NCBI GenBank assembly: GCA_015065785.1
Contig: SVPR01000017.1
Coordinates: 1 to 48,853, forward strand
Direction of reading: 5' to 3'
Length of the DNA stretch: 48,853 bases
Source: Oscillospiraceae bacterium
GTDB taxonomy: Bacteria; Bacillota; Clostridia; Oscillospirales; Acutalibacteraceae
Shown: in pieces, positions 1 through 48,853 of the stretch
Layout: each line of letters begins with the position of its first letter
Numbering within the stretch: position 1 is the first letter of the stretch
Position numbers and translations under genes: made by a program
Notes under the pieces: model-generated
Told to the model about the DNA's origin: nothing
The model's input: the letters and a program-made list of their open reading frames with translations, nothing else
Databases searched by the model: none

Positions 1-165
1 AAATATAAAAATTCTATCATTTTTAGTTTACACAAACTTCAAATGATAGAATTTCTTGTTTTTATGGATAACTATTATAATTGCCGACCGCAGGTCCCAC
101 AATTTTCAATTTTCCATTTTCAATTTTCAATTCAAAATAGCACTCAGCATTCTGCATTCAAAAAA
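1..165. repeat. Mosaic intergenic repeat, copy A (cut by window start)
   Basis: A 14-bp stem (9-22 with 41-54) encloses a second stem AGTTT/AAACT (25-29, 34-38). Next come the mini-hairpin GACC-GCA-GGTC (86-96) and tandem heptads of the TTTTCAA and CAGCATT types (about 101-160). Positions 61-140 are a perfect inverted copy of 23980-24059. No gene is seen here. Confidence 0.85.
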
Positions 166-206
166 ACACCGCCCTTGCATTTCTGCAAGAGCGGTGAGTT
201 TTTTTG
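161..206. terminator. Bidirectional rho-independent terminator behind gap
   Basis: The stem 167-179 pairs with 184-196, with one mismatch (C173/A190) and a TTTC loop. Runs of T follow on both strands (A161-166 read on minus, T199 onward on plus). It lies directly after the gap stop codon, so it should end gap transcription and block read-through from the left. Confidence 0.85.
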
Positions 207-207
207 A

Positions 208-1242
208 TTAAAGTTCTGCGAAGTACTTAATTGTTCTAACCATCTGGCTTGTGTAGCTGTTTTCATTGTCATACCATGAAACAACCTGAACTTCGTAAAG
301 ATCGTCAGAAATCTTAGAAACCATTGTTTGTGTAGCATCGAAGAGTGAACCGTATTTCATACCGATAACATCTGAAGAAACGATTTGGTCTTCGTTGTAG
401 CCGTAGCTTTCAGAAGCAGCAGCCTTCATAGCAGCGTTGATGCCTTCTTTTGTTACATCTGCGCCTTTAACAACAGCTGTAAGAATTGTTGTTGAACCTG
501 TTGGAACTGGAACTCTTTGTGCAGAACCGATGAGTTTACCATTGAGTTCTGGAATAACAAGGCCAATAGCTTTAGCAGCACCTGTTGAGTTAGGAACGAT
601 GTTAGCAGCACCTGCTCTTGCTCTTCTTAAGTCGCCCTTTCTGTGAGGACCGTCAAGAATCATCTGGTCACCTGTGTAAGCGTGGATTGTGCTCATGATA
701 CCGCTTTGGATTGGAGCATAATCGTTAAGAGCTTTTGCCATAGGTGCAAGGCAGTTTGTTGTGCAAGATGCAGCAGAGATGATTGTGTCATCAGCTGTAA
801 GAGTATCTTCGTTAACGCTGTAAACGATTGTTTTGAGGTCGTTACCTGCAGGAGCAGAAATAACAACTTTCTTAGCACCAGCATCAATGTGAGCTTGGCT
901 CTTGTCTTTTGAGCAGTAGAAACCTGTGCATTCGAGAACTACATCAACACCGATTTCACCCCAAGGAAGTTCAGCAGCGTTTGCTTTAGCATAGATTTTA
1001 AGAGTTTTGCCGTCAACTGTGATTGTACCTGCTTCATCATCAGCAGTAACTGTGTGAAGATTTTCACCCATTTTACCACAGTAGCCACCTTGTGCTGTAT
1101 CATACTTTAAAAGATGAGCAAGCATTGATGGTTTTGTAAGGTCGTTGATAGCTACTACATCATAGCCTTCAGCACCAAACATTTGACGGAATGCGAGACG
1201 GCCGATACGACCGAAACCGTTAATTGCAACTTTAACTGACAT
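208..1242 (-). CDS. gap: Glyceraldehyde-3-phosphate dehydrogenase, type I
   Basis: Cytosolic glycolytic enzyme that oxidises glyceraldehyde-3-phosphate with NAD+ and phosphate to 1,3-bisphosphoglycerate. Visible are the N-terminal Rossmann motif INGFGRIGR (residues 7-15) and the catalytic motif SCTTN with Cys160. The 344-residue length is usual for the family. I chose the start at 1242 (MSVKVAING) because GGAGG lies 8 nt upstream; the in-frame ATG at 1257 would overlap that ribosome site. The gene is alone on the minus strand with its own promoter and terminator, so it is not in a gap-pgk-tpi operon here. Confidence 0.97.
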
Positions 1243-1287
1243 TTGAAAAACCTCCAAATATATTAAAATATTTTTTCAACAGTAAAT

Positions 1288-1315
1288 ATTTTACCACAAA
1301 ACAGAATAAATGCAA
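1288..1315 (-). promoter_or_regulatory. Sigma-A promoter of gap
   Basis: Read on minus: -35 TTGCAT (1315-1310), 16-nt spacer, -10 TAAAAT (1293-1288). Transcription would start about 40 nt before the gap start codon. Confidence 0.6.
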
Positions 1316-1363
1316 GGACTTTGACATAAATTTAACTTGATTTCTTTAAGTTTTGGCGAAATG

Positions 1364-1410
1364 CAAAAAAATAATCAAATATATTCATATTTTTGTGTAA
1401 ATTTGATTAT
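1364..1410 (-). terminator. Terminator of the 2-hydroxyacid dehydrogenase gene
   Basis: A perfect 10-bp stem ATAATCAAAT/ATTTGATTAT (1371-1380, 1401-1410), followed on minus by a T run (plus-strand A1365-1371), just after the stop at 1417. The stem is AT-only, so termination may be weak. Confidence 0.65.
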
Positions 1411-1416
1411 AAAAAA

Positions 1417-2382
1417 TCAGTTTACAACATTTATTGGGCTACCCTCTAAAAATGCCTTGATATTACCGTTAAGTATTTCTAAAAGTCTTAATCTTGTTTC
1501 AAAGGCTGCCCACGCAATATGCGGTGTTATGAATGTATTTTTTGCACTAAGAAGTGGATTGTCTTCTTTTGGTGGCTCAGTGGATAAAACATCTGCACCA
1601 AAGTAAGAAAGCTTACCGCTGTCAAGTGCTTCTGCAACATCTTTTTCGTTTATAACCGCACCTCTCGCGGTATTTATAAGTGCGGCACCGGCTTTCATTT
1701 TGCTGATGAATTCTTTATTAACCAATTCGTTTGTAGCTTCAGTAAGCGGGCAGTGGAGTGTAATATAATCAGACTGCTTCTGAACCTCGTCGAGTGTTGT
1801 GAATTTCACTCTCTCGTCAGCTTCTTTTTTGCCTGACGGTGTGTAAACTAAAACATTCATATTAAAAGCTAATGCAATCTCAGAAACCCGTCTGCCAATT
1901 TTACCGAAGCCAATAATTCCTAAAGTTTTTCCGCTTAATTCATTAAGCGGTGTGTTCCAGTAACAAAAGTCCTTACATTTTGACCATTCGCCTTGTTTTA
2001 CAGAGTCGGTATAATGCCCGATTCTGTTTGTGAATTCCAATATAAATGAAAACACTGTCTGAGCAACTGCGTTTGTTGAGTAAGAGGGGATATTAGAAAC
2101 AGGGATATTTCTTTCTCTTAAAGCTACTGTGTCAAGCTGATTGAAGCCTGTTGCAAGAGTTGCTACAAATTCGAGCTTTGGCAATTTTTCTAAAATCTCT
2201 CTCGTGATTGCTACCTTGTTAACAATAACAACCTCTGCATCTTTAGCTCTTTCAATAACTGAATCTTTAGGTGTTCTGTCGTAAACAGTAAGATTAAACA
2301 CACTTTCTAAATAGTCCCAGTTTAAGTCGCCGGGGTTTTCAGTGTAGCCGTCAAGAATGACTGCATTTTTTTTATTATTCAT
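1417..2382 (-). CDS. NAD-dependent D-2-hydroxyacid dehydrogenase (glycerate dehydrogenase-like)
   Basis: Reduces a 2-oxoacid to a D-2-hydroxyacid, or the reverse, with NAD(H). The substrate cannot be fixed from sequence; hydroxypyruvate/glycerate is the closest guess. The order is usual for the family: split catalytic domain, NAD-binding motif GIIGFGKIGRR, Arg motif INTARGAV, Glu in STEPPKEDN, and catalytic His288 in ITPHIAWAAFETR. I start at MNNKKN (2382, 321 residues). The 18-codon upstream extension is hydrophobic and AT-rich and does not look coding. The ribosome site is weak (GCGAG). It is a single gene, convergent with nothing and divergent from the VTT protein. Confidence 0.9.
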   Translation of the reverse strand: MNNKKNAVILDGYTENPGDLNWDYLESVFNLTVYDRTPKDSVIERAKDAEVVIVNKVAITREILEKLPKLEFVATLATGFNQLDTVALRERNIPVSNIPSYSTNAVAQTVFSFILEFTNRIGHYTDSVKQGEWSKCKDFCYWNTPLNELSGKTLGIIGFGKIGRRVSEIALAFNMNVLVYTPSGKKEADERVKFTTLDEVQKQSDYITLHCPLTEATNELVNKEFISKMKAGAALINTARGAVINEKDVAEALDSGKLSYFGADVLSTEPPKEDNPLLSAKNTFITPHIAWAAFETRLRLLEILNGNIKAFLEGSPINVVN

Positions 2383-2466
2383 AAAATCAACTCGCTTTTT
2401 AAATACTAAATAATATATTATCAAATTCAAAAGCAATTTTCAATAGAGTCATAAATCAATATTTAC

Positions 2467-2495
2467 TTGACCTTATGCATAAAATGTTATAAAAT
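2467..2495 (+). promoter_or_regulatory. Sigma-A promoter of the VTT-galK-GNAT-MGL operon
   Basis: TTGACC (2467-2472), 17-nt spacer, TAAAAT (2490-2495). The start point would be near 2502, which favours the downstream TTG start at 2541 over the TTG at 2514. Confidence 0.7.
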
Positions 2496-2540
2496 AGAAA
2501 AGATTGAAATTATTTGAATTTTAGATTGGACGGTAGTTGT

Positions 2541-3278
2541 TTGAAGAAATTCAAAAAACGCACAAAGGAAGAAAAGCGTTCACTTGTTTTAAAGATTATA
2601 AGCATTGCTTGTTTTTCTGTTGCTTTATTCCTTGTGTTTTTAACTTATCTCGTAACATTACCCCACATACAAGCTCGTATTGCAGAAATACAAGATTGGT
2701 TTAATAGAATTGAAATGTTTATCGGTGGCTTAAATAAGCTCTGGGCATTTTTTACGGTTATTGCGTTTTTTGTAATCAAAAGCGTTATTCCGTTTGTACC
2801 GCTTTCGGTGTTGTTTATCAGCTCAGGTCTTGTTTTTCCTGCACCACTCGCCGCCGCAATAAATATTTTAGGCTTTGCAATTCTTGTTTCGGCAAAATAT
2901 GCCTGGGGCAAAAAGTTCGGTGGTGGCTCTGCTCACAGAGTCCTTGTAAAGTCAGAAACAGTTTATGATTTTATGGATTTAGGTGGCAAGGGTAATTGGT
3001 GGATGCTTGTTATTCTACGCTTTGTGCCGTTTATTCCTATAAATACAGTAAGCAGAATTTACGGTGCTACCGCAATGGATTATTGGCGTTTTTGCTTATT
3101 TTCTGTTTTGGGCTTTTTGCCAAGAATTATTACCTGGAGTATTATCGGTGTAAATATTACCGACCCATTCTCAGTTAAATTTATGGCACCTATTATCATA
3201 CTTTTAAGCTTAACGGGCATTTCAGTTTTAGTATTAAGAACAATGTTAAAATATATAGATAAAAAGAAGGAGTCTTAA
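2541..3278 (+). CDS. TVP38/TMEM64 (VTT, DedA-like) family membrane protein
   Basis: Integral membrane protein of the VTT/SNARE-associated family. Its bacterial role is not settled; relatives are linked to lipid scrambling or transport. A Lys-rich cytoplasmic N-terminus precedes about five to six hydrophobic segments, and the conserved centre includes FGGGSAHRV and VILRFVPFIPINTVSRIYGAT. No ATG start is available. The reading frame opens with TTG at 2514, but I prefer TTG at 2541 (MKKFKKRTK, 245 residues) because GGACGG lies just upstream and the promoter leaves almost no leader for 2514. It is the first gene of a four-gene run, 3 nt before galK. Confidence 0.85.
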   Translation: MKKFKKRTKEEKRSLVLKIISIACFSVALFLVFLTYLVTLPHIQARIAEIQDWFNRIEMFIGGLNKLWAFFTVIAFFVIKSVIPFVPLSVLFISSGLVFPAPLAAAINILGFAILVSAKYAWGKKFGGGSAHRVLVKSETVYDFMDLGGKGNWWMLVILRFVPFIPINTVSRIYGATAMDYWRFCLFSVLGFLPRIITWSIIGVNITDPFSVKFMAPIIILLSLTGISVLVLRTMLKYIDKKKES

Positions 3279-3281
3279 AAA

Positions 3282-4541
3282 ATGAAAATTCAGGAAATCT
3301 CAACACAAGGCTTTTTGGAAAGATTAGAAGTAGTTTATGGCACAGATGCTAAAAGACAACAAGAAAGATATTTATCGCTTTCTGAAAGCTTTAAAAATGA
3401 TTTTAATGAAAATGCAGATGTAAGATTTTTCTCAGCACCCGGCAGAACTGAAGTAGGTGGCAACCACACAGACCACAATAATGGTAAGGTTTTAGCGGCT
3501 GCTATAAATCTTGATGCAGTAGCAATGGTAGAAAAAAGAGATGACTTAATAATCAATGTTAATTCACAGGGCTATTCACCACTCACAGTAGATGCAGGGG
3601 ATTTGGAAATAAAAGACGCTGAAGCTGGTAAGTCAGAAGCACTCATTCGTGGTGTGTGTGCAAGATTTAAAGAGCTCGGCTACAATTACGGTGGCTTTAA
3701 CGCAAGTGTAACCTCTGAAGTTCTTTCAGGCTCAGGTCTTTCATCTTCTGCTGCTTACGAGGTGCTTATCTGCACAATTCTCAATTACTTATATAATGAC
3801 GGCAAAATTGACGCAGTAGAAATTGCTTGTATTTCACAATATGCAGAAAATGTTTACTTCAAAAAGCCTTGCGGACTTATGGACCAGACTGCTTGTTCAG
3901 TTGGTGGCTTTGTAGGAATTGATTTTAAGGATACAAAAAATCCTGTAATAAATAAGGTTGATTTTAACTTGGATGAATTCGACCACGCTCTTTGCATTGT
4001 TGACACAGGCGGAAACCACGCAGATTTAACAGACGATTATGCCGCTATAAGAGTAGAAATGAACTCTGTTGCAGAATTCTTCGGCAAAACCGTTTTAAGA
4101 GAGGTTGAGCCACAAGAAGTATTCAGTAATATGGGCGAAATCAGAAAGAAAACAGGCGACAGAGCATTGGAAAGAGCAATTCACTTCTACAATGAAAACA
4201 GCCGTGTTGAAAGATTAACTTCTGCACTCGATAAAAAAGATTTCAAAGAATTTAAGTCAATTATTATTGAAAGCGGTAAATCTTCTTATATGTATAACCA
4301 GAACTGCTTTACACTTAAAAATCCTGACAGCCAACCTGTTGCACTCGCTCTTTGTTTAACAGAAGAATTATTAAAAGGCAAAGCAGCTTACAGAGTTCAC
4401 GGTGGCGGTTTTGCGGGTACAATTCAGGTGTTCTTACCTAAATCAGAAATTGAAAGCTACACCACTGCTATGAAAAAGGTGTTCGGCGAAAATTCCTGCT
4501 ACATACTTTCAGTAAGAAGCCACGGCGGTTGCGAAATATAA
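3282..4541 (+). CDS. galK: Galactokinase
   Basis: Phosphorylates galactose with ATP to galactose-1-phosphate, the entry step of the Leloir pathway. It is a GHMP kinase of 419 residues. The galactose signature GRTEVGGNHTDHN is at residues 54-66, the ATP loop reads GSGLSSSAAYE, and the third GHMP motif is RVHGGGFAGT. No galT or galE is in the window. Its neighbours are a membrane protein, an acetyltransferase and a methionine gamma-lyase-like enzyme, so the operon is not a plain galactose operon. An AAGGAG ribosome site lies 8-9 nt before the ATG. Confidence 0.95.
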   Translation: MKIQEISTQGFLERLEVVYGTDAKRQQERYLSLSESFKNDFNENADVRFFSAPGRTEVGGNHTDHNNGKVLAAAINLDAVAMVEKRDDLIINVNSQGYSPLTVDAGDLEIKDAEAGKSEALIRGVCARFKELGYNYGGFNASVTSEVLSGSGLSSSAAYEVLICTILNYLYNDGKIDAVEIACISQYAENVYFKKPCGLMDQTACSVGGFVGIDFKDTKNPVINKVDFNLDEFDHALCIVDTGGNHADLTDDYAAIRVEMNSVAEFFGKTVLREVEPQEVFSNMGEIRKKTGDRALERAIHFYNENSRVERLTSALDKKDFKEFKSIIIESGKSSYMYNQNCFTLKNPDSQPVALALCLTEELLKGKAAYRVHGGGFAGTIQVFLPKSEIESYTTAMKKVFGENSCYILSVRSHGGCEI

Positions 4542-4542
4542 T

Positions 4543-5280
4543 ATGATTAAAGAAATTAAAGCATTCGAGGAAATAAGCGGTGAAATATCACCGCTATTCC
4601 CTCGTATTTTTAGTGCTTTCAAATATAAATCGGGGAGCGACAACGCCTGGGTGCAAATTGATGCAACAGGTCAAAGAGTATCGTTATTATCATCAGTTGA
4701 TAACAATTTTACATTGATAGCAACAGAAAAAAGCGATTTTGAAGAAATAAAAGAGTTTTTGGTTTTTCATCATTTTAATTCAGTTCTTTCAAATGTACCT
4801 TTGAAAAGCACAACTGAAAAGGCTTGTTCACTTTTTAAATTTACAGATATTGATATTCAAAAAAGTAATGAAAGCTTTTTGATTTTAAATAGCGAAGCTT
4901 CTCTTAACGAATACAGAAGCTTTCATTCCTTGCTTTTCTACGATACAGACAATTCATTCGATGATTGGTATTATAATTTCTCAAAAAGAATTGTAAAAAA
5001 TGATGCAAAAGCAGTTGCATTAAAGCAACACGAAGTTTTACTTTCTACAGCAACAGCACCAATGATATTTGAAAATTCAGCAATAATTTCCGGTGTTTAT
5101 ACCTTAAAAGGCTTCAGAAAGAAAGGCTATTCAAAAGCGACAATTTATAAGCTTATTGAAGAATTAAAAAAGGATAATGTAACCGATATATATTTGTGGT
5201 GTGAAAAAGAAGTAGAAGAATTCTATAATAAAATAGGATTTGAAATAATAGGGAATGTTTATATAGAAACGGAGTTATAA
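4543..5280 (+). CDS. GNAT family N-acetyltransferase
   Basis: Predicted acyl-CoA dependent acyltransferase of 245 residues; substrate unknown. The GNAT fold is visible in the C-terminal half: GVYTLKGFRKKGYSKAT is a recognisable acetyl-CoA loop (R/Q-x-x-G-x-G/S variant) and LWCEKEVEEFYNKIGFE is the usual last segment. The N-terminal half is not recognised. The ATG begins 1 nt after the galK stop and the gene ends 1 nt before the next one, so the three are surely translated from one mRNA. Confidence 0.75.
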   Translation: MIKEIKAFEEISGEISPLFPRIFSAFKYKSGSDNAWVQIDATGQRVSLLSSVDNNFTLIATEKSDFEEIKEFLVFHHFNSVLSNVPLKSTTEKACSLFKFTDIDIQKSNESFLILNSEASLNEYRSFHSLLFYDTDNSFDDWYYNFSKRIVKNDAKAVALKQHEVLLSTATAPMIFENSAIISGVYTLKGFRKKGYSKATIYKLIEELKKDNVTDIYLWCEKEVEEFYNKIGFEIIGNVYIETEL

Positions 5281-5281
5281 A

Positions 5282-6538
5282 ATGAGTTTTTTTGAATTCA
5301 GTGAAAAGACAACCGAGCTTTCAAAAAAGGCTCTCGAAATGGCAAAAGAACAATTCAGTGAAATTAACGAGATAACAGAATTTAACCAACAAAGAGTGTT
5401 AAAAGCATTTATAAATCACGGAGTTTGCGAATCTCACTTTGTGTCAAGCACAGGTTATGGCTATGGCGACAGGGGGCGTGAGGTTTTAGACGAAGTAACT
5501 GCCGAAATTTTCGGTGCAGAGGATGCTTTAATTAGACACAGCTTTGCAAGTGGTACTCATACTTTAGCCGTAATGCTTTTTGGCGTTTTAAGACCCGGTG
5601 ACAAGGTGCTTTCAGTAACAGGCGTGCCTTATGATACTATTCATTCGGTTATAGGTCTTTCGGGTGAGGGAATGGGCTCATTAAAAGACTTCGGAATCAG
5701 CTTTGAAATATTAGATTTATTACCTGACGGTACAGTAGATTTTGACGGCTTACAGGATAAATTAAATAAAGAAAATTATAAAGCAGTTTATATTCAACGC
5801 TCCCGTGGTTATTCTTTAAGACCAACACTCACTTCAAGCGAAATTAAGAAAATTGTAGATATAACAAAAGCTAATAGTAAAGCAATTACAGTGCTTGATA
5901 ACTGCTACGGTGAATTTACAGAAAAAGTAATGCCCGGCGAAATCGGTGTTGATGTTTTCGCAGGCTCTTTAATCAAAAATCCGGGTGGCGGTATCGCAAA
6001 AAGTGGTGGCTACATAGCGGGTAGAAAAGATTTGATTGAGCTTTGCTCTTACAGAATGACTACACCGGGAATCGGTCGTGAGGTTGGTGCTACTCTCGGT
6101 AATACCCGTGATATTTTTATGGGGCTTTTCTCTGCACCTCATGTAACAGGTGAGGCGCTGAAAACCGCAGTTTTCACTGCCGCATTATTTGAAATAATGG
6201 GCTACGAGGTTTCACCAAGGTTTAACGAAACAAGAGCTGATATTATTCAGAGCATTAAGCTCGAAAAAAGCGAAAAGCTTATTGCATTTTGCCAGGGACT
6301 TCAGAGTGGCTCTGCAATAGATAGCTTTGTTGTACCTGAGCCGTGGGCAATGCCGGGGTACGACAGCGATGTTATTATGGCTGCAGGAGCCTTTACAAAC
6401 GGCTCTTCAATTGAGCTTTCTGCCGATGCACCATTAAGAGAGCCGTATGCTGTATGGCTTCAGGGCGGTCTTAACTTCCACAGTGCAAAAATCGGCGTTA
6501 TGCTGGGAGCAGAAAAAGTGCTGAATGCAGAGTGCTGA
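5282..6538 (+). CDS. Methionine gamma-lyase family (aluminium-resistance YnbB type) PLP enzyme
   Basis: PLP-dependent fold-type I protein of 418 residues in the Cys/Met metabolism branch often annotated as methionine gamma-lyase or aluminium-resistance protein; its true substrate is not settled. Visible are STGYGYGDRGRE, the Ala-Glu-Asp-Ala-Leu-Ile-Arg loop before HSFASGTH, and the presumed PLP lysine in GSLIKNPGGGIAKSGG. The 3' end is odd. The last codons (VLNAEC, then TGA) are written in heptanucleotides GTGCTGA-ATGCAGA-GTGCTGA (6518-6538), which continue into the intergenic repeat. The C-terminus therefore seems to have been supplied or replaced by the repeat. Confidence 0.85.
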   Translation: MSFFEFSEKTTELSKKALEMAKEQFSEINEITEFNQQRVLKAFINHGVCESHFVSSTGYGYGDRGREVLDEVTAEIFGAEDALIRHSFASGTHTLAVMLFGVLRPGDKVLSVTGVPYDTIHSVIGLSGEGMGSLKDFGISFEILDLLPDGTVDFDGLQDKLNKENYKAVYIQRSRGYSLRPTLTSSEIKKIVDITKANSKAITVLDNCYGEFTEKVMPGEIGVDVFAGSLIKNPGGGIAKSGGYIAGRKDLIELCSYRMTTPGIGREVGATLGNTRDIFMGLFSAPHVTGEALKTAVFTAALFEIMGYEVSPRFNETRADIIQSIKLEKSEKLIAFCQGLQSGSAIDSFVVPEPWAMPGYDSDVIMAAGAFTNGSSIELSADAPLREPYAVWLQGGLNFHSAKIGVMLGAEKVLNAEC

Positions 6539-6815
6539 GTGCTGAATTTCGGAAGTCCTGCGGACTTGATTATAATTAGATATTTATAAAGAAAACTACA
6601 TTCTTTCATTTAAAGGTTGTTGTAAACCTCAAATGATAGAATGTAGTTTGTTTTTAAAGAATAAATGAAACGACAAATTAACTGTTACAACAAATTATTA
6701 TAATAGCCGACCGCAGGCCCCGAAATTCAGCACTCAGCACTCAGCATTCTGCATTCTTATAATCGCGTCGCAGACCCGAAATTTTCAATTTTCAATTTTC
6801 AATTCTCAATTTTTC
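6518..6815. repeat. Mosaic intergenic repeat, copy B, between convergent genes
   Basis: Order: GTGCTGA heptads (6518-6545), mini-hairpin AAGTCC-TGC-GGACTT (6553-6567), core hairpin (6593-6611 with 6631-6649, one mismatch; inner stem AGGTT/AACCT), mini-hairpin with GCA loop (6709-6719), CACTCAG/CATTCTG heptads (about 6728-6757), mini-hairpin GTC-GCA-GAC (6767-6775), TTTTCAA heptads (about 6781-6811). It covers the whole gap and overlaps the 3' ends of both convergent genes. Confidence 0.88.
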
Positions 6816-8402
6816 TAAAATATAGATGTTCTCCGCCACTTCCTTAAACGCTGGTGCATCGTCACTGCTTCCCGAAACGCCGTTTTCTTTCATTATGCAA
6901 ATAACATATTGCGGATTTTCATAAGGGAAAAAGCCCACATACCACGAGTGTTTAATTTCAACGCCGTTTTCGTTATATTGTCCGCTCTGGGCAGTAGCGG
7001 TCTTGCCACAAGAATCAAAAAGTGAAGTGAATGCCGGCTTGCCAGTTCCTTCCTTTACAACATTCAGAAGATATTCCTTTAAAATATCGCAGGTTTCTTC
7101 ACTTAAAACGCGTTCACCCTTTACCTTGCTTCCGTTTTTAAAAGCTTTGTTTTCATCTAAATATCCTTTAATTAAACTCGGTTCGTTATAAATACCGCCA
7201 TTAGCTATTACTGCGTAGCAATTAGCAACTTGTAATGGTGTAGCAAGTAGTGAGCCCTGACCAAAGCCTAAATTACCAATTGAAGCATTGCTGTTTAATT
7301 CTTCAATTTCGGGCAAATTACCTTTGTCAGTCATAAACCCGTTACCAAAGTCAGTTGCTTTGTTAAAGCCTAAGCTTTCTGCGGTTTTTAATAGATTTTC
7401 ACCACCGACATTACACGAAAGCTCAATAAAATACGGGTTACACGAAAAAGTCAAAGCACTTTTTAAGTCCATTTCACCGTGTCCCTCTTTCTTGTTGCAA
7501 TAAAAAAGATTATCACTTTTTGTAATATTACCCGTACACTCGTGAACTAAACCGGCTTTGTTGTTTTCCAAAGCAGAAGCAGCAGTAACCACCTTAAAAA
7601 CAGAGCCTACCGCATACCCCGAAAATGCTCTGTTTATAAATGGCGAGTTTTCATTTTGTAAAGTAGAGTTTAAGTCGTTTCTGTTAATAATCGGTGTCGA
7701 AGCACACGCTAAAATCTGACTGTTTGCTGCATTCAGCACCACAGCACAGCCTGTGTCTATATTATGATTCACTAAAGCATTTTCAACTATTTTTTGAATA
7801 TCCTTGTCGATAGTAAGCACAATTCCTGAGTTGTTATTATAGTTATCATTGTGAACTTCAACAGCCTCGCCGTTGAGCACCCGCCCTAAAGCATCACAAT
7901 GGTATTTTAGAGTAAGTGACCCACTTGTGTTCTTTAAAATATCATCATAATATTTTTCAATTCCGTACATTCCGTCATTGTTATTGCAATAACCAAGAAT
8001 ATGAGAAAGTAAATTTTCTTCATATCTCGCATAAGTTGTAAGCGTTAAGATATCATTAGTTTGCTCAAAAAAATCATAGCAGGGAACAGTAGTAGTAACT
8101 AAATGCCCCTTTTTTAATTCTATGTCTATTTCTTCTTTATTCGGTAGCTTCTCACTTTCTAAAAAGCCCTTGGCAGTCGGCTTAATACATGCTATATAGC
8201 TTTCTTTAGAATTTGTAATTCTTTTTAAATTTGTGTCATAAACATTGCCTCGTGTGGTAGAAATTGTGTTTACCTTAAGCGTGTTCTCGGTGTTTGCCGA
8301 GTAAATATTTTTTACGCTTAATAAGTAAATTCTGAAGCTTAATGAAGAAAAAGCAAGAAAGAAAACTAATGCAAGAGAAACAATTCTTTTTGTCAATATC
8401 AT
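6792..8402 (-). CDS. Class B penicillin-binding protein (transpeptidase, PbpA/FtsI type)
   Basis: Membrane-anchored D,D-transpeptidase that cross-links peptidoglycan on the outer face of the membrane. An N-terminal signal anchor (about residues 5-25) is followed by a dimerisation region starting at TRGNVYD and the transpeptidase domain with SVFK (Ser267, Lys270), SCN, and KTATAQSG, where the usual KTG triad reads KTA. It is short for class B (about 536 residues) with no PASTA domain. Three possible starts (ATG 8408, GTG 8405, ATG 8402) lie on or just after a -10 box, so I take 8402. The last residues (LRIEN) are encoded by ATTGAAA-type heptads of the repeat. No mreC/rodA neighbour. Confidence 0.88.
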   Translation of the reverse strand: MILTKRIVSLALVFFLAFSSLSFRIYLLSVKNIYSANTENTLKVNTISTTRGNVYDTNLKRITNSKESYIACIKPTAKGFLESEKLPNKEEIDIELKKGHLVTTTVPCYDFFEQTNDILTLTTYARYEENLLSHILGYCNNNDGMYGIEKYYDDILKNTSGSLTLKYHCDALGRVLNGEAVEVHNDNYNNNSGIVLTIDKDIQKIVENALVNHNIDTGCAVVLNAANSQILACASTPIINRNDLNSTLQNENSPFINRAFSGYAVGSVFKVVTAASALENNKAGLVHECTGNITKSDNLFYCNKKEGHGEMDLKSALTFSCNPYFIELSCNVGGENLLKTAESLGFNKATDFGNGFMTDKGNLPEIEELNSNASIGNLGFGQGSLLATPLQVANCYAVIANGGIYNEPSLIKGYLDENKAFKNGSKVKGERVLSEETCDILKEYLLNVVKEGTGKPAFTSLFDSCGKTATAQSGQYNENGVEIKHSWYVGFFPYENPQYVICIMKENGVSGSSDDAPAFKEVAENIYILEKLRIEN

Positions 8403-8406
8403 CACC

Positions 8407-8434
8407 ATTATAGAGTGTTGACAAAAATCCTCAA
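8407..8434 (-). promoter_or_regulatory. Sigma-A promoter of the PBP gene, overlapping the tcdA promoter
   Basis: On minus: TTGAGG (8434-8429), 16-nt spacer, TATAAT (8412-8407). The -10 overlaps the first possible ATG, so the message would be leaderless or nearly so from ATG 8402. Confidence 0.55.
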
Positions 8435-8445
8435 ATTTATATAAT
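8418..8445 (+). promoter_or_regulatory. Sigma-A promoter of tcdA-yhaM-prmA
   Basis: TTGACA (8418-8423), 16-nt spacer, TATAAT (8440-8445). It shares 17 bp with the divergent PBP promoter, so polymerase should not occupy both at once. Confidence 0.75.
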
Positions 8446-8477
8446 TATTATAGAAATCTTTGAAAGGGGCGAAAGCA

Positions 8478-9167
8478 GTGGACGAACGCTTTTCTCGTTC
8501 TGCAAGAATTTTTGGAAATGAAAATCAAGAAAAATTAAAAAATGCAAAAGTCCTTGTTTTCGGCTTGGGCGGTGTAGGTGGTGCCGTGTGCGAAGCCCTT
8601 GCACGCAGTGGCATTGGCGAAATAGGTCTTGTAGATAAAGATATAGTAGATATAACAAATATCAATCGTCAGCTTATTGCAACTGAAAGCACCATAGGGA
8701 TGAAAAAAACAGATGCTGCTAAAAAGCGTCTTTTAGAAATAAATCCCAACATTAAATTGGCAAAATATGATTTGTTTTATCTTCCCGAAACTGCCGATAA
8801 GATAGATTTAACAAAGTACGATTATATTGTTGATGCCATTGACAATGTGACTGCCAAAATAGAGCTCATTAAAAGAGCAAAAGAGGAAAATATTAAAATA
8901 ATTTCTTCAATGGGAACAGGCAATAAAATACACTCTGAAATGCTCGAAATTGCAGATATAAGTAAAACAAGTGTTTGCCCACTTGCAAGGGTAATTCGCA
9001 GAGAGCTACGAAACAAAGGAATAAATCATTTGACAGTTGTCTATTCAAAAGAAGAGCCCCAAAATTTAGATGGTGACAGAACCCCTGCATCATCAACCTT
9101 TGTTCCTCTTTCAGCAGGCGTTTTAATTGCCTCAAAAGTAGTACAGGATATTTTAGATATAAAATGA
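8478..9167 (+). CDS. tcdA: tRNA threonylcarbamoyladenosine dehydratase (ThiF/E1-like)
   Basis: ATP-dependent cyclisation of t6A at tRNA position 37 to ct6A. The E1-like Rossmann fold is clear: GLGGVGG nucleotide loop, DKDIVDITNINRQ, VDAIDNVTAK, and the C-terminal segment KTSVCPLARVIRRELRNKGI typical of TcdA/CsdL rather than MoeB or ThiF. The frame opens at TTG 8460, but GGGG ends 9 nt before GTG 8478, giving the usual ERFSRSARIFG N-terminus, so I use 8478 (230 residues). First of three genes with tRNA, RNA and ribosomal-protein functions. Confidence 0.9.
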   Translation: MDERFSRSARIFGNENQEKLKNAKVLVFGLGGVGGAVCEALARSGIGEIGLVDKDIVDITNINRQLIATESTIGMKKTDAAKKRLLEINPNIKLAKYDLFYLPETADKIDLTKYDYIVDAIDNVTAKIELIKRAKEENIKIISSMGTGNKIHSEMLEIADISKTSVCPLARVIRRELRNKGINHLTVVYSKEEPQNLDGDRTPASSTFVPLSAGVLIASKVVQDILDIK

Positions 9168-9185
9168 TATATAGGAGTAATTTAT

Positions 9186-10160
9186 ATGAATTTTTCACAA
9201 TGTGACAAACCGGGCGTAGTTGAGTGCTTTGCACTCGTTAAAGGCTGTGACAAAAAAAGTGCTAAAAACGGCAGTACATATTTAGATATGGTTTTAGCCG
9301 ATAAGGATAGCGAAATTTACGCAAAAATGTGGGATTACAAAGAAGAAATAACACCAATGCCGGAGGTTAATACAGTAGTAAAAGCCCGTGGTACATTACA
9401 GCAATATAACGGCAACGACCAGTTTATAGTTCAACGCTTAAGACCGAGTGTTGCAGGTGATAATGTAAGCGTTTCTGATTTTGTAAAATCTGCTGATTTC
9501 ACAGGTGAAGAAATGTATGGCGTGATTTTAGCATTGGTTTCTTCATTTAAAGATGAAGATTTAAAAACTGTTGTAACTGCAATTTTAGAAGAGCATAAAG
9601 ACGAATTAGTATTTTTCCCTGCAGCCGAAAAGCTTCACCACGCTATGAATGGTGGGCTTCTTTATCACACACTTTCAATTGTGCGCTTAGCAGAAAGTGT
9701 TTGTGCAATTTACCCTTGTATAGATAAAGATTTGCTTCTCTCAGGTGCAATTCTTCACGATATTGCAAAGCTTAAAGAATATAAAGTAAATAATACAGGT
9801 CTTGTTGACGGCCACACAGTAGAGGGTATGCTTTTAGGGCATCTTGTAATGGGTAGTGAAGAGGTCGGCAGAAAATGCGACGAGTTAAATATCCCTGAAG
9901 AGAAAAAAGTTCTTCTTCAGCATATGCTCATTTCTCACCACGGCAAATTGGAATTCGGTGCGGCTGTAAGACCATCATTTATTGAAGCAGAAGTCCTTTC
10001 ACAGCTTGACCTTTTTGATGCTAATATGTACGAAATGGCAGAAGCAGTAGCAGGTGTTAAATCGGGTGAATTCACAGGCAGACTCTGGATGCTCGATAAC
10101 AGAAGAATGTTCAATCACGGCAGAACAGTAGTTGAACCAAAAGCAGACTTGATAGGGTGA
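9186..10160 (+). CDS. yhaM: YhaM-type 3'-5' exoribonuclease (OB fold plus HD domain)
   Basis: Cytosolic metal-dependent nuclease that trims RNA or single-stranded DNA from the 3' end, and in Bacillus relatives polishes decay intermediates. An N-terminal OB-fold nucleic acid domain (about residues 1-95; ARGTLQQYNGNDQFIV) is followed by an HD phosphohydrolase domain with LHHAMNGGLLYHT, HDIAKLKEY and SHHGKLEFG as metal-binding motifs. At 324 residues the length fits YhaM. GGAG lies about 9 nt before the ATG. It lies between tcdA and prmA in one operon. Confidence 0.88.
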   Translation: MNFSQCDKPGVVECFALVKGCDKKSAKNGSTYLDMVLADKDSEIYAKMWDYKEEITPMPEVNTVVKARGTLQQYNGNDQFIVQRLRPSVAGDNVSVSDFVKSADFTGEEMYGVILALVSSFKDEDLKTVVTAILEEHKDELVFFPAAEKLHHAMNGGLLYHTLSIVRLAESVCAIYPCIDKDLLLSGAILHDIAKLKEYKVNNTGLVDGHTVEGMLLGHLVMGSEEVGRKCDELNIPEEKKVLLQHMLISHHGKLEFGAAVRPSFIEAEVLSQLDLFDANMYEMAEAVAGVKSGEFTGRLWMLDNRRMFNHGRTVVEPKADLIG

Positions 10161-10172
10161 GAATTTAAAACT

Positions 10173-11090
10173 ATGGAATGGCAAGAAATTAAAATTTCAG
10201 TTAATTCAGAAGATACCGAAAGAGCAAATAATATAGCAGTAATGGCAGTGCCTTACGGAATTTATACAGAAGATTACAGCACTCTTGAAGAAGAGGCTTG
10301 GGATATTGCTCATATTGATTTAATCGACGAGGAGCTTTTAAAAAAGGACAGAACTAAGTCAATTATTCATATTTATATCGGCGAAAATGATAGCCCAAAA
10401 GAAGCGATTTCTTTTGTATCATCAAGATTAGATGCAGAAAAAATTCCTTACGAAATAGATACTTCTGCTTGTAAGGAAGAAGACTGGCTTAATAACTGGA
10501 AAAAGTATTTTAAACCACTAAAAATCGGTCAAAGACTTTTTGTAAGACCTGTCTGGGAAGAAAATTTTGACGCAGAAAACAGAGTGATTTTAAATATTGA
10601 GCCGGGTGCTGCATTTGGTACCGGTGCTCACGACACAACCCGCCTTTGCCTTGAAACTCTTGACAAAATTATTAAAGATGGCGACACAGTTTTAGATATG
10701 GGTTGCGGTAGTGGTATTCTTGCAATTTCTTCACTTTTATTAGGTGCAAAAAGTGCCTTTGGAGTAGATATTGACCCACTTGCAGTTAAAACTGCAAAAG
10801 AAAATGGCTTAATGAATAATTTCAAAGAGCCTGAGCTCACATTCGTATGTGGCGACCTTGACGAAAATGTAAAGGGCAAATATTCAGTAGTTGTAGCAAA
10901 TATCGTGGCAGATGTAATTATGATGTTTGCACCTAATGTCAGAAAATATATGGCACCTGACGGAGTTTTCATTGCTTCGGGTATTATAGACACACGAGCA
11001 GATGAAGTTATTTCTTGCTTAGAGCAGAATGGATTTACAATAGTTGAACGCTATGAGCAGGGTGGGTGGAATTGTCTTGTGATGAAATAA
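10173..11090 (+). CDS. prmA: Ribosomal protein L11 methyltransferase
   Basis: SAM-dependent methylation of ribosomal protein L11. An N-terminal substrate domain (about residues 1-125) precedes a class I methyltransferase domain with SAM loop LDMGCGSGILAI, DIDPLAV and the post-I motif VVANIVADV. At 305 residues it is a normal length. It ends in CLVMK; the final coding bases 11073-11084 form one arm of a 12-bp palindrome whose loop holds the TAA stop and whose other arm (11091-11102) begins the GCGATAT hairpin array. Confidence 0.95.
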   Translation: MEWQEIKISVNSEDTERANNIAVMAVPYGIYTEDYSTLEEEAWDIAHIDLIDEELLKKDRTKSIIHIYIGENDSPKEAISFVSSRLDAEKIPYEIDTSACKEEDWLNNWKKYFKPLKIGQRLFVRPVWEENFDAENRVILNIEPGAAFGTGAHDTTRLCLETLDKIIKDGDTVLDMGCGSGILAISSLLLGAKSAFGVDIDPLAVKTAKENGLMNNFKEPELTFVCGDLDENVKGKYSVVVANIVADVIMMFAPNVRKYMAPDGVFIASGIIDTRADEVISCLEQNGFTIVERYEQGGWNCLVMK

Positions 11091-11282
11091 CATCACAAGA
11101 CAGCGATATAAATTCTTGCGAATTTGCGATATGTCTTCGACGCGATATACTTCGTGCGATATGTTTGCTTACGCAAACGATTTTAGTCGAGGATTTATAT
11201 CATATCGCATACGAGCAAAGCGAGTATATATCGCAATTGCATTTGTGCAATTATATCGCGTTTGCTTTGGCAAACATATCGC
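11073..11282. repeat. GCGATAT hairpin array 1, fused to the prmA stop codon
   Basis: In prmA sense: 12-bp palindrome 11073-11084/11091-11102 around the stop, then small palindromes AAATTC-TTGC-GAATTT, GTC-TTC-GAC, AC-TTC-GT and GTTTGC-TTAC-GCAAAC, separated by GCGATAT. A centre follows (GGATTTATATCAT from 11191), then ATAC..GTAT, AATTGC-ATTTGT-GCAATT and GTTTGC-TTTG-GCAAAC, separated by ATATCGC. The delimiter is GCGATAT left of the centre and its complement ATATCGC to the right, so the whole could fold as one branched structure. There is no T run and no reading frame I trust. Confidence 0.9.
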
Positions 11283-11303
11283 ATAGTCAAAGGAGAAAAA
11301 ACT

Positions 11304-11702
11304 ATGGAGAAGTTTATTGTAGCAACAGAAAATTCGTGGTGGATAATTATAGCACTTGTTACTATTTTCATTCTCTTTGCTGTTTTCGTTGAAATATTCA
11401 GCCGAAAAAACTTTAAAGGGAAATATTTAGAGTTTATTCCTATTTCTTTTATGATTGGTTGCGGAATTGTCGCTTTAATTTTTAGTTTAATGCTTGTCTG
11501 GTGGCTTGCTTTGCCAATATGCATAGGTTGGATTTTTTTCACAAGGATGGAAGAAAAGGCAGATATTTTACAATATTTCAGAAAAAAGGGCGAAACTGTT
11601 GAAGACTACAAACCTTACCAGTCGAATTTATTCGCAATGTGTTCAAGTGCTTTTATGTCTTATATGGTAGGGGTAATAGTTCAGTTTTATTTTGAATTGT
11701 GA
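11304..11702 (+). CDS. Unrecognised small membrane protein
   Basis: I do not recognise this 132-residue protein. Three hydrophobic segments are visible: about residues 12-30, 45-70 (two short spans around MIGCGIVALIF and LVWWLALPICIGW), and 110-130 near the C-terminus, with a charged stretch RMEEKADILQYFRKKGE between. Start at 11304 because AAGGAG lies 8-9 nt upstream; the frame itself extends back into the hairpin array to 11262. It is followed 18 nt later by another unknown membrane protein, probably co-transcribed. No function is proposed. Confidence 0.75.
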   Translation: MEKFIVATENSWWIIIALVTIFILFAVFVEIFSRKNFKGKYLEFIPISFMIGCGIVALIFSLMLVWWLALPICIGWIFFTRMEEKADILQYFRKKGETVEDYKPYQSNLFAMCSSAFMSYMVGVIVQFYFEL

Positions 11703-11720
11703 TTTTTAGGAGAAAAAATA

Positions 11721-12293
11721 ATGAAATTACCATTTCCAAGCTATAAAACAACATTTACTTGTGATTGCACAATGCAGGAAGCAACTAAAAAAATTCAGGA
11801 TTGTGTAGCACAAAATCATAAAGAAATGAAAATCAAAAAAGCAGAGTATGATGGTGTTCAAAAATTTGTTATAGAAACAAGTACAGGCTCTCTTTTTTAC
11901 AGAAATTCGGCTTTACCTAAAATTCAAATTTGTTTAAAGCCCATAGGCGAAAAAACAGAAGTCACTATGTTGTTTGAATTAAAAAGCGATATAAAAATTG
12001 TGTCTTCTTTTTTTATTGCTCTTGCATTGTTTATGATTTTTACAATATTAGTTATTTCAATAAAAGATAAATTACCGCTGTCGTTTGATTTGTTTTCCCT
12101 CCCTTTAACTTCCATAGGGTTGATGACTATTATGAATGTTGTGAGCCTGAAAATCACATCCAAAAGTAAAATGAAAATTTTCCTTGAAGAATTTGGTTAT
12201 AACCATAAAGACAAGGAGAATTCTCCCAAATTAGAATTGGTAAAACCATTTACTTCAACCGAAAGTAAAGATATAAAATTGTTTAAGCAATAA
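11721..12293 (+). CDS. Unrecognised two-span membrane protein
   Basis: 190 residues, not recognised. The first 85 residues look soluble, with alternating beta-like stretches (KTTFTCDCTMQEATKKIQDC; CLKPIGEKTEVTMLFEL). Two membrane spans follow (about 93-115 and 125-145), then a Lys-rich cytoplasmic tail. AGGAG lies about 8 nt before the ATG. It probably forms a two-gene unit with the preceding membrane protein and ends at a strong bidirectional terminator. Confidence 0.75.
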   Translation: MKLPFPSYKTTFTCDCTMQEATKKIQDCVAQNHKEMKIKKAEYDGVQKFVIETSTGSLFYRNSALPKIQICLKPIGEKTEVTMLFELKSDIKIVSSFFIALALFMIFTILVISIKDKLPLSFDLFSLPLTSIGLMTIMNVVSLKITSKSKMKIFLEEFGYNHKDKENSPKLELVKPFTSTESKDIKLFKQ

Positions 12294-12320
12294 ATCAATT
12301 GAGTGTAATAAATAAAAAAC

Positions 12321-12365
12321 AGACCTATAAGTAAACCACACTTACTTATAGGTCTATTTCTTTTT
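12321..12365. terminator. Bidirectional terminator between the membrane-protein pair and the XRE gene
   Basis: A perfect 14-bp stem (12321-12334 with 12342-12355) with a 7-nt loop, followed by ATTTCTTTTT on plus and by GTTTTTT on minus. It serves both convergent units and overlaps the XRE stop codon. Confidence 0.88.
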
Positions 12366-12557
12366 GAATTCATTTCCGGTTATTAAATAGTTTATCGAAA
12401 CATTAAAATATTCAGACATCTGAACGAGCAGAGAAAGAGAGGGTTCTCGTTTTCCGTTTTCGTAATGCGAGAGAGCTTCACGGGATATATTTAAGTCCAT
12501 AGCAACTTTTTGTTGGTTAAGATTTTGTTGCTCTCTTATTTTCTTCAATCCAATCAC
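12354..12557 (-). CDS. XRE-family helix-turn-helix regulator (67 aa)
   Basis: A stand-alone DNA-binding domain of the Cro/CI type. LKKIREQQNLNQQKVAMDLNISREALSHYENGKREPSLSLLVQMSEYFNVSINYLI is a full five-helix HTH_3, with QQKVAMDLNISREALSHYE as the recognition part. There is no sensor or effector domain. It lies 17 nt downstream of a ribbon-helix-helix gene in the same direction, so both should come from one message. Partner and target are unknown; the palindrome at 12792-12808 is the obvious candidate site. Confidence 0.9.
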   Translation of the reverse strand: MIGLKKIREQQNLNQQKVAMDLNISREALSHYENGKREPSLSLLVQMSEYFNVSINYLITGNEFKKK

Positions 12558-12574
12558 AATAAACTCACCCTTAA

Positions 12575-12727
12575 TTACTTCTTGCTTTCTTTATTTTCTA
12601 AATGTTTCTTTAATACAAGATTTATATATTGTGATAATGAGCGTTCATCATTTTCTGCATTTTTACGCAGTTTTTCTAAAAGGTCACCATCAATTGTAAT
12701 GCTTATTTTCTCTTTAAGTGGTTTCAT
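12575..12727 (-). CDS. Ribbon-helix-helix (Arc/MetJ-type) protein, 50 aa
   Basis: A small putative DNA-binding protein: KEKISITIDGDLLEKLRKNAENDERSLSQYINLVLKKHLENK has the beta strand followed by two helices of an RHH antitoxin or repressor. I set the start at 12727 because AGGAG sits 8-9 nt upstream; the longer frame to 12811 runs across the divergent promoter region and has no ribosome site. It is transcribed with the XRE gene. RHH proteins are often antitoxins, but no toxin of a known family is adjacent. Confidence 0.82.
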   Translation of the reverse strand: MKPLKEKISITIDGDLLEKLRKNAENDERSLSQYINLVLKKHLENKESKK

Positions 12728-12774
12728 ATCTATCACTCCTATGAAATGAATATAGCACAGTTTCGCTTGAAATA

Positions 12775-12808
12775 TTGACAAATCATACATAGTAGTATAA
12801 AATACTAC
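12775..12808 (+). promoter_or_regulatory. Promoter with overlapping palindromic operator, upstream of the 84-aa gene
   Basis: TTGACA (12775-12780), 17-nt spacer, TAAAAT (12798-12803). A perfect inverted repeat GTAGTAT-AAA-ATACTAC (12792-12808) covers the -10 box. It lies between the divergent RHH-XRE pair and the small plus-strand gene, as expected for an operator bound by one of these regulators. Confidence 0.65.
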
Positions 12809-12839
12809 CAAATTTCAATTCAGGAGCAACGAATATATT

Positions 12840-13094
12840 ATGACACTTTATGAAATGTATTATACCGCAGTTTATAATGCTATATCCAAAAAATATTGTA
12901 CTGATATAAATGGTGCGAAAGAAATAGTTGAAAAATATATTACAGAACTCAAAGAGAAAATTGATAATTCACAAGATGAACACGCAAAACAATTCTGGAT
13001 TGATGAATTTGGTGATAAAGCACACCCGACAGCAGATGAATTTTTAGAAACAATTTTTTTGTTTGGCGAAAATCCTTTTATACCTAAAGACTAA
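12840..13094 (+). CDS. Unrecognised acidic 84-aa protein divergent from RHH-XRE
   Basis: Not recognised. A soluble, mostly helical protein: helix about residues 1-20, GAKEIVEKYITELKEKIDNSQDE as a probable amphipathic helix, then FWIDEFGDKAHPTADEFLETIF. No signal peptide or membrane span. The ribosome site (CAGGAG, 12821-12826) is 13 nt from the ATG, a little long. It has its own strong promoter with an operator-like palindrome. It could be the regulated effector of the RHH-XRE locus, but nothing in the sequence shows toxicity or enzyme function. Confidence 0.65.
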   Translation: MTLYEMYYTAVYNAISKKYCTDINGAKEIVEKYITELKEKIDNSQDEHAKQFWIDEFGDKAHPTADEFLETIFLFGENPFIPKD

Positions 13095-13103
13095 CTAATA
13101 TCT

Positions 13104-13132
13104 GTTTCCTGCTTTCTGTTTCCTGTTTCCTG
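13104..13132. repeat. TTTCCTG heptad tract
   Basis: Imperfect tandem repeats of TTTCCTG without the core hairpin. The complementary unit CAGGAAA is repeated five times at 44524-44563 in copy E. It immediately precedes the left arm of the dacF inverted repeat. Confidence 0.7.
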
Positions 13133-13215
13133 AATAAAGAAAAGCATTTTTCTTATATCACTCACATAAATTATAAAAAAGGAGTGAACTTTATGAAAAA
13201 ATGCTTTTCTTTATT
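13133..13215 (+). promoter_or_regulatory. 19-bp inverted repeat pairing the dacF leader with its first codons
   Basis: 13133-13151 is a perfect reverse complement of 13197-13215. The right arm covers dacF codons 2 to about 8. The ribosome site (AAGGAG) and the ATG lie in the 45-nt loop, next to the right arm. Such a hairpin in the mRNA could limit ribosome access; alternatively it is a trace of a repeat element that copied the gene end. Confidence 0.7.
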
Positions 13216-14428
13216 TTTATCAACAATTTTTATATTTCAATTAATGATAACCGCAAACGCAAAAACAGTCACAAAAGAGAATGAAGATGTTACACCTGTA
13301 TTTAATTCGGTGACTACTTCAAAGGCAAATACCGCAAAACAAAATTTACCAATAGAAATCAAAGCAAAATCCGCTATTTTGATGGATGTCACAACAGGAA
13401 AGGTTTTGTTAGAGTACAATGCCGATGAAAAATTGTTTCCTGCATCTGTCACAAAAATAATGACAATGCTTTTAACTATGGAAGCAATTGCTGACGGTAA
13501 AATTTCACTTTCAGATGTAGTCGTTTGCAGTGAAAATGCCTCTGAAAAGGGTGGCTCGCAGATATGGCTTGAACCGGGAGAAGAAATGACTGTAAATGAC
13601 CTCTTAAAAGCCACTGCCATTGGTAGTGCAAATGATGCCGCAACTCTTTTAGGTGAATATATTTCAGGTAGTGAAGAAGCGTTTATTGATTTAATGAATA
13701 CCCGTGCAAAAGAGCTTAAAATGACAAACACACATTTCGATAATGCAACCGGTCTTGATGATACAACAGATACACATTTAACCACCGCGCGAGATATCGG
13801 AATTATGTCAATCGAGCTTATGAAGCACGATTTAATTACTGACTACACAACCGTCTGGATGGATTCTTTACGAAATGGCGAAACCGAGCTTGTTAATACA
13901 AACAAATTGGTCCGTTTTTACAGTGGTACAACGGGAATTAAAACAGGTACAACTCAAAAAGCAGGGTGCTGTGTTTCTGCTTCTGCCAAACGGGATAATC
14001 TTCATTTAGTCGCAGTTGTAATGGGTAGTGCTAACAGTAATGAACGCTTTGAAACAGCTAAAGCAATGCTTAATTACGGCTTTGCAAATTATACTTTGGT
14101 AGATTTAAAAATAGATGAATCTGCATTTAAAGCTGTAGCGGTAATAGGCGGTGAGAAAAAATGCGTTAAACCGCTTGCGAAAGGGAATACAACTATTCTG
14201 CTTAAAAAGGGCGAGGAAGAAAAATTAGAGCAAACTGTTACTTTAGTAGAAAATGTAGAAGCACCCGTTACCGAAAATCAAAAATTAGGTAGTGTTAAAT
14301 TTACATTGGCAGGGGAGAAAATAGCCGAATTTCCGCTTCTTTCAAGTGAAGAAGTGAAAAAACTGACTTTTACTACTTCGTTTAAAAGAATTATGCACTT
14401 TTTAGCCTGTGGCGAAAAAATAAATTGA
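13193..14428 (+). CDS. D-alanyl-D-alanine carboxypeptidase (DacF/PBP5 type)
   Basis: Serine peptidase of family S11 that trims the terminal D-Ala from peptidoglycan stem peptides outside the cell. A signal peptide (MKKCFSLFLSTIFIFQLMI.. ending near TANA) is followed by motif SVTK (Ser85, Lys88), GSANDA (SxN) and KTGTT, and a C-terminal beta domain (about residue 305 onward) usual for the family. No clear C-terminal amphipathic anchor, though the tail FKRIMHFLACGEKIN is short and basic. Start at 13193, since GGAG is 8 nt upstream; the GTG at 13184 lies within the ribosome site. About 411 residues. Confidence 0.92.
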   Translation: MKKCFSLFLSTIFIFQLMITANAKTVTKENEDVTPVFNSVTTSKANTAKQNLPIEIKAKSAILMDVTTGKVLLEYNADEKLFPASVTKIMTMLLTMEAIADGKISLSDVVVCSENASEKGGSQIWLEPGEEMTVNDLLKATAIGSANDAATLLGEYISGSEEAFIDLMNTRAKELKMTNTHFDNATGLDDTTDTHLTTARDIGIMSIELMKHDLITDYTTVWMDSLRNGETELVNTNKLVRFYSGTTGIKTGTTQKAGCCVSASAKRDNLHLVAVVMGSANSNERFETAKAMLNYGFANYTLVDLKIDESAFKAVAVIGGEKKCVKPLAKGNTTILLKKGEEEKLEQTVTLVENVEAPVTENQKLGSVKFTLAGEKIAEFPLLSSEEVKKLTFTTSFKRIMHFLACGEKIN

Positions 14429-14448
14429 CATTAAAATGCTTATAGCTC

Positions 14449-14477
14449 TTGATTTTAAAAGCGTTTTGTTATACAAT
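14449..14477 (+). promoter_or_regulatory. Sigma-A promoter of thrC
   Basis: TTGATT (14449-14454), 17-nt spacer, TACAAT (14472-14477). The leader of about 40 nt holds no attenuator or T-box that I can see. Confidence 0.7.
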
Positions 14478-14524
14478 AATCAAGATTATGGAAATTTATT
14501 TTAAAACAAATAGGAAGTGTTAAA

Positions 14525-16021
14525 ATGTTCTACACATCAACAAGAGATAACAGTGTAAAGGTAACCGCATCCAAAGCTATTACAGACGGTATTTCACCTG
14601 ATGGCGGTTTATATATCCCAACAGAAATTCCGGCAGTTTCTTTAGATGATATCAAAGCACTTTGCTCTGTAGATTACAAAGAAAGAGCAAAAAGAATTTT
14701 AGGTCTTTACCTTACTGACTTTACACAAGAAGAATTAGCTTCTTGCGTAGAGGGTGCTTATATGGATGGCAAATTCTCTTCAAAGGATACAGCCCCTGTT
14801 GTAAAATTACACGATAATGTAAGCATTTTAGAGCTTTTTAAAGGCCCGACTTGCGCTTTTAAGGATATGGCTTTACAAATCTTACCTTATCTTCTTACAG
14901 TTTCTGCAAAGAAAAATCTTAAAGATAAGGAGATTGTAATTTTAGTTGCAACCTCTGGCGATACAGGTAAAGCGGCTCTTGAGGGCTTTAAGGATGTAGC
15001 TGGCACTAAAATTTTAGTTTTCTATCCGAATGATGGTGTCAGCCCGATGCAAAAGCTTCAGATGACAACTCAAGAGGGTAACAATGTTGGTGTTTGTGCT
15101 ATTCACGGTAATTTTGATGATGCTCAGACAGGCGTTAAGTCAATCTTTACAAACAGCGAAATTTTAAAGAAATTTGAAGAAAATAATCTCGTTTTCTCAT
15201 CAGCTAACTCAATTAACTGGGGTCGTTTAGCACCGCAAATCGTTTACTATTTCTCAGCTTATTGCGATATGGTGAATCAGGGCTCTGTTAAATTTGGCGA
15301 TAAAATCAATATTGTAGTTCCAACAGGTAACTTCGGTAATATTTTAGCCGCTTACTTTGCAAAGGAAATGGGACTCCCTGTTAATAAGCTCATTTGTGCT
15401 TCAAACAAAAATAAAGTTCTTACAGACTTTATTACAACAGGTACTTATGACCGTAACCGTGAATTCTTTACAACAGCTTCACCATCAATGGATATTCTCA
15501 TTTCAAGTAACTTAGAAAGACTTTTATATCTTCTTTCAGGCAGAAGCTCAGACACAATAAACGAGTGGTTCTCAAGCCTCAAAGAAAACGGTAAATATAC
15601 TGTTTCTGATGATGTAAAAGCTAAAGTACAGGAATTATTTGCAGCAGGTAGCTGTGATGACTGTGGCACAAAGAAAGCAATTAAAGCTACTTTCAAAAAT
15701 TATAATTATCTTTCAGATACTCACACTGCAGTTGCTATTAGCGTTTGTGATGATTACATAAATGAAACAGGCGATAAAACACCAACAGTTATTGCTTCAA
15801 CTGCTTCACCGTTCAAATTCTCAAAAGCAGTTCTCTCTGCGGTAGATGAAAGCAATGCTGCTTATGATGATGAATTCAGTACAGTAAGTGCTTTAGAAGA
15901 GCTCACATCCAACAAAGCACCGTCACAATTAGCTGAACTCAAAGAAAAGAAAGTTCGCTTCAACTTAACTGCCGACAAAAATGATATGGCAAAAGTTGTA
16001 TTCGATATGTTAGGTATTTAA
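14525..16021 (+). CDS. thrC: Threonine synthase
   Basis: PLP enzyme converting O-phosphohomoserine to threonine, the last step of threonine synthesis. N-terminal MFYTSTRDNSVKVTASKAITDGISPDGGL is typical; PLP lysine is Lys113 in GPTCAFKDMALQ; VATSGDTGKAAL is the phosphate loop and NFGNILAAYFA lies in the large domain. 498 residues, the long (yeast/E. coli-like) class. It has its own promoter and is followed 2 nt later by a metallophosphoesterase gene. No hom or thrB nearby. Confidence 0.96.
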   Translation: MFYTSTRDNSVKVTASKAITDGISPDGGLYIPTEIPAVSLDDIKALCSVDYKERAKRILGLYLTDFTQEELASCVEGAYMDGKFSSKDTAPVVKLHDNVSILELFKGPTCAFKDMALQILPYLLTVSAKKNLKDKEIVILVATSGDTGKAALEGFKDVAGTKILVFYPNDGVSPMQKLQMTTQEGNNVGVCAIHGNFDDAQTGVKSIFTNSEILKKFEENNLVFSSANSINWGRLAPQIVYYFSAYCDMVNQGSVKFGDKINIVVPTGNFGNILAAYFAKEMGLPVNKLICASNKNKVLTDFITTGTYDRNREFFTTASPSMDILISSNLERLLYLLSGRSSDTINEWFSSLKENGKYTVSDDVKAKVQELFAAGSCDDCGTKKAIKATFKNYNYLSDTHTAVAISVCDDYINETGDKTPTVIASTASPFKFSKAVLSAVDESNAAYDDEFSTVSALEELTSNKAPSQLAELKEKKVRFNLTADKNDMAKVVFDMLGI

Positions 16022-16023
16022 TT

Positions 16024-16716
16024 ATGTCACTTTTTGCAATTGGTGACCCACATTTGTCGTTTTCTACCGATAAGCCAATGGATATTTTCAAAGGCTGGGA
16101 CGATTATGTTACCCGACTTCAGAATAACTGGAATAATATCGTAACCGAAAATGATACAGTGGTTTTGCCTGGTGATATTTCCTGGGCAATGGGACTTGAA
16201 AGTGCTAAAAAAGACTTTGAGTTTATAGAGAGTCTTAACGGCAATAAAATCATTTTAAAAGGCAACCACGATTATTGGTGGAACACGATGAATAAAATGA
16301 ACTCTTTTTTTAATGAAAATGAGTTTTCATCAATAAAAATTCTTCATAATAATTCATACAAAACAGGCGATTTCGCAATTGCCGGTACTCGTGGCTGGTT
16401 TTATGATGACACCTGCGAAGCAGACAAAAAGGTCTTGCTTCGTGAAGCAGGGCGATTGAAAACCTCAATTGGCGAAGCGAAAAAATTAGGTGGCGAGGTT
16501 ATAGTTTTTTTACATTACCCACCAATTTCTGCTACTCAGAAGTGTGATGAAATTTTAAATGTCTTAATTGAGAATGAAATCAAGCGTTGTTATTTCGGGC
16601 ATTTGCACGGATTTGTGCCACCTGAAAACGCTTCTTTAGAATACGAGGGCATAAAATTCACGCTCGTTTCAGCCGATAAATTGAACTTTTGTCCTAAAAT
16701 TATTGAAAAATTCTGA
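16024..16716 (+). CDS. Calcineurin-like metallophosphoesterase
   Basis: Binuclear-metal phosphoesterase of 230 residues, probably cytosolic. All motifs are present: GDPHLS (D-x-H), PGDISW (GD), GNHDYWW (GNHD), FLHYPP and FGHLHG (GHxH). The substrate is unknown; the family member with PGDISWAM and GNHDYWWN is widespread in Firmicutes and uncharacterised. Its ATG is 2 nt after the thrC stop, so it is translated from the thrC message. No ribosome site other than those inside the thrC end is visible. Confidence 0.9.
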   Translation: MSLFAIGDPHLSFSTDKPMDIFKGWDDYVTRLQNNWNNIVTENDTVVLPGDISWAMGLESAKKDFEFIESLNGNKIILKGNHDYWWNTMNKMNSFFNENEFSSIKILHNNSYKTGDFAIAGTRGWFYDDTCEADKKVLLREAGRLKTSIGEAKKLGGEVIVFLHYPPISATQKCDEILNVLIENEIKRCYFGHLHGFVPPENASLEYEGIKFTLVSADKLNFCPKIIEKF

Positions 16717-16805
16717 AAGAGTTTATAAAAAAGGTAAAAATTTGAATTTCTTCGCAGAAAATGCAAAGAAATTATTAAAAAATAGTAGAAATTAGTAAAT
16801 AGTTG

Positions 16806-16814
16806 TGCTATAAT
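16806..16814 (+). promoter_or_regulatory. Extended -10 promoter of tig
   Basis: TG-C-TATAAT, with TATAAT at 16809-16814. No convincing -35 lies 16-18 nt upstream. A short TAACTA/TAGTTA stem follows in the leader before AAAGGA and the ATG. Confidence 0.55.
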
Positions 16815-16857
16815 TTACAAGTTAACTAATGGTTTATAGTTAGAAAGGATGTTTTAA

Positions 16858-18306
16858 ATGAGTTTAAAGTCTTGCGAAAAGGCAGAAACAAACATTTACG
16901 CTCTTGAAATTTCACTTGAGGGCGAAGAATTCAAAAAGGCAGTTTCTAATGCTTACAACAAAAATAAGGGTAGATATAATGTACCAGGCTTCCGTAAGGG
17001 TAAAGCTCCAAAGCACATTATTGAAACTTACTATGGTAAAGAAGTTTTCTGGTATGATGCAATTGATGCAGAATATCCTGAGCTTTTTGATGCGGCTGCA
17101 AAAGAAGCAGGAATCGTTCCTGTTGCTGCTCCTTTTGATGATGAAATCGTTTCACTTGATGAAAATGGTTTCACAGTAAAACTTAAAGTAGTTGTTAAAC
17201 CTTCAGCTGAAGTTAAAAAATATAAAGGCCTTTCAGCAGAAAAAGAAAAGGTTACAGTTAAAAAATCAGAAGTTAAAGACGCTGTTAACGCTGCACTCGA
17301 AAGAGATGCTAAAATGGTTACTGTTGAAGACAGAGCTGCTAAAAAAGGTGACACAGCAGTTATCGACTTTGAAGGCTTTATGGATGGTAAAGCATTTGAC
17401 GGCGGTAAAGGTGAAAACCACAACCTCGAGCTCGGCTCAGGTCAGTTCATTGACGGCTTTGAAGACCAGATCGTTGGTAAGAAAACAGGCGATGAATTTG
17501 ATGTAAATGTTACATTCCCAGAAGCTTATGGTGCAGAAGAGCTTGCTGGCAAGCCTGCAGTTTTCAAGGTTAAGCTTAATAAAATTATGAAAAAAGAGCT
17601 TCCAAAATATGACGATGAATTCGTTAAGGATGTTAGTGAGTTCGACACAATTGCAGACTACGAAAAGAATCTTGAAGAAGAAATCAAGACAAGAAAAGAA
17701 GCTGAAGCAGACCGTATTTTTGAAAGCGGTATTATGGAAAAGCTTATTGAAAATACAGAGGTTGAAATTCCTGAAGCTATGATTGAAAGAGAAATCGACA
17801 ATCAGATTAATGAATACAATTACAGACTTCAGATGCAAGGTATGAGCCTTGATATGTATATGCAATACACTGGTATGGACATTGCTACATTACGCGCTAA
17901 CTACAAAGAGGGCGCTGAAAAGCAAGTTAAGCTTCGTCTTGCTCTTGAAAAGATTATCGAGCTTGAAAAAATTGAGATTTCTGACGAAGATGTTGAAACA
18001 GAGCTTAAAACTTATGCAGATTCATACGGTATGAAGCTTGAAGAAGTTAAGAAGTATGTACCTGTTGAAGATGTTAAGGCTGACCTCGGTTGCAGAAAAG
18101 CTATGGATATCGTAAAGGATAATGCAAAAGCAGCTGCAAAGAAAAAGACTGAGCCAAAAGCAGAAAAGGAAGAAGCAGAAGAAAAAACTGCTAAGAAGCC
18201 TGCAGCAAAAAAAGCTACAACTGAAAAGAAAGCTACTGCAGAAAAGAAACCTGCTGCTAAAAAGACAACATCAAAGAAAAAGACAGAAGAAGCTAAGGCT
18301 GAATAA
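16858..18306 (+). CDS. tig: Trigger factor, ribosome-associated chaperone and prolyl isomerase
   Basis: Binds the ribosome exit site and helps nascent proteins fold. N-terminal ribosome-binding domain with the signature GFRKGKAPKHIIE (about residues 43-55), central FKBP-type domain (AVIDFEGFMDGKAFDGGKGENHNL..), and a helical C-terminal chaperone domain. The last 55 or so residues are unusual low-complexity Lys/Ala/Glu repeats (KKPAAKKATTEKKATAEKK). Total 482 residues against about 430 usual. Followed by clpP-clpX-lon-ysxC as in many Firmicutes. The stop codon abuts a TIR element. Confidence 0.97.
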   Translation: MSLKSCEKAETNIYALEISLEGEEFKKAVSNAYNKNKGRYNVPGFRKGKAPKHIIETYYGKEVFWYDAIDAEYPELFDAAAKEAGIVPVAAPFDDEIVSLDENGFTVKLKVVVKPSAEVKKYKGLSAEKEKVTVKKSEVKDAVNAALERDAKMVTVEDRAAKKGDTAVIDFEGFMDGKAFDGGKGENHNLELGSGQFIDGFEDQIVGKKTGDEFDVNVTFPEAYGAEELAGKPAVFKVKLNKIMKKELPKYDDEFVKDVSEFDTIADYEKNLEEEIKTRKEAEADRIFESGIMEKLIENTEVEIPEAMIEREIDNQINEYNYRLQMQGMSLDMYMQYTGMDIATLRANYKEGAEKQVKLRLALEKIIELEKIEISDEDVETELKTYADSYGMKLEEVKKYVPVEDVKADLGCRKAMDIVKDNAKAAAKKKTEPKAEKEEAEEKTAKKPAAKKATTEKKATAEKKPAAKKTTSKKKTEEAKAE

Positions 18307-18579
18307 GGGTGAAATAAATCATCCGAATCTGCCTAAAAGCGAGTCTTTTTAAGTCTTTTCGGTGTTTCGGTTTTGAAAGGCGACAGCCTTCCTTCACCCT
18401 CAACACCAAAAATCCAATAAAAATCTTTCGCTTTGTAGGTCGAAGATTTTTTATAGAACGGATTTTTGGTCAATCAAGGCAAAAACGGAGTAAATCCTTA
18501 CGGATTTGCGAGTATTTTAACGAAGAGTGAACAGAAATCCGTCTATAAAAAACACGTTTCGGATAATTTCTTTCACCCT
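18306..18579. repeat. Structured element with terminal inverted repeats, TIR-1, at the tig stop
   Basis: The outer 22 bp (18306-18327) match the reverse complement of 18558-18579 at 20 positions. Inside are an 11-bp hairpin (ACCAAAAATCC/GGATTTTTGGT) with a second stem AAAAATCTT/AAGATTTTT nested in it, GGTGTT/AACACC enclosing AAGGC/GCCTT, and AAATCC/GGATTT. No open frame is convincing. It looks like a MITE or a multi-branched RNA domain. It begins in the last base of the tig stop. Confidence 0.75.
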
Positions 18580-18583
18580 ATTT

Positions 18584-18622
18584 CCGCCACAGTCCTGCAA
18601 AGTGCTGTGGCGGTTGAGTTTT
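18584..18622 (+). terminator. Probable tig terminator
   Basis: Stem CCGCCACAG/CTGTGGCGG (18584-18592, 18605-18613) followed by TTGAGTTTT. The T run is interrupted, so some read-through into clpP is likely. Confidence 0.65.
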
Positions 18623-18695
18623 ATAATAGAAGAGTAAAAAATTGAATATTTTTGCTGTTCTGTCCAATAATTAAAAGCAATCAAATATATTTTAA

Positions 18696-18969
18696 GAGTG
18701 AGTGTGTTCGAACCAGATATGGTTTAATACAGTCACTTTTCCCCGTAACATCGTTAAAACTCTTGAAATACGGCAGTATTCCTGCGAGTTTTGCCTTGTT
18801 ACAGAAAAAACTGCCAAGTATTAAACTTCACAGAACCCTAAATGTCCGAGTTCTCGTGCATTTTGGATTTTCTTTGGCGAAGTTATACTGGCGTATATCA
18901 AGACAAAAAAATACAAAAGGTGCGTGAAATCGGACATTTAAGGCATATTTTGTTCGAATACACTCACTC
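18696..18969. repeat. Structured element with terminal inverted repeats, TIR-2, in the clpP leader
   Basis: The outer 18 bp (18696-18713) match the reverse complement of 18952-18969 at 17 positions. Nested inside are GTTTAATAC/GTATTAAAC, GTAACA/TGTTAC and AAAACTC/GAGTTTT, giving one long arm, and AAATGTCCGA/TCGGACATTT, giving a second arm. It ends 2 nt before the clpP AGGAGG, so it must be part of any clpP mRNA that starts upstream. The region 18640-18985 holds no other gene and no obvious CtsR operator. Confidence 0.75.
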
Positions 18970-18985
18970 CTAGGAGGAAATTATT

Positions 18986-19567
18986 ATGCCACTTATTCCT
19001 TATGTTGTTGAACAAACAAATCGCGGAGAGCGTTCTTACGACATTTACTCAAGACTTTTAAACGATAGAATTATCGTTCTTTCAGACGAGGTTAACGATG
19101 CAACTGCTTCAGTTGTTGTAGCTCAGCTTCTTTACCTTGAGGGTCAGGACCCTGAAAAAGATATAAGCTTTTATATCAACAGTCCGGGCGGTAGTGTTTC
19201 AGCAGGTCTTGCAATTTTCGACACAATGCAATACATCAAATGCGATGTTTCTACTATTTGTATGGGTATGGCAGCATCAATGGGTGCATTTCTTCTTTCA
19301 TCAGGCACAAAGGGTAAACGCTATATTCTCCCTAATGCAGAGGTGATGATTCACCAACCATCAGGCGGTGCTCAGGGTCAGGCAACAGAAATTCTTATTG
19401 CCGCAGACCACATTCAGAGAACAAAGCAAAGATTAAATAAAATTCTTTCAGAAAATACAGGCAAACCAATTGAACAGGTTGCACTTGATACTGAGCGTGA
19501 CAACTGGCTCACTGCTGCAGATGCACTTGAATACGGCCTTGTAGATAAAATTCTTGATAAGAGATAA
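18986..19567 (+). CDS. clpP: ATP-dependent Clp protease proteolytic subunit
   Basis: Serine peptidase that forms the double-heptamer chamber of ClpXP. Residues: Ser98 in GMAASMGAF, His123 in MIHQPSGG, Asp in the [10 protein letters not shown] region. 193 residues, no propeptide extension. AGGAGG (18972-18977) lies 8 nt before the ATG. clpX follows 40 nt later on the same message. The upstream TIR-2 element occupies the expected promoter/leader zone. Confidence 0.98.
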
Positions 19568-19607
19568 TATTATCAGAGAAAAGCAAAACTAATCGGAGGT
19601 GCTTTTT

Positions 19608-20897
19608 TTGGCACGAGAAGATAATAAAAATAACGGTAGTCATAGCATTCGTTGTTCATTCTGTGGTAAATCACAGGATGCAGTACAGCGACTTATTGCA
19701 GGTCCTGGTGTATATATCTGCGACGAATGCGTCGACCTTTGCTTACAGATAATCGAGGGCATTACACCTGAGGATATTGAAAAAGCAGTAAACGAATCTA
19801 AAAAAGAGAATAGCTATGTTCTTCCAAAACCAATGGAAATCAAAGCAAAGCTTGACGAATATGTAATTGGTCAGGATGAAGCTAAAAAGGTTTTGTCAGT
19901 AGCAGTTTACAATCACTATAAAAGAGTTTATAAAAAATATGATTCTGATGTAGAAATCGGTAAAAGTAATGTGCTTTTATTAGGTCCTACAGGTGTCGGT
20001 AAAACCTTACTTGCTTCAACTCTCGCAAAAATTCTTGATGTTCCGTTTGCTATTGCAGATGCAACAACTTTAACCGAAGCAGGTTATGTAGGTGAGGATG
20101 TTGAAAATATCCTTTTAAGACTTATTCAAGCGGCAGATTATGATATTGAAAAAGCAGAAAAAGGTATTATTTATATCGACGAAATTGACAAAATCACAAG
20201 AAAAAGTGAAAACACATCTATCACTCGTGATGTAAGCGGTGAGGGTGTTCAACAGGCTCTTTTAAAAATCATTGAAGGCACTGTTGCCAATGTTCCGCCA
20301 CAAGGTGGCAGAAAGCATCCACAACAAGAGTTTATTCAGATTGATACTTCAAAAATTCTCTTCATTTGCGGTGGCGCTTTTGCAGGAATTGAAAAGCTTG
20401 TTGAAGAGCGCCTTGGCAAAAATGTACTTGGCTTCGGTAGTGAAATCAGAACTAAGACTGATTTGAAAAAAATGGATATTATGTCAAAGGTTGTAACACA
20501 AGACCTTGTTAAGTTCGGGCTTATTCCTGAGCTTGTGGGCAGAATTCCTGTTATTACTTCATTAAAAGATTTAGATGTAGATGCATTAGTAAGTATTATT
20601 ACAGAGCCTAAAAATGCACTTCTCAAGCAATACCAGAGTCTTTTCAGAATGGATAATGTAACACTCGATTTTTCAGAAGAAGCTGTAAAACGCGTTGCAG
20701 AATTAACCATTGAAAAAGAGACAGGCGCAAGAGGACTTCGTGCATTGATGGAAAAAATCTTAGTTCCTGTAATGTATTCTGTTCCGTCAGACAGTACGGT
20801 AGATGTTGTTAAAATTACTGCCGATGTTGTTGACGGTAAGGCTGAGCCTGTTATAGAAAGAAAACAGCCCAAAACAGATGACAATAAAGCATCATAA
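19608..20897 (+). CDS. clpX: ATP-dependent Clp protease ATP-binding subunit ClpX
   Basis: AAA+ unfoldase that recognises substrates and feeds them to ClpP. N-terminal C4 zinc domain (CSFCGKS ... [10 protein letters not shown]), Walker A GPTGVGKT, Walker [11 protein letters not shown], sensor and C-terminal D2-small domain. The frame opens at GTG 19599, but that G is the last base of GGAGG (19595-19599). The correct start is TTG 19608, 8 nt from it, giving MAREDNKN and 429 residues. Confidence 0.97.
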
Positions 20898-20922
20898 AAC
20901 CTTAAAAGGAAAACCATAAAAT

Positions 20923-23337
20923 ATGATAAAGAAAAACGCTATTATCGCTGCGCTTCCCGTTCTTGCAATGAGAGGCGTGGTGGTTTTCCCTAAAATGACA
21001 TTACATTTTGATGTGGGAAGACCAAAATCAATTTCGGCAATAAGAGCCGCTTTAAATACAACAGGTGAAATTTTTCTTTCTGCTCAGTTGGATGCAGAAA
21101 TTGAAAACCCTGATTTTTCTGACCTTAATAAAATTGGCGTAGTTGCAGAGGTTAAGCAGGTTATAAAGCTTCCTAATACAGACACATTAAGAGTTGTTGT
21201 TGAGGGTAAGTACAGAGCAACTGTAACCGAGCCTATTAAAACAAAGCCAATTTTAAAGGCATTTACCGCTGAAGTAAGCGAAAAGCCTGTAAGAAAAATT
21301 GACGCACCTTACGGTGAAGCGTTAGTCAGAACCTTAAGAGATTTGTTTGACGATTATGCAGAGCTTTTACCACGCATTTCTCCTGATGTTGAAATGACTG
21401 TTCATACAGAAGATAATGTAGGTGCTTTAGCAGATTATATCGTGAGCAACACTCTTTTAATGTTTGAGGATAAGCAAGCACTTTTAAGCGAGTTAAACCC
21501 GATTAAAAGAGCAGAAAGACTTTGCAGTGTTTTAATAAAAGAAACTGAAATTTTAGGTTTACAGCATAGTATTCACGAAGAAGTTCACGAGAGAATGGAT
21601 AAAAATCAACGGGATTATTTCCTTCGTGAACAGCTTAAGGTTATTTCTCAGGAGTTAAATGACGAAGAGTCACCTGAAGAAGAGGCTGAGAAATATAAAG
21701 CACAAATAAATGCTTTGCCGTTAGAAGACAAATACAAGAAAAAGCTTCTTGATGAAAGTGACCGTCTTTTAAAGCTTTCAAGCAGTAGTGCAGAAGCAAA
21801 TGTCACCCGTACATATTTAGACAGAGTGTTAGCACTTCCTTGGAATAACGAAACAAAGGATTCATTACATCTTGATAAAGCAAGAAAGGTTTTAGACAAA
21901 GACCATTACGGTTTAACTGAAGTCAAAGAAAGAATTGTTGAGCTTATTGCAGTTAAGAAGCTTTCAGAGAATGTCAATTCACAAATTCTTTGTCTTGTAG
22001 GCCCTCCGGGTGTAGGTAAAACATCTATTGCAAAGTCACTTGCAAAAGCAATGAATAAAAATTATGCTCGAATTTCTCTTGGCGGTGTTCACGACGAGGC
22101 AGAAATCCGTGGTCACAGAAGAACTTATATAGGTGCTATGCCGGGTAGAATTATCTCTGCTGTTGAGCAGGCAGGTTCTACTAATCCACTCATTCTGCTC
22201 GACGAAATTGATAAATTGGGTAACGATTATAAAGGTGACCCGTCATCTGCACTTTTAGAGGTTCTTGACGGTGAACAAAACAGTACATTCGTTGACCACT
22301 ATTTAGATGTTCCGTTTGATTTGAGTAAAGTGTTGTTCATAACAACCGCTAACGATGCAAGTCAGATTCCAGGACCTCTCTATGACAGAATGGAAATTAT
22401 AGAGCTTTACAGCTACACCGCTGAAGAAAAGTTCAGAATTGCTAAAAAACACCTTATACCAAAACAGCTTAAAAACTTTAATATAACTAACAAAATGCTT
22501 TCAATTACAGATTCTGCTTTGCGTCTTGTTATTGACGGTTACACAAAAGAAGCAGGTGTAAGAACATTAGAAAGAGTTATAACTAAAATTTTAAGAAAAG
22601 CTGCGGTTAAATTTGCAGATGGTTTTAGTGGTAAAATCACAGTAACCCCTGACAATTTAGAAGAATTTTTAGGTGCAAGAAAATATAAAGACACCGACCT
22701 TTCGCTCGAAAATATGATTGGTGCAGTGAACGGTCTTGCGTGGACTAAAGTCGGTGGCGAAATTATGCAGATTGAAGCATCAATTTTAGAGGGTACAGGT
22801 AAAATTGAACTTACCGGCTCTTTGGGTGATGTTATGAAAGAGTCTGCAAAAATCGCAGTAAGCTTCGTAAGAAGCAGAGCAAATGAGTTAGGAATTGACC
22901 CTGATTTTTATAAGAATAAAGATATTCACATTCACGCACCGGAGGGCGCAGTGCCAAAGGATGGCCCATCTGCAGGTGTTACAATGACAACTGCACTTGT
23001 TTCTGCTCTTACAAACCGCCCTGTAAAGCCGGATGTTGCAATGACAGGTGAAATCTCATTACGCGGTAATGTCCTCGCAATTGGTGGATTGAAAGAGAAA
23101 TCAATGGCGGCATATAAAAATAAAATGAAAACTGTGTTAATTCCAAAAGACAATCTTCCTGATTTAGAAAAGGTTGACGAGGTTGTTAAAGAGAATATTG
23201 AATTTATTGCAGTTTCTACTCTTGATGAGGTTCTGAATTTAGCGTTGACTAAACCTAAAAAATCCCCAAAGGATAAAAAGACAACTGTTAAAATTCAGGA
23301 GCAAAAAGAAGAAACAGTAACCACAATCTGTTGTTGA
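20923..23337 (+). CDS. lon: ATP-dependent protease Lon (LonA)
   Basis: Cytosolic AAA+ serine protease for misfolded and regulatory proteins. Domain order: N-terminal LON substrate domain (about 10-205), coiled linker, AAA+ domain with GPPGVGKTS and ILLDEIDKL, and protease domain with the Ser-Lys dyad Ser683 (DGPSAG) and Lys726 (GGLKEK). 804 residues. The extreme C-terminus is a Lys-rich tail ending in CC. Translation is probably coupled to clpX upstream (25-nt gap) and ysxC downstream (16-nt gap). Confidence 0.97.
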   Translation: MIKKNAIIAALPVLAMRGVVVFPKMTLHFDVGRPKSISAIRAALNTTGEIFLSAQLDAEIENPDFSDLNKIGVVAEVKQVIKLPNTDTLRVVVEGKYRATVTEPIKTKPILKAFTAEVSEKPVRKIDAPYGEALVRTLRDLFDDYAELLPRISPDVEMTVHTEDNVGALADYIVSNTLLMFEDKQALLSELNPIKRAERLCSVLIKETEILGLQHSIHEEVHERMDKNQRDYFLREQLKVISQELNDEESPEEEAEKYKAQINALPLEDKYKKKLLDESDRLLKLSSSSAEANVTRTYLDRVLALPWNNETKDSLHLDKARKVLDKDHYGLTEVKERIVELIAVKKLSENVNSQILCLVGPPGVGKTSIAKSLAKAMNKNYARISLGGVHDEAEIRGHRRTYIGAMPGRIISAVEQAGSTNPLILLDEIDKLGNDYKGDPSSALLEVLDGEQNSTFVDHYLDVPFDLSKVLFITTANDASQIPGPLYDRMEIIELYSYTAEEKFRIAKKHLIPKQLKNFNITNKMLSITDSALRLVIDGYTKEAGVRTLERVITKILRKAAVKFADGFSGKITVTPDNLEEFLGARKYKDTDLSLENMIGAVNGLAWTKVGGEIMQIEASILEGTGKIELTGSLGDVMKESAKIAVSFVRSRANELGIDPDFYKNKDIHIHAPEGAVPKDGPSAGVTMTTALVSALTNRPVKPDVAMTGEISLRGNVLAIGGLKEKSMAAYKNKMKTVLIPKDNLPDLEKVDEVVKENIEFIAVSTLDEVLNLALTKPKKSPKDKKTTVKIQEQKEETVTTICC

Positions 23338-23353
23338 AAGGGGATTTGAAATT

Positions 23354-23941
23354 ATGAACTTTAATAAAGTAGAATTTGAAGCGGCATTCGGTACGCTTTC
23401 ACAAATTCCCGAATCAACAGTAACAGAAATCGCATTTGCAGGCAGGTCAAATGTCGGCAAATCTTCAATGCTTAATAAACTTTTTAACAGAAAAAATCTT
23501 GCAAGGGTTTCTTCTGTACCGGGTAAAACAATTACAATTAACTTTTACAGAACAGAGGATGTAAGAATTGTTGATTTACCAGGCTACGGCTACGCAAAGG
23601 TTGCAAAGGGTGAAAAACGCCGCTGGGCAGAAATGATGGAGGGCTACTTCCAGAATGAACGAAATTTAAAGCTCGTTGTTCAGCTTGTAGATATGCGTCA
23701 CAAACCATCAGAGGATGATTATATTATGATGCAGTTTTTACAGGATTGTGAAATACCATTCATAGTTGCCGCAACCAAAAGCGATAAGCTCAATAAAACA
23801 CAGTATAAAGAACGCGTAGAGGGACTTCGTGAGGAACTTAAGGAATTCGGAGAAGACCTTACAATCATTCCGTTTTCATCAGAAAAAGGGGACGGAGTAG
23901 ATGAGCTTAAATCTGTTCTCCAGAAATACGCAGAACTGTAG
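23354..23941 (+). CDS. ysxC: Ribosome biogenesis GTPase YsxC/EngB
   Basis: GTPase needed for late assembly of the 50S subunit. G motifs: GRSNVGKSS (G1), the T of GKTITI (G2), DLPGYGY (G3), TKSDK (G4), FSSEKGDGV (G5). 195 residues. It is the last gene of the clp-lon block. The stop is followed at once by a small GAGC-TTT-GCTC hairpin (from about 23947) and then repeat copy C. Confidence 0.96.
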   Translation: MNFNKVEFEAAFGTLSQIPESTVTEIAFAGRSNVGKSSMLNKLFNRKNLARVSSVPGKTITINFYRTEDVRIVDLPGYGYAKVAKGEKRRWAEMMEGYFQNERNLKLVVQLVDMRHKPSEDDYIMMQFLQDCEIPFIVAATKSDKLNKTQYKERVEGLREELKEFGEDLTIIPFSSEKGDGVDELKSVLQKYAEL

Positions 23942-23967
23942 GGGATGAGCTTTGCTCTCCCGCAAAG

Positions 23968-24180
23968 AAATGCTGAATGCTATTTTGAATTGAAAATTGA
24001 AAATGGAAAATTGAAAATTGTGGGACCTGCGGTCGGCAATTATAATAGTTATCCATAAAAAAATTCTATCATTTTTAGTTTACGAAAAACTTTAAATGAT
24101 AGAACTTTTTATTTTTAGTAAATATATAATAGCCAACGCAGTTCCGAAATTTTTAATTTTTAATTCTTAATTTTTTGTTT
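23968..24180. repeat. Mosaic intergenic repeat, copy C
   Basis: ATTGAAA heptads, mini-hairpin GACC-TGC-GGTC (24024-24034), core hairpin 24064-24104 (11-bp outer stem, inner AGTTT/AAACT), mini-hairpin AAC-GCA-GTT (24135-24143), then AT heptads. 23980-24059 is an 80/80 inverted match to 61-140. Confidence 0.88.
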
Positions 24181-24369
24181 TAAAATGGTAGGGGCAGACC
24201 TGTGGTCGCCCGTAGTAGTGGGAGTGATTTTTTATTATAATAAACCAATCGAGTGTAATAAACTGAATGATTGCGGAGCCAGACCTCGTTTGAAAAAGAG
24301 GGGGACCAAGCTCTGCTTGGTGGAGAATTGATATCAAAATGCACGATAGTGCAAGGCGGTGTGTTTTAA

Positions 24370-24565
24370 TGAATAATGAAGTCGCATACGCTGATGAATG
24401 ATGAATAATGAATAATTGTGGGGCTACGCCGTAATTATAATTGAAAATTGAAAATTGAAAATTAAAAATTTCGGAAATCCTGCGGACTTGATTGTAATTA
24501 TTAGTCAATAAAAACAACAAGTTCTATCATTTTTAGTTTACGAAAAATGATAGAACTTTGTTGCT
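24370..24565. repeat. Mosaic intergenic repeat, copy D
   Basis: GAATAAT heptads (about 24394-24415), mini-hairpin GGC-TAC-GCC (24422-24430), ATTGAAA heptads, mini-hairpin AAATCC-TGC-GGACTT (24475-24489, one mismatch), then a core hairpin of about 20 bp (24513-24534 with 24543-24563, one bulge) that has lost the inner AGTTT/AAACT stem. Confidence 0.85.
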
Positions 24566-24583
24566 TTTTATAGTTTTAATATA

Positions 24584-24788
24584 GCGATATGTTTGCTTAC
24601 GCAAACGCGATATAACTGCATAAACGCAGTTGCGATATATACTCGCTTTGCTCGTATGCGATATGATATAAATCCATGAATTGTGCCGAAGGTATATCGC
24701 ATCGAAGATATATAGCATTTCTTTAGAAATATATCGCAAATCTGCAAGGATTTATATCGCTGATGAAAACGCTGTTGCGTTTTCATCA
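24584..24788. repeat. GCGATAT hairpin array 2, fused to the lepA stop codon
   Basis: Reading plus: GCGATAT-delimited palindromes GTTTGC-TTAC-GCAAAC, AACTGC-ATAAAC-GCAGTT and ATAC..GTAT; a centre GATATAAATCC; then ATATCGC-delimited ATC-GAA-GAT, ATTTCTTTAGAAAT and AAATCT-GCAA-GGATTT; finally a perfect 12-bp hairpin TGATGAAAACGC (24761-24772 with 24777-24788). Its last three bases are the lepA stop codon on minus. 24632-24675 is identical, inverted, to 11191-11234 in array 1. Confidence 0.9.
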
Positions 24789-26600
24789 ATCCTCATCAAG
24801 CTTAAGAATCGCCATAAACGCTTCTTGTGGCACTTCAACAGTACCGAATGAGCGCATTCTCTTTTTACCTTCTTTTTGCTTTTCAAGAAGCTTTTTCTTT
24901 CTTGTAATGTCACCGCCGTAGCATTTTGCAAGAACATCTTTACGCATAGCCTTAACAGTTTCTCTTGCAATGACCTTGCCACCAATAGCAATCTGAATCG
25001 GAATTTCAAACATCTGTCTTGGAATGTTGTCCTTAAGTTTTTCAGCAATCTTTCTTGCTCTGCCATAAGCCTTGTCAGAGTGTACCATAAATGAAAGCGC
25101 ATCAACTATGTTACCATTAAGAAGAACATCAAGCTTTACAAGATTTGATTTTCTGTATTCAGAAATTTCATAGTCAAGTGAAGCGTAACCACGGGTTCTT
25201 GATTTTAATGCATCAAAGAAATCGTAAATTATTTCGTTAAGCGGTAAATCATATTTTAATTCAACTCTGTCTGCAGAGATGTAATCCATATTTTTAAATG
25301 TACCGCGTCTTTCCTGACATAAATCCATAATTGCACCAACATATTCAGGTGGTGAAAAGATATGTGCATCTGCAACAGGCTCTTCTGAAAAATCAATTGT
25401 TGCAGGGTCAGGGTAGTGGGTGGGGTTGTCAATTTCTATAACCTCACCATTTGTTAAGTGAATCTTATAAACAACGCTTGGAACTGTTGTAACAAGGTCT
25501 AAATTGTATTCTCTTTCAAGTCTTTCCTGAATAATTTCAAGGTGTAAAAGACCTAAGAAGCCACATCTGAAGCCAAAGCCTAAGGCACCTGATGTTTCAG
25601 GCTCGTAAGAAAGTGCCGCGTCATTAAGCTGTAATTTTTCGAGTGCCTCGTGAAGATTTTCATAGTCAGCACCGTCTGCAGGGTAAATACCGCAGTAAAC
25701 CATTGGTGTAGCCTGTCTGTAGCCGGGTAATGCTTCACTTGCAGGGTTACTTGCGAGTGTAACAGTATCACCCACACGGGCATCACTTACAGTCTTGATT
25801 GAAGCAGTAATATAACCAACCTCACCAGCACAAAGCTTTTCTCTTGGCTCAAGAGAGGTCGCTCTCATATAACCTGTTTCAACAACAGTGAATTCTGCAC
25901 CAGTTGCCATCATTCTCATTGTGTCACCGGGCTTTATAGTACCGTCAACTATTCTTGTGTAAACAATAACGCCCTTGTAGTTATCGTAAATTGAGTCAAA
26001 TATTAACGCTCTTAAAGGTGCTTCGTCGTCACCCTGAGGGGCAGGAATATCTTTTACTATTCTCTCTAAAACCTGCTCTACATTCTGACCAGTTTTTGCA
26101 GAAACTCTTGGCGCGTCTTCACAAGGGAGGCCAATAATATCCTCAACCTCTAAGCTTACTCTTTCAGGGTCAGCAGAGGGGAGGTCAATTTTATTTATAA
26201 CAGGTACTAATTCAAGGTTGTGGTCGAGGGCTAAATATGTATTGCCCAGAGTCTGTGCCTCAATACCCTGACTTGCGTCTATTATGAGAATTGCACCCTC
26301 ACACGCTGCAAGTGAACGAGAAACCTCGTAGTTGAAGTCAACATGACCGGGAGTGTCAATTAAGTTAAGCTGATAAACCTTGCCGTCGTTTGCTTTGTAG
26401 TCAAGCTTTACAGCGTGAGCCTTAATTGTAATTCCTCTTTCTCTTTCTAAGTCCATATCGTCAAGTAATTGAGCGGACATATCTCTCTTTGCAACAGACT
26501 GTGTAAGCTCTAAAAGTCTGTCAGCGAGTGTAGATTTGCCGTGGTCAATATGGGCAATAATTGAAAAATTTCTTATGTTTTCTTTTGTTACAAGGGACAT
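24786..26600 (-). CDS. lepA: Elongation factor 4 (LepA) translational GTPase
   Basis: Ribosome-bound GTPase related to EF-G, proposed to back-translocate or remodel stalled ribosomes. G motifs [17 protein letters not shown] and [12 protein letters not shown]-like domains II, III and V; C-terminal LepA-specific domain ([23 protein letters not shown]). 604 residues. Last gene of the obgE-mrnC-yitT-lepA unit; AAAGGAAC precedes the ATG. Its TGA stop is the first codon of the terminal hairpin of array 2. Confidence 0.97.
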
Positions 26601-27467
26601 ATTTTTGTTCCTTTCATAGTAGTCTAATTATTTTGAAAACCGTAGCCTAATACTTCATTTGCATCTGTAATAATAGTAAAAGCACTGCGGTCAATTTCTT
26701 TAACAATGGTAGTAATTTCAGTTACTTCATTAGGTCTTGCAACTGAAAGAAGTATTGTTTTTTCTGATTCTGTGTAGCCACCAAAGGCGGGGATTAGTGT
26801 AACCCCGTGCTCGACCTCTTCTATTATTCTTTTAGAAATCTCTTTAGCGTGATTTGTAATTATTAAAAGCATTTTGCTTCTTGCCGCACCAAATATAATT
26901 GCATCAATTGCTCTTGAGGTTACAAAAAACAAAATTGCAGAATATAAAAGTGCTTCAATGCTTCTGTAAACAAAAATTGTAGAGAGCACAACAATTGCAT
27001 CAAGTATAAAAACAAGAGTACCTATTGAAATATGTGGGTGCTTTTGCTTTATGAGCTTTGCCAAAATATCAGCACCGCCTGTTGTACCACCCCGTAAGAA
27101 AATAATGCCTACACCAATTCCGACACATACACCACCAAAAATTGATGCTAAAAGCGGTGAGTAAATATAATGCTTTTCTAAAATATAAGGAAAAGTATCA
27201 ATCAGAACGGAAGACAGTAAGGTTGCGTAAAGCGACTTCCAGAAAAAGTGAGTACCAAACCTTTTAAAAGATAATATAAAGAGCGGAATATTTATAATTA
27301 TGACAGTTATACCAATTGGTATTCTGAAAAGATAATGCATCATAGTTCCAATACCCGAAGCACCACCCGGTGCTATGTTGTTGGGGGAAGTGAACATAGC
27401 AATTCCAAGTGCAAAAACAATTGCACCAACGGTTATAATTATATAATCATTAAATACTCTTTTAAAT

Positions 27468-29520
<2,053 letters not shown>

Positions 29521-29784
29521 ATGACAGGTACAACAGTTTTAAGATTTATTTTAGAGACACTTGCAGTTTTAGCAATCGGCTACTGCATCTATCACGAGGC
29601 TGAAATTAACAGATTTGAAAGAAAGGCTATCCGTTTTTTAAAGCGTGCCAAAAGAATCATTATGGCAGAAATTCGTGAAAATAAAGAAATGAAAAGAGAA
29701 GCTAAGGCAGACAATATTATTGAGTTTAAGGCTAAAGAAGATACAGAGGCTCAATATGAATATTTACTTAATAGAGTAAGCTGA
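29521..29784 (+). CDS. Small single-span membrane protein, unrecognised
   Basis: 87 residues, not recognised. One N-terminal membrane span (about 6-25, LRFILETLAVLAIGYCIY) followed by a strongly charged helical tail (FERKAIRFLKRAKRIIMAEIRENKEMKREAKADNIIEFKAKED) likely in the cytoplasm. AGGAGG lies 8 nt before ATG 29521, so the earlier ATG 29491 is not used. The promoter has LexA-like boxes, so an SOS-induced membrane protein (such as a division inhibitor) is possible, but only by analogy of size and topology. Confidence 0.75.
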   Translation: MTGTTVLRFILETLAVLAIGYCIYHEAEINRFERKAIRFLKRAKRIIMAEIRENKEMKREAKADNIIEFKAKEDTEAQYEYLLNRVS

Positions 29785-29793
29785 AAATTTTTG

Positions 29794-29834
29794 TTGACTA
29801 ACACCAGTTATAGATATACAATAGTAGTATTGTA
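29794..29834 (+). promoter_or_regulatory. acpS promoter with overlapping palindrome
   Basis: TTGACT (29794-29799), 17-nt spacer, TACAAT (29817-29822). A perfect inverted repeat TACAATA-GTAG-TATTGTA (29817-29834) starts at the -10, placed like a repressor site. Confidence 0.6.
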
Positions 29835-29847
29835 AGTAGGTGTTTGA

Positions 29848-30207
29848 ATGAAAGTCGGAATTGATACAGTTGATATTAAACGCATTGAAGAGTTAATAAA
29901 TAAAGAACGCTTTTTAGAACGCGTGTTTTCAGAAGATGAAATAGCAGAGTTCAAAAAAAGAAACGAAAAGGCAGAGCACATTGCGGCTGCATTTGCTGCC
30001 AAAGAAGCGTTTTCAAAAGCATTGGGAACAGGAATTGCAGGTTTTAAGTTAACTGAGGTTTCTTTACTTCATTCAGATAACGGCAAACCATTCTTACAGT
30101 TTTCGGGGAAGGCGTTGTCAATTGTTAAAGAAAAAGGACTTTTATTTGATGTGAGCATAACTCACACAGATACTTTTGCAACTGCTATTGTTATAGGATG
30201 GTGTTAA
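29848..30207 (+). CDS. acpS: Holo-[acyl-carrier-protein] synthase
   Basis: Transfers 4'-phosphopantetheine from CoA to apo-ACP, enabling fatty acid synthesis. Signature GIDTVDIKRIE (residues 3-13) and FAAKEAFSKALGTGI (Mg/CoA-binding Glu and Lys). 119 residues, normal length. Own promoter with an operator-like palindrome. The TAA stop overlaps the ATG of nnrD. Confidence 0.95.
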   Translation: MKVGIDTVDIKRIEELINKERFLERVFSEDEIAEFKKRNEKAEHIAAAFAAKEAFSKALGTGIAGFKLTEVSLLHSDNGKPFLQFSGKALSIVKEKGLLFDVSITHTDTFATAIVIGWC

Positions 30208-31100
30208 TGATGGGAACCCGTTTTGTGCTTGATTACTCAAAAGCCAAAGAATTATTACCAAAAAGACCGATAAATGCAAATAAAGGTACTTTTGGCAGAG
30301 TGTTAATTATTGCCGGTAGTGCCAGAATGATTGGTTGTTGCGATTTAGCGGTAAAAGGTGCTTTAAGATGTGGTGCAGGCTTGGTTACACTTGCTTTTCC
30401 GGACTGTATTTATGTACCATTGGCGTCAAGGCTTACTGAAAATACTTTTTTACCACTTCCATCAAAAAACGGCAAGCTTTCTGCTGAATGCTTACCACTG
30501 ATTTTTAAAGAAATAAAAAAATGTGACGCAGTTGTTTTTGGCTGTGGAGTAGGCAGAAGTGATGATATAAGCGAAATTGTTACAGAGTTAGTTCTTAAAT
30601 GTGATAAGCCTTTAATTATTGATGCTGACGGACTCAACGCTTTAGCTGAAAATGTTGGTGTTTTAAAATATGCAAAAACTAAAATTCTGCTTACACCTCA
30701 TCCGGGCGAAATGTCAAGACTTATAAGAAAAAATGTTGATTTTGTTGAGAAAAACAGAGAAAAGGTTATAATTGCTTTTTCCAAACAATATAATGTTAAT
30801 GTGCTCTTAAAAGGGCATAACACTCTTATCTGTAAAAGAGATGCTACCTTGCTTTGCGAAAACAAAACAGGTAATACAGGACTTTCTAAAGGTGGTTCAG
30901 GAGATTTGCTTTCAGGTATGATTGCAGGACTTACACCTGCCTTGAACGGTAACCTGTATCAGGCGGCGTGTCTTGGTGCATATATTCACGGACTTACCGC
31001 TGAGCTTGTCAGCAGTAAACTTTCGGAATTTTCAACACTTCCGAGTGACTGTGCTGACAATATCGGTTATATTATTAAAGCTATTACTGAAAGTGAGTGA
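30207..31100 (+). CDS. nnrD: ADP-dependent NAD(P)H-hydrate dehydratase
   Basis: Repairs damaged NADHX/NADPHX at the expense of ADP. It is the C-terminal YjeF (ribokinase-like) domain only: GRVLIIAGSARMIG, the core FGCGVGRSD, LTPHPGEMSRL and GGSGDLLSGMIAGL. The usual N-terminal NAXE epimerase domain (NnrE) is absent, and no separate nnrE is in the window. Start 30207 (297 residues) chosen since AGGA is 8 nt upstream and TAATG overlaps the acpS stop. acpS next to nnrD/yjeF is a common arrangement. Confidence 0.92.
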   Translation: MMGTRFVLDYSKAKELLPKRPINANKGTFGRVLIIAGSARMIGCCDLAVKGALRCGAGLVTLAFPDCIYVPLASRLTENTFLPLPSKNGKLSAECLPLIFKEIKKCDAVVFGCGVGRSDDISEIVTELVLKCDKPLIIDADGLNALAENVGVLKYAKTKILLTPHPGEMSRLIRKNVDFVEKNREKVIIAFSKQYNVNVLLKGHNTLICKRDATLLCENKTGNTGLSKGGSGDLLSGMIAGLTPALNGNLYQAACLGAYIHGLTAELVSSKLSEFSTLPSDCADNIGYIIKAITESE

Positions 31101-31603
31101 GTGCTTTAAAACGAGTTTTACTTGTGTCACTTTGTTTTTTGATTTGTGTTTTTTTCTCATCGTGTGAAGCTGATGCATTAAAAATAAGTGATTTTAAGAA
31201 AGTCGATTTTTCAAAGGAGCAAAAGGTACAGCTCGTTACAAATGATGATGTTTATAATATTTTAGTAACAATCAGTGGAGATGGGTGTTTTCTTATGAGG
31301 TTTTCAGAGGAAGTACCGGAAACACTTGCTGATATGAAGATTAAGATTTTAAACGAAAATTGTGAAATAGAAAGCACGGATATTAAATATTCAGCAAGCA
31401 TAAATAATTTCAGTTCTGATTTTTTTCCTCGCATTATTTATGAGTTTTTTAATGGAACAGATTTTACGGATGCTGAATTTTCTTTAAATGAAGCAGAAAA
31501 ATCCTGCTTTCTTGAGAAAATCGTGTCGGGTAAAAGGGTGATTTTTACAATTCAGTTATCACTTGATAAGTCAACTCAGAATTACATAATAGAAATAAGA
31601 TGA
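31097..31603 (+). CDS. Putative lipoprotein, unrecognised
   Basis: 168 residues with an N-terminal lipoprotein signal: basic start, hydrophobic LLVSLCFLICVFF and lipobox FSSC (Cys24), then a soluble, beta-rich domain exposed outside the membrane. No known domain. The GTG start overlaps the nnrD stop by 4 nt, so it is coupled to acpS-nnrD. The next base after the stop begins a terminator. Confidence 0.75.
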   Translation: MSALKRVLLVSLCFLICVFFSSCEADALKISDFKKVDFSKEQKVQLVTNDDVYNILVTISGDGCFLMRFSEEVPETLADMKIKILNENCEIESTDIKYSASINNFSSDFFPRIIYEFFNGTDFTDAEFSLNEAEKSCFLEKIVSGKRVIFTIQLSLDKSTQNYIIEIR

Positions 31604-31640
31604 GCCAAAATGTTTTTTTGTATTTTGGCTCTTTTATTTA
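31602..31640 (+). terminator. Terminator of the acpS-nnrD-lipoprotein unit
   Basis: Stem GAGCCAAAAT/ATTTTGGCTC (31602-31611, 31622-31631) followed by TTTTATTT, starting inside the stop codon. Confidence 0.9.
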
Positions 31641-31720
31641 CGCATAAAATATTGAAAAATGTGTTTTTTTGTGTTAATATTACCATAGGTGTATAAAATT
31701 GTAATTAAAGGAGATTTTTT

Positions 31721-32926
31721 ATGGAAGCAATGGAAAGAGCTATGCTTTATGCAATTCCTAATTTTGCAGGTATAGCAATTTTAATTATTATGATTATCAG
31801 CAGAAGGGATACTTCTCTGAAAACCTCTGAAAAGGTGTATTTTGACAGTACACTCTATTCAATCGCAGTTCTCTTGTTTGTGAGCTCTATGTTGTGGTTC
31901 TGTGAATGTTCAGCAGCACCTTTCGTTGTGTTCATAAACAGAATAATGTCATTCGCATACAGTTCAGTTTTACCGATTATTGGTATGTTTTATGTTTTCT
32001 ATTGCGAATGCAGAATGTCAGACGAGCACGAAGTTCCAAGAGCAAAAAAGGTTATTTTTATCCTTCCGGTTGTTATAAACGCGGTTGTTTCTTTGCTTAG
32101 TGTTTTCTCAGGCACATACTTTGATATTGTAAACGGCAAATATGTTCGTGGTCCGCTTTTCTCAATTCCGTTTGTAGTAATGTTTGCATATTTAGTTTAT
32201 GCTTCGGTAACAACCTTCTCAACATCAAAAAAACAGGTTAACTTAACCAAAAAACCTGAATTTTTATATTTATCATCATTTTCAATTCTTCCTGTACTTG
32301 GTGGTCTTGTTCAGATCTTTTTCTACGGTGCTGAAATAATGGCGATTGCCTTAGTTATTTCTTCTCTTATAGTTTACAATGATTCTCAGAACAGGCTTAT
32401 TTCAATAGACCCACTTACTATTACAAATAATAAATGGCAGCTTAACAGATATTTAGAGAGGGTAGGTAAGTCACTCTCTCCACAAATGATGCTGTTTGTT
32501 ATGTTTGTTGATATTGACAGCTACCGTTCAATTGTAAGGTCCTATGGCAGAGAAGCAGGTAACGAGGCAGTTGTTGAAGCTGCAACAAGACTTAAAAAGA
32601 TTGTTTCAGGTTCGCACGACTTCCTTTGCAGAATCGGTACAGACAGATTTGTTATTGTTGCCCAACGACCAAGTGAAGCTGCTGCAGATATAACAAGAAC
32701 AACATATTCCAAAAAGTTTGAGGAATTAGGCAAACAAGATTTTAAAGCGTACGATTTAACTGTTTCAATCGGTCTTGCAGGTGCAGAGACAATCGAAAAT
32801 ATGGAAGATGTTGACTTGCTTATAAACGAAGCAGAAAAAGATATGCGTAAAATCCGTAAAGTTTCAAAAAGATTTTCAAAAATCAGCAAGTCGTCATTAT
32901 ATGGTGGCGAGTACTACAAAGAATAA
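31721..32926 (+). CDS. Membrane protein with a degenerate GGDEF domain
   Basis: 401 residues. Six to seven membrane spans fill residues 8-225, followed by a GGDEF-fold domain (about 235-395: DPLTITNNKWQLNRYLERV, MFVDIDSYRSIVRSYGREAGNEAV). At the catalytic site the sequence reads RIGTDRF, so residues 306-310 are GTDRF rather than GGDEF. The second Gly and the Glu that binds metal and drives catalysis are lost, so diguanylate cyclase activity is unlikely. It may instead bind c-di-GMP, GTP or a partner protein. Monocistronic, AAAGGAG ribosome site. Confidence 0.85.
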   Translation: MEAMERAMLYAIPNFAGIAILIIMIISRRDTSLKTSEKVYFDSTLYSIAVLLFVSSMLWFCECSAAPFVVFINRIMSFAYSSVLPIIGMFYVFYCECRMSDEHEVPRAKKVIFILPVVINAVVSLLSVFSGTYFDIVNGKYVRGPLFSIPFVVMFAYLVYASVTTFSTSKKQVNLTKKPEFLYLSSFSILPVLGGLVQIFFYGAEIMAIALVISSLIVYNDSQNRLISIDPLTITNNKWQLNRYLERVGKSLSPQMMLFVMFVDIDSYRSIVRSYGREAGNEAVVEAATRLKKIVSGSHDFLCRIGTDRFVIVAQRPSEAAADITRTTYSKKFEELGKQDFKAYDLTVSIGLAGAETIENMEDVDLLINEAEKDMRKIRKVSKRFSKISKSSLYGGEYYKE

Positions 32927-32932
32927 AAAATA

Positions 32933-32965
32933 AAGGCTACGGCAAGTAATTTTTGCCGTAGCCTT
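32933..32965. terminator. Terminator between the GGDEF gene and nagB
   Basis: A perfect 13-bp stem (32933-32945 with 32953-32965) with a 7-nt loop. The T-rich run on minus (after nagB) is good; on plus it is poorer. Confidence 0.85.
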
Positions 32966-32982
32966 AAATTATTTTGTTCAGT

Positions 32983-33711
32983 TTATTTTGTTAAAAGTGA
33001 AGCAGCAGCTTCATCAAGGAAAATAACAACATCATTGTGTTTTTGTAAAATTGAAGCAGGTACCTGAGGTGTAACTTCGCCCTCAACCATATTTTTAATT
33101 GCTTCTGCTTTTTTTGCACCGGTTGCAATAAGAACTATTTTCTTAGCTCTCATAATTTGCTCAATACCCATTGTAAGCGCATAGTGTGGCATTGCACCCT
33201 CGTCAAAATAAATCTTGTTTGCTTCTATTGTGCTGTCTGTAAGCTTAACCTTGAAAGAGCCAACAGTGAATTCATCAGCAGGCTCATTAAAGCCAATGTG
33301 AGCATTGTTACCAATACCTAAAAGCTGAACATCAATACCACCGGCATCGTTGATTTCTGCATCGTAGCGAGCACATTCTTTTTCAGTATCAGTAGCATTA
33401 CCATCAAGGAAGTGAACATTTTCTTCTTTAATATCAAGTGAATTAAAGAGCTGCTCGTGCATAAAAGTATAATAACTGTTTTTGTCATTTTTAGGAAGGT
33501 CGCAGTATTCGTCAAGATTATAAGTTTTTACATTCTCAAAAGAAATACCGCCCTCTTTGTAAGTTTTGATAATGTTCTGGTATGTTGGAATTGGTGAAGC
33601 ACCTGTTGCAAGACCGAGAACACAGTCTGGGTTTTCTTTAACTGCATCTGTAAAGATTTTTGCAGCCTCAACACCGATTTCTTCTGCTGTTTTAAAAATT
33701 TTGATTTCCAT
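32983..33711 (-). CDS. nagB: Glucosamine-6-phosphate deaminase
   Basis: Converts glucosamine-6-phosphate to fructose-6-phosphate and ammonia, linking amino sugar use to glycolysis. Visible are LGLATGASPIPTY (phosphate loop), TYNLDEYCDLPKND and the catalytic His region GIGNNAHIGFNEPAD. The frame extends to 33756, but GGGTG precedes ATG 33711 and MEIKIFKTAEE is the normal N-terminus, so it has 242 residues. No nagA in the window. On minus an extended -10 (TGGTATAAT) lies about 40 nt upstream. Confidence 0.95.
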   Translation of the reverse strand: MEIKIFKTAEEIGVEAAKIFTDAVKENPDCVLGLATGASPIPTYQNIIKTYKEGGISFENVKTYNLDEYCDLPKNDKNSYYTFMHEQLFNSLDIKEENVHFLDGNATDTEKECARYDAEINDAGGIDVQLLGIGNNAHIGFNEPADEFTVGSFKVKLTDSTIEANKIYFDEGAMPHYALTMGIEQIMRAKKIVLIATGAKKAEAIKNMVEGEVTPQVPASILQKHNDVVIFLDEAAASLLTK

Positions 33712-33801
33712 TGTGATCACCCTTTTTATATAAATTATGTTTAAATTATACCACAATTTTAAAAGAATAAAAGGGGAATTTTGGTTTTTTTAAAAGAAAT
33801 A

Positions 33802-33829
33802 TTGAAAAAATTTTATAAAATGTTATAAT
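33802..33829 (+). promoter_or_regulatory. Sigma-A promoter of the HAD-lipoprotein-membrane-Hpt run
   Basis: TTGAAA (33802-33807), 16-nt spacer, TATAAT (33824-33829). Confidence 0.7.
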
Positions 33830-33862
33830 TAGTTTAAATTGTGTTCATTTCGAGGTGGTTTA

Positions 33863-34474
33863 ATGATTAAAAATATCGTCTTTGATATGGGCGGTGTTAT
33901 TTTAGATTTTAATCTTAAAAAGACTGTTGAAAAAGAATTTGCACCTGAATATCACGAGGTTATATATGAACATGTTTTCGGTGAAAACAGTGTCTGGAAA
34001 ACGCTCGATGAAGGTATTTATACTTATGACCAGGTGATTCCGGGGATTTTAGAAAAGCTTCCACCGGAGTTACACGAAAAAGTAACAGCAATGGTCACAG
34101 ATTTTTATGATTATATGCCACCATTCCCTGAAACCTATGAGCTTATTAAGGAACTGAAAGAAAATGGGTATCCTATTTATCTTCTTTCAAACGCAACACC
34201 CCGTTTCTTTGACAGATTTTTAGATGTTCCTGCATTCGAGTTTTTTGATGGCTTCTTTATTTCTTCAGTATATAAGTTGATTAAGCCTGACAGAAAAATT
34301 TATGAAGCCTTTTGCAATAAATTTTCTTTAGAACCGGGCGAATGCTTCTTTATTGATGATTTAGAAGCTAATATTGAGGGCGCAAAAAATTATGGAATGA
34401 ACGGGTTTGTGTTTCATGCGCCAGATACGGAATCGTTAAAAACGGCTTTGAGAGAAGCTGGTGTTAATATTTAA
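33863..34474 (+). CDS. HAD superfamily (subfamily IA) phosphatase
   Basis: Putative sugar- or nucleotide-phosphate phosphatase of 203 residues. All four HAD motifs are present, motif I in the glycine form FDMGGVILDF (as in the YihX-like group), motif II LLSNAT, motif III KPDRKIYE, motif IV FFIDDLEANI. The cap is helical (subtype IA). Start at ATG 33863 after GAGGTGG rather than 33839. Substrate unknown; YihX-type alpha-glucose-1-phosphatase is the nearest named relative by motif. Confidence 0.88.
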   Translation: MIKNIVFDMGGVILDFNLKKTVEKEFAPEYHEVIYEHVFGENSVWKTLDEGIYTYDQVIPGILEKLPPELHEKVTAMVTDFYDYMPPFPETYELIKELKENGYPIYLLSNATPRFFDRFLDVPAFEFFDGFFISSVYKLIKPDRKIYEAFCNKFSLEPGECFFIDDLEANIEGAKNYGMNGFVFHAPDTESLKTALREAGVNI

Positions 34475-34498
34475 GTGAAAATAAAGGGGTTTTAAATT

Positions 34499-35242
34499 AT
34501 GAAAAAAATTATTTCTTTAATAGTTGCTTTATTTGCAGTTGCTTCAGTTCTATTCTGCTTTACAAGCTGTAAAGACAATAAAGAAGAGATTATAACTGAT
34601 AATACAACCACTACCGAAAGCATCAGATACGGCTATTCAGCAGAGGTGACTTCAACTTCATTAAAGGTTTATAAGGATGATGTTTTTGTTCAGGAACTTA
34701 CTTATCCTGAAAATAAAATGGATGATTTTGTTTTAGGTTTTGCTCAGAATCATATTGTTTTCCAGGATATGAACTTTGACGGCAATGAAGATATCTGCCT
34801 TACAATTTCAGCAAACGATGGTATTTTTAATTATTGCTGTTGGCTTTACGATTCAGCAAAGGGCGAGTTTGTTTATAACGAAGCTCTTTCAGCATTCACA
34901 TCAATGGCATTAGATACAGTAAATAAGCAGGTTGTTGTTACAGAAAAAGATGGCGGAAATGTATCATATATTCTTTATGAATGGGTAGATGGTGAGCTCA
35001 AAAAGGTAGAAGTTAAAGATGAATTACCTGAAACTGTTACAAATACAGTTCTTGGCTCAACAAGCTCAGGCTCAACTGCTTCAAGAGAGCCTGAAACATC
35101 AAAAAATAATGTAGTTAAAGATACTACTGTACCAAATATCATTGTACCACAACCTGAAGTAACAACTCCATCAGGAGGTGGTTCAGCTTCAGATGGTAGT
35201 ATTAACTACGCACCTGATGTTTACGGTAATGAGTGGTATTGA
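34499..35242 (+). CDS. Putative lipoprotein with a Ca-binding-like loop
   Basis: 247 residues. Lipoprotein signal with lipobox FTSC (Cys24). A folded part follows (about 45-180) with DMNFDGNEDICL, a D-x-N-x-D-G-x-x-D loop like that in EF-hand/VCBS-type and XAC2610-like proteins. The C-terminus is low in complexity, rich in Ser, Thr, Pro and Gly, as in wall-spanning linkers. No enzyme motif. It lies between the HAD gene and a small membrane protein gene in a likely four-gene run. Confidence 0.75.
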   Translation: MKKIISLIVALFAVASVLFCFTSCKDNKEEIITDNTTTTESIRYGYSAEVTSTSLKVYKDDVFVQELTYPENKMDDFVLGFAQNHIVFQDMNFDGNEDICLTISANDGIFNYCCWLYDSAKGEFVYNEALSAFTSMALDTVNKQVVVTEKDGGNVSYILYEWVDGELKKVEVKDELPETVTNTVLGSTSSGSTASREPETSKNNVVKDTTVPNIIVPQPEVTTPSGGGSASDGSINYAPDVYGNEWY

Positions 35243-35266
35243 TTGTAAAATAGAGAGGGTTTAATT

Positions 35267-35617
35267 ATGTCAGAAGAAATTAAAATTGTAGAAGAAATTT
35301 CAGAAGTAGCAGTATCAAAAGAAGTAACAGATAATAAAATGACCTTAAAGGAAGAAGCAGAAAACTTTAAGTTCTTCAAAAATTGTTCAGCTACATTAAA
35401 AAAACTTTCTGTTGCGGTTTTTGTAATTAACTTGTTCTTTATTGTAATTGGTGTTGTAATCGGTGCAGTAGTTGCCAGTGCTTATATGGGTGCTCAGGTG
35501 GTAATGCTACTTGCTGTTCCGATTATTTCTGTTGTAGTTATTCTTGTGATTATTGCAAGACTTATTTCTGCTTTGATTTACGGCTTTGCAGAAATAGTAG
35601 AAAAACACGAAAAATAA
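35267..35617 (+). CDS. Unrecognised two-span membrane protein
   Basis: 116 residues. An acidic N-terminal part with coiled-coil character (EEIKIVEEISEVAVSKEVTDN..) precedes two membrane spans (about 48-72 and 78-100). No conserved motif known to me. The gene is 24 nt after the lipoprotein and 10 nt before the Hpt gene. Confidence 0.7.
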   Translation: MSEEIKIVEEISEVAVSKEVTDNKMTLKEEAENFKFFKNCSATLKKLSVAVFVINLFFIVIGVVIGAVVASAYMGAQVVMLLAVPIISVVVILVIIARLISALIYGFAEIVEKHEK

Positions 35618-35627
35618 AGGTGATTAT

Positions 35628-35972
35628 ATGAAAGAATTGTTTCATAAACTCAGAGAGGCTGAGTGTGATGTTGATGCTGCTTTAGAGCGTTTTCTTGACG
35701 ATGAAGATTTATATGAGCAGTTTTACTCAGAGCTTCTTAATGACGAAGCATTCAGTAATTTAGGTGTAGCATTAAATGAAAACAGACTTCAGGATGCTTT
35801 TGAGTATGCACACACCTTAAAAGGAATAATCGGCAATATGGGTTTAACTCCGCTTTATGAAACTGTGTGTGACATCGTTGAGCCTTTAAGAGTTAACACT
35901 TCAGAGGGTGTAAACGAAAAATATGAGGAGCTTTTAAAGCAAAAAGAATATTTTAGCCAGTTTATAGAATAA
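35628..35972 (+). CDS. Stand-alone Hpt (histidine phosphotransfer) domain protein
   Basis: 114-residue helical bundle with the Hpt signature AHTLKGIIGNMGL; the phospho-accepting His is His62. It should shuttle phosphoryl groups between a hybrid kinase and a response regulator, but neither is in the window. It may partner with proteins encoded elsewhere. It ends 5 nt before the -35 of the aro promoter, and I see no terminator between, so some read-through into the aro leader is likely. Confidence 0.82.
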   Translation: MKELFHKLREAECDVDAALERFLDDEDLYEQFYSELLNDEAFSNLGVALNENRLQDAFEYAHTLKGIIGNMGLTPLYETVCDIVEPLRVNTSEGVNEKYEELLKQKEYFSQFIE

Positions 35973-35977
35973 AGTAC

Positions 35978-36006
35978 TTGACAAATATATTTTGTGGGTA
36001 TATAAT
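35978..36006 (+). promoter_or_regulatory. Consensus sigma-A promoter of the aromatic operon
   Basis: TTGACA (35978-35983), 17-nt spacer, TATAAT (36001-36006): both hexamers are perfect. Transcription should start near 36013, giving a leader of about 190 nt. Confidence 0.88.
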
Positions 36007-36035
36007 TTTCACATAATTTTTAGGAGGTAATGTAG

Positions 36036-36101
36036 ATGATTCGTAATTTTGTTTATCGATTTTTTTACTTTATGAATGCGGATTGTCTATGTGCCGAGTA
36101 A
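36036..36101 (+). CDS. Phe/Tyr-rich leader peptide of the aro-phe operon
   Basis: A 21-codon frame, MIRNFVYRFFYFMNADCLCAE, with an excellent AGGAGG (36022-36027) 8 nt before its ATG. Six of the eight residues 5-12 are aromatic (F, Y, F, F, Y, F), as in the pheA, pheST and tyr leader peptides of enterobacteria. Placement is classic: promoter, leader peptide, then mutually exclusive hairpins and the first structural gene. Stalling at the Phe/Tyr codons (36048-36071) would free segment 36076-36085 to form the antiterminator. No protein function is expected. Confidence 0.85.
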   Translation: MIRNFVYRFFYFMNADCLCAE

Positions 36102-36184
36102 AAGTATTATTCTTTTACAGTATATAGTCAATCTGCATTTCTGCTGTGTTTTTTCATAGTAGGTGTGCAGATTTTTTATTTTTT
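36074..36184 (+). promoter_or_regulatory. Transcription attenuator of the aro-phe operon
   Basis: Antiterminator: 36076-36085 pairs with 36129-36138 over 10 bp including one G-U. Terminator: 36130-36148 pairs with 36155-36173 (outer 8 bp perfect, inner CTGCTGTG/CATAGTAG with G-U pairs), followed by TTTTATTTTTT. The two structures share 36130-36138 and exclude each other. A small hairpin GTAAAAG/CTTTTAC (36098-36104, 36112-36118) over the leader stop codon lies inside the antiterminator loop. Confidence 0.85.
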
Positions 36185-36203
36185 AAATTTAGGAGAATGG
36201 ATT

Positions 36204-37391
36204 ATGATTTCAGAAAAAATGATGGGCCTCGGCAAAAAAAGTTCGGTAATTCGTGAGATTTTCGAGTATGGCAAAAAAAGAAAAGCAGAAATCGGCGAAG
36301 AAAATGTGTTTGATTTCAGTTTAGGTAATCCGAGTGTTCCGGCACCTGCAGAGGTTACAGAAATAATGAAGGAATTTTTAAATACGGTTCCTGCTGAAGT
36401 GCTTCACGGTTACACATCAGGCCCTGGTGATATTGGCGTAAGAACAGAAATTGCTACATATATTAAAAATAAGTTCAAAATTGAAGCTAACCCGAATCTT
36501 ATTTATATGACTTGCGGTGCAGCGGCTTCGCTTACCATTTCTTTAAATGCTCTTGTAAATCAGGGTGATGAGGTTATAGCTTTAGCACCGTTCTTCCCTG
36601 AATATAGAGTATTCGCAGAGCAGGCAGGTGCAGTTTTAAAGGTGGTTGCTTGTAAAACTGAAGATTTACAAATTGATTTTGTTGCTTTAGAAAAGGCTAT
36701 TACAAATAAAACCAAAGCAATTATTGTGAATTCACCAAATAATCCGTCAGGTGTTATTATTCCTGAATGTGATATTGTTAAGCTTTCAGAGCTTTTAAAT
36801 GAAAAGCAAAAAGAATTCGGTACAGAAATTTATCTTTTAGCAGATGAGCCATACAGAGAGCTTGTTTTCACGGGTGAAGAAGTGCCATATATTCCCAAGT
36901 ATTATGATAATACAATTGTTTGCTATTCTTATAGCAAAGCACTTTCATTACCTGGCGAAAGAATTGGTTATATCTTCGTTTCACCGGCTTTAAAGGACTG
37001 TGGCGATGTTTATGCCGCTGTTTGTGGTGCTGGTAGAGCGTTAGGTTATGTTTGCGCACCAAGTCTTATGCAATATACAATTGCAAAGTGCTTAGATAAA
37101 ACTGCCGATGTTTCTATCTATGAGAAAAACAGAAAAATGCTTTATGATGCGCTTACTGAGTATGGTTACACAGTAATTAAGCCTGACGGTGCATTTTATA
37201 TGTTTGTAAAGTCACCTGAAGAGGACGCGAATGCATTTTGTGAAATGGCTAAAAAATATGAGTTGTTATTAGTACCAAGTGATGACTTTGGTGTAAAAGG
37301 CTTTGTAAGAATTTCTTATTGCGTTTCACCTGAACAAATTAAGAATTCTTTACCTGCGTTCAAAAAACTTTATGAGGAATACAAAAAATGA
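36204..37391 (+). CDS. PLP-dependent class I aminotransferase (aspartate/aromatic type)
   Basis: Fold-type I aminotransferase of 395 residues. Visible are FSLGNPSVPAP, NSPNNPSG, LADEPYRELVF and PLP lysine Lys245 in SYSKALSLPGERIGY. As first gene of an operon with pheA it most likely transaminates phenylpyruvate to phenylalanine (and perhaps 4-hydroxyphenylpyruvate to tyrosine), but class I specificity cannot be read from sequence. Start at 36204, with AGGAGAAT upstream; the frame before it reads through the attenuator T run. Its stop overlaps the pheA start by 4 nt. Confidence 0.9.
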   Translation: MISEKMMGLGKKSSVIREIFEYGKKRKAEIGEENVFDFSLGNPSVPAPAEVTEIMKEFLNTVPAEVLHGYTSGPGDIGVRTEIATYIKNKFKIEANPNLIYMTCGAAASLTISLNALVNQGDEVIALAPFFPEYRVFAEQAGAVLKVVACKTEDLQIDFVALEKAITNKTKAIIVNSPNNPSGVIIPECDIVKLSELLNEKQKEFGTEIYLLADEPYRELVFTGEEVPYIPKYYDNTIVCYSYSKALSLPGERIGYIFVSPALKDCGDVYAAVCGAGRALGYVCAPSLMQYTIAKCLDKTADVSIYEKNRKMLYDALTEYGYTVIKPDGAFYMFVKSPEEDANAFCEMAKKYELLLVPSDDFGVKGFVRISYCVSPEQIKNSLPAFKKLYEEYKK

Positions 37392-38488
37392 GTGATATAA
37401 ACGAATTACAACAGGCGAGAGAAATAATCAACGAGGTTGATAAGCAAATTGCGGTTTTGTTTGAAAAAAGAATGAATGCCGCAAAGCAGGTTGCCGATTA
37501 TAAAAAGAAAAACGGACTTCCTGTTGAAGACCTTGACAGAGAAAAAGCATTAGTTGAGAAAATGCTCACTTACATAGAAAACGAAGACCTGAAAACATAT
37601 TATATAGGTTTTATGAATAACACTATGGAGCTTTCTAAAGCCTACCAAAGACGCCTTTTAGATGGTATGAAGGTTGCTTTTTCAGGTGTAAAAGGGGCTT
37701 TTGCAGATATAGCTGTTAAAAGAATCTTCCCTTATTCTGAAAGAGTTTCTTACAAAAATTTCAAGGCGGCTTATAAGGCAGTAGAAAATGGTGAGTGTGA
37801 TTGTGCTGTTTTACCAATCGAAAACAGCTACGAGGGTGATGTGGGTCAGGTTATGGATTTAACCTACTTCGGCTCATTATACATAAACGGAATTTTCGAT
37901 TTGCCTGTTGAGCAAAATTTATTCGGTACTAAGGATTCAGATATTAATGATATTAAATCTGTAATAAGTCACAAGCAAGCGTTAGGACAATGTGCAGAAT
38001 ACATAAACGAGCACGGCTTTGAAACTGTTGAAGAGGTTAATACAGCAGTTGCCGCAAAAAAAGTGTTTGAACAAAATGATAAAACACAGGCAGTTGTTTG
38101 TAGCATAGAAGCTGGCGAAGAATACGGCTTAAAGCTTCTTGACAGAAAAATCAATAAAAACAGTACAAACACAACTCGTTTTGCAGTATTCTCAAGAGTT
38201 CAGCGTGATGTTTCACCTAATAGTGACACAAACTTTATTCTTTTATTTACAGTTAAAGATGAAGCAGGTTCACTCGGTAAAGCAATTTCTGTTTTTGGCG
38301 AAAACGGCTATAACTTAAAGACGCTTAAAAGCCGTCCATCTAAAGATGTTATATGGAATTACTACTTCTTTGTTGAGGGCGAGGGTAAGCTTTCAAAAGA
38401 GGCAGAAGAAAATCTTATTAAATCGCTTTCCGGTGTATGTACCAATGTACGCCTGGTAGGTAAATTTACGAAAGAAATGAGAATCTGA
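37388..38488 (+). CDS. pheA: Bifunctional chorismate mutase/prephenate dehydratase
   Basis: Converts chorismate to prephenate and on to phenylpyruvate. AroQ-type mutase domain (residues 1-85; INEVDKQIAVLFEKRMNAAKQVADYKK), prephenate dehydratase domain (about 95-270, with TTRFAVF at the active site), and C-terminal ACT domain (about 278-366; EAGSLGKAISVFGENGYNLKTLKSRP) that gives feedback control by phenylalanine. 366 residues. Overlaps the aminotransferase by 4 nt and aroB by 1 nt. Confidence 0.95.
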   Translation: MSDINELQQAREIINEVDKQIAVLFEKRMNAAKQVADYKKKNGLPVEDLDREKALVEKMLTYIENEDLKTYYIGFMNNTMELSKAYQRRLLDGMKVAFSGVKGAFADIAVKRIFPYSERVSYKNFKAAYKAVENGECDCAVLPIENSYEGDVGQVMDLTYFGSLYINGIFDLPVEQNLFGTKDSDINDIKSVISHKQALGQCAEYINEHGFETVEEVNTAVAAKKVFEQNDKTQAVVCSIEAGEEYGLKLLDRKINKNSTNTTRFAVFSRVQRDVSPNSDTNFILLFTVKDEAGSLGKAISVFGENGYNLKTLKSRPSKDVIWNYYFFVEGEGKLSKEAEENLIKSLSGVCTNVRLVGKFTKEMRI

Positions 38489-39495
38489 TGATTATAAATG
38501 TAAAAACTTCAAGCGGTAATTATGATATTACATTAAAGCGAAACGCTTTAAATGAAGTTAATAGTATTTTAAATATCAAAGGCAAGGCTTTAATAGTAAC
38601 AGATAGCGGTGTGCCTGAGATTTACGCAAAAACTGTTGCAGGTCAGATTGAAAATAGTGTTATATACACTTTTCCGCAAGGTGAACAGAGCAAGAATTTT
38701 GAAGTGTATTCTGCACTTTTAAAAGCACTGGCAGAGAATAAGTTTGACCGTAAAGATTGTGTTATAGCAGTCGGCGGTGGTGTGGTTGGCGATATGGCAG
38801 GCTTTACTGCCGCAACCTATATGCGTGGTATTTCATTTTACAATATTCCGACAACACTTCTTTCACAGGTTGACTCTTCAATCGGCGGAAAAACTGCAAT
38901 AGATTTTTTAGGCTATAAAAATTTAGTCGGCGCATTTTATCAACCAAAAGCGGTTATTATTGACCCGAATGTCTTAAATACTTTAACCGACAGGCAATTT
39001 AATAACGGACTTTCTGAAAGCATTAAAATGGCGGCTACCTCCAACAGTGAGCTTTTTGAATTATTAGAGAATAATAATGCAAAAGATATTATTGATACAG
39101 TAATTGAAAAATCACTTCTTATAAAAAAAGCAGTGGTTGAAGAGGATGAAAAAGAAACAGGACTTCGCAAGGTTTTAAACTTTGGCCACACAGTAGGTCA
39201 CGCCATTGAAACTGTTACAGGTCTTAATGAGCTTTACCACGGTGAATGTGTCGCACTCGGTATGATGTTTATGTCTTCAGGTGAACCGAAAGAAAGAATT
39301 GCCGAGTTACTCATAAAAAATAATTTACCAATTAAAACAAGCTTTGACAGGGAGGCTGTTTTTGAAGCATTACAGCACGATAAAAAATCAGCCGGTAGCG
39401 GTGTTAACGCCGTATTTGTTGACAAAATTGGTGAATTCAGCTTTAAATTTTTAGAGTTTTCTGAAATATATAAACTCTTGAAAGGGGTGTCTTGA
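38488..39495 (+). CDS. aroB: 3-dehydroquinate synthase
   Basis: NAD- and metal-dependent cyclisation of DAHP to 3-dehydroquinate, step 2 of the shikimate pathway. Visible are the NAD loop GGGVVGDMAGFTAATYMRGI, TTLLSQVDSSIGGKT, and metal-binding His in FGHTVGHAIE and GECVALGM. 335 residues. Its start shares a base with the pheA stop. Confidence 0.96.
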   Translation: MIINVKTSSGNYDITLKRNALNEVNSILNIKGKALIVTDSGVPEIYAKTVAGQIENSVIYTFPQGEQSKNFEVYSALLKALAENKFDRKDCVIAVGGGVVGDMAGFTAATYMRGISFYNIPTTLLSQVDSSIGGKTAIDFLGYKNLVGAFYQPKAVIIDPNVLNTLTDRQFNNGLSESIKMAATSNSELFELLENNNAKDIIDTVIEKSLLIKKAVVEEDEKETGLRKVLNFGHTVGHAIETVTGLNELYHGECVALGMMFMSSGEPKERIAELLIKNNLPIKTSFDREAVFEALQHDKKSAGSGVNAVFVDKIGEFSFKFLEFSEIYKLLKGVS

Positions 39496-40590
39496 ATGAA
39501 AAACACATTAGGTAATAGTGTAGCAGTAACTGTTTTTGGTGAAAGTCACGGTAATGCTGTTGGTGCTGTAATCGATGGTTTACCGGCGGGAATAGAAGTT
39601 AATGAAGCCTTTATTGCCCATCAGCTTGATTTAAGAAGACCTTACGGAAAAATCTCAACCCCTCGTCAGGAAGCTGACAAATTCACAATTGAGAGCGGTG
39701 TGTTTAACAATAAAACAACAGGCACACCTATCTGCATTTTAATCCCGAATGAAAATACAAAATCTAAAGATTATAGCAAAAGCTATGGTTTAGCAAGACC
39801 CGGTCACGCAGATTTTACAGCATTTTCAAAATATAACGGAAATGAAGATTATCGTGGCGGAGGTCATTTCAGTGGCAGAATTACCGCAGGTATTGTAGCA
39901 GCAGGTGCAATTGCCATTGATGCTTTAAATAAAAAAGGCATTAAAATAGCAACTCACATAAAAAAATGTGCAGGTGTTGAAGATAGCAAATTTACCGATT
40001 ACAATAGCGAGATTGACTTATTAAATAAAAAACTCTTTGCAGTGATTGATGACTCTAAGGGCGAAGAGATGATTAAAAATATAGAAAAAGCCGCACTTCA
40101 GAAGGATAGCGTCGGCGGTGTGCTCGAAACAGTAGTTTTAGGGCTTCCCACTGGTGTAGGTGAGCCGTGGTTTGATTCTGTTGAAAGTATGCTTTCACAC
40201 GCACTTTTCGGAGTTCCTGCTGTTAAGGGCATTGAGTTTGGTTGTGGCTTTCAGTGTGCTGATATGCTCGGTAGCGAAATGAATGACGCATTTTATATTG
40301 AAAATGACATAGTGAAAACAAAAACAAATAACAACGGCGGAATTAACGGTGGAATAACAAACGGAATGCCTGTTACATTTAAATGTGCAGTAAAGCCAAC
40401 ACCGTCAATTGCCAAATCACAGGAAACAATCAATTTCAAAACTAATGAGAATACAGATATTGAAATTTCCGGTAGGCACGACCCTTGCATTGTTCATAGA
40501 GCAAGAGTAGTGGTAGATAGCATAACTGCACTTGTTCTTTGTGATTTGTTAGCACAAAAATTTGGTACAGATTGGCTCGGTGAAAAGTAA
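39496..40590 (+). CDS. aroC: Chorismate synthase
   Basis: FMN-dependent conversion of EPSP to chorismate, the last common step. Signatures GESHGNAVGAVIDGLPAG (residues 13-30), RRPYG, GRGGGH-type YRGGGHFSGRITAG and GRHDPCIV. 364 residues, the short bacterial form. The ATG follows the aroB stop directly, with AAAGGGG in aroB serving as ribosome site. Confidence 0.96.
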   Translation: MKNTLGNSVAVTVFGESHGNAVGAVIDGLPAGIEVNEAFIAHQLDLRRPYGKISTPRQEADKFTIESGVFNNKTTGTPICILIPNENTKSKDYSKSYGLARPGHADFTAFSKYNGNEDYRGGGHFSGRITAGIVAAGAIAIDALNKKGIKIATHIKKCAGVEDSKFTDYNSEIDLLNKKLFAVIDDSKGEEMIKNIEKAALQKDSVGGVLETVVLGLPTGVGEPWFDSVESMLSHALFGVPAVKGIEFGCGFQCADMLGSEMNDAFYIENDIVKTKTNNNGGINGGITNGMPVTFKCAVKPTPSIAKSQETINFKTNENTDIEISGRHDPCIVHRARVVVDSITALVLCDLLAQKFGTDWLGEK

Positions 40591-41825
40591 TGGAATATGG
40601 CTGTATAGGTGAAAAATTAGGTCATAGCTTTTCAAAAGAAATCCACAATGCCTTAACCGATTATAACTATGAGTTAAAAGAAATAGCAAAAGAGAATGTT
40701 GATGCATTTATGCGTGAACGCGATTTTAAAGCTATAAATGTCACAATTCCATATAAGGAAACTGTAATTCCTTATCTTGACTCTGTTTCAGATGAAGCAA
40801 AAAAAATAGGTGCAGTAAACACAATTGTAAATAAAAATGGTGTGTTATATGGTTATAATACAGATTTTTATGGTATGAAAAGCCTTATTGAAAGAGCAGA
40901 GATAGAACTCGAAAACAAAACAGTCGCTATTTTAGGCGGTGGCGGTACCTCTAAAACTGCTTATGCTGTTGCAGAGTCTTCAGGGGCTAAAGCCATTTAT
41001 AAAGTGTCAAGAAGCTCTAAAGATGGTTTTATTACTTACGATGAACTCTATAATATAAGTGACAGCATAGATATAATTATAAACACAACACCTGTTGGAA
41101 TGTACCCGAATATTTATGCTTCAGCGGTAGAGATAGAGAAATTTAAAAATCTTTCAGGTGTTGTCGATGCGGTTTATAATCCTCTTCGTTCAAAGCTTGT
41201 TTTTGATGCTTCAGAAAATAACATTAAAGCAGTTGGCGGTCTTTATATGCTCGTAGCTCAAGCAGCTGCGGCAGTTGAAAAATTTATAGATACCGAAGTT
41301 AAAACCGAGAAAATTGAAAGAGTATTTAAAGGTCTTTTTAATAATAAAGAAAACATTGTGCTTATTGGTATGCCTGCCTCAGGTAAAACTACCATAGGAA
41401 CAGAGCTTTCAGCAATTTTAAACAGACCGTTTTATGATAGCGATAGGCTGATTGAAGAAACAGAAAATTGCACAATACCTGAAATTTTTAAAAATAAGGG
41501 TGAAGCATATTTCAGAGAATGTGAAGCTGATGCAATATTCACACTTTCTAAAAACAATTCGTCTGTTATTTCAACGGGTGGCGGTGCTGTTTTAAATAAA
41601 AAGAATATTGAGCTTTTAAAAGAAAACGGAAAAATATTCTTTTTAGACCGACCATTAGAAATGCTTGTTACTACAAATGACAGACCATTGTCATCAAACA
41701 GAGCAGATTTAGAAAAACGCTACAATGAGCGCTATGAGCTTTATAAAACCTATGCAGATGTTCTTTTAGACGCAAGTGGTAGCATAGAAGATGTAGTAAA
41801 TCAGATATTGAAGGTGTTAGAATGA
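40590..41825 (+). CDS. aroEK: Shikimate dehydrogenase-shikimate kinase fusion
   Basis: One 411-residue chain with two pathway enzymes. Residues 1 to about 245 are shikimate dehydrogenase (GEKLGHSFSKEIHN, the catalytic Lys in NVTIPYKETV, GGGGTSKTA NADP loop, NTTPVGMYP). After a short linker, residues 255-411 are shikimate kinase (P-loop GMPASGKT at 260-267, DSDRLIEE, RECEADAI, STGGGAV, DRPL lid). Steps 4 and 5 are thus physically coupled, while aroQ (step 3) is separate and next in line. The stop overlaps aroQ by 4 nt. The usual partner in known AroE fusions is a dehydratase, so this pairing is less common. Confidence 0.93.
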   Translation: MEYGCIGEKLGHSFSKEIHNALTDYNYELKEIAKENVDAFMRERDFKAINVTIPYKETVIPYLDSVSDEAKKIGAVNTIVNKNGVLYGYNTDFYGMKSLIERAEIELENKTVAILGGGGTSKTAYAVAESSGAKAIYKVSRSSKDGFITYDELYNISDSIDIIINTTPVGMYPNIYASAVEIEKFKNLSGVVDAVYNPLRSKLVFDASENNIKAVGGLYMLVAQAAAAVEKFIDTEVKTEKIERVFKGLFNNKENIVLIGMPASGKTTIGTELSAILNRPFYDSDRLIEETENCTIPEIFKNKGEAYFRECEADAIFTLSKNNSSVISTGGGAVLNKKNIELLKENGKIFFLDRPLEMLVTTNDRPLSSNRADLEKRYNERYELYKTYADVLLDASGSIEDVVNQILKVLE

Positions 41826-42253
41826 AAATACTTGTAATTAACGGACCTAATATAAATATGCTTGGCATTCGTGAGCCCGGTATTTATGGTACTGAAACTT
41901 ACATAACACTTGTTGAAAAAATTGAGAAATATGCAAAAGAAAAGGGTGCAGGGGTTAAGTGCTTTCAATCAAATCACGAGGGTGATATTGTTGATGAAAT
42001 ACAAAAGGCATACAACAATTTTGATGGAATAGTTATTAACCCTGCGGCATATACTCACACAAGTGTAGCAATTTTAGACGCCTTAAAGGCTGTTTCAATT
42101 CCAACAGTAGAAGTACATATTTCAGAGGTTTCAGAGCGTGAAGCATTCAGGCAAATAAGCTTTGTCCGTGAATATGCTTTTAAAACTATCACTGGTCACG
42201 GAACTAACGGTTATTTAGAGGCAATTGACGCTTTACTTGAAAGGGTGCGTTAA
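41822..42253 (+). CDS. aroQ: 3-dehydroquinate dehydratase, type II
   Basis: Dehydrates 3-dehydroquinate to 3-dehydroshikimate; dodecameric type II enzyme. N-terminal GPNINMLGIREPGIYG with the catalytic Tyr and flexible loop, FQSNHEGDIVDEIQKA, NPAAYTHTS and EVHISEVSEREAFR with the active-site His. 143 residues. Starts 4 nt inside aroEK and is followed directly by aroA. Confidence 0.96.
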   Translation: MKILVINGPNINMLGIREPGIYGTETYITLVEKIEKYAKEKGAGVKCFQSNHEGDIVDEIQKAYNNFDGIVINPAAYTHTSVAILDALKAVSIPTVEVHISEVSEREAFRQISFVREYAFKTITGHGTNGYLEAIDALLERVR

Positions 42254-43462
42254 ATGGTTGTAGAAATTAGTAAAAGCACAGCACAGGGCGAAATAGTTGC
42301 CCGTAGCTCAAAAAGCTATATGCACCGCGCTTTAATTGGTGCAGCACTTTGTGATGGCGAAACAGTAATAGAAAATATAGCAGAGTCAGAGGATATTACA
42401 GCAACAATAAAATGCCTTGAAAAGCTTGGAGCCAAATTCACTTTTTCAGCTACAACAGTTAAAGTGCAGGGTATATCACCAAAAGAAAAAATTAAAAATC
42501 TTTCACTCTTTGCTAATGAAAGCGGTAGCACATTACGATTTTTAATTCCTGTTTCTTTATTATATAGTGAGAATGTAGAGTTTACAGGTAGCAAACGGCT
42601 TTTAGAAAGACCGCAAACGGTTTATGAAGAAATATTTCCGGGGAAAAATTGCTTTATAAAAAGAACTACTGAAAAAATCGCTGTCGGCGGTTGCTTAAAG
42701 GGTGGCTTATATGAATGTAAAGGCGATATAAGCAGTCAATTTCTGACAGGACTTTTATTTACTTTACCACTTTTAAATGAAGATAGTACTATTCATTTAA
42801 TTACTGAGCTTCAATCTTCACCCTATATTGACCTGACTTTAGAAATCCTGAATGAATTTGGTGTTAAAGTTGAAAGACCAAATAGCAGAGATTTTGTAAT
42901 AAAAGGGAATCAGGAGTTTAAGCCTACAAAGCTTTACTGCGAGGGCGATTGGTCAAATGCCGCATTTTTAGATGCATTTAATCTAACAGGCGGTAGCGTT
43001 ACATTAAAAGGCTTAAATGAAAACAGCACACAAGGGGACAAAATATACAGAAAATATTTTGAACAATTAAAGCAGGGCACCCCTACTTTAGATATTACTG
43101 ATTACCCTGATTTAGCCCCGATTTTAATGACAATGGCTTCAATTTTAAACGGAGCTACCCTGAAAGGTACAAGTCGTCTTAAAATAAAAGAAAGTGACCG
43201 CGGAGAAGTAATGAAAAAAGAGTTAGAAAAATTCTCTGCAGATATTACTGTTCTGGACGATGAAATAATAATAAAAAAAGCAGATTTGAAAGCACCGACA
43301 GAAACGCTTTGTGGCAACAATGACCATAGAATTGCAATGTCACTTGCAGTAATTAGTAGCGCTTTTGGTGGAAAAATTGAAAATGCAGAATGTGTTAACA
43401 AAAGTTACCCGTTATTTTTTAAAGATTGCGAGAAACTTGGTATAAATTTAAATCTTAAATAA
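42254..43462 (+). CDS. aroA: 3-phosphoshikimate 1-carboxyvinyltransferase (EPSP synthase)
   Basis: Joins shikimate-3-phosphate and PEP to give EPSP. Visible are SSKSYMHRAL, the active-site loop NESGSTLRFL in place of the E. coli NAGTAMRPL form, SSQFLTGLL, and C-terminal GNNDHRIAMSLAV. 402 residues, slightly short because the first-domain loops are trimmed. Start is in direct contact with the aroQ stop. Confidence 0.95.
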   Translation: MVVEISKSTAQGEIVARSSKSYMHRALIGAALCDGETVIENIAESEDITATIKCLEKLGAKFTFSATTVKVQGISPKEKIKNLSLFANESGSTLRFLIPVSLLYSENVEFTGSKRLLERPQTVYEEIFPGKNCFIKRTTEKIAVGGCLKGGLYECKGDISSQFLTGLLFTLPLLNEDSTIHLITELQSSPYIDLTLEILNEFGVKVERPNSRDFVIKGNQEFKPTKLYCEGDWSNAAFLDAFNLTGGSVTLKGLNENSTQGDKIYRKYFEQLKQGTPTLDITDYPDLAPILMTMASILNGATLKGTSRLKIKESDRGEVMKKELEKFSADITVLDDEIIIKKADLKAPTETLCGNNDHRIAMSLAVISSAFGGKIENAECVNKSYPLFFKDCEKLGINLNLK

Positions 43463-43476
43463 TGGAAGTGTTTTAA

Positions 43477-44505
43477 ATGAGTATGAATTTCAAAGGGAAA
43501 TTACCAATCCCGAAAGAAGTAAAGGAGCGTTTTCCTTTAACACAAGAAATGACAGAACAAAAAGCAAGAAATGACGAAGAAATCAAGAATATTTTTTCAG
43601 GTAAATCCGATAAATTCTTGCTTGTAATCGGACCTTGCTCTGCTGACTATAAGGATGCAGTTTTAGATTATATACATCGTCTTCGCAAGGTTCAGGATAA
43701 GGTTCAGGACAAAATCTTTATAGTACCAAGAATTTATACAAACAAGCCAAGAACAACAGGTGATGGCTATAAAGGTATGGTGCACCAACCGGACCCTGAC
43801 AAAGAGCCTGATATGTACGAGGGTATTGTAGCAATTCGTGATATTCATATGTCAGCATTAAAGGAAACAGGCTTTTCTTGTGCAGATGAAATGCTTTACC
43901 CTGATAACTACCGTTATCTTTCAGATATTCTTTCTTATGTTGCAATTGGTGCAAGAAGTGTTGAAAATCAACAGCACAGATTAGCCGCAAGTGGTCTTGA
44001 GGTGCCGGTTGGTATGAAAAACCCTACAAGTGGCGACTTGTCAATTATGATGAATGCAATTACCGCGGCACAGCATAAGCACACATTCATTTATCGTGGT
44101 TGGGAGGTAACAAGTGACGGTAACCCTTATGCACACGCAATTATGCGTGGCTTTGTTGACAGAGACGGTCACTCAATTTCAAACTACCACTACGAAGATT
44201 TGCAACATTTAAGCGATTTATATGCTGCTTCAGGACTTCAGAATCCGTCAGCAATTATAGATGTAAACCACGCAAACTCCGGTAAAAAATATCTTGAGCA
44301 AATCAGAATCACAAAAGATATTCTTTACAGTATGGCACATAACAACGACATCAAAAAGCTTGTTAAAGGCTTGATGATTGAAAGCTATATTGAAGACGGT
44401 GCACAAAAAATCGGCGAAAATATCTACGGTAAATCAATCACCGACCCATGCTTAGGCTGGGAAAAAACCGAAAGACTTATTTACGATATTGCAGAGACAC
44501 TTTGA
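43477..44505 (+). CDS. aroF: 3-deoxy-7-phosphoheptulonate synthase, class I (AroF/G/H type)
   Basis: Condenses PEP and erythrose-4-phosphate to DAHP, step 1 of the pathway. Visible are IGPCSADYK, YTNKPRTTGDGYKGMVHQPD, IGARSVENQQHRLAASGLEVPVGMKNPTSGD and DVNHANSGK. It is the class I-alpha (E. coli-like) type of 342 residues, with no ACT or chorismate mutase regulatory domain. It completes an operon with all seven shikimate steps plus pheA and an aminotransferase. No tyrA and no trp genes follow. The first committed enzyme is encoded last, furthest from the attenuator. Confidence 0.95.
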   Translation: MSMNFKGKLPIPKEVKERFPLTQEMTEQKARNDEEIKNIFSGKSDKFLLVIGPCSADYKDAVLDYIHRLRKVQDKVQDKIFIVPRIYTNKPRTTGDGYKGMVHQPDPDKEPDMYEGIVAIRDIHMSALKETGFSCADEMLYPDNYRYLSDILSYVAIGARSVENQQHRLAASGLEVPVGMKNPTSGDLSIMMNAITAAQHKHTFIYRGWEVTSDGNPYAHAIMRGFVDRDGHSISNYHYEDLQHLSDLYAASGLQNPSAIIDVNHANSGKKYLEQIRITKDILYSMAHNNDIKKLVKGLMIESYIEDGAQKIGENIYGKSITDPCLGWEKTERLIYDIAETL

Positions 44506-44523
44506 GTTGTCGGCTGTCAGAAA

Positions 44524-44880
44524 TCAGGAAACAGGAAACAGGAAACAGGAAACAGGAAACAGGTTTTTCTAAATGCTGAGTGCTGAATGCTGAGTGCTGA
44601 ATTGTGGGTCTGCGACGCTATTATAATTGAATATCAATAAAGATGAAATTATCCTATCATTCATAGTTGATGTTAAAACCAACTTTAAATGATAGGATAA
44701 ACTATTTTTTATTAATTAATAATTATAATCAAGTCCGCAGGACTTCCGAAACTCAGCACTCAGCACTTTAAAAAGGCGTAGCCCCGAAATTTTCAATTTT
44801 CAACTTTCAATTTTCAATTATAATTGCTAACGCAGTTCCGAAATTCTGCATTCTGCACTCTGCCTTCTGCATTTACTTGC
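44524..44880. repeat. Mosaic intergenic repeat, copy E
   Basis: CAGGAAA heptads (five), GTGCTGA heptads, mini-hairpin GTC-TGC-GAC (44608-44616), core hairpin (13 bp, 44649-44661 with 44688-44700; inner AGTTG/CAACT), mini-hairpin AAGTCC-GCA-GGACTT (44731-44745), CAGCACT heptads, mini-hairpin GGC-GTA-GCC (44775-44783), TTTTCAA heptads, mini-hairpin AAC-GCA-GTT (44829-44837), TTCTGCA heptads. It is the most complete copy. Confidence 0.88.
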
Positions 44881-44944
44881 AACAGCCATCACATTCACTA
44901 AACATCCCTCGAATTTTTCGGGGGATTTGTGCATTGTTTAACAC

Positions 44945-44973
44945 TTGCAGATGGTTTATAATTAAAGTATAAT
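44945..44973 (+). promoter_or_regulatory. Sigma-A promoter of the surface-protein gene
   Basis: TTGCAG (44945-44950), 17-nt spacer, TATAAT (44968-44973). A second TATAAT-like stretch lies at 44957-44962. Confidence 0.72.
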
Positions 44974-45006
44974 ACCATATTTGTATCTAAAAAAAGGAGT
45001 GTTTTT

Positions 45007-48000
45007 ATGAAACGAATTTTATGCTCACTTTTATCAATTTTATTTGTTATAGGTGTTTTCTTTAGTGTACCTATGACTGCAAGTGCTTTTTATAGTGATA
45101 TTAAATATCTCGGCACTTATGAAATTGAAGAGCAAATCAATCCACTTTATAAAGGGTTAGTAGATGAATCAGATTATCTTGCTATAAAACCTGATGTTTA
45201 TTATTCTGATGGTTTGGATGATTTTGATGCAAATCTTTATTCAAGTGATAAAGAGGTTTCGGCTACTGTTATCCGTGAGGGTATGGAGGACAGATTGGCT
45301 ACTGTTACTATTTATTATAAAACAAATGAACAATTGACAGAAGAAACTGCAAGCTTATTATTTAATGAGCTTCAGGAACTCGCTTTAAAAGAAACTGATG
45401 TTGCAACACAGGGTGATTCTTTGCGCTATGGTTATAAATCATCTTCTGCAAATATTGAAGGCGTTTCTGACGGCACTAACTACTATTATAAATATATTAT
45501 CAGTTATGAGTATTACACAACTGCTGAGCAAGAAGCGGAATTGACTCAGAAAGTTGAAGAAGTAATAGCAAATTTTGGTTTTGTATCAGCAACAACTGAA
45601 AAAGCAAAGTCAGATGCGATTTATGATTATATTACCGATAATGTAACTTATGACAATGCTAACTTGAATGACAGTACATATTATTTAAAATTTACCCCAT
45701 ACGCAGCACTTATAAATAAAACTGCTGTGTGTCAGGGTTATGCTATGCTTTATTATCGTTTTGCAGAAGAAACCGGTCTTGATTGCCGTATTGTTTCAGG
45801 CACAAGTCAAGGGCAGAACCACGCTTGGAATATTGTAAAGCTTGGCGACTATTATTACTACCTTGACTCAACCTGGGATGCAGGGTATTCAAATTATAAC
45901 TACTATTTAAAAGGAACTACATTTTTTTCTGAAAATCACACAAATGAGGCAAGATTTGAGACAACTGAATTCAAAAGCAGTTATAATATTTCTTCAGAAA
46001 ATTTTATTAATCAATCTGTTGATGATGTAAATGAATATTTTAATTATACAGTAGATAATAATATAGCTACAATTACAAATTATTATGGTACTGAAGAGCA
46101 TGTTGTTGTACCAGCGGTATTAGGTGGATACCCTGTGCAACACATTGGTTATCACGCTTTTTATTCTAATGAAAATATAAAAGAGATTACATTCAGCGAA
46201 GGCATTCAATCGATGTCAGAATCCGCAATAAGCAGTTGTATAAATTTAACAACAGTTAATTACCCAAGTACAATGTATATGGAGTACGATAAATACGGTG
46301 AAACATCTTTGAGTGGCTATACAACGATTCCTATGTATTGTGATAACATTTCAAAAGTGACCGTTGCACAAGGTAATAGTTATATGTGCGTAGTAGATGG
46401 TATTTTGTACAGTGCTGATATGCAAACCGTTATTTATTGTCCACCGGCATCAGGCAAAACTAATGTTGTCTTACCTGAAACTATTACAGATATTGCACCG
46501 AGAGCGTTTGATGGTTGTAATACTTTAACTGAAGTGGTTCTTCCTGACACTTTGAAATGTATAGGTTATTGGAGTTTTATAAATTGTGCGAATCTTACTG
46601 AAATTGAAATTCCCGAGAATTGTGAATTTATTGGACAATTCGCATTTATGTATACAGCTTTAAAATCTTTTAATGTGCCAAAAGCAATGGAGACAATTAT
46701 GCCTTGTGCTTTTCAAGATACATATTTAGAATCAATAACACTTGACCCACAAAATGAAACTTTTACAATGCAAAACGGAGCATTATGTAAAAATACCGCT
46801 CTTATTGTTTATGCTATCGGTTCATCTGATGCAGACGATGTGTTTGAGCTACCTGAGTCAATAACATATATTTATCCAAATGCATTTAATGGTGCAAGAT
46901 TTAAGTCTGTTAAATTCAACGATGTTATTGAAACAATAGGTTCATCCGCTTTTTCAGATTGTGCAAATCTGAATCATATAGAAATACCAGCAACAGTTAC
47001 AACTATTGAGGATTATTTGTTTTATGATTGTGTTAAATTAGTCAGCGTTATTATTCCTGACTCGGTTACAGAAATTTCACCAAATTTATTTTTAAATAAT
47101 AAAGATGCGGTTACTATTTATTATGAAACAGAATTAAGTGCGGCATATCAATATGCAGTGGACAATGGTATGAAGAAAGATTCTGTAAGTAATTTCAATG
47201 TTAATTGTAAAAATGGTCACAATCTTGTGAAAACAAGAACAGAAAAAGCTTACACATTTATTTGTAGTGAATGTAATGGTGAAGCGGAAAAACAAGGACT
47301 GTTAGATATTTATTCTGCTACTCTCGAACTGGAAACAAATGAATTTGTTTATAAACAACCGTTTAACCCAGTTGTAAAATCAGTGAATTACAAGGGCAGG
47401 GAATTGGTTGAAGGTGTAGATTATGTTGTAGTAATACCAGATAATACTTATACTTTATATGTTAAGGGTATAAATGATTTTACTGGTGCAAAGCATGCTA
47501 CAATTACATTAAAACCAGCTGATTTAAATGATTTTAATATATCTTTAGAATATGATGAAATAGAGTACACTGGTTTTTACCATACACCAGAGGTGAAAAT
47601 TGAAGGGTTAGATTATTATTATAATGTTTCTTATTCAAATAATTTGAATGCAGGAACAGCTACAGTGACAATTACAGGTAATGACTTGTGTAAAGGAACT
47701 GTGACCAAAACATTCAAAATTTTACCGCGCGATATTTCCGATTATCAGTTACAACTTGAACATGATGTTTATAGTTATGATGGTACACCTAAAACACCCG
47801 CATTTTCAATATATTTAGAAAAAGGTGTTGATTATACAGGTCCTGTATATACCAACAATATCAATGTGGGTGAGGGTACTGTATCTATTACAGGTATTGG
47901 AAATTATAAAGGAACTGCAACAGCTACATTCACTATTATCCCAGTCTACCTTAATGGTAATATGGTTAATTATTCTTTAGAATATGATCGTGTAGTTTAT

Positions 48001-48853
48001 GACGGAAAAGCTAAAACGCCAAAAGTTAATGTTGAAGGCTATACTGAGGGTGTTGATTTTGAGGTTGAATATACAGACAATGTTGAAATCGGCTGGCCTT
48101 CTGTCCGTGTTACATTTATAGGTAATTATACGGGTGATTTTGTAACAGCTTTCCAGATTTATGATGATAAGTGGCTTGGTGAACACAAAATCGAATTAGA
48201 AAAAGAAGAATACACTTATACAGGTTCCGAAATATGTCCTAAGGTTACAATTAAAGGTTTAACTGAAAATGTCGATTATACAGTTACTTATACAAGTAAT
48301 TCATCGCCGGGTTTAGCTTTAATAACAGTAAATGGTATTGGTTCTTATTATGGAATATTACAAACATTTTTTACAATAGTTGAATCATCTCACACCCACA
48401 GCTACACAAGTAGTGTGACAAAACAACCAACCTGTACAACTGCAGGCGTAAAAACATTCACTTGCTCTTGCGGTGATTCTTACACAGAAGCAGTTTCCGC
48501 AAAAGGTCACACCGAAGTAACTGTAACAGGCAAAGCAGCGACTTGTACAGCTACAGGACTTACAGATGGTAAGAAATGTTCAGTTTGCGGTGCAGTGACA
48601 GTAGCACAACAAACAATCAAAGCAACAGGACACAAAGAAGTAGTAATTCCTGCAGTGGCACCAACATTAACAACAGTTGGTAAAACAGAAGGTAAAAAGT
48701 GCTCAGTATGCGGCACTGTAACAGTAGCGCAAAAGAATGTTGCAAAACTTACACTCGCAACCCCAACAGCAAAAACTGCGAACACAGCAAAAGGTATTAC
48801 AATCACCTGGAACGCTGTTGAAAACGCAGAAAAATATATTGTTTACCAGAGAG
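45007..48853 (+). CDS. Large secreted transglutaminase-like/leucine-rich-repeat surface protein (3' end outside window)
   Basis: The frame is open from 45007 to the window edge (1282 codons, no stop). Signal peptide ending near ASA (residue 27). Transglutaminase-like domain (about 190-300) with the complete triad Cys242 (VCQGYA), His272 (NHAWN) and Asp287 (LDSTWD). BspA-type LRR_5 repeats (about 345-730; e.g. AFDGCNTLTEVVLPDTLKCI). A Cys-rich ribbon (CKNGHNL..FICSEC, about 735-760). Four to five Ig/MBG-like repeats (about 765-1125; EYDEIEYTGFYHTPEVKIEG). Three HTH-x-CxC/CSVCG modules, and the start of a fibronectin III domain. AAAGGAG lies 7-8 nt before the ATG. Extracellular; a cell-wall or protein-binding role is inferred. 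Tail and anchor are not visible. Confidence 0.93.
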   Translation, partial: MKRILCSLLSILFVIGVFFSVPMTASAFYSDIKYLGTYEIEEQINPLYKGLVDESDYLAIKPDVYYSDGLDDFDANLYSSDKEVSATVIREGMEDRLATVTIYYKTNEQLTEETASLLFNELQELALKETDVATQGDSLRYGYKSSSANIEGVSDGTNYYYKYIISYEYYTTAEQEAELTQKVEEVIANFGFVSATTEKAKSDAIYDYITDNVTYDNANLNDSTYYLKFTPYAALINKTAVCQGYAMLYYRFAEETGLDCRIVSGTSQGQNHAWNIVKLGDYYYYLDSTWDAGYSNYNYYLKGTTFFSENHTNEARFETTEFKSSYNISSENFINQSVDDVNEYFNYTVDNNIATITNYYGTEEHVVVPAVLGGYPVQHIGYHAFYSNENIKEITFSEGIQSMSESAISSCINLTTVNYPSTMYMEYDKYGETSLSGYTTIPMYCDNISKVTVAQGNSYMCVVDGILYSADMQTVIYCPPASGKTNVVLPETITDIAPRAFDGCNTLTEVVLPDTLKCIGYWSFINCANLTEIEIPENCEFIGQFAFMYTALKSFNVPKAMETIMPCAFQDTYLESITLDPQNETFTMQNGALCKNTALIVYAIGSSDADDVFELPESITYIYPNAFNGARFKSVKFNDVIETIGSSAFSDCANLNHIEIPATVTTIEDYLFYDCVKLVSVIIPDSVTEISPNLFLNNKDAVTIYYETELSAAYQYAVDNGMKKDSVSNFNVNCKNGHNLVKTRTEKAYTFICSECNGEAEKQGLLDIYSATLELETNEFVYKQPFNPVVKSVNYKGRELVEGVDYVVVIPDNTYTLYVKGINDFTGAKHATITLKPADLNDFNISLEYDEIEYTGFYHTPEVKIEGLDYYYNVSYSNNLNAGTATVTITGNDLCKGTVTKTFKILPRDISDYQLQLEHDVYSYDGTPKTPAFSIYLEKGVDYTGPVYTNNINVGEGTVSITGIGNYKGTATATFTIIPVYLNGNMVNYSLEYDRVVYDGKAKTPKVNVEGYTEGVDFEVEYTDNVEIGWPSVRVTFIGNYTGDFVTAFQIYDDKWLGEHKIELEKEEYTYTGSEICPKVTIKGLTENVDYTVTYTSNSSPGLALITVNGIGSYYGILQTFFTIVESSHTHSYTSSVTKQPTCTTAGVKTFTCSCGDSYTEAVSAKGHTEVTVTGKAATCTATGLTDGKKCSVCGAVTVAQQTIKATGHKEVVIPAVAPTLTTVGKTEGKKCSVCGTVTVAQKNVAKLTLATPTAKTANTAKGITITWNAVENAEKYIVYQR

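Follow-up and report, generated by a model that had tools for sequence, protein, structure and literature searches.

A dispersed hairpin-array element of Clostridia with a putatively Gut-1-related half and a linked four-helix-bundle gene

Introduction

REP, BIME and other dispersed palindromic elements are short, occur in many copies and often lie at the 3′ ends of genes. REP/RAYT and IS200/IS605 derivatives have a Y1 transposase that is linked to the repeat or serves it. Group IIC introns are found in sense orientation and insert beside stem-loops. Tandem heptanucleotide repeats (TAACTGA), known as STRR, occur in cyanobacteria and Beggiatoaceae, and Elhai is reported to have worked on small repeats in cyanobacterial heptamer arrays. 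A study of the TAACTGA heptamer weighs, in the part used here, a repeat-binding protein as a possible mobile part (PMC4679880). A 2010 paper includes Gut-1 as a candidate noncoding RNA from environmental sequences only and gives it as “Human gut only”; the portion of that paper available to us mentions neither a linked protein gene nor mobility (PMC2864571). Its model (RF01706, 77 nt) consists of hairpins divided by a constant GUGAAAU. The intervening sequence (IVS) in the 23S rRNA of Coxiella carries tandem heptamers just before its S23p ORF, according to the section consulted (PMC4990558). Proteins of family PF05635 are reported, in the available part of a further paper, to resemble Avd of diversity-generating retroelements (PMC10053308), and published work describes the four-helix bundle (4HB) as a pentamer related to this retroelement accessory protein. 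The accessible portions of the IVS, TAACTGA and Avd papers do not describe the arrays presented below (PMC4990558, PMC4679880, PMC10053308).

The element that we found behind two genes of an Oscillospiraceae bacterium shares features with each of these systems. Like REP/BIME, it is short, multi-copy, palindromic and located at gene 3′ ends, and it is set apart from them, by description, through a plan of four plus four separators and a linked 4HB gene. Like the 23S rRNA IVS, it is a small selfish insert that may carry a PF05635 ORF, and the heptamers of the Coxiella IVS recur here beside many array-free 4HB genes. However, an IVS sits in 23S rRNA, from whose transcript RNase III excises it, whereas our arrays follow the protein genes prmA and lepA in a window without any rRNA match, and in contrast to an IVS the element is a hairpin array with constant separators of which gene-less copies are common. 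With the cyanobacterial and Beggiatoaceae repeats it has the 7-nt unit in common, and PF05635 genes have heptamers beside them both here and in the phylum to which a Scytonema genome belongs; those repeats are plain tandem heptamers, whereas the present 7-mers have hairpins between them and change to the inverted form past a centre. Finally, the linked protein is related to Avd, but no reverse transcriptase was seen with the arrays. Its position does not make the element an IVS, nor does its gene content make it a retroelement.

Two copies of one element behind prmA and lepA

The window, by which we mean the whole stretch of 48,853 nt that was analysed, contains two arrays that are copies of one ∼180-bp element. 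Read on its L-to-R strand, the element consists of a hairpin (hp0), three repeats of GCGATAT plus hairpin, a fourth GCGATAT, a centre holding a hairpin and GGATTTATATC, and then ATATCGC followed by three repeats of hairpin plus ATATCGC. The features are:

10173-11090, plus strand: prmA (PF06325, E 4e-85), array 1 downstream
11073-11282, plus strand: array 1, whole, behind prmA
11073-11102, plus strand: hp0 of array 1, 12-bp stem, adjoins the first GCGATAT
11103-11162, plus strand: L half of array 1, four GCGATAT at 11103, 11126, 11142 and 11156
11110-11125, 11133-11141 and 11149-11155, plus strand: L hairpins of array 1
11163-11201, plus strand: centre of array 1, hairpin 11163-11178, spacer, GGATTTATATC at 11191-11201
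11202-11282, plus strand: R half of array 1, four ATATCGC at 11202, 11228, 11253 and 11276
11209-11227 (two adjacent G-A pairs), 11235-11252 and 11260-11275, plus strand: R hairpins of array 1
24786-26600, minus strand: lepA (PF06421, E 6e-50), array 2 downstream
24584-24788, minus strand: array 2, whole, behind lepA
24761-24788, minus strand: hp0 of array 2, 12-bp stem, lepA stop codon starts the 5′ arm
24694-24760, minus strand: L half of array 2, three hairpins, separators at 24754, 24731, 24710 (decayed) and 24694
24665-24693, minus strand: centre of array 2, hairpin remnant 24685-24693, GGATTTATATC at 24665-24675
24584-24664, minus strand: R half of array 2, separators at 24658, 24632, 24607 and 24584
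24639-24657, 24614-24631 and 24591-24606, minus strand: R hairpins of array 2

The initial annotation had described two hairpin arrays with GCGATAT to the left and ATATCGC to the right of a centre, oriented alike relative to their upstream genes, and both the arrays, whose separators could be located, and their common orientation behind prmA and lepA are as it claimed. In plus-strand reading, array 2 has GCGATAT at 24584, 24607, 24632 and 24658 and ATATCGC at 24694, 24731 and 24754; counting the decayed separator at 24710 (ATATAGC), it follows the 4+4 plan too. The 44-nt inverted identity reported between 11191-11234 and 24632-24675 is exact. We also saw the compensated stem change from AATTGC/GCAATT to AACTGC/GCAGTT, and the stem GTTTGC/GCAAAC that is kept while its loop differs (TTTG versus GTAA). 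A 24-nt unit of array 1 (11156-11179) recurs exactly at 24584-24607, in the opposite half of array 2. At array 1, the loop of hp0 contains the prmA stop codon and the 5′ arm is prmA coding sequence, and GGATTTATATC of the centre is complementary, with one G-U pair, to GATATAAATTC at the 5′ end of the L half. The window has 21 occurrences of GCGATAT, compared with an average of 3.3 and never more than 10 in 100 dinucleotide shuffles, and the RNA folding z-scores of the two arrays are –6.5 and –5.9.

The L half resembles Gut-1 RNA

A search of the whole window with Rfam at threshold gave no match. Gut-1 nevertheless gives a 68-bit match at locus L216 (1253-1327), in the L half of a sister array, and ten Gut-1 matches fall in seven of the twelve sister loci. 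Among the 18 loci with GCGATAT arrays, five have a Gut-1 match at E ≤ 0.01, and one of these, L189, reaches the gathering score; it is the ortholog of array 2 in genome G001 (51.9 bits). In the window, the L halves of array 1 (11101-11167; 31.8 bits, E 2.4e-4) and array 2 (24689-24762; 28.0 bits, E 1.4e-3) score below the threshold of 50, both E values coming from a small search. Based on the sister-array, L189 and sub-threshold window matches, we class the L half, on sequence grounds, as a divergent relative of Gut-1 RNA. We had considered, from the Rfam null result, that the arrays belong to no family, and rejected this reading since the L half proved Gut-1-like on L216 and other loci; the earlier statement that no known named family fits is not supported, for the same reason.

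Both Gut-1 and the L half of the window arrays comprise three hairpins and a constant 7-mer, which is of the GUGAAAU type there and GCGATAT here, but the Gut-1 model has neither an R half nor a centre, and the window element has both. The match supports an RNA reading and lowers the distance of the element from known kinds. New here, beyond Gut-1, are the R half, the several separator types, the dispersal and the linked gene. As a separate observation, Gut-1 matches the L halves of 4HB-linked arrays at L216, L266, L271, L226, L276, L212, L259 and L265.

Stem pairing, covariation and predicted folds

We gathered 49 distinct LR arrays by their centre motif, a procedure that excludes half copies; 29 of them show the exact 4+4 plan. 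The 212 distinct segments between separators are Watson-Crick paired end to end in 91% (L) and 83% (R) of cases, compared with 28% and 27% after shuffling. In an alignment of 32 of 41 R halves, both sides change in 12 of the 13 tested pairs, a count which, like the others given here, overstates independence because many arrays are orthologous or recent copies. Covariation is 0.767, versus 0.247 in shuffled and at most 0.140 in slid alignments, and two-sided change affects 118 cells versus 34 shuffled and at most 27 slid. The number of R-half pair types shows no excess (27 versus 26.0 shuffled), 12 of 500 shuffles likewise attain 12 two-sided pairs, and in the full-array alignment (23 of 29 arrays) pair types and two-sided pair count are likewise unexceptional. 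The initial annotation had named stems that do not covary beyond chance as evidence against its proposal; the stems do covary, and the strong compensatory change agrees with its suggestion of selection on base pairing.

In the full-array alignment, 97.6% of the cells pair, and RNAalifold pairs the L separators with the R separators, four with four, in a nested arrangement that leaves several hairpins as side arms. Folds of single sequences show three or four nested separator pairs in merely 10 of the 29 arrays, and separators of the GCGATAT family are nearly invariant, so that their L:R pairing within this family is a predicted one. The halves of ten sister families again bear reverse-complement separators; in the ATGAAGT family, and in some members of the ATGATAT family, the two halves have their separators in the opposite order. 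The arm of the first L hairpin, L1, can pair locally (AAATCC/GGATTT) or with GGATTTATATC of the centre, the latter pairing holding at 132 of 148 positions, a value equalled by none of 2000 permutations. This fit of L1 to both a local partner and the centre suggests two alternative, competing folds.

Strand, gene position and hp0

On the L-to-R strand, the stems contain 84 G.A mismatches and only 3 of the mirror type T.C, and 18 G.U versus 6 A.C (binomial p ∼1e-21 and 0.02, respectively, on data that are not independent). This strand outfolds its complement in 24 of 29 arrays. The persistence of G.A pairs on one strand argues against mere palindrome correction. Of the two processes offered earlier as the simplest reading, selection on pairing holds up, whereas regeneration of the stems by palindrome correction alone is weakened.

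Simple ORF calls gave a 5′ ORF for 48 of the 49 arrays. This gene is in sense orientation in 37 of the 39 arrays that have it within 60 nt, where the distance from stop codon to first separator is –17 to 49 nt; when the limit is set at 400 nt, the figure is 41 of 48. Sense orientation and folding of the sense strand together point to a putative transcribed 3′-UTR structure. The structured 3′-UTR RNA proposed in the initial annotation is compatible with these data, in which the strand that folds better is the sense strand of the gene in front.

A perfect stem of at least 5 bp that ends no more than 4 nt from the first separator, corresponding to hp0, is present in 41 of the 48 arrays with enough upstream sequence (of 49), compared with 63 of 2400 shuffles. 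Between the genome under study (G000) and G001, hp0 at prmA carries three substitutions, and all three are matched on the other arm. In G018 and G002, which lack the array, the end of prmA has the 5′ arm of hp0 and lacks the 3′ arm. Of the eight relatives compared at the C17 site, three (G001, G018 and G021) are without the array and with a stop-codon stem of their own. Copies are thus placed directly at the 3′ base of stems that lie at gene ends. Although hp0 is coding sequence at prmA, one stem recurs at several loci of G003/G014, as it does at several loci of G007. Stop-codon stems as a general habit were also considered and rejected: a stem of at least 7 bp over the stop occurs in one of 42 window genes (prmA itself), and in 9 of 732 other genes versus 8 of 840 random positions.

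Dispersal of the element and comparison of orthologous sites

The genome under study (2.24 Mb in 37 contigs, 84% complete) contains 36 pattern matches at 10 sites, and spaced separator pairs lie on nine contigs including C8, compared with none in the reversed control. Its copies comprise five of LR type (C6, C8 twice, C17 and C24), one R-then-L (C2), one L-only (C15) and three R-only (C9, C10 and C23). At the C2 site (L180; 55163-55375), an R half, 43 bp and an L half follow each other, gene-free and in the reverse of the usual order. Of the 22 genomes of the genus, 16 contain three spaced separators, and pattern matches range from 0 to 54 per genome; array 1 as query found matches in 18 of 40 genomes, its own included. 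Across the class, the pattern was found in 29 of 391 genomes surveyed (one match in the reversed control), and at least six of these (G416, G185, G161, G055, G052 and G282) are unlike the element, so that the real figure is ∼23 or fewer. A wide contig scan found the strict signature in 17 of 119 stretches among the matches listed, all in Clostridia; the remaining 102 loose-pattern stretches, again among the matches listed, were not used to claim a wider host range. The element was not found in a phage search. In IMG/VR, two contigs (L425 and L426) contain the first L unit, one of them three times; with only two such contigs, viral contigs are not a main carrier in that collection. Further copies in the same genome and in relatives, whose absence was named beforehand as speaking against the proposal, are numerous, and the element is a dispersed family in which gene-less copies are common.

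At orthologous positions, four array sites differ among genomes of the genus. Behind lepA, the array is present in G000, G001 and G018, partly deleted in G021 and absent from 17 others (G015 is unreadable at this site). The prmA site carries it in G000 and G001 only, among genomes in which the gene end was read. The C17 site has the array in G000 and G007 and not in seven others read, and the C24 site has it in G000 and G021 and not in G002, G018, G003 and G013. In G014 (L384, contig C52), a GTGATAT array lies behind the stop of the gene that bears the GCGATAT array at the C24 site in G000 and G021. A clean empty site or target duplication of GCGATAT arrays was not found at the four sites compared, where the comparison sites often hold other repeats that limit the reading of empty sites. 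The sole duplication seen, of 42 bp, belongs to a heptamer-type relative, L210. Dispersed copies and differing orthologous sites are compatible with the non-autonomous mobile palindromic element that had been suggested as a second possibility.

As the sole reverse transcriptase model, we searched RVT_1 (PF00078), which is present in 4 of the 22 genus genomes and absent from 18, some of these assemblies being incomplete. It is absent from the high-copy genomes G007, G020 and G008 and also from G000, G001 and G017; the copy-rich G006 has one. Since several high-copy genomes lack RVT_1, a route by reverse transcription is not supported.

A linked four-helix-bundle gene and heptamer-flanked relatives

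In ten loci, the array is followed by a 4HB gene of family PF05635 (23S_rRNA_IVP)/TIGR02436 (E 1.5e-22 and 2e-25, respectively), which is missing from the window copies. We know of no catalytic function of the 4HB protein. The gene starts 13-40 nt past the last ATATCGC in nine loci, the ORF of the tenth being truncated, and a further L half with two to four exact separators lies downstream in nine of the ten; the gene-bearing version reads L-R-gene-L. TIGR02436 proteins are encoded in 20 of 22 genus genomes, and the genome under study has 11 such occurrences. G014 and G018 contain arrays, and none of their listed 4HB genes is of GCGATAT type, in assemblies that are possibly incomplete. An open-access literature search, not made by the name Gut-1, returned no description that we recognised of such arrays with PF05635.

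We built a tree from 102 of 114 4HB ORFs (at least 95 aa; 119 columns), of which 40 have an upstream separator array, 43 have lag-7 arrays and 19 have neither under the rules applied here. Each of the eight multi-row separator groups needs a single change on this tree, and the nine changes for ten separator states are the minimum; the separator labels were set after inspection, and three groups are weakly or not supported. The agreement between separators and clades may be mere linkage. Lag-7 tandem arrays occur in 67 of 200 segments beside 4HB genes, versus 2 of 184 segments 550-800 nt away, and other lags from 4 to 12 beside the genes gave 0-3. Most of the 4HB relatives that lack an array have tandem heptamers on their flanks. 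Within the phylum to which a Scytonema genome belongs, the 4HB family occurs in 15 of 39 genomes, and lag-7 arrays flank 9 of the 23 loci examined; the one Latescibacteria locus is without them.

L200 and L203 are apparently orthologous heptamer elements whose repeats differ (CAGTCGC versus CAGATGC type) on both flanks together, a concerted change. At L210 (G011, contig C57), a heptamer-type 4HB gene lies in an apparent tRNA-Leu anticodon loop with the 42-bp direct duplication on either side. In the window, 12 of 24 tandem-repeat rows have period 7:

23988-24175, 6517-6756, 6780-6813, 44520-44873, 13102-13132 and 100-132: period-7 repeats

They are often arranged as inverted pairs, spaced by ∼190-300 bp that include a hairpin (TTCTATCATTT..AAATGATAGAA), and TTTCGGAA or TTCCGAAA adjoins them. 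To judge by their sequence, these repeats look like gene-less cousins of the heptamer-flanked 4HB elements. A half heptamer element at 24400-24570, with heptamers at 24439-24470, TTTCGGAAATCC and a hairpin at 24519-24558, adjoins array 2, and the region near 23969-24174 has more than ten matching places in the same genome, among the matches listed.

Discussion

We lean, with slightly better than even confidence, towards the window arrays being gene-less copies of a mobile structured-RNA (or single-strand) element that acts through its L-to-R strand and is served by the 4HB protein. In the tree that we propose for the folded transcript, the L separators would be paired with the R separators and the hairpins would stick out. 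The 4HB protein would bind the 7-nt separator of its own family, or the folded unit, and the complex could drive copying of the element to stem-loops at gene 3′ ends, hp0 possibly playing a role in insertion. An inserted copy would be tolerated as an ordinary 3′-UTR structure, and gene-less copies would be served in trans. We hold a fuller version only tentatively and rate it somewhat below an even chance: a mobile element of an undescribed class, encoding neither transposase nor reverse transcriptase and made of an RNA tree of 7-nt separators and interchangeable hairpins, whose L half is Gut-1, and a 4HB protein that reads the separator of its own family, inserting at gene 3′-end stem-loops and akin, through PF05635, to IVSs and heptamer repeats.

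Alternatively, the arrays could be REP/BIME-like palindromes that act at the DNA level, recognised in folded, single-stranded form and mobilised in trans by a transposase not linked to them, with stems kept by template-switch correction and the 4HB gene as a passenger. Gene-less copies are indeed common, no transposase was noticed among the ORFs of five gene-bearing loci, the 24-nt unit 11156-11179 recurs exactly at 24584-24607, and the arms of hp0 at prmA co-change in three of three cases although one of them codes. However, correction would erase the G.A mismatches that persist on one strand (84 versus 3), sense orientation in 37 of 39 arrays and the recurrence of 4HB genes beside arrays of several separator types speak against this explanation, and so does the independent proposal of the related Gut-1 as an RNA; we regard it as unlikely. 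We give a similarly low probability to a chiefly regulatory or stabilising 3′-UTR RNA, protecting ends or terminating transcription, that spreads rarely and has the 4HB protein as an RNA-binding partner that moves nothing. The position of the arrays close behind stop codons in sense, the folding of the sense strand, the hp0 stem of at least 5 bp in 41 of 48 arrays and the conservation of two alternative folds would suit such a role, but the upstream genes differ, the number of pattern matches varies from 0 to 54 per genome in one genus, and the element also occurs as half-arrays and in versions with a gene.

We regard as very improbable a retroelement that is copied in trans by a reverse transcriptase from elsewhere, the 4HB protein acting like Avd in diversity-generating retroelements. 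Sense orientation and insertion beside stem-loops do recall group IIC introns; however, RVT_1 is found in only 4 of 22 genus genomes, and G007, G020, G008, G000, G001 and G017 all lack it. The resemblance of PF05635 to Avd, as given in the available part of the source, is a further point in favour of this explanation (PMC10053308).

The element that we prefer, a structured RNA or single strand served by a 4HB protein, joins two orphans without a function: Gut-1 RNA, listed in 2010, and the PF05635/S23p proteins of ribosomal IVSs. Gut-1 thereby gains a candidate protein partner. With one separator per protein group, binding of each protein to its own RNA becomes testable, and the link between 4HB proteins and heptamers points to a protein that may bind the heptamer repeats of bacteria. 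Should the element prove to move with neither a known transposase nor a known reverse transcriptase, it would do so by a new mechanism.
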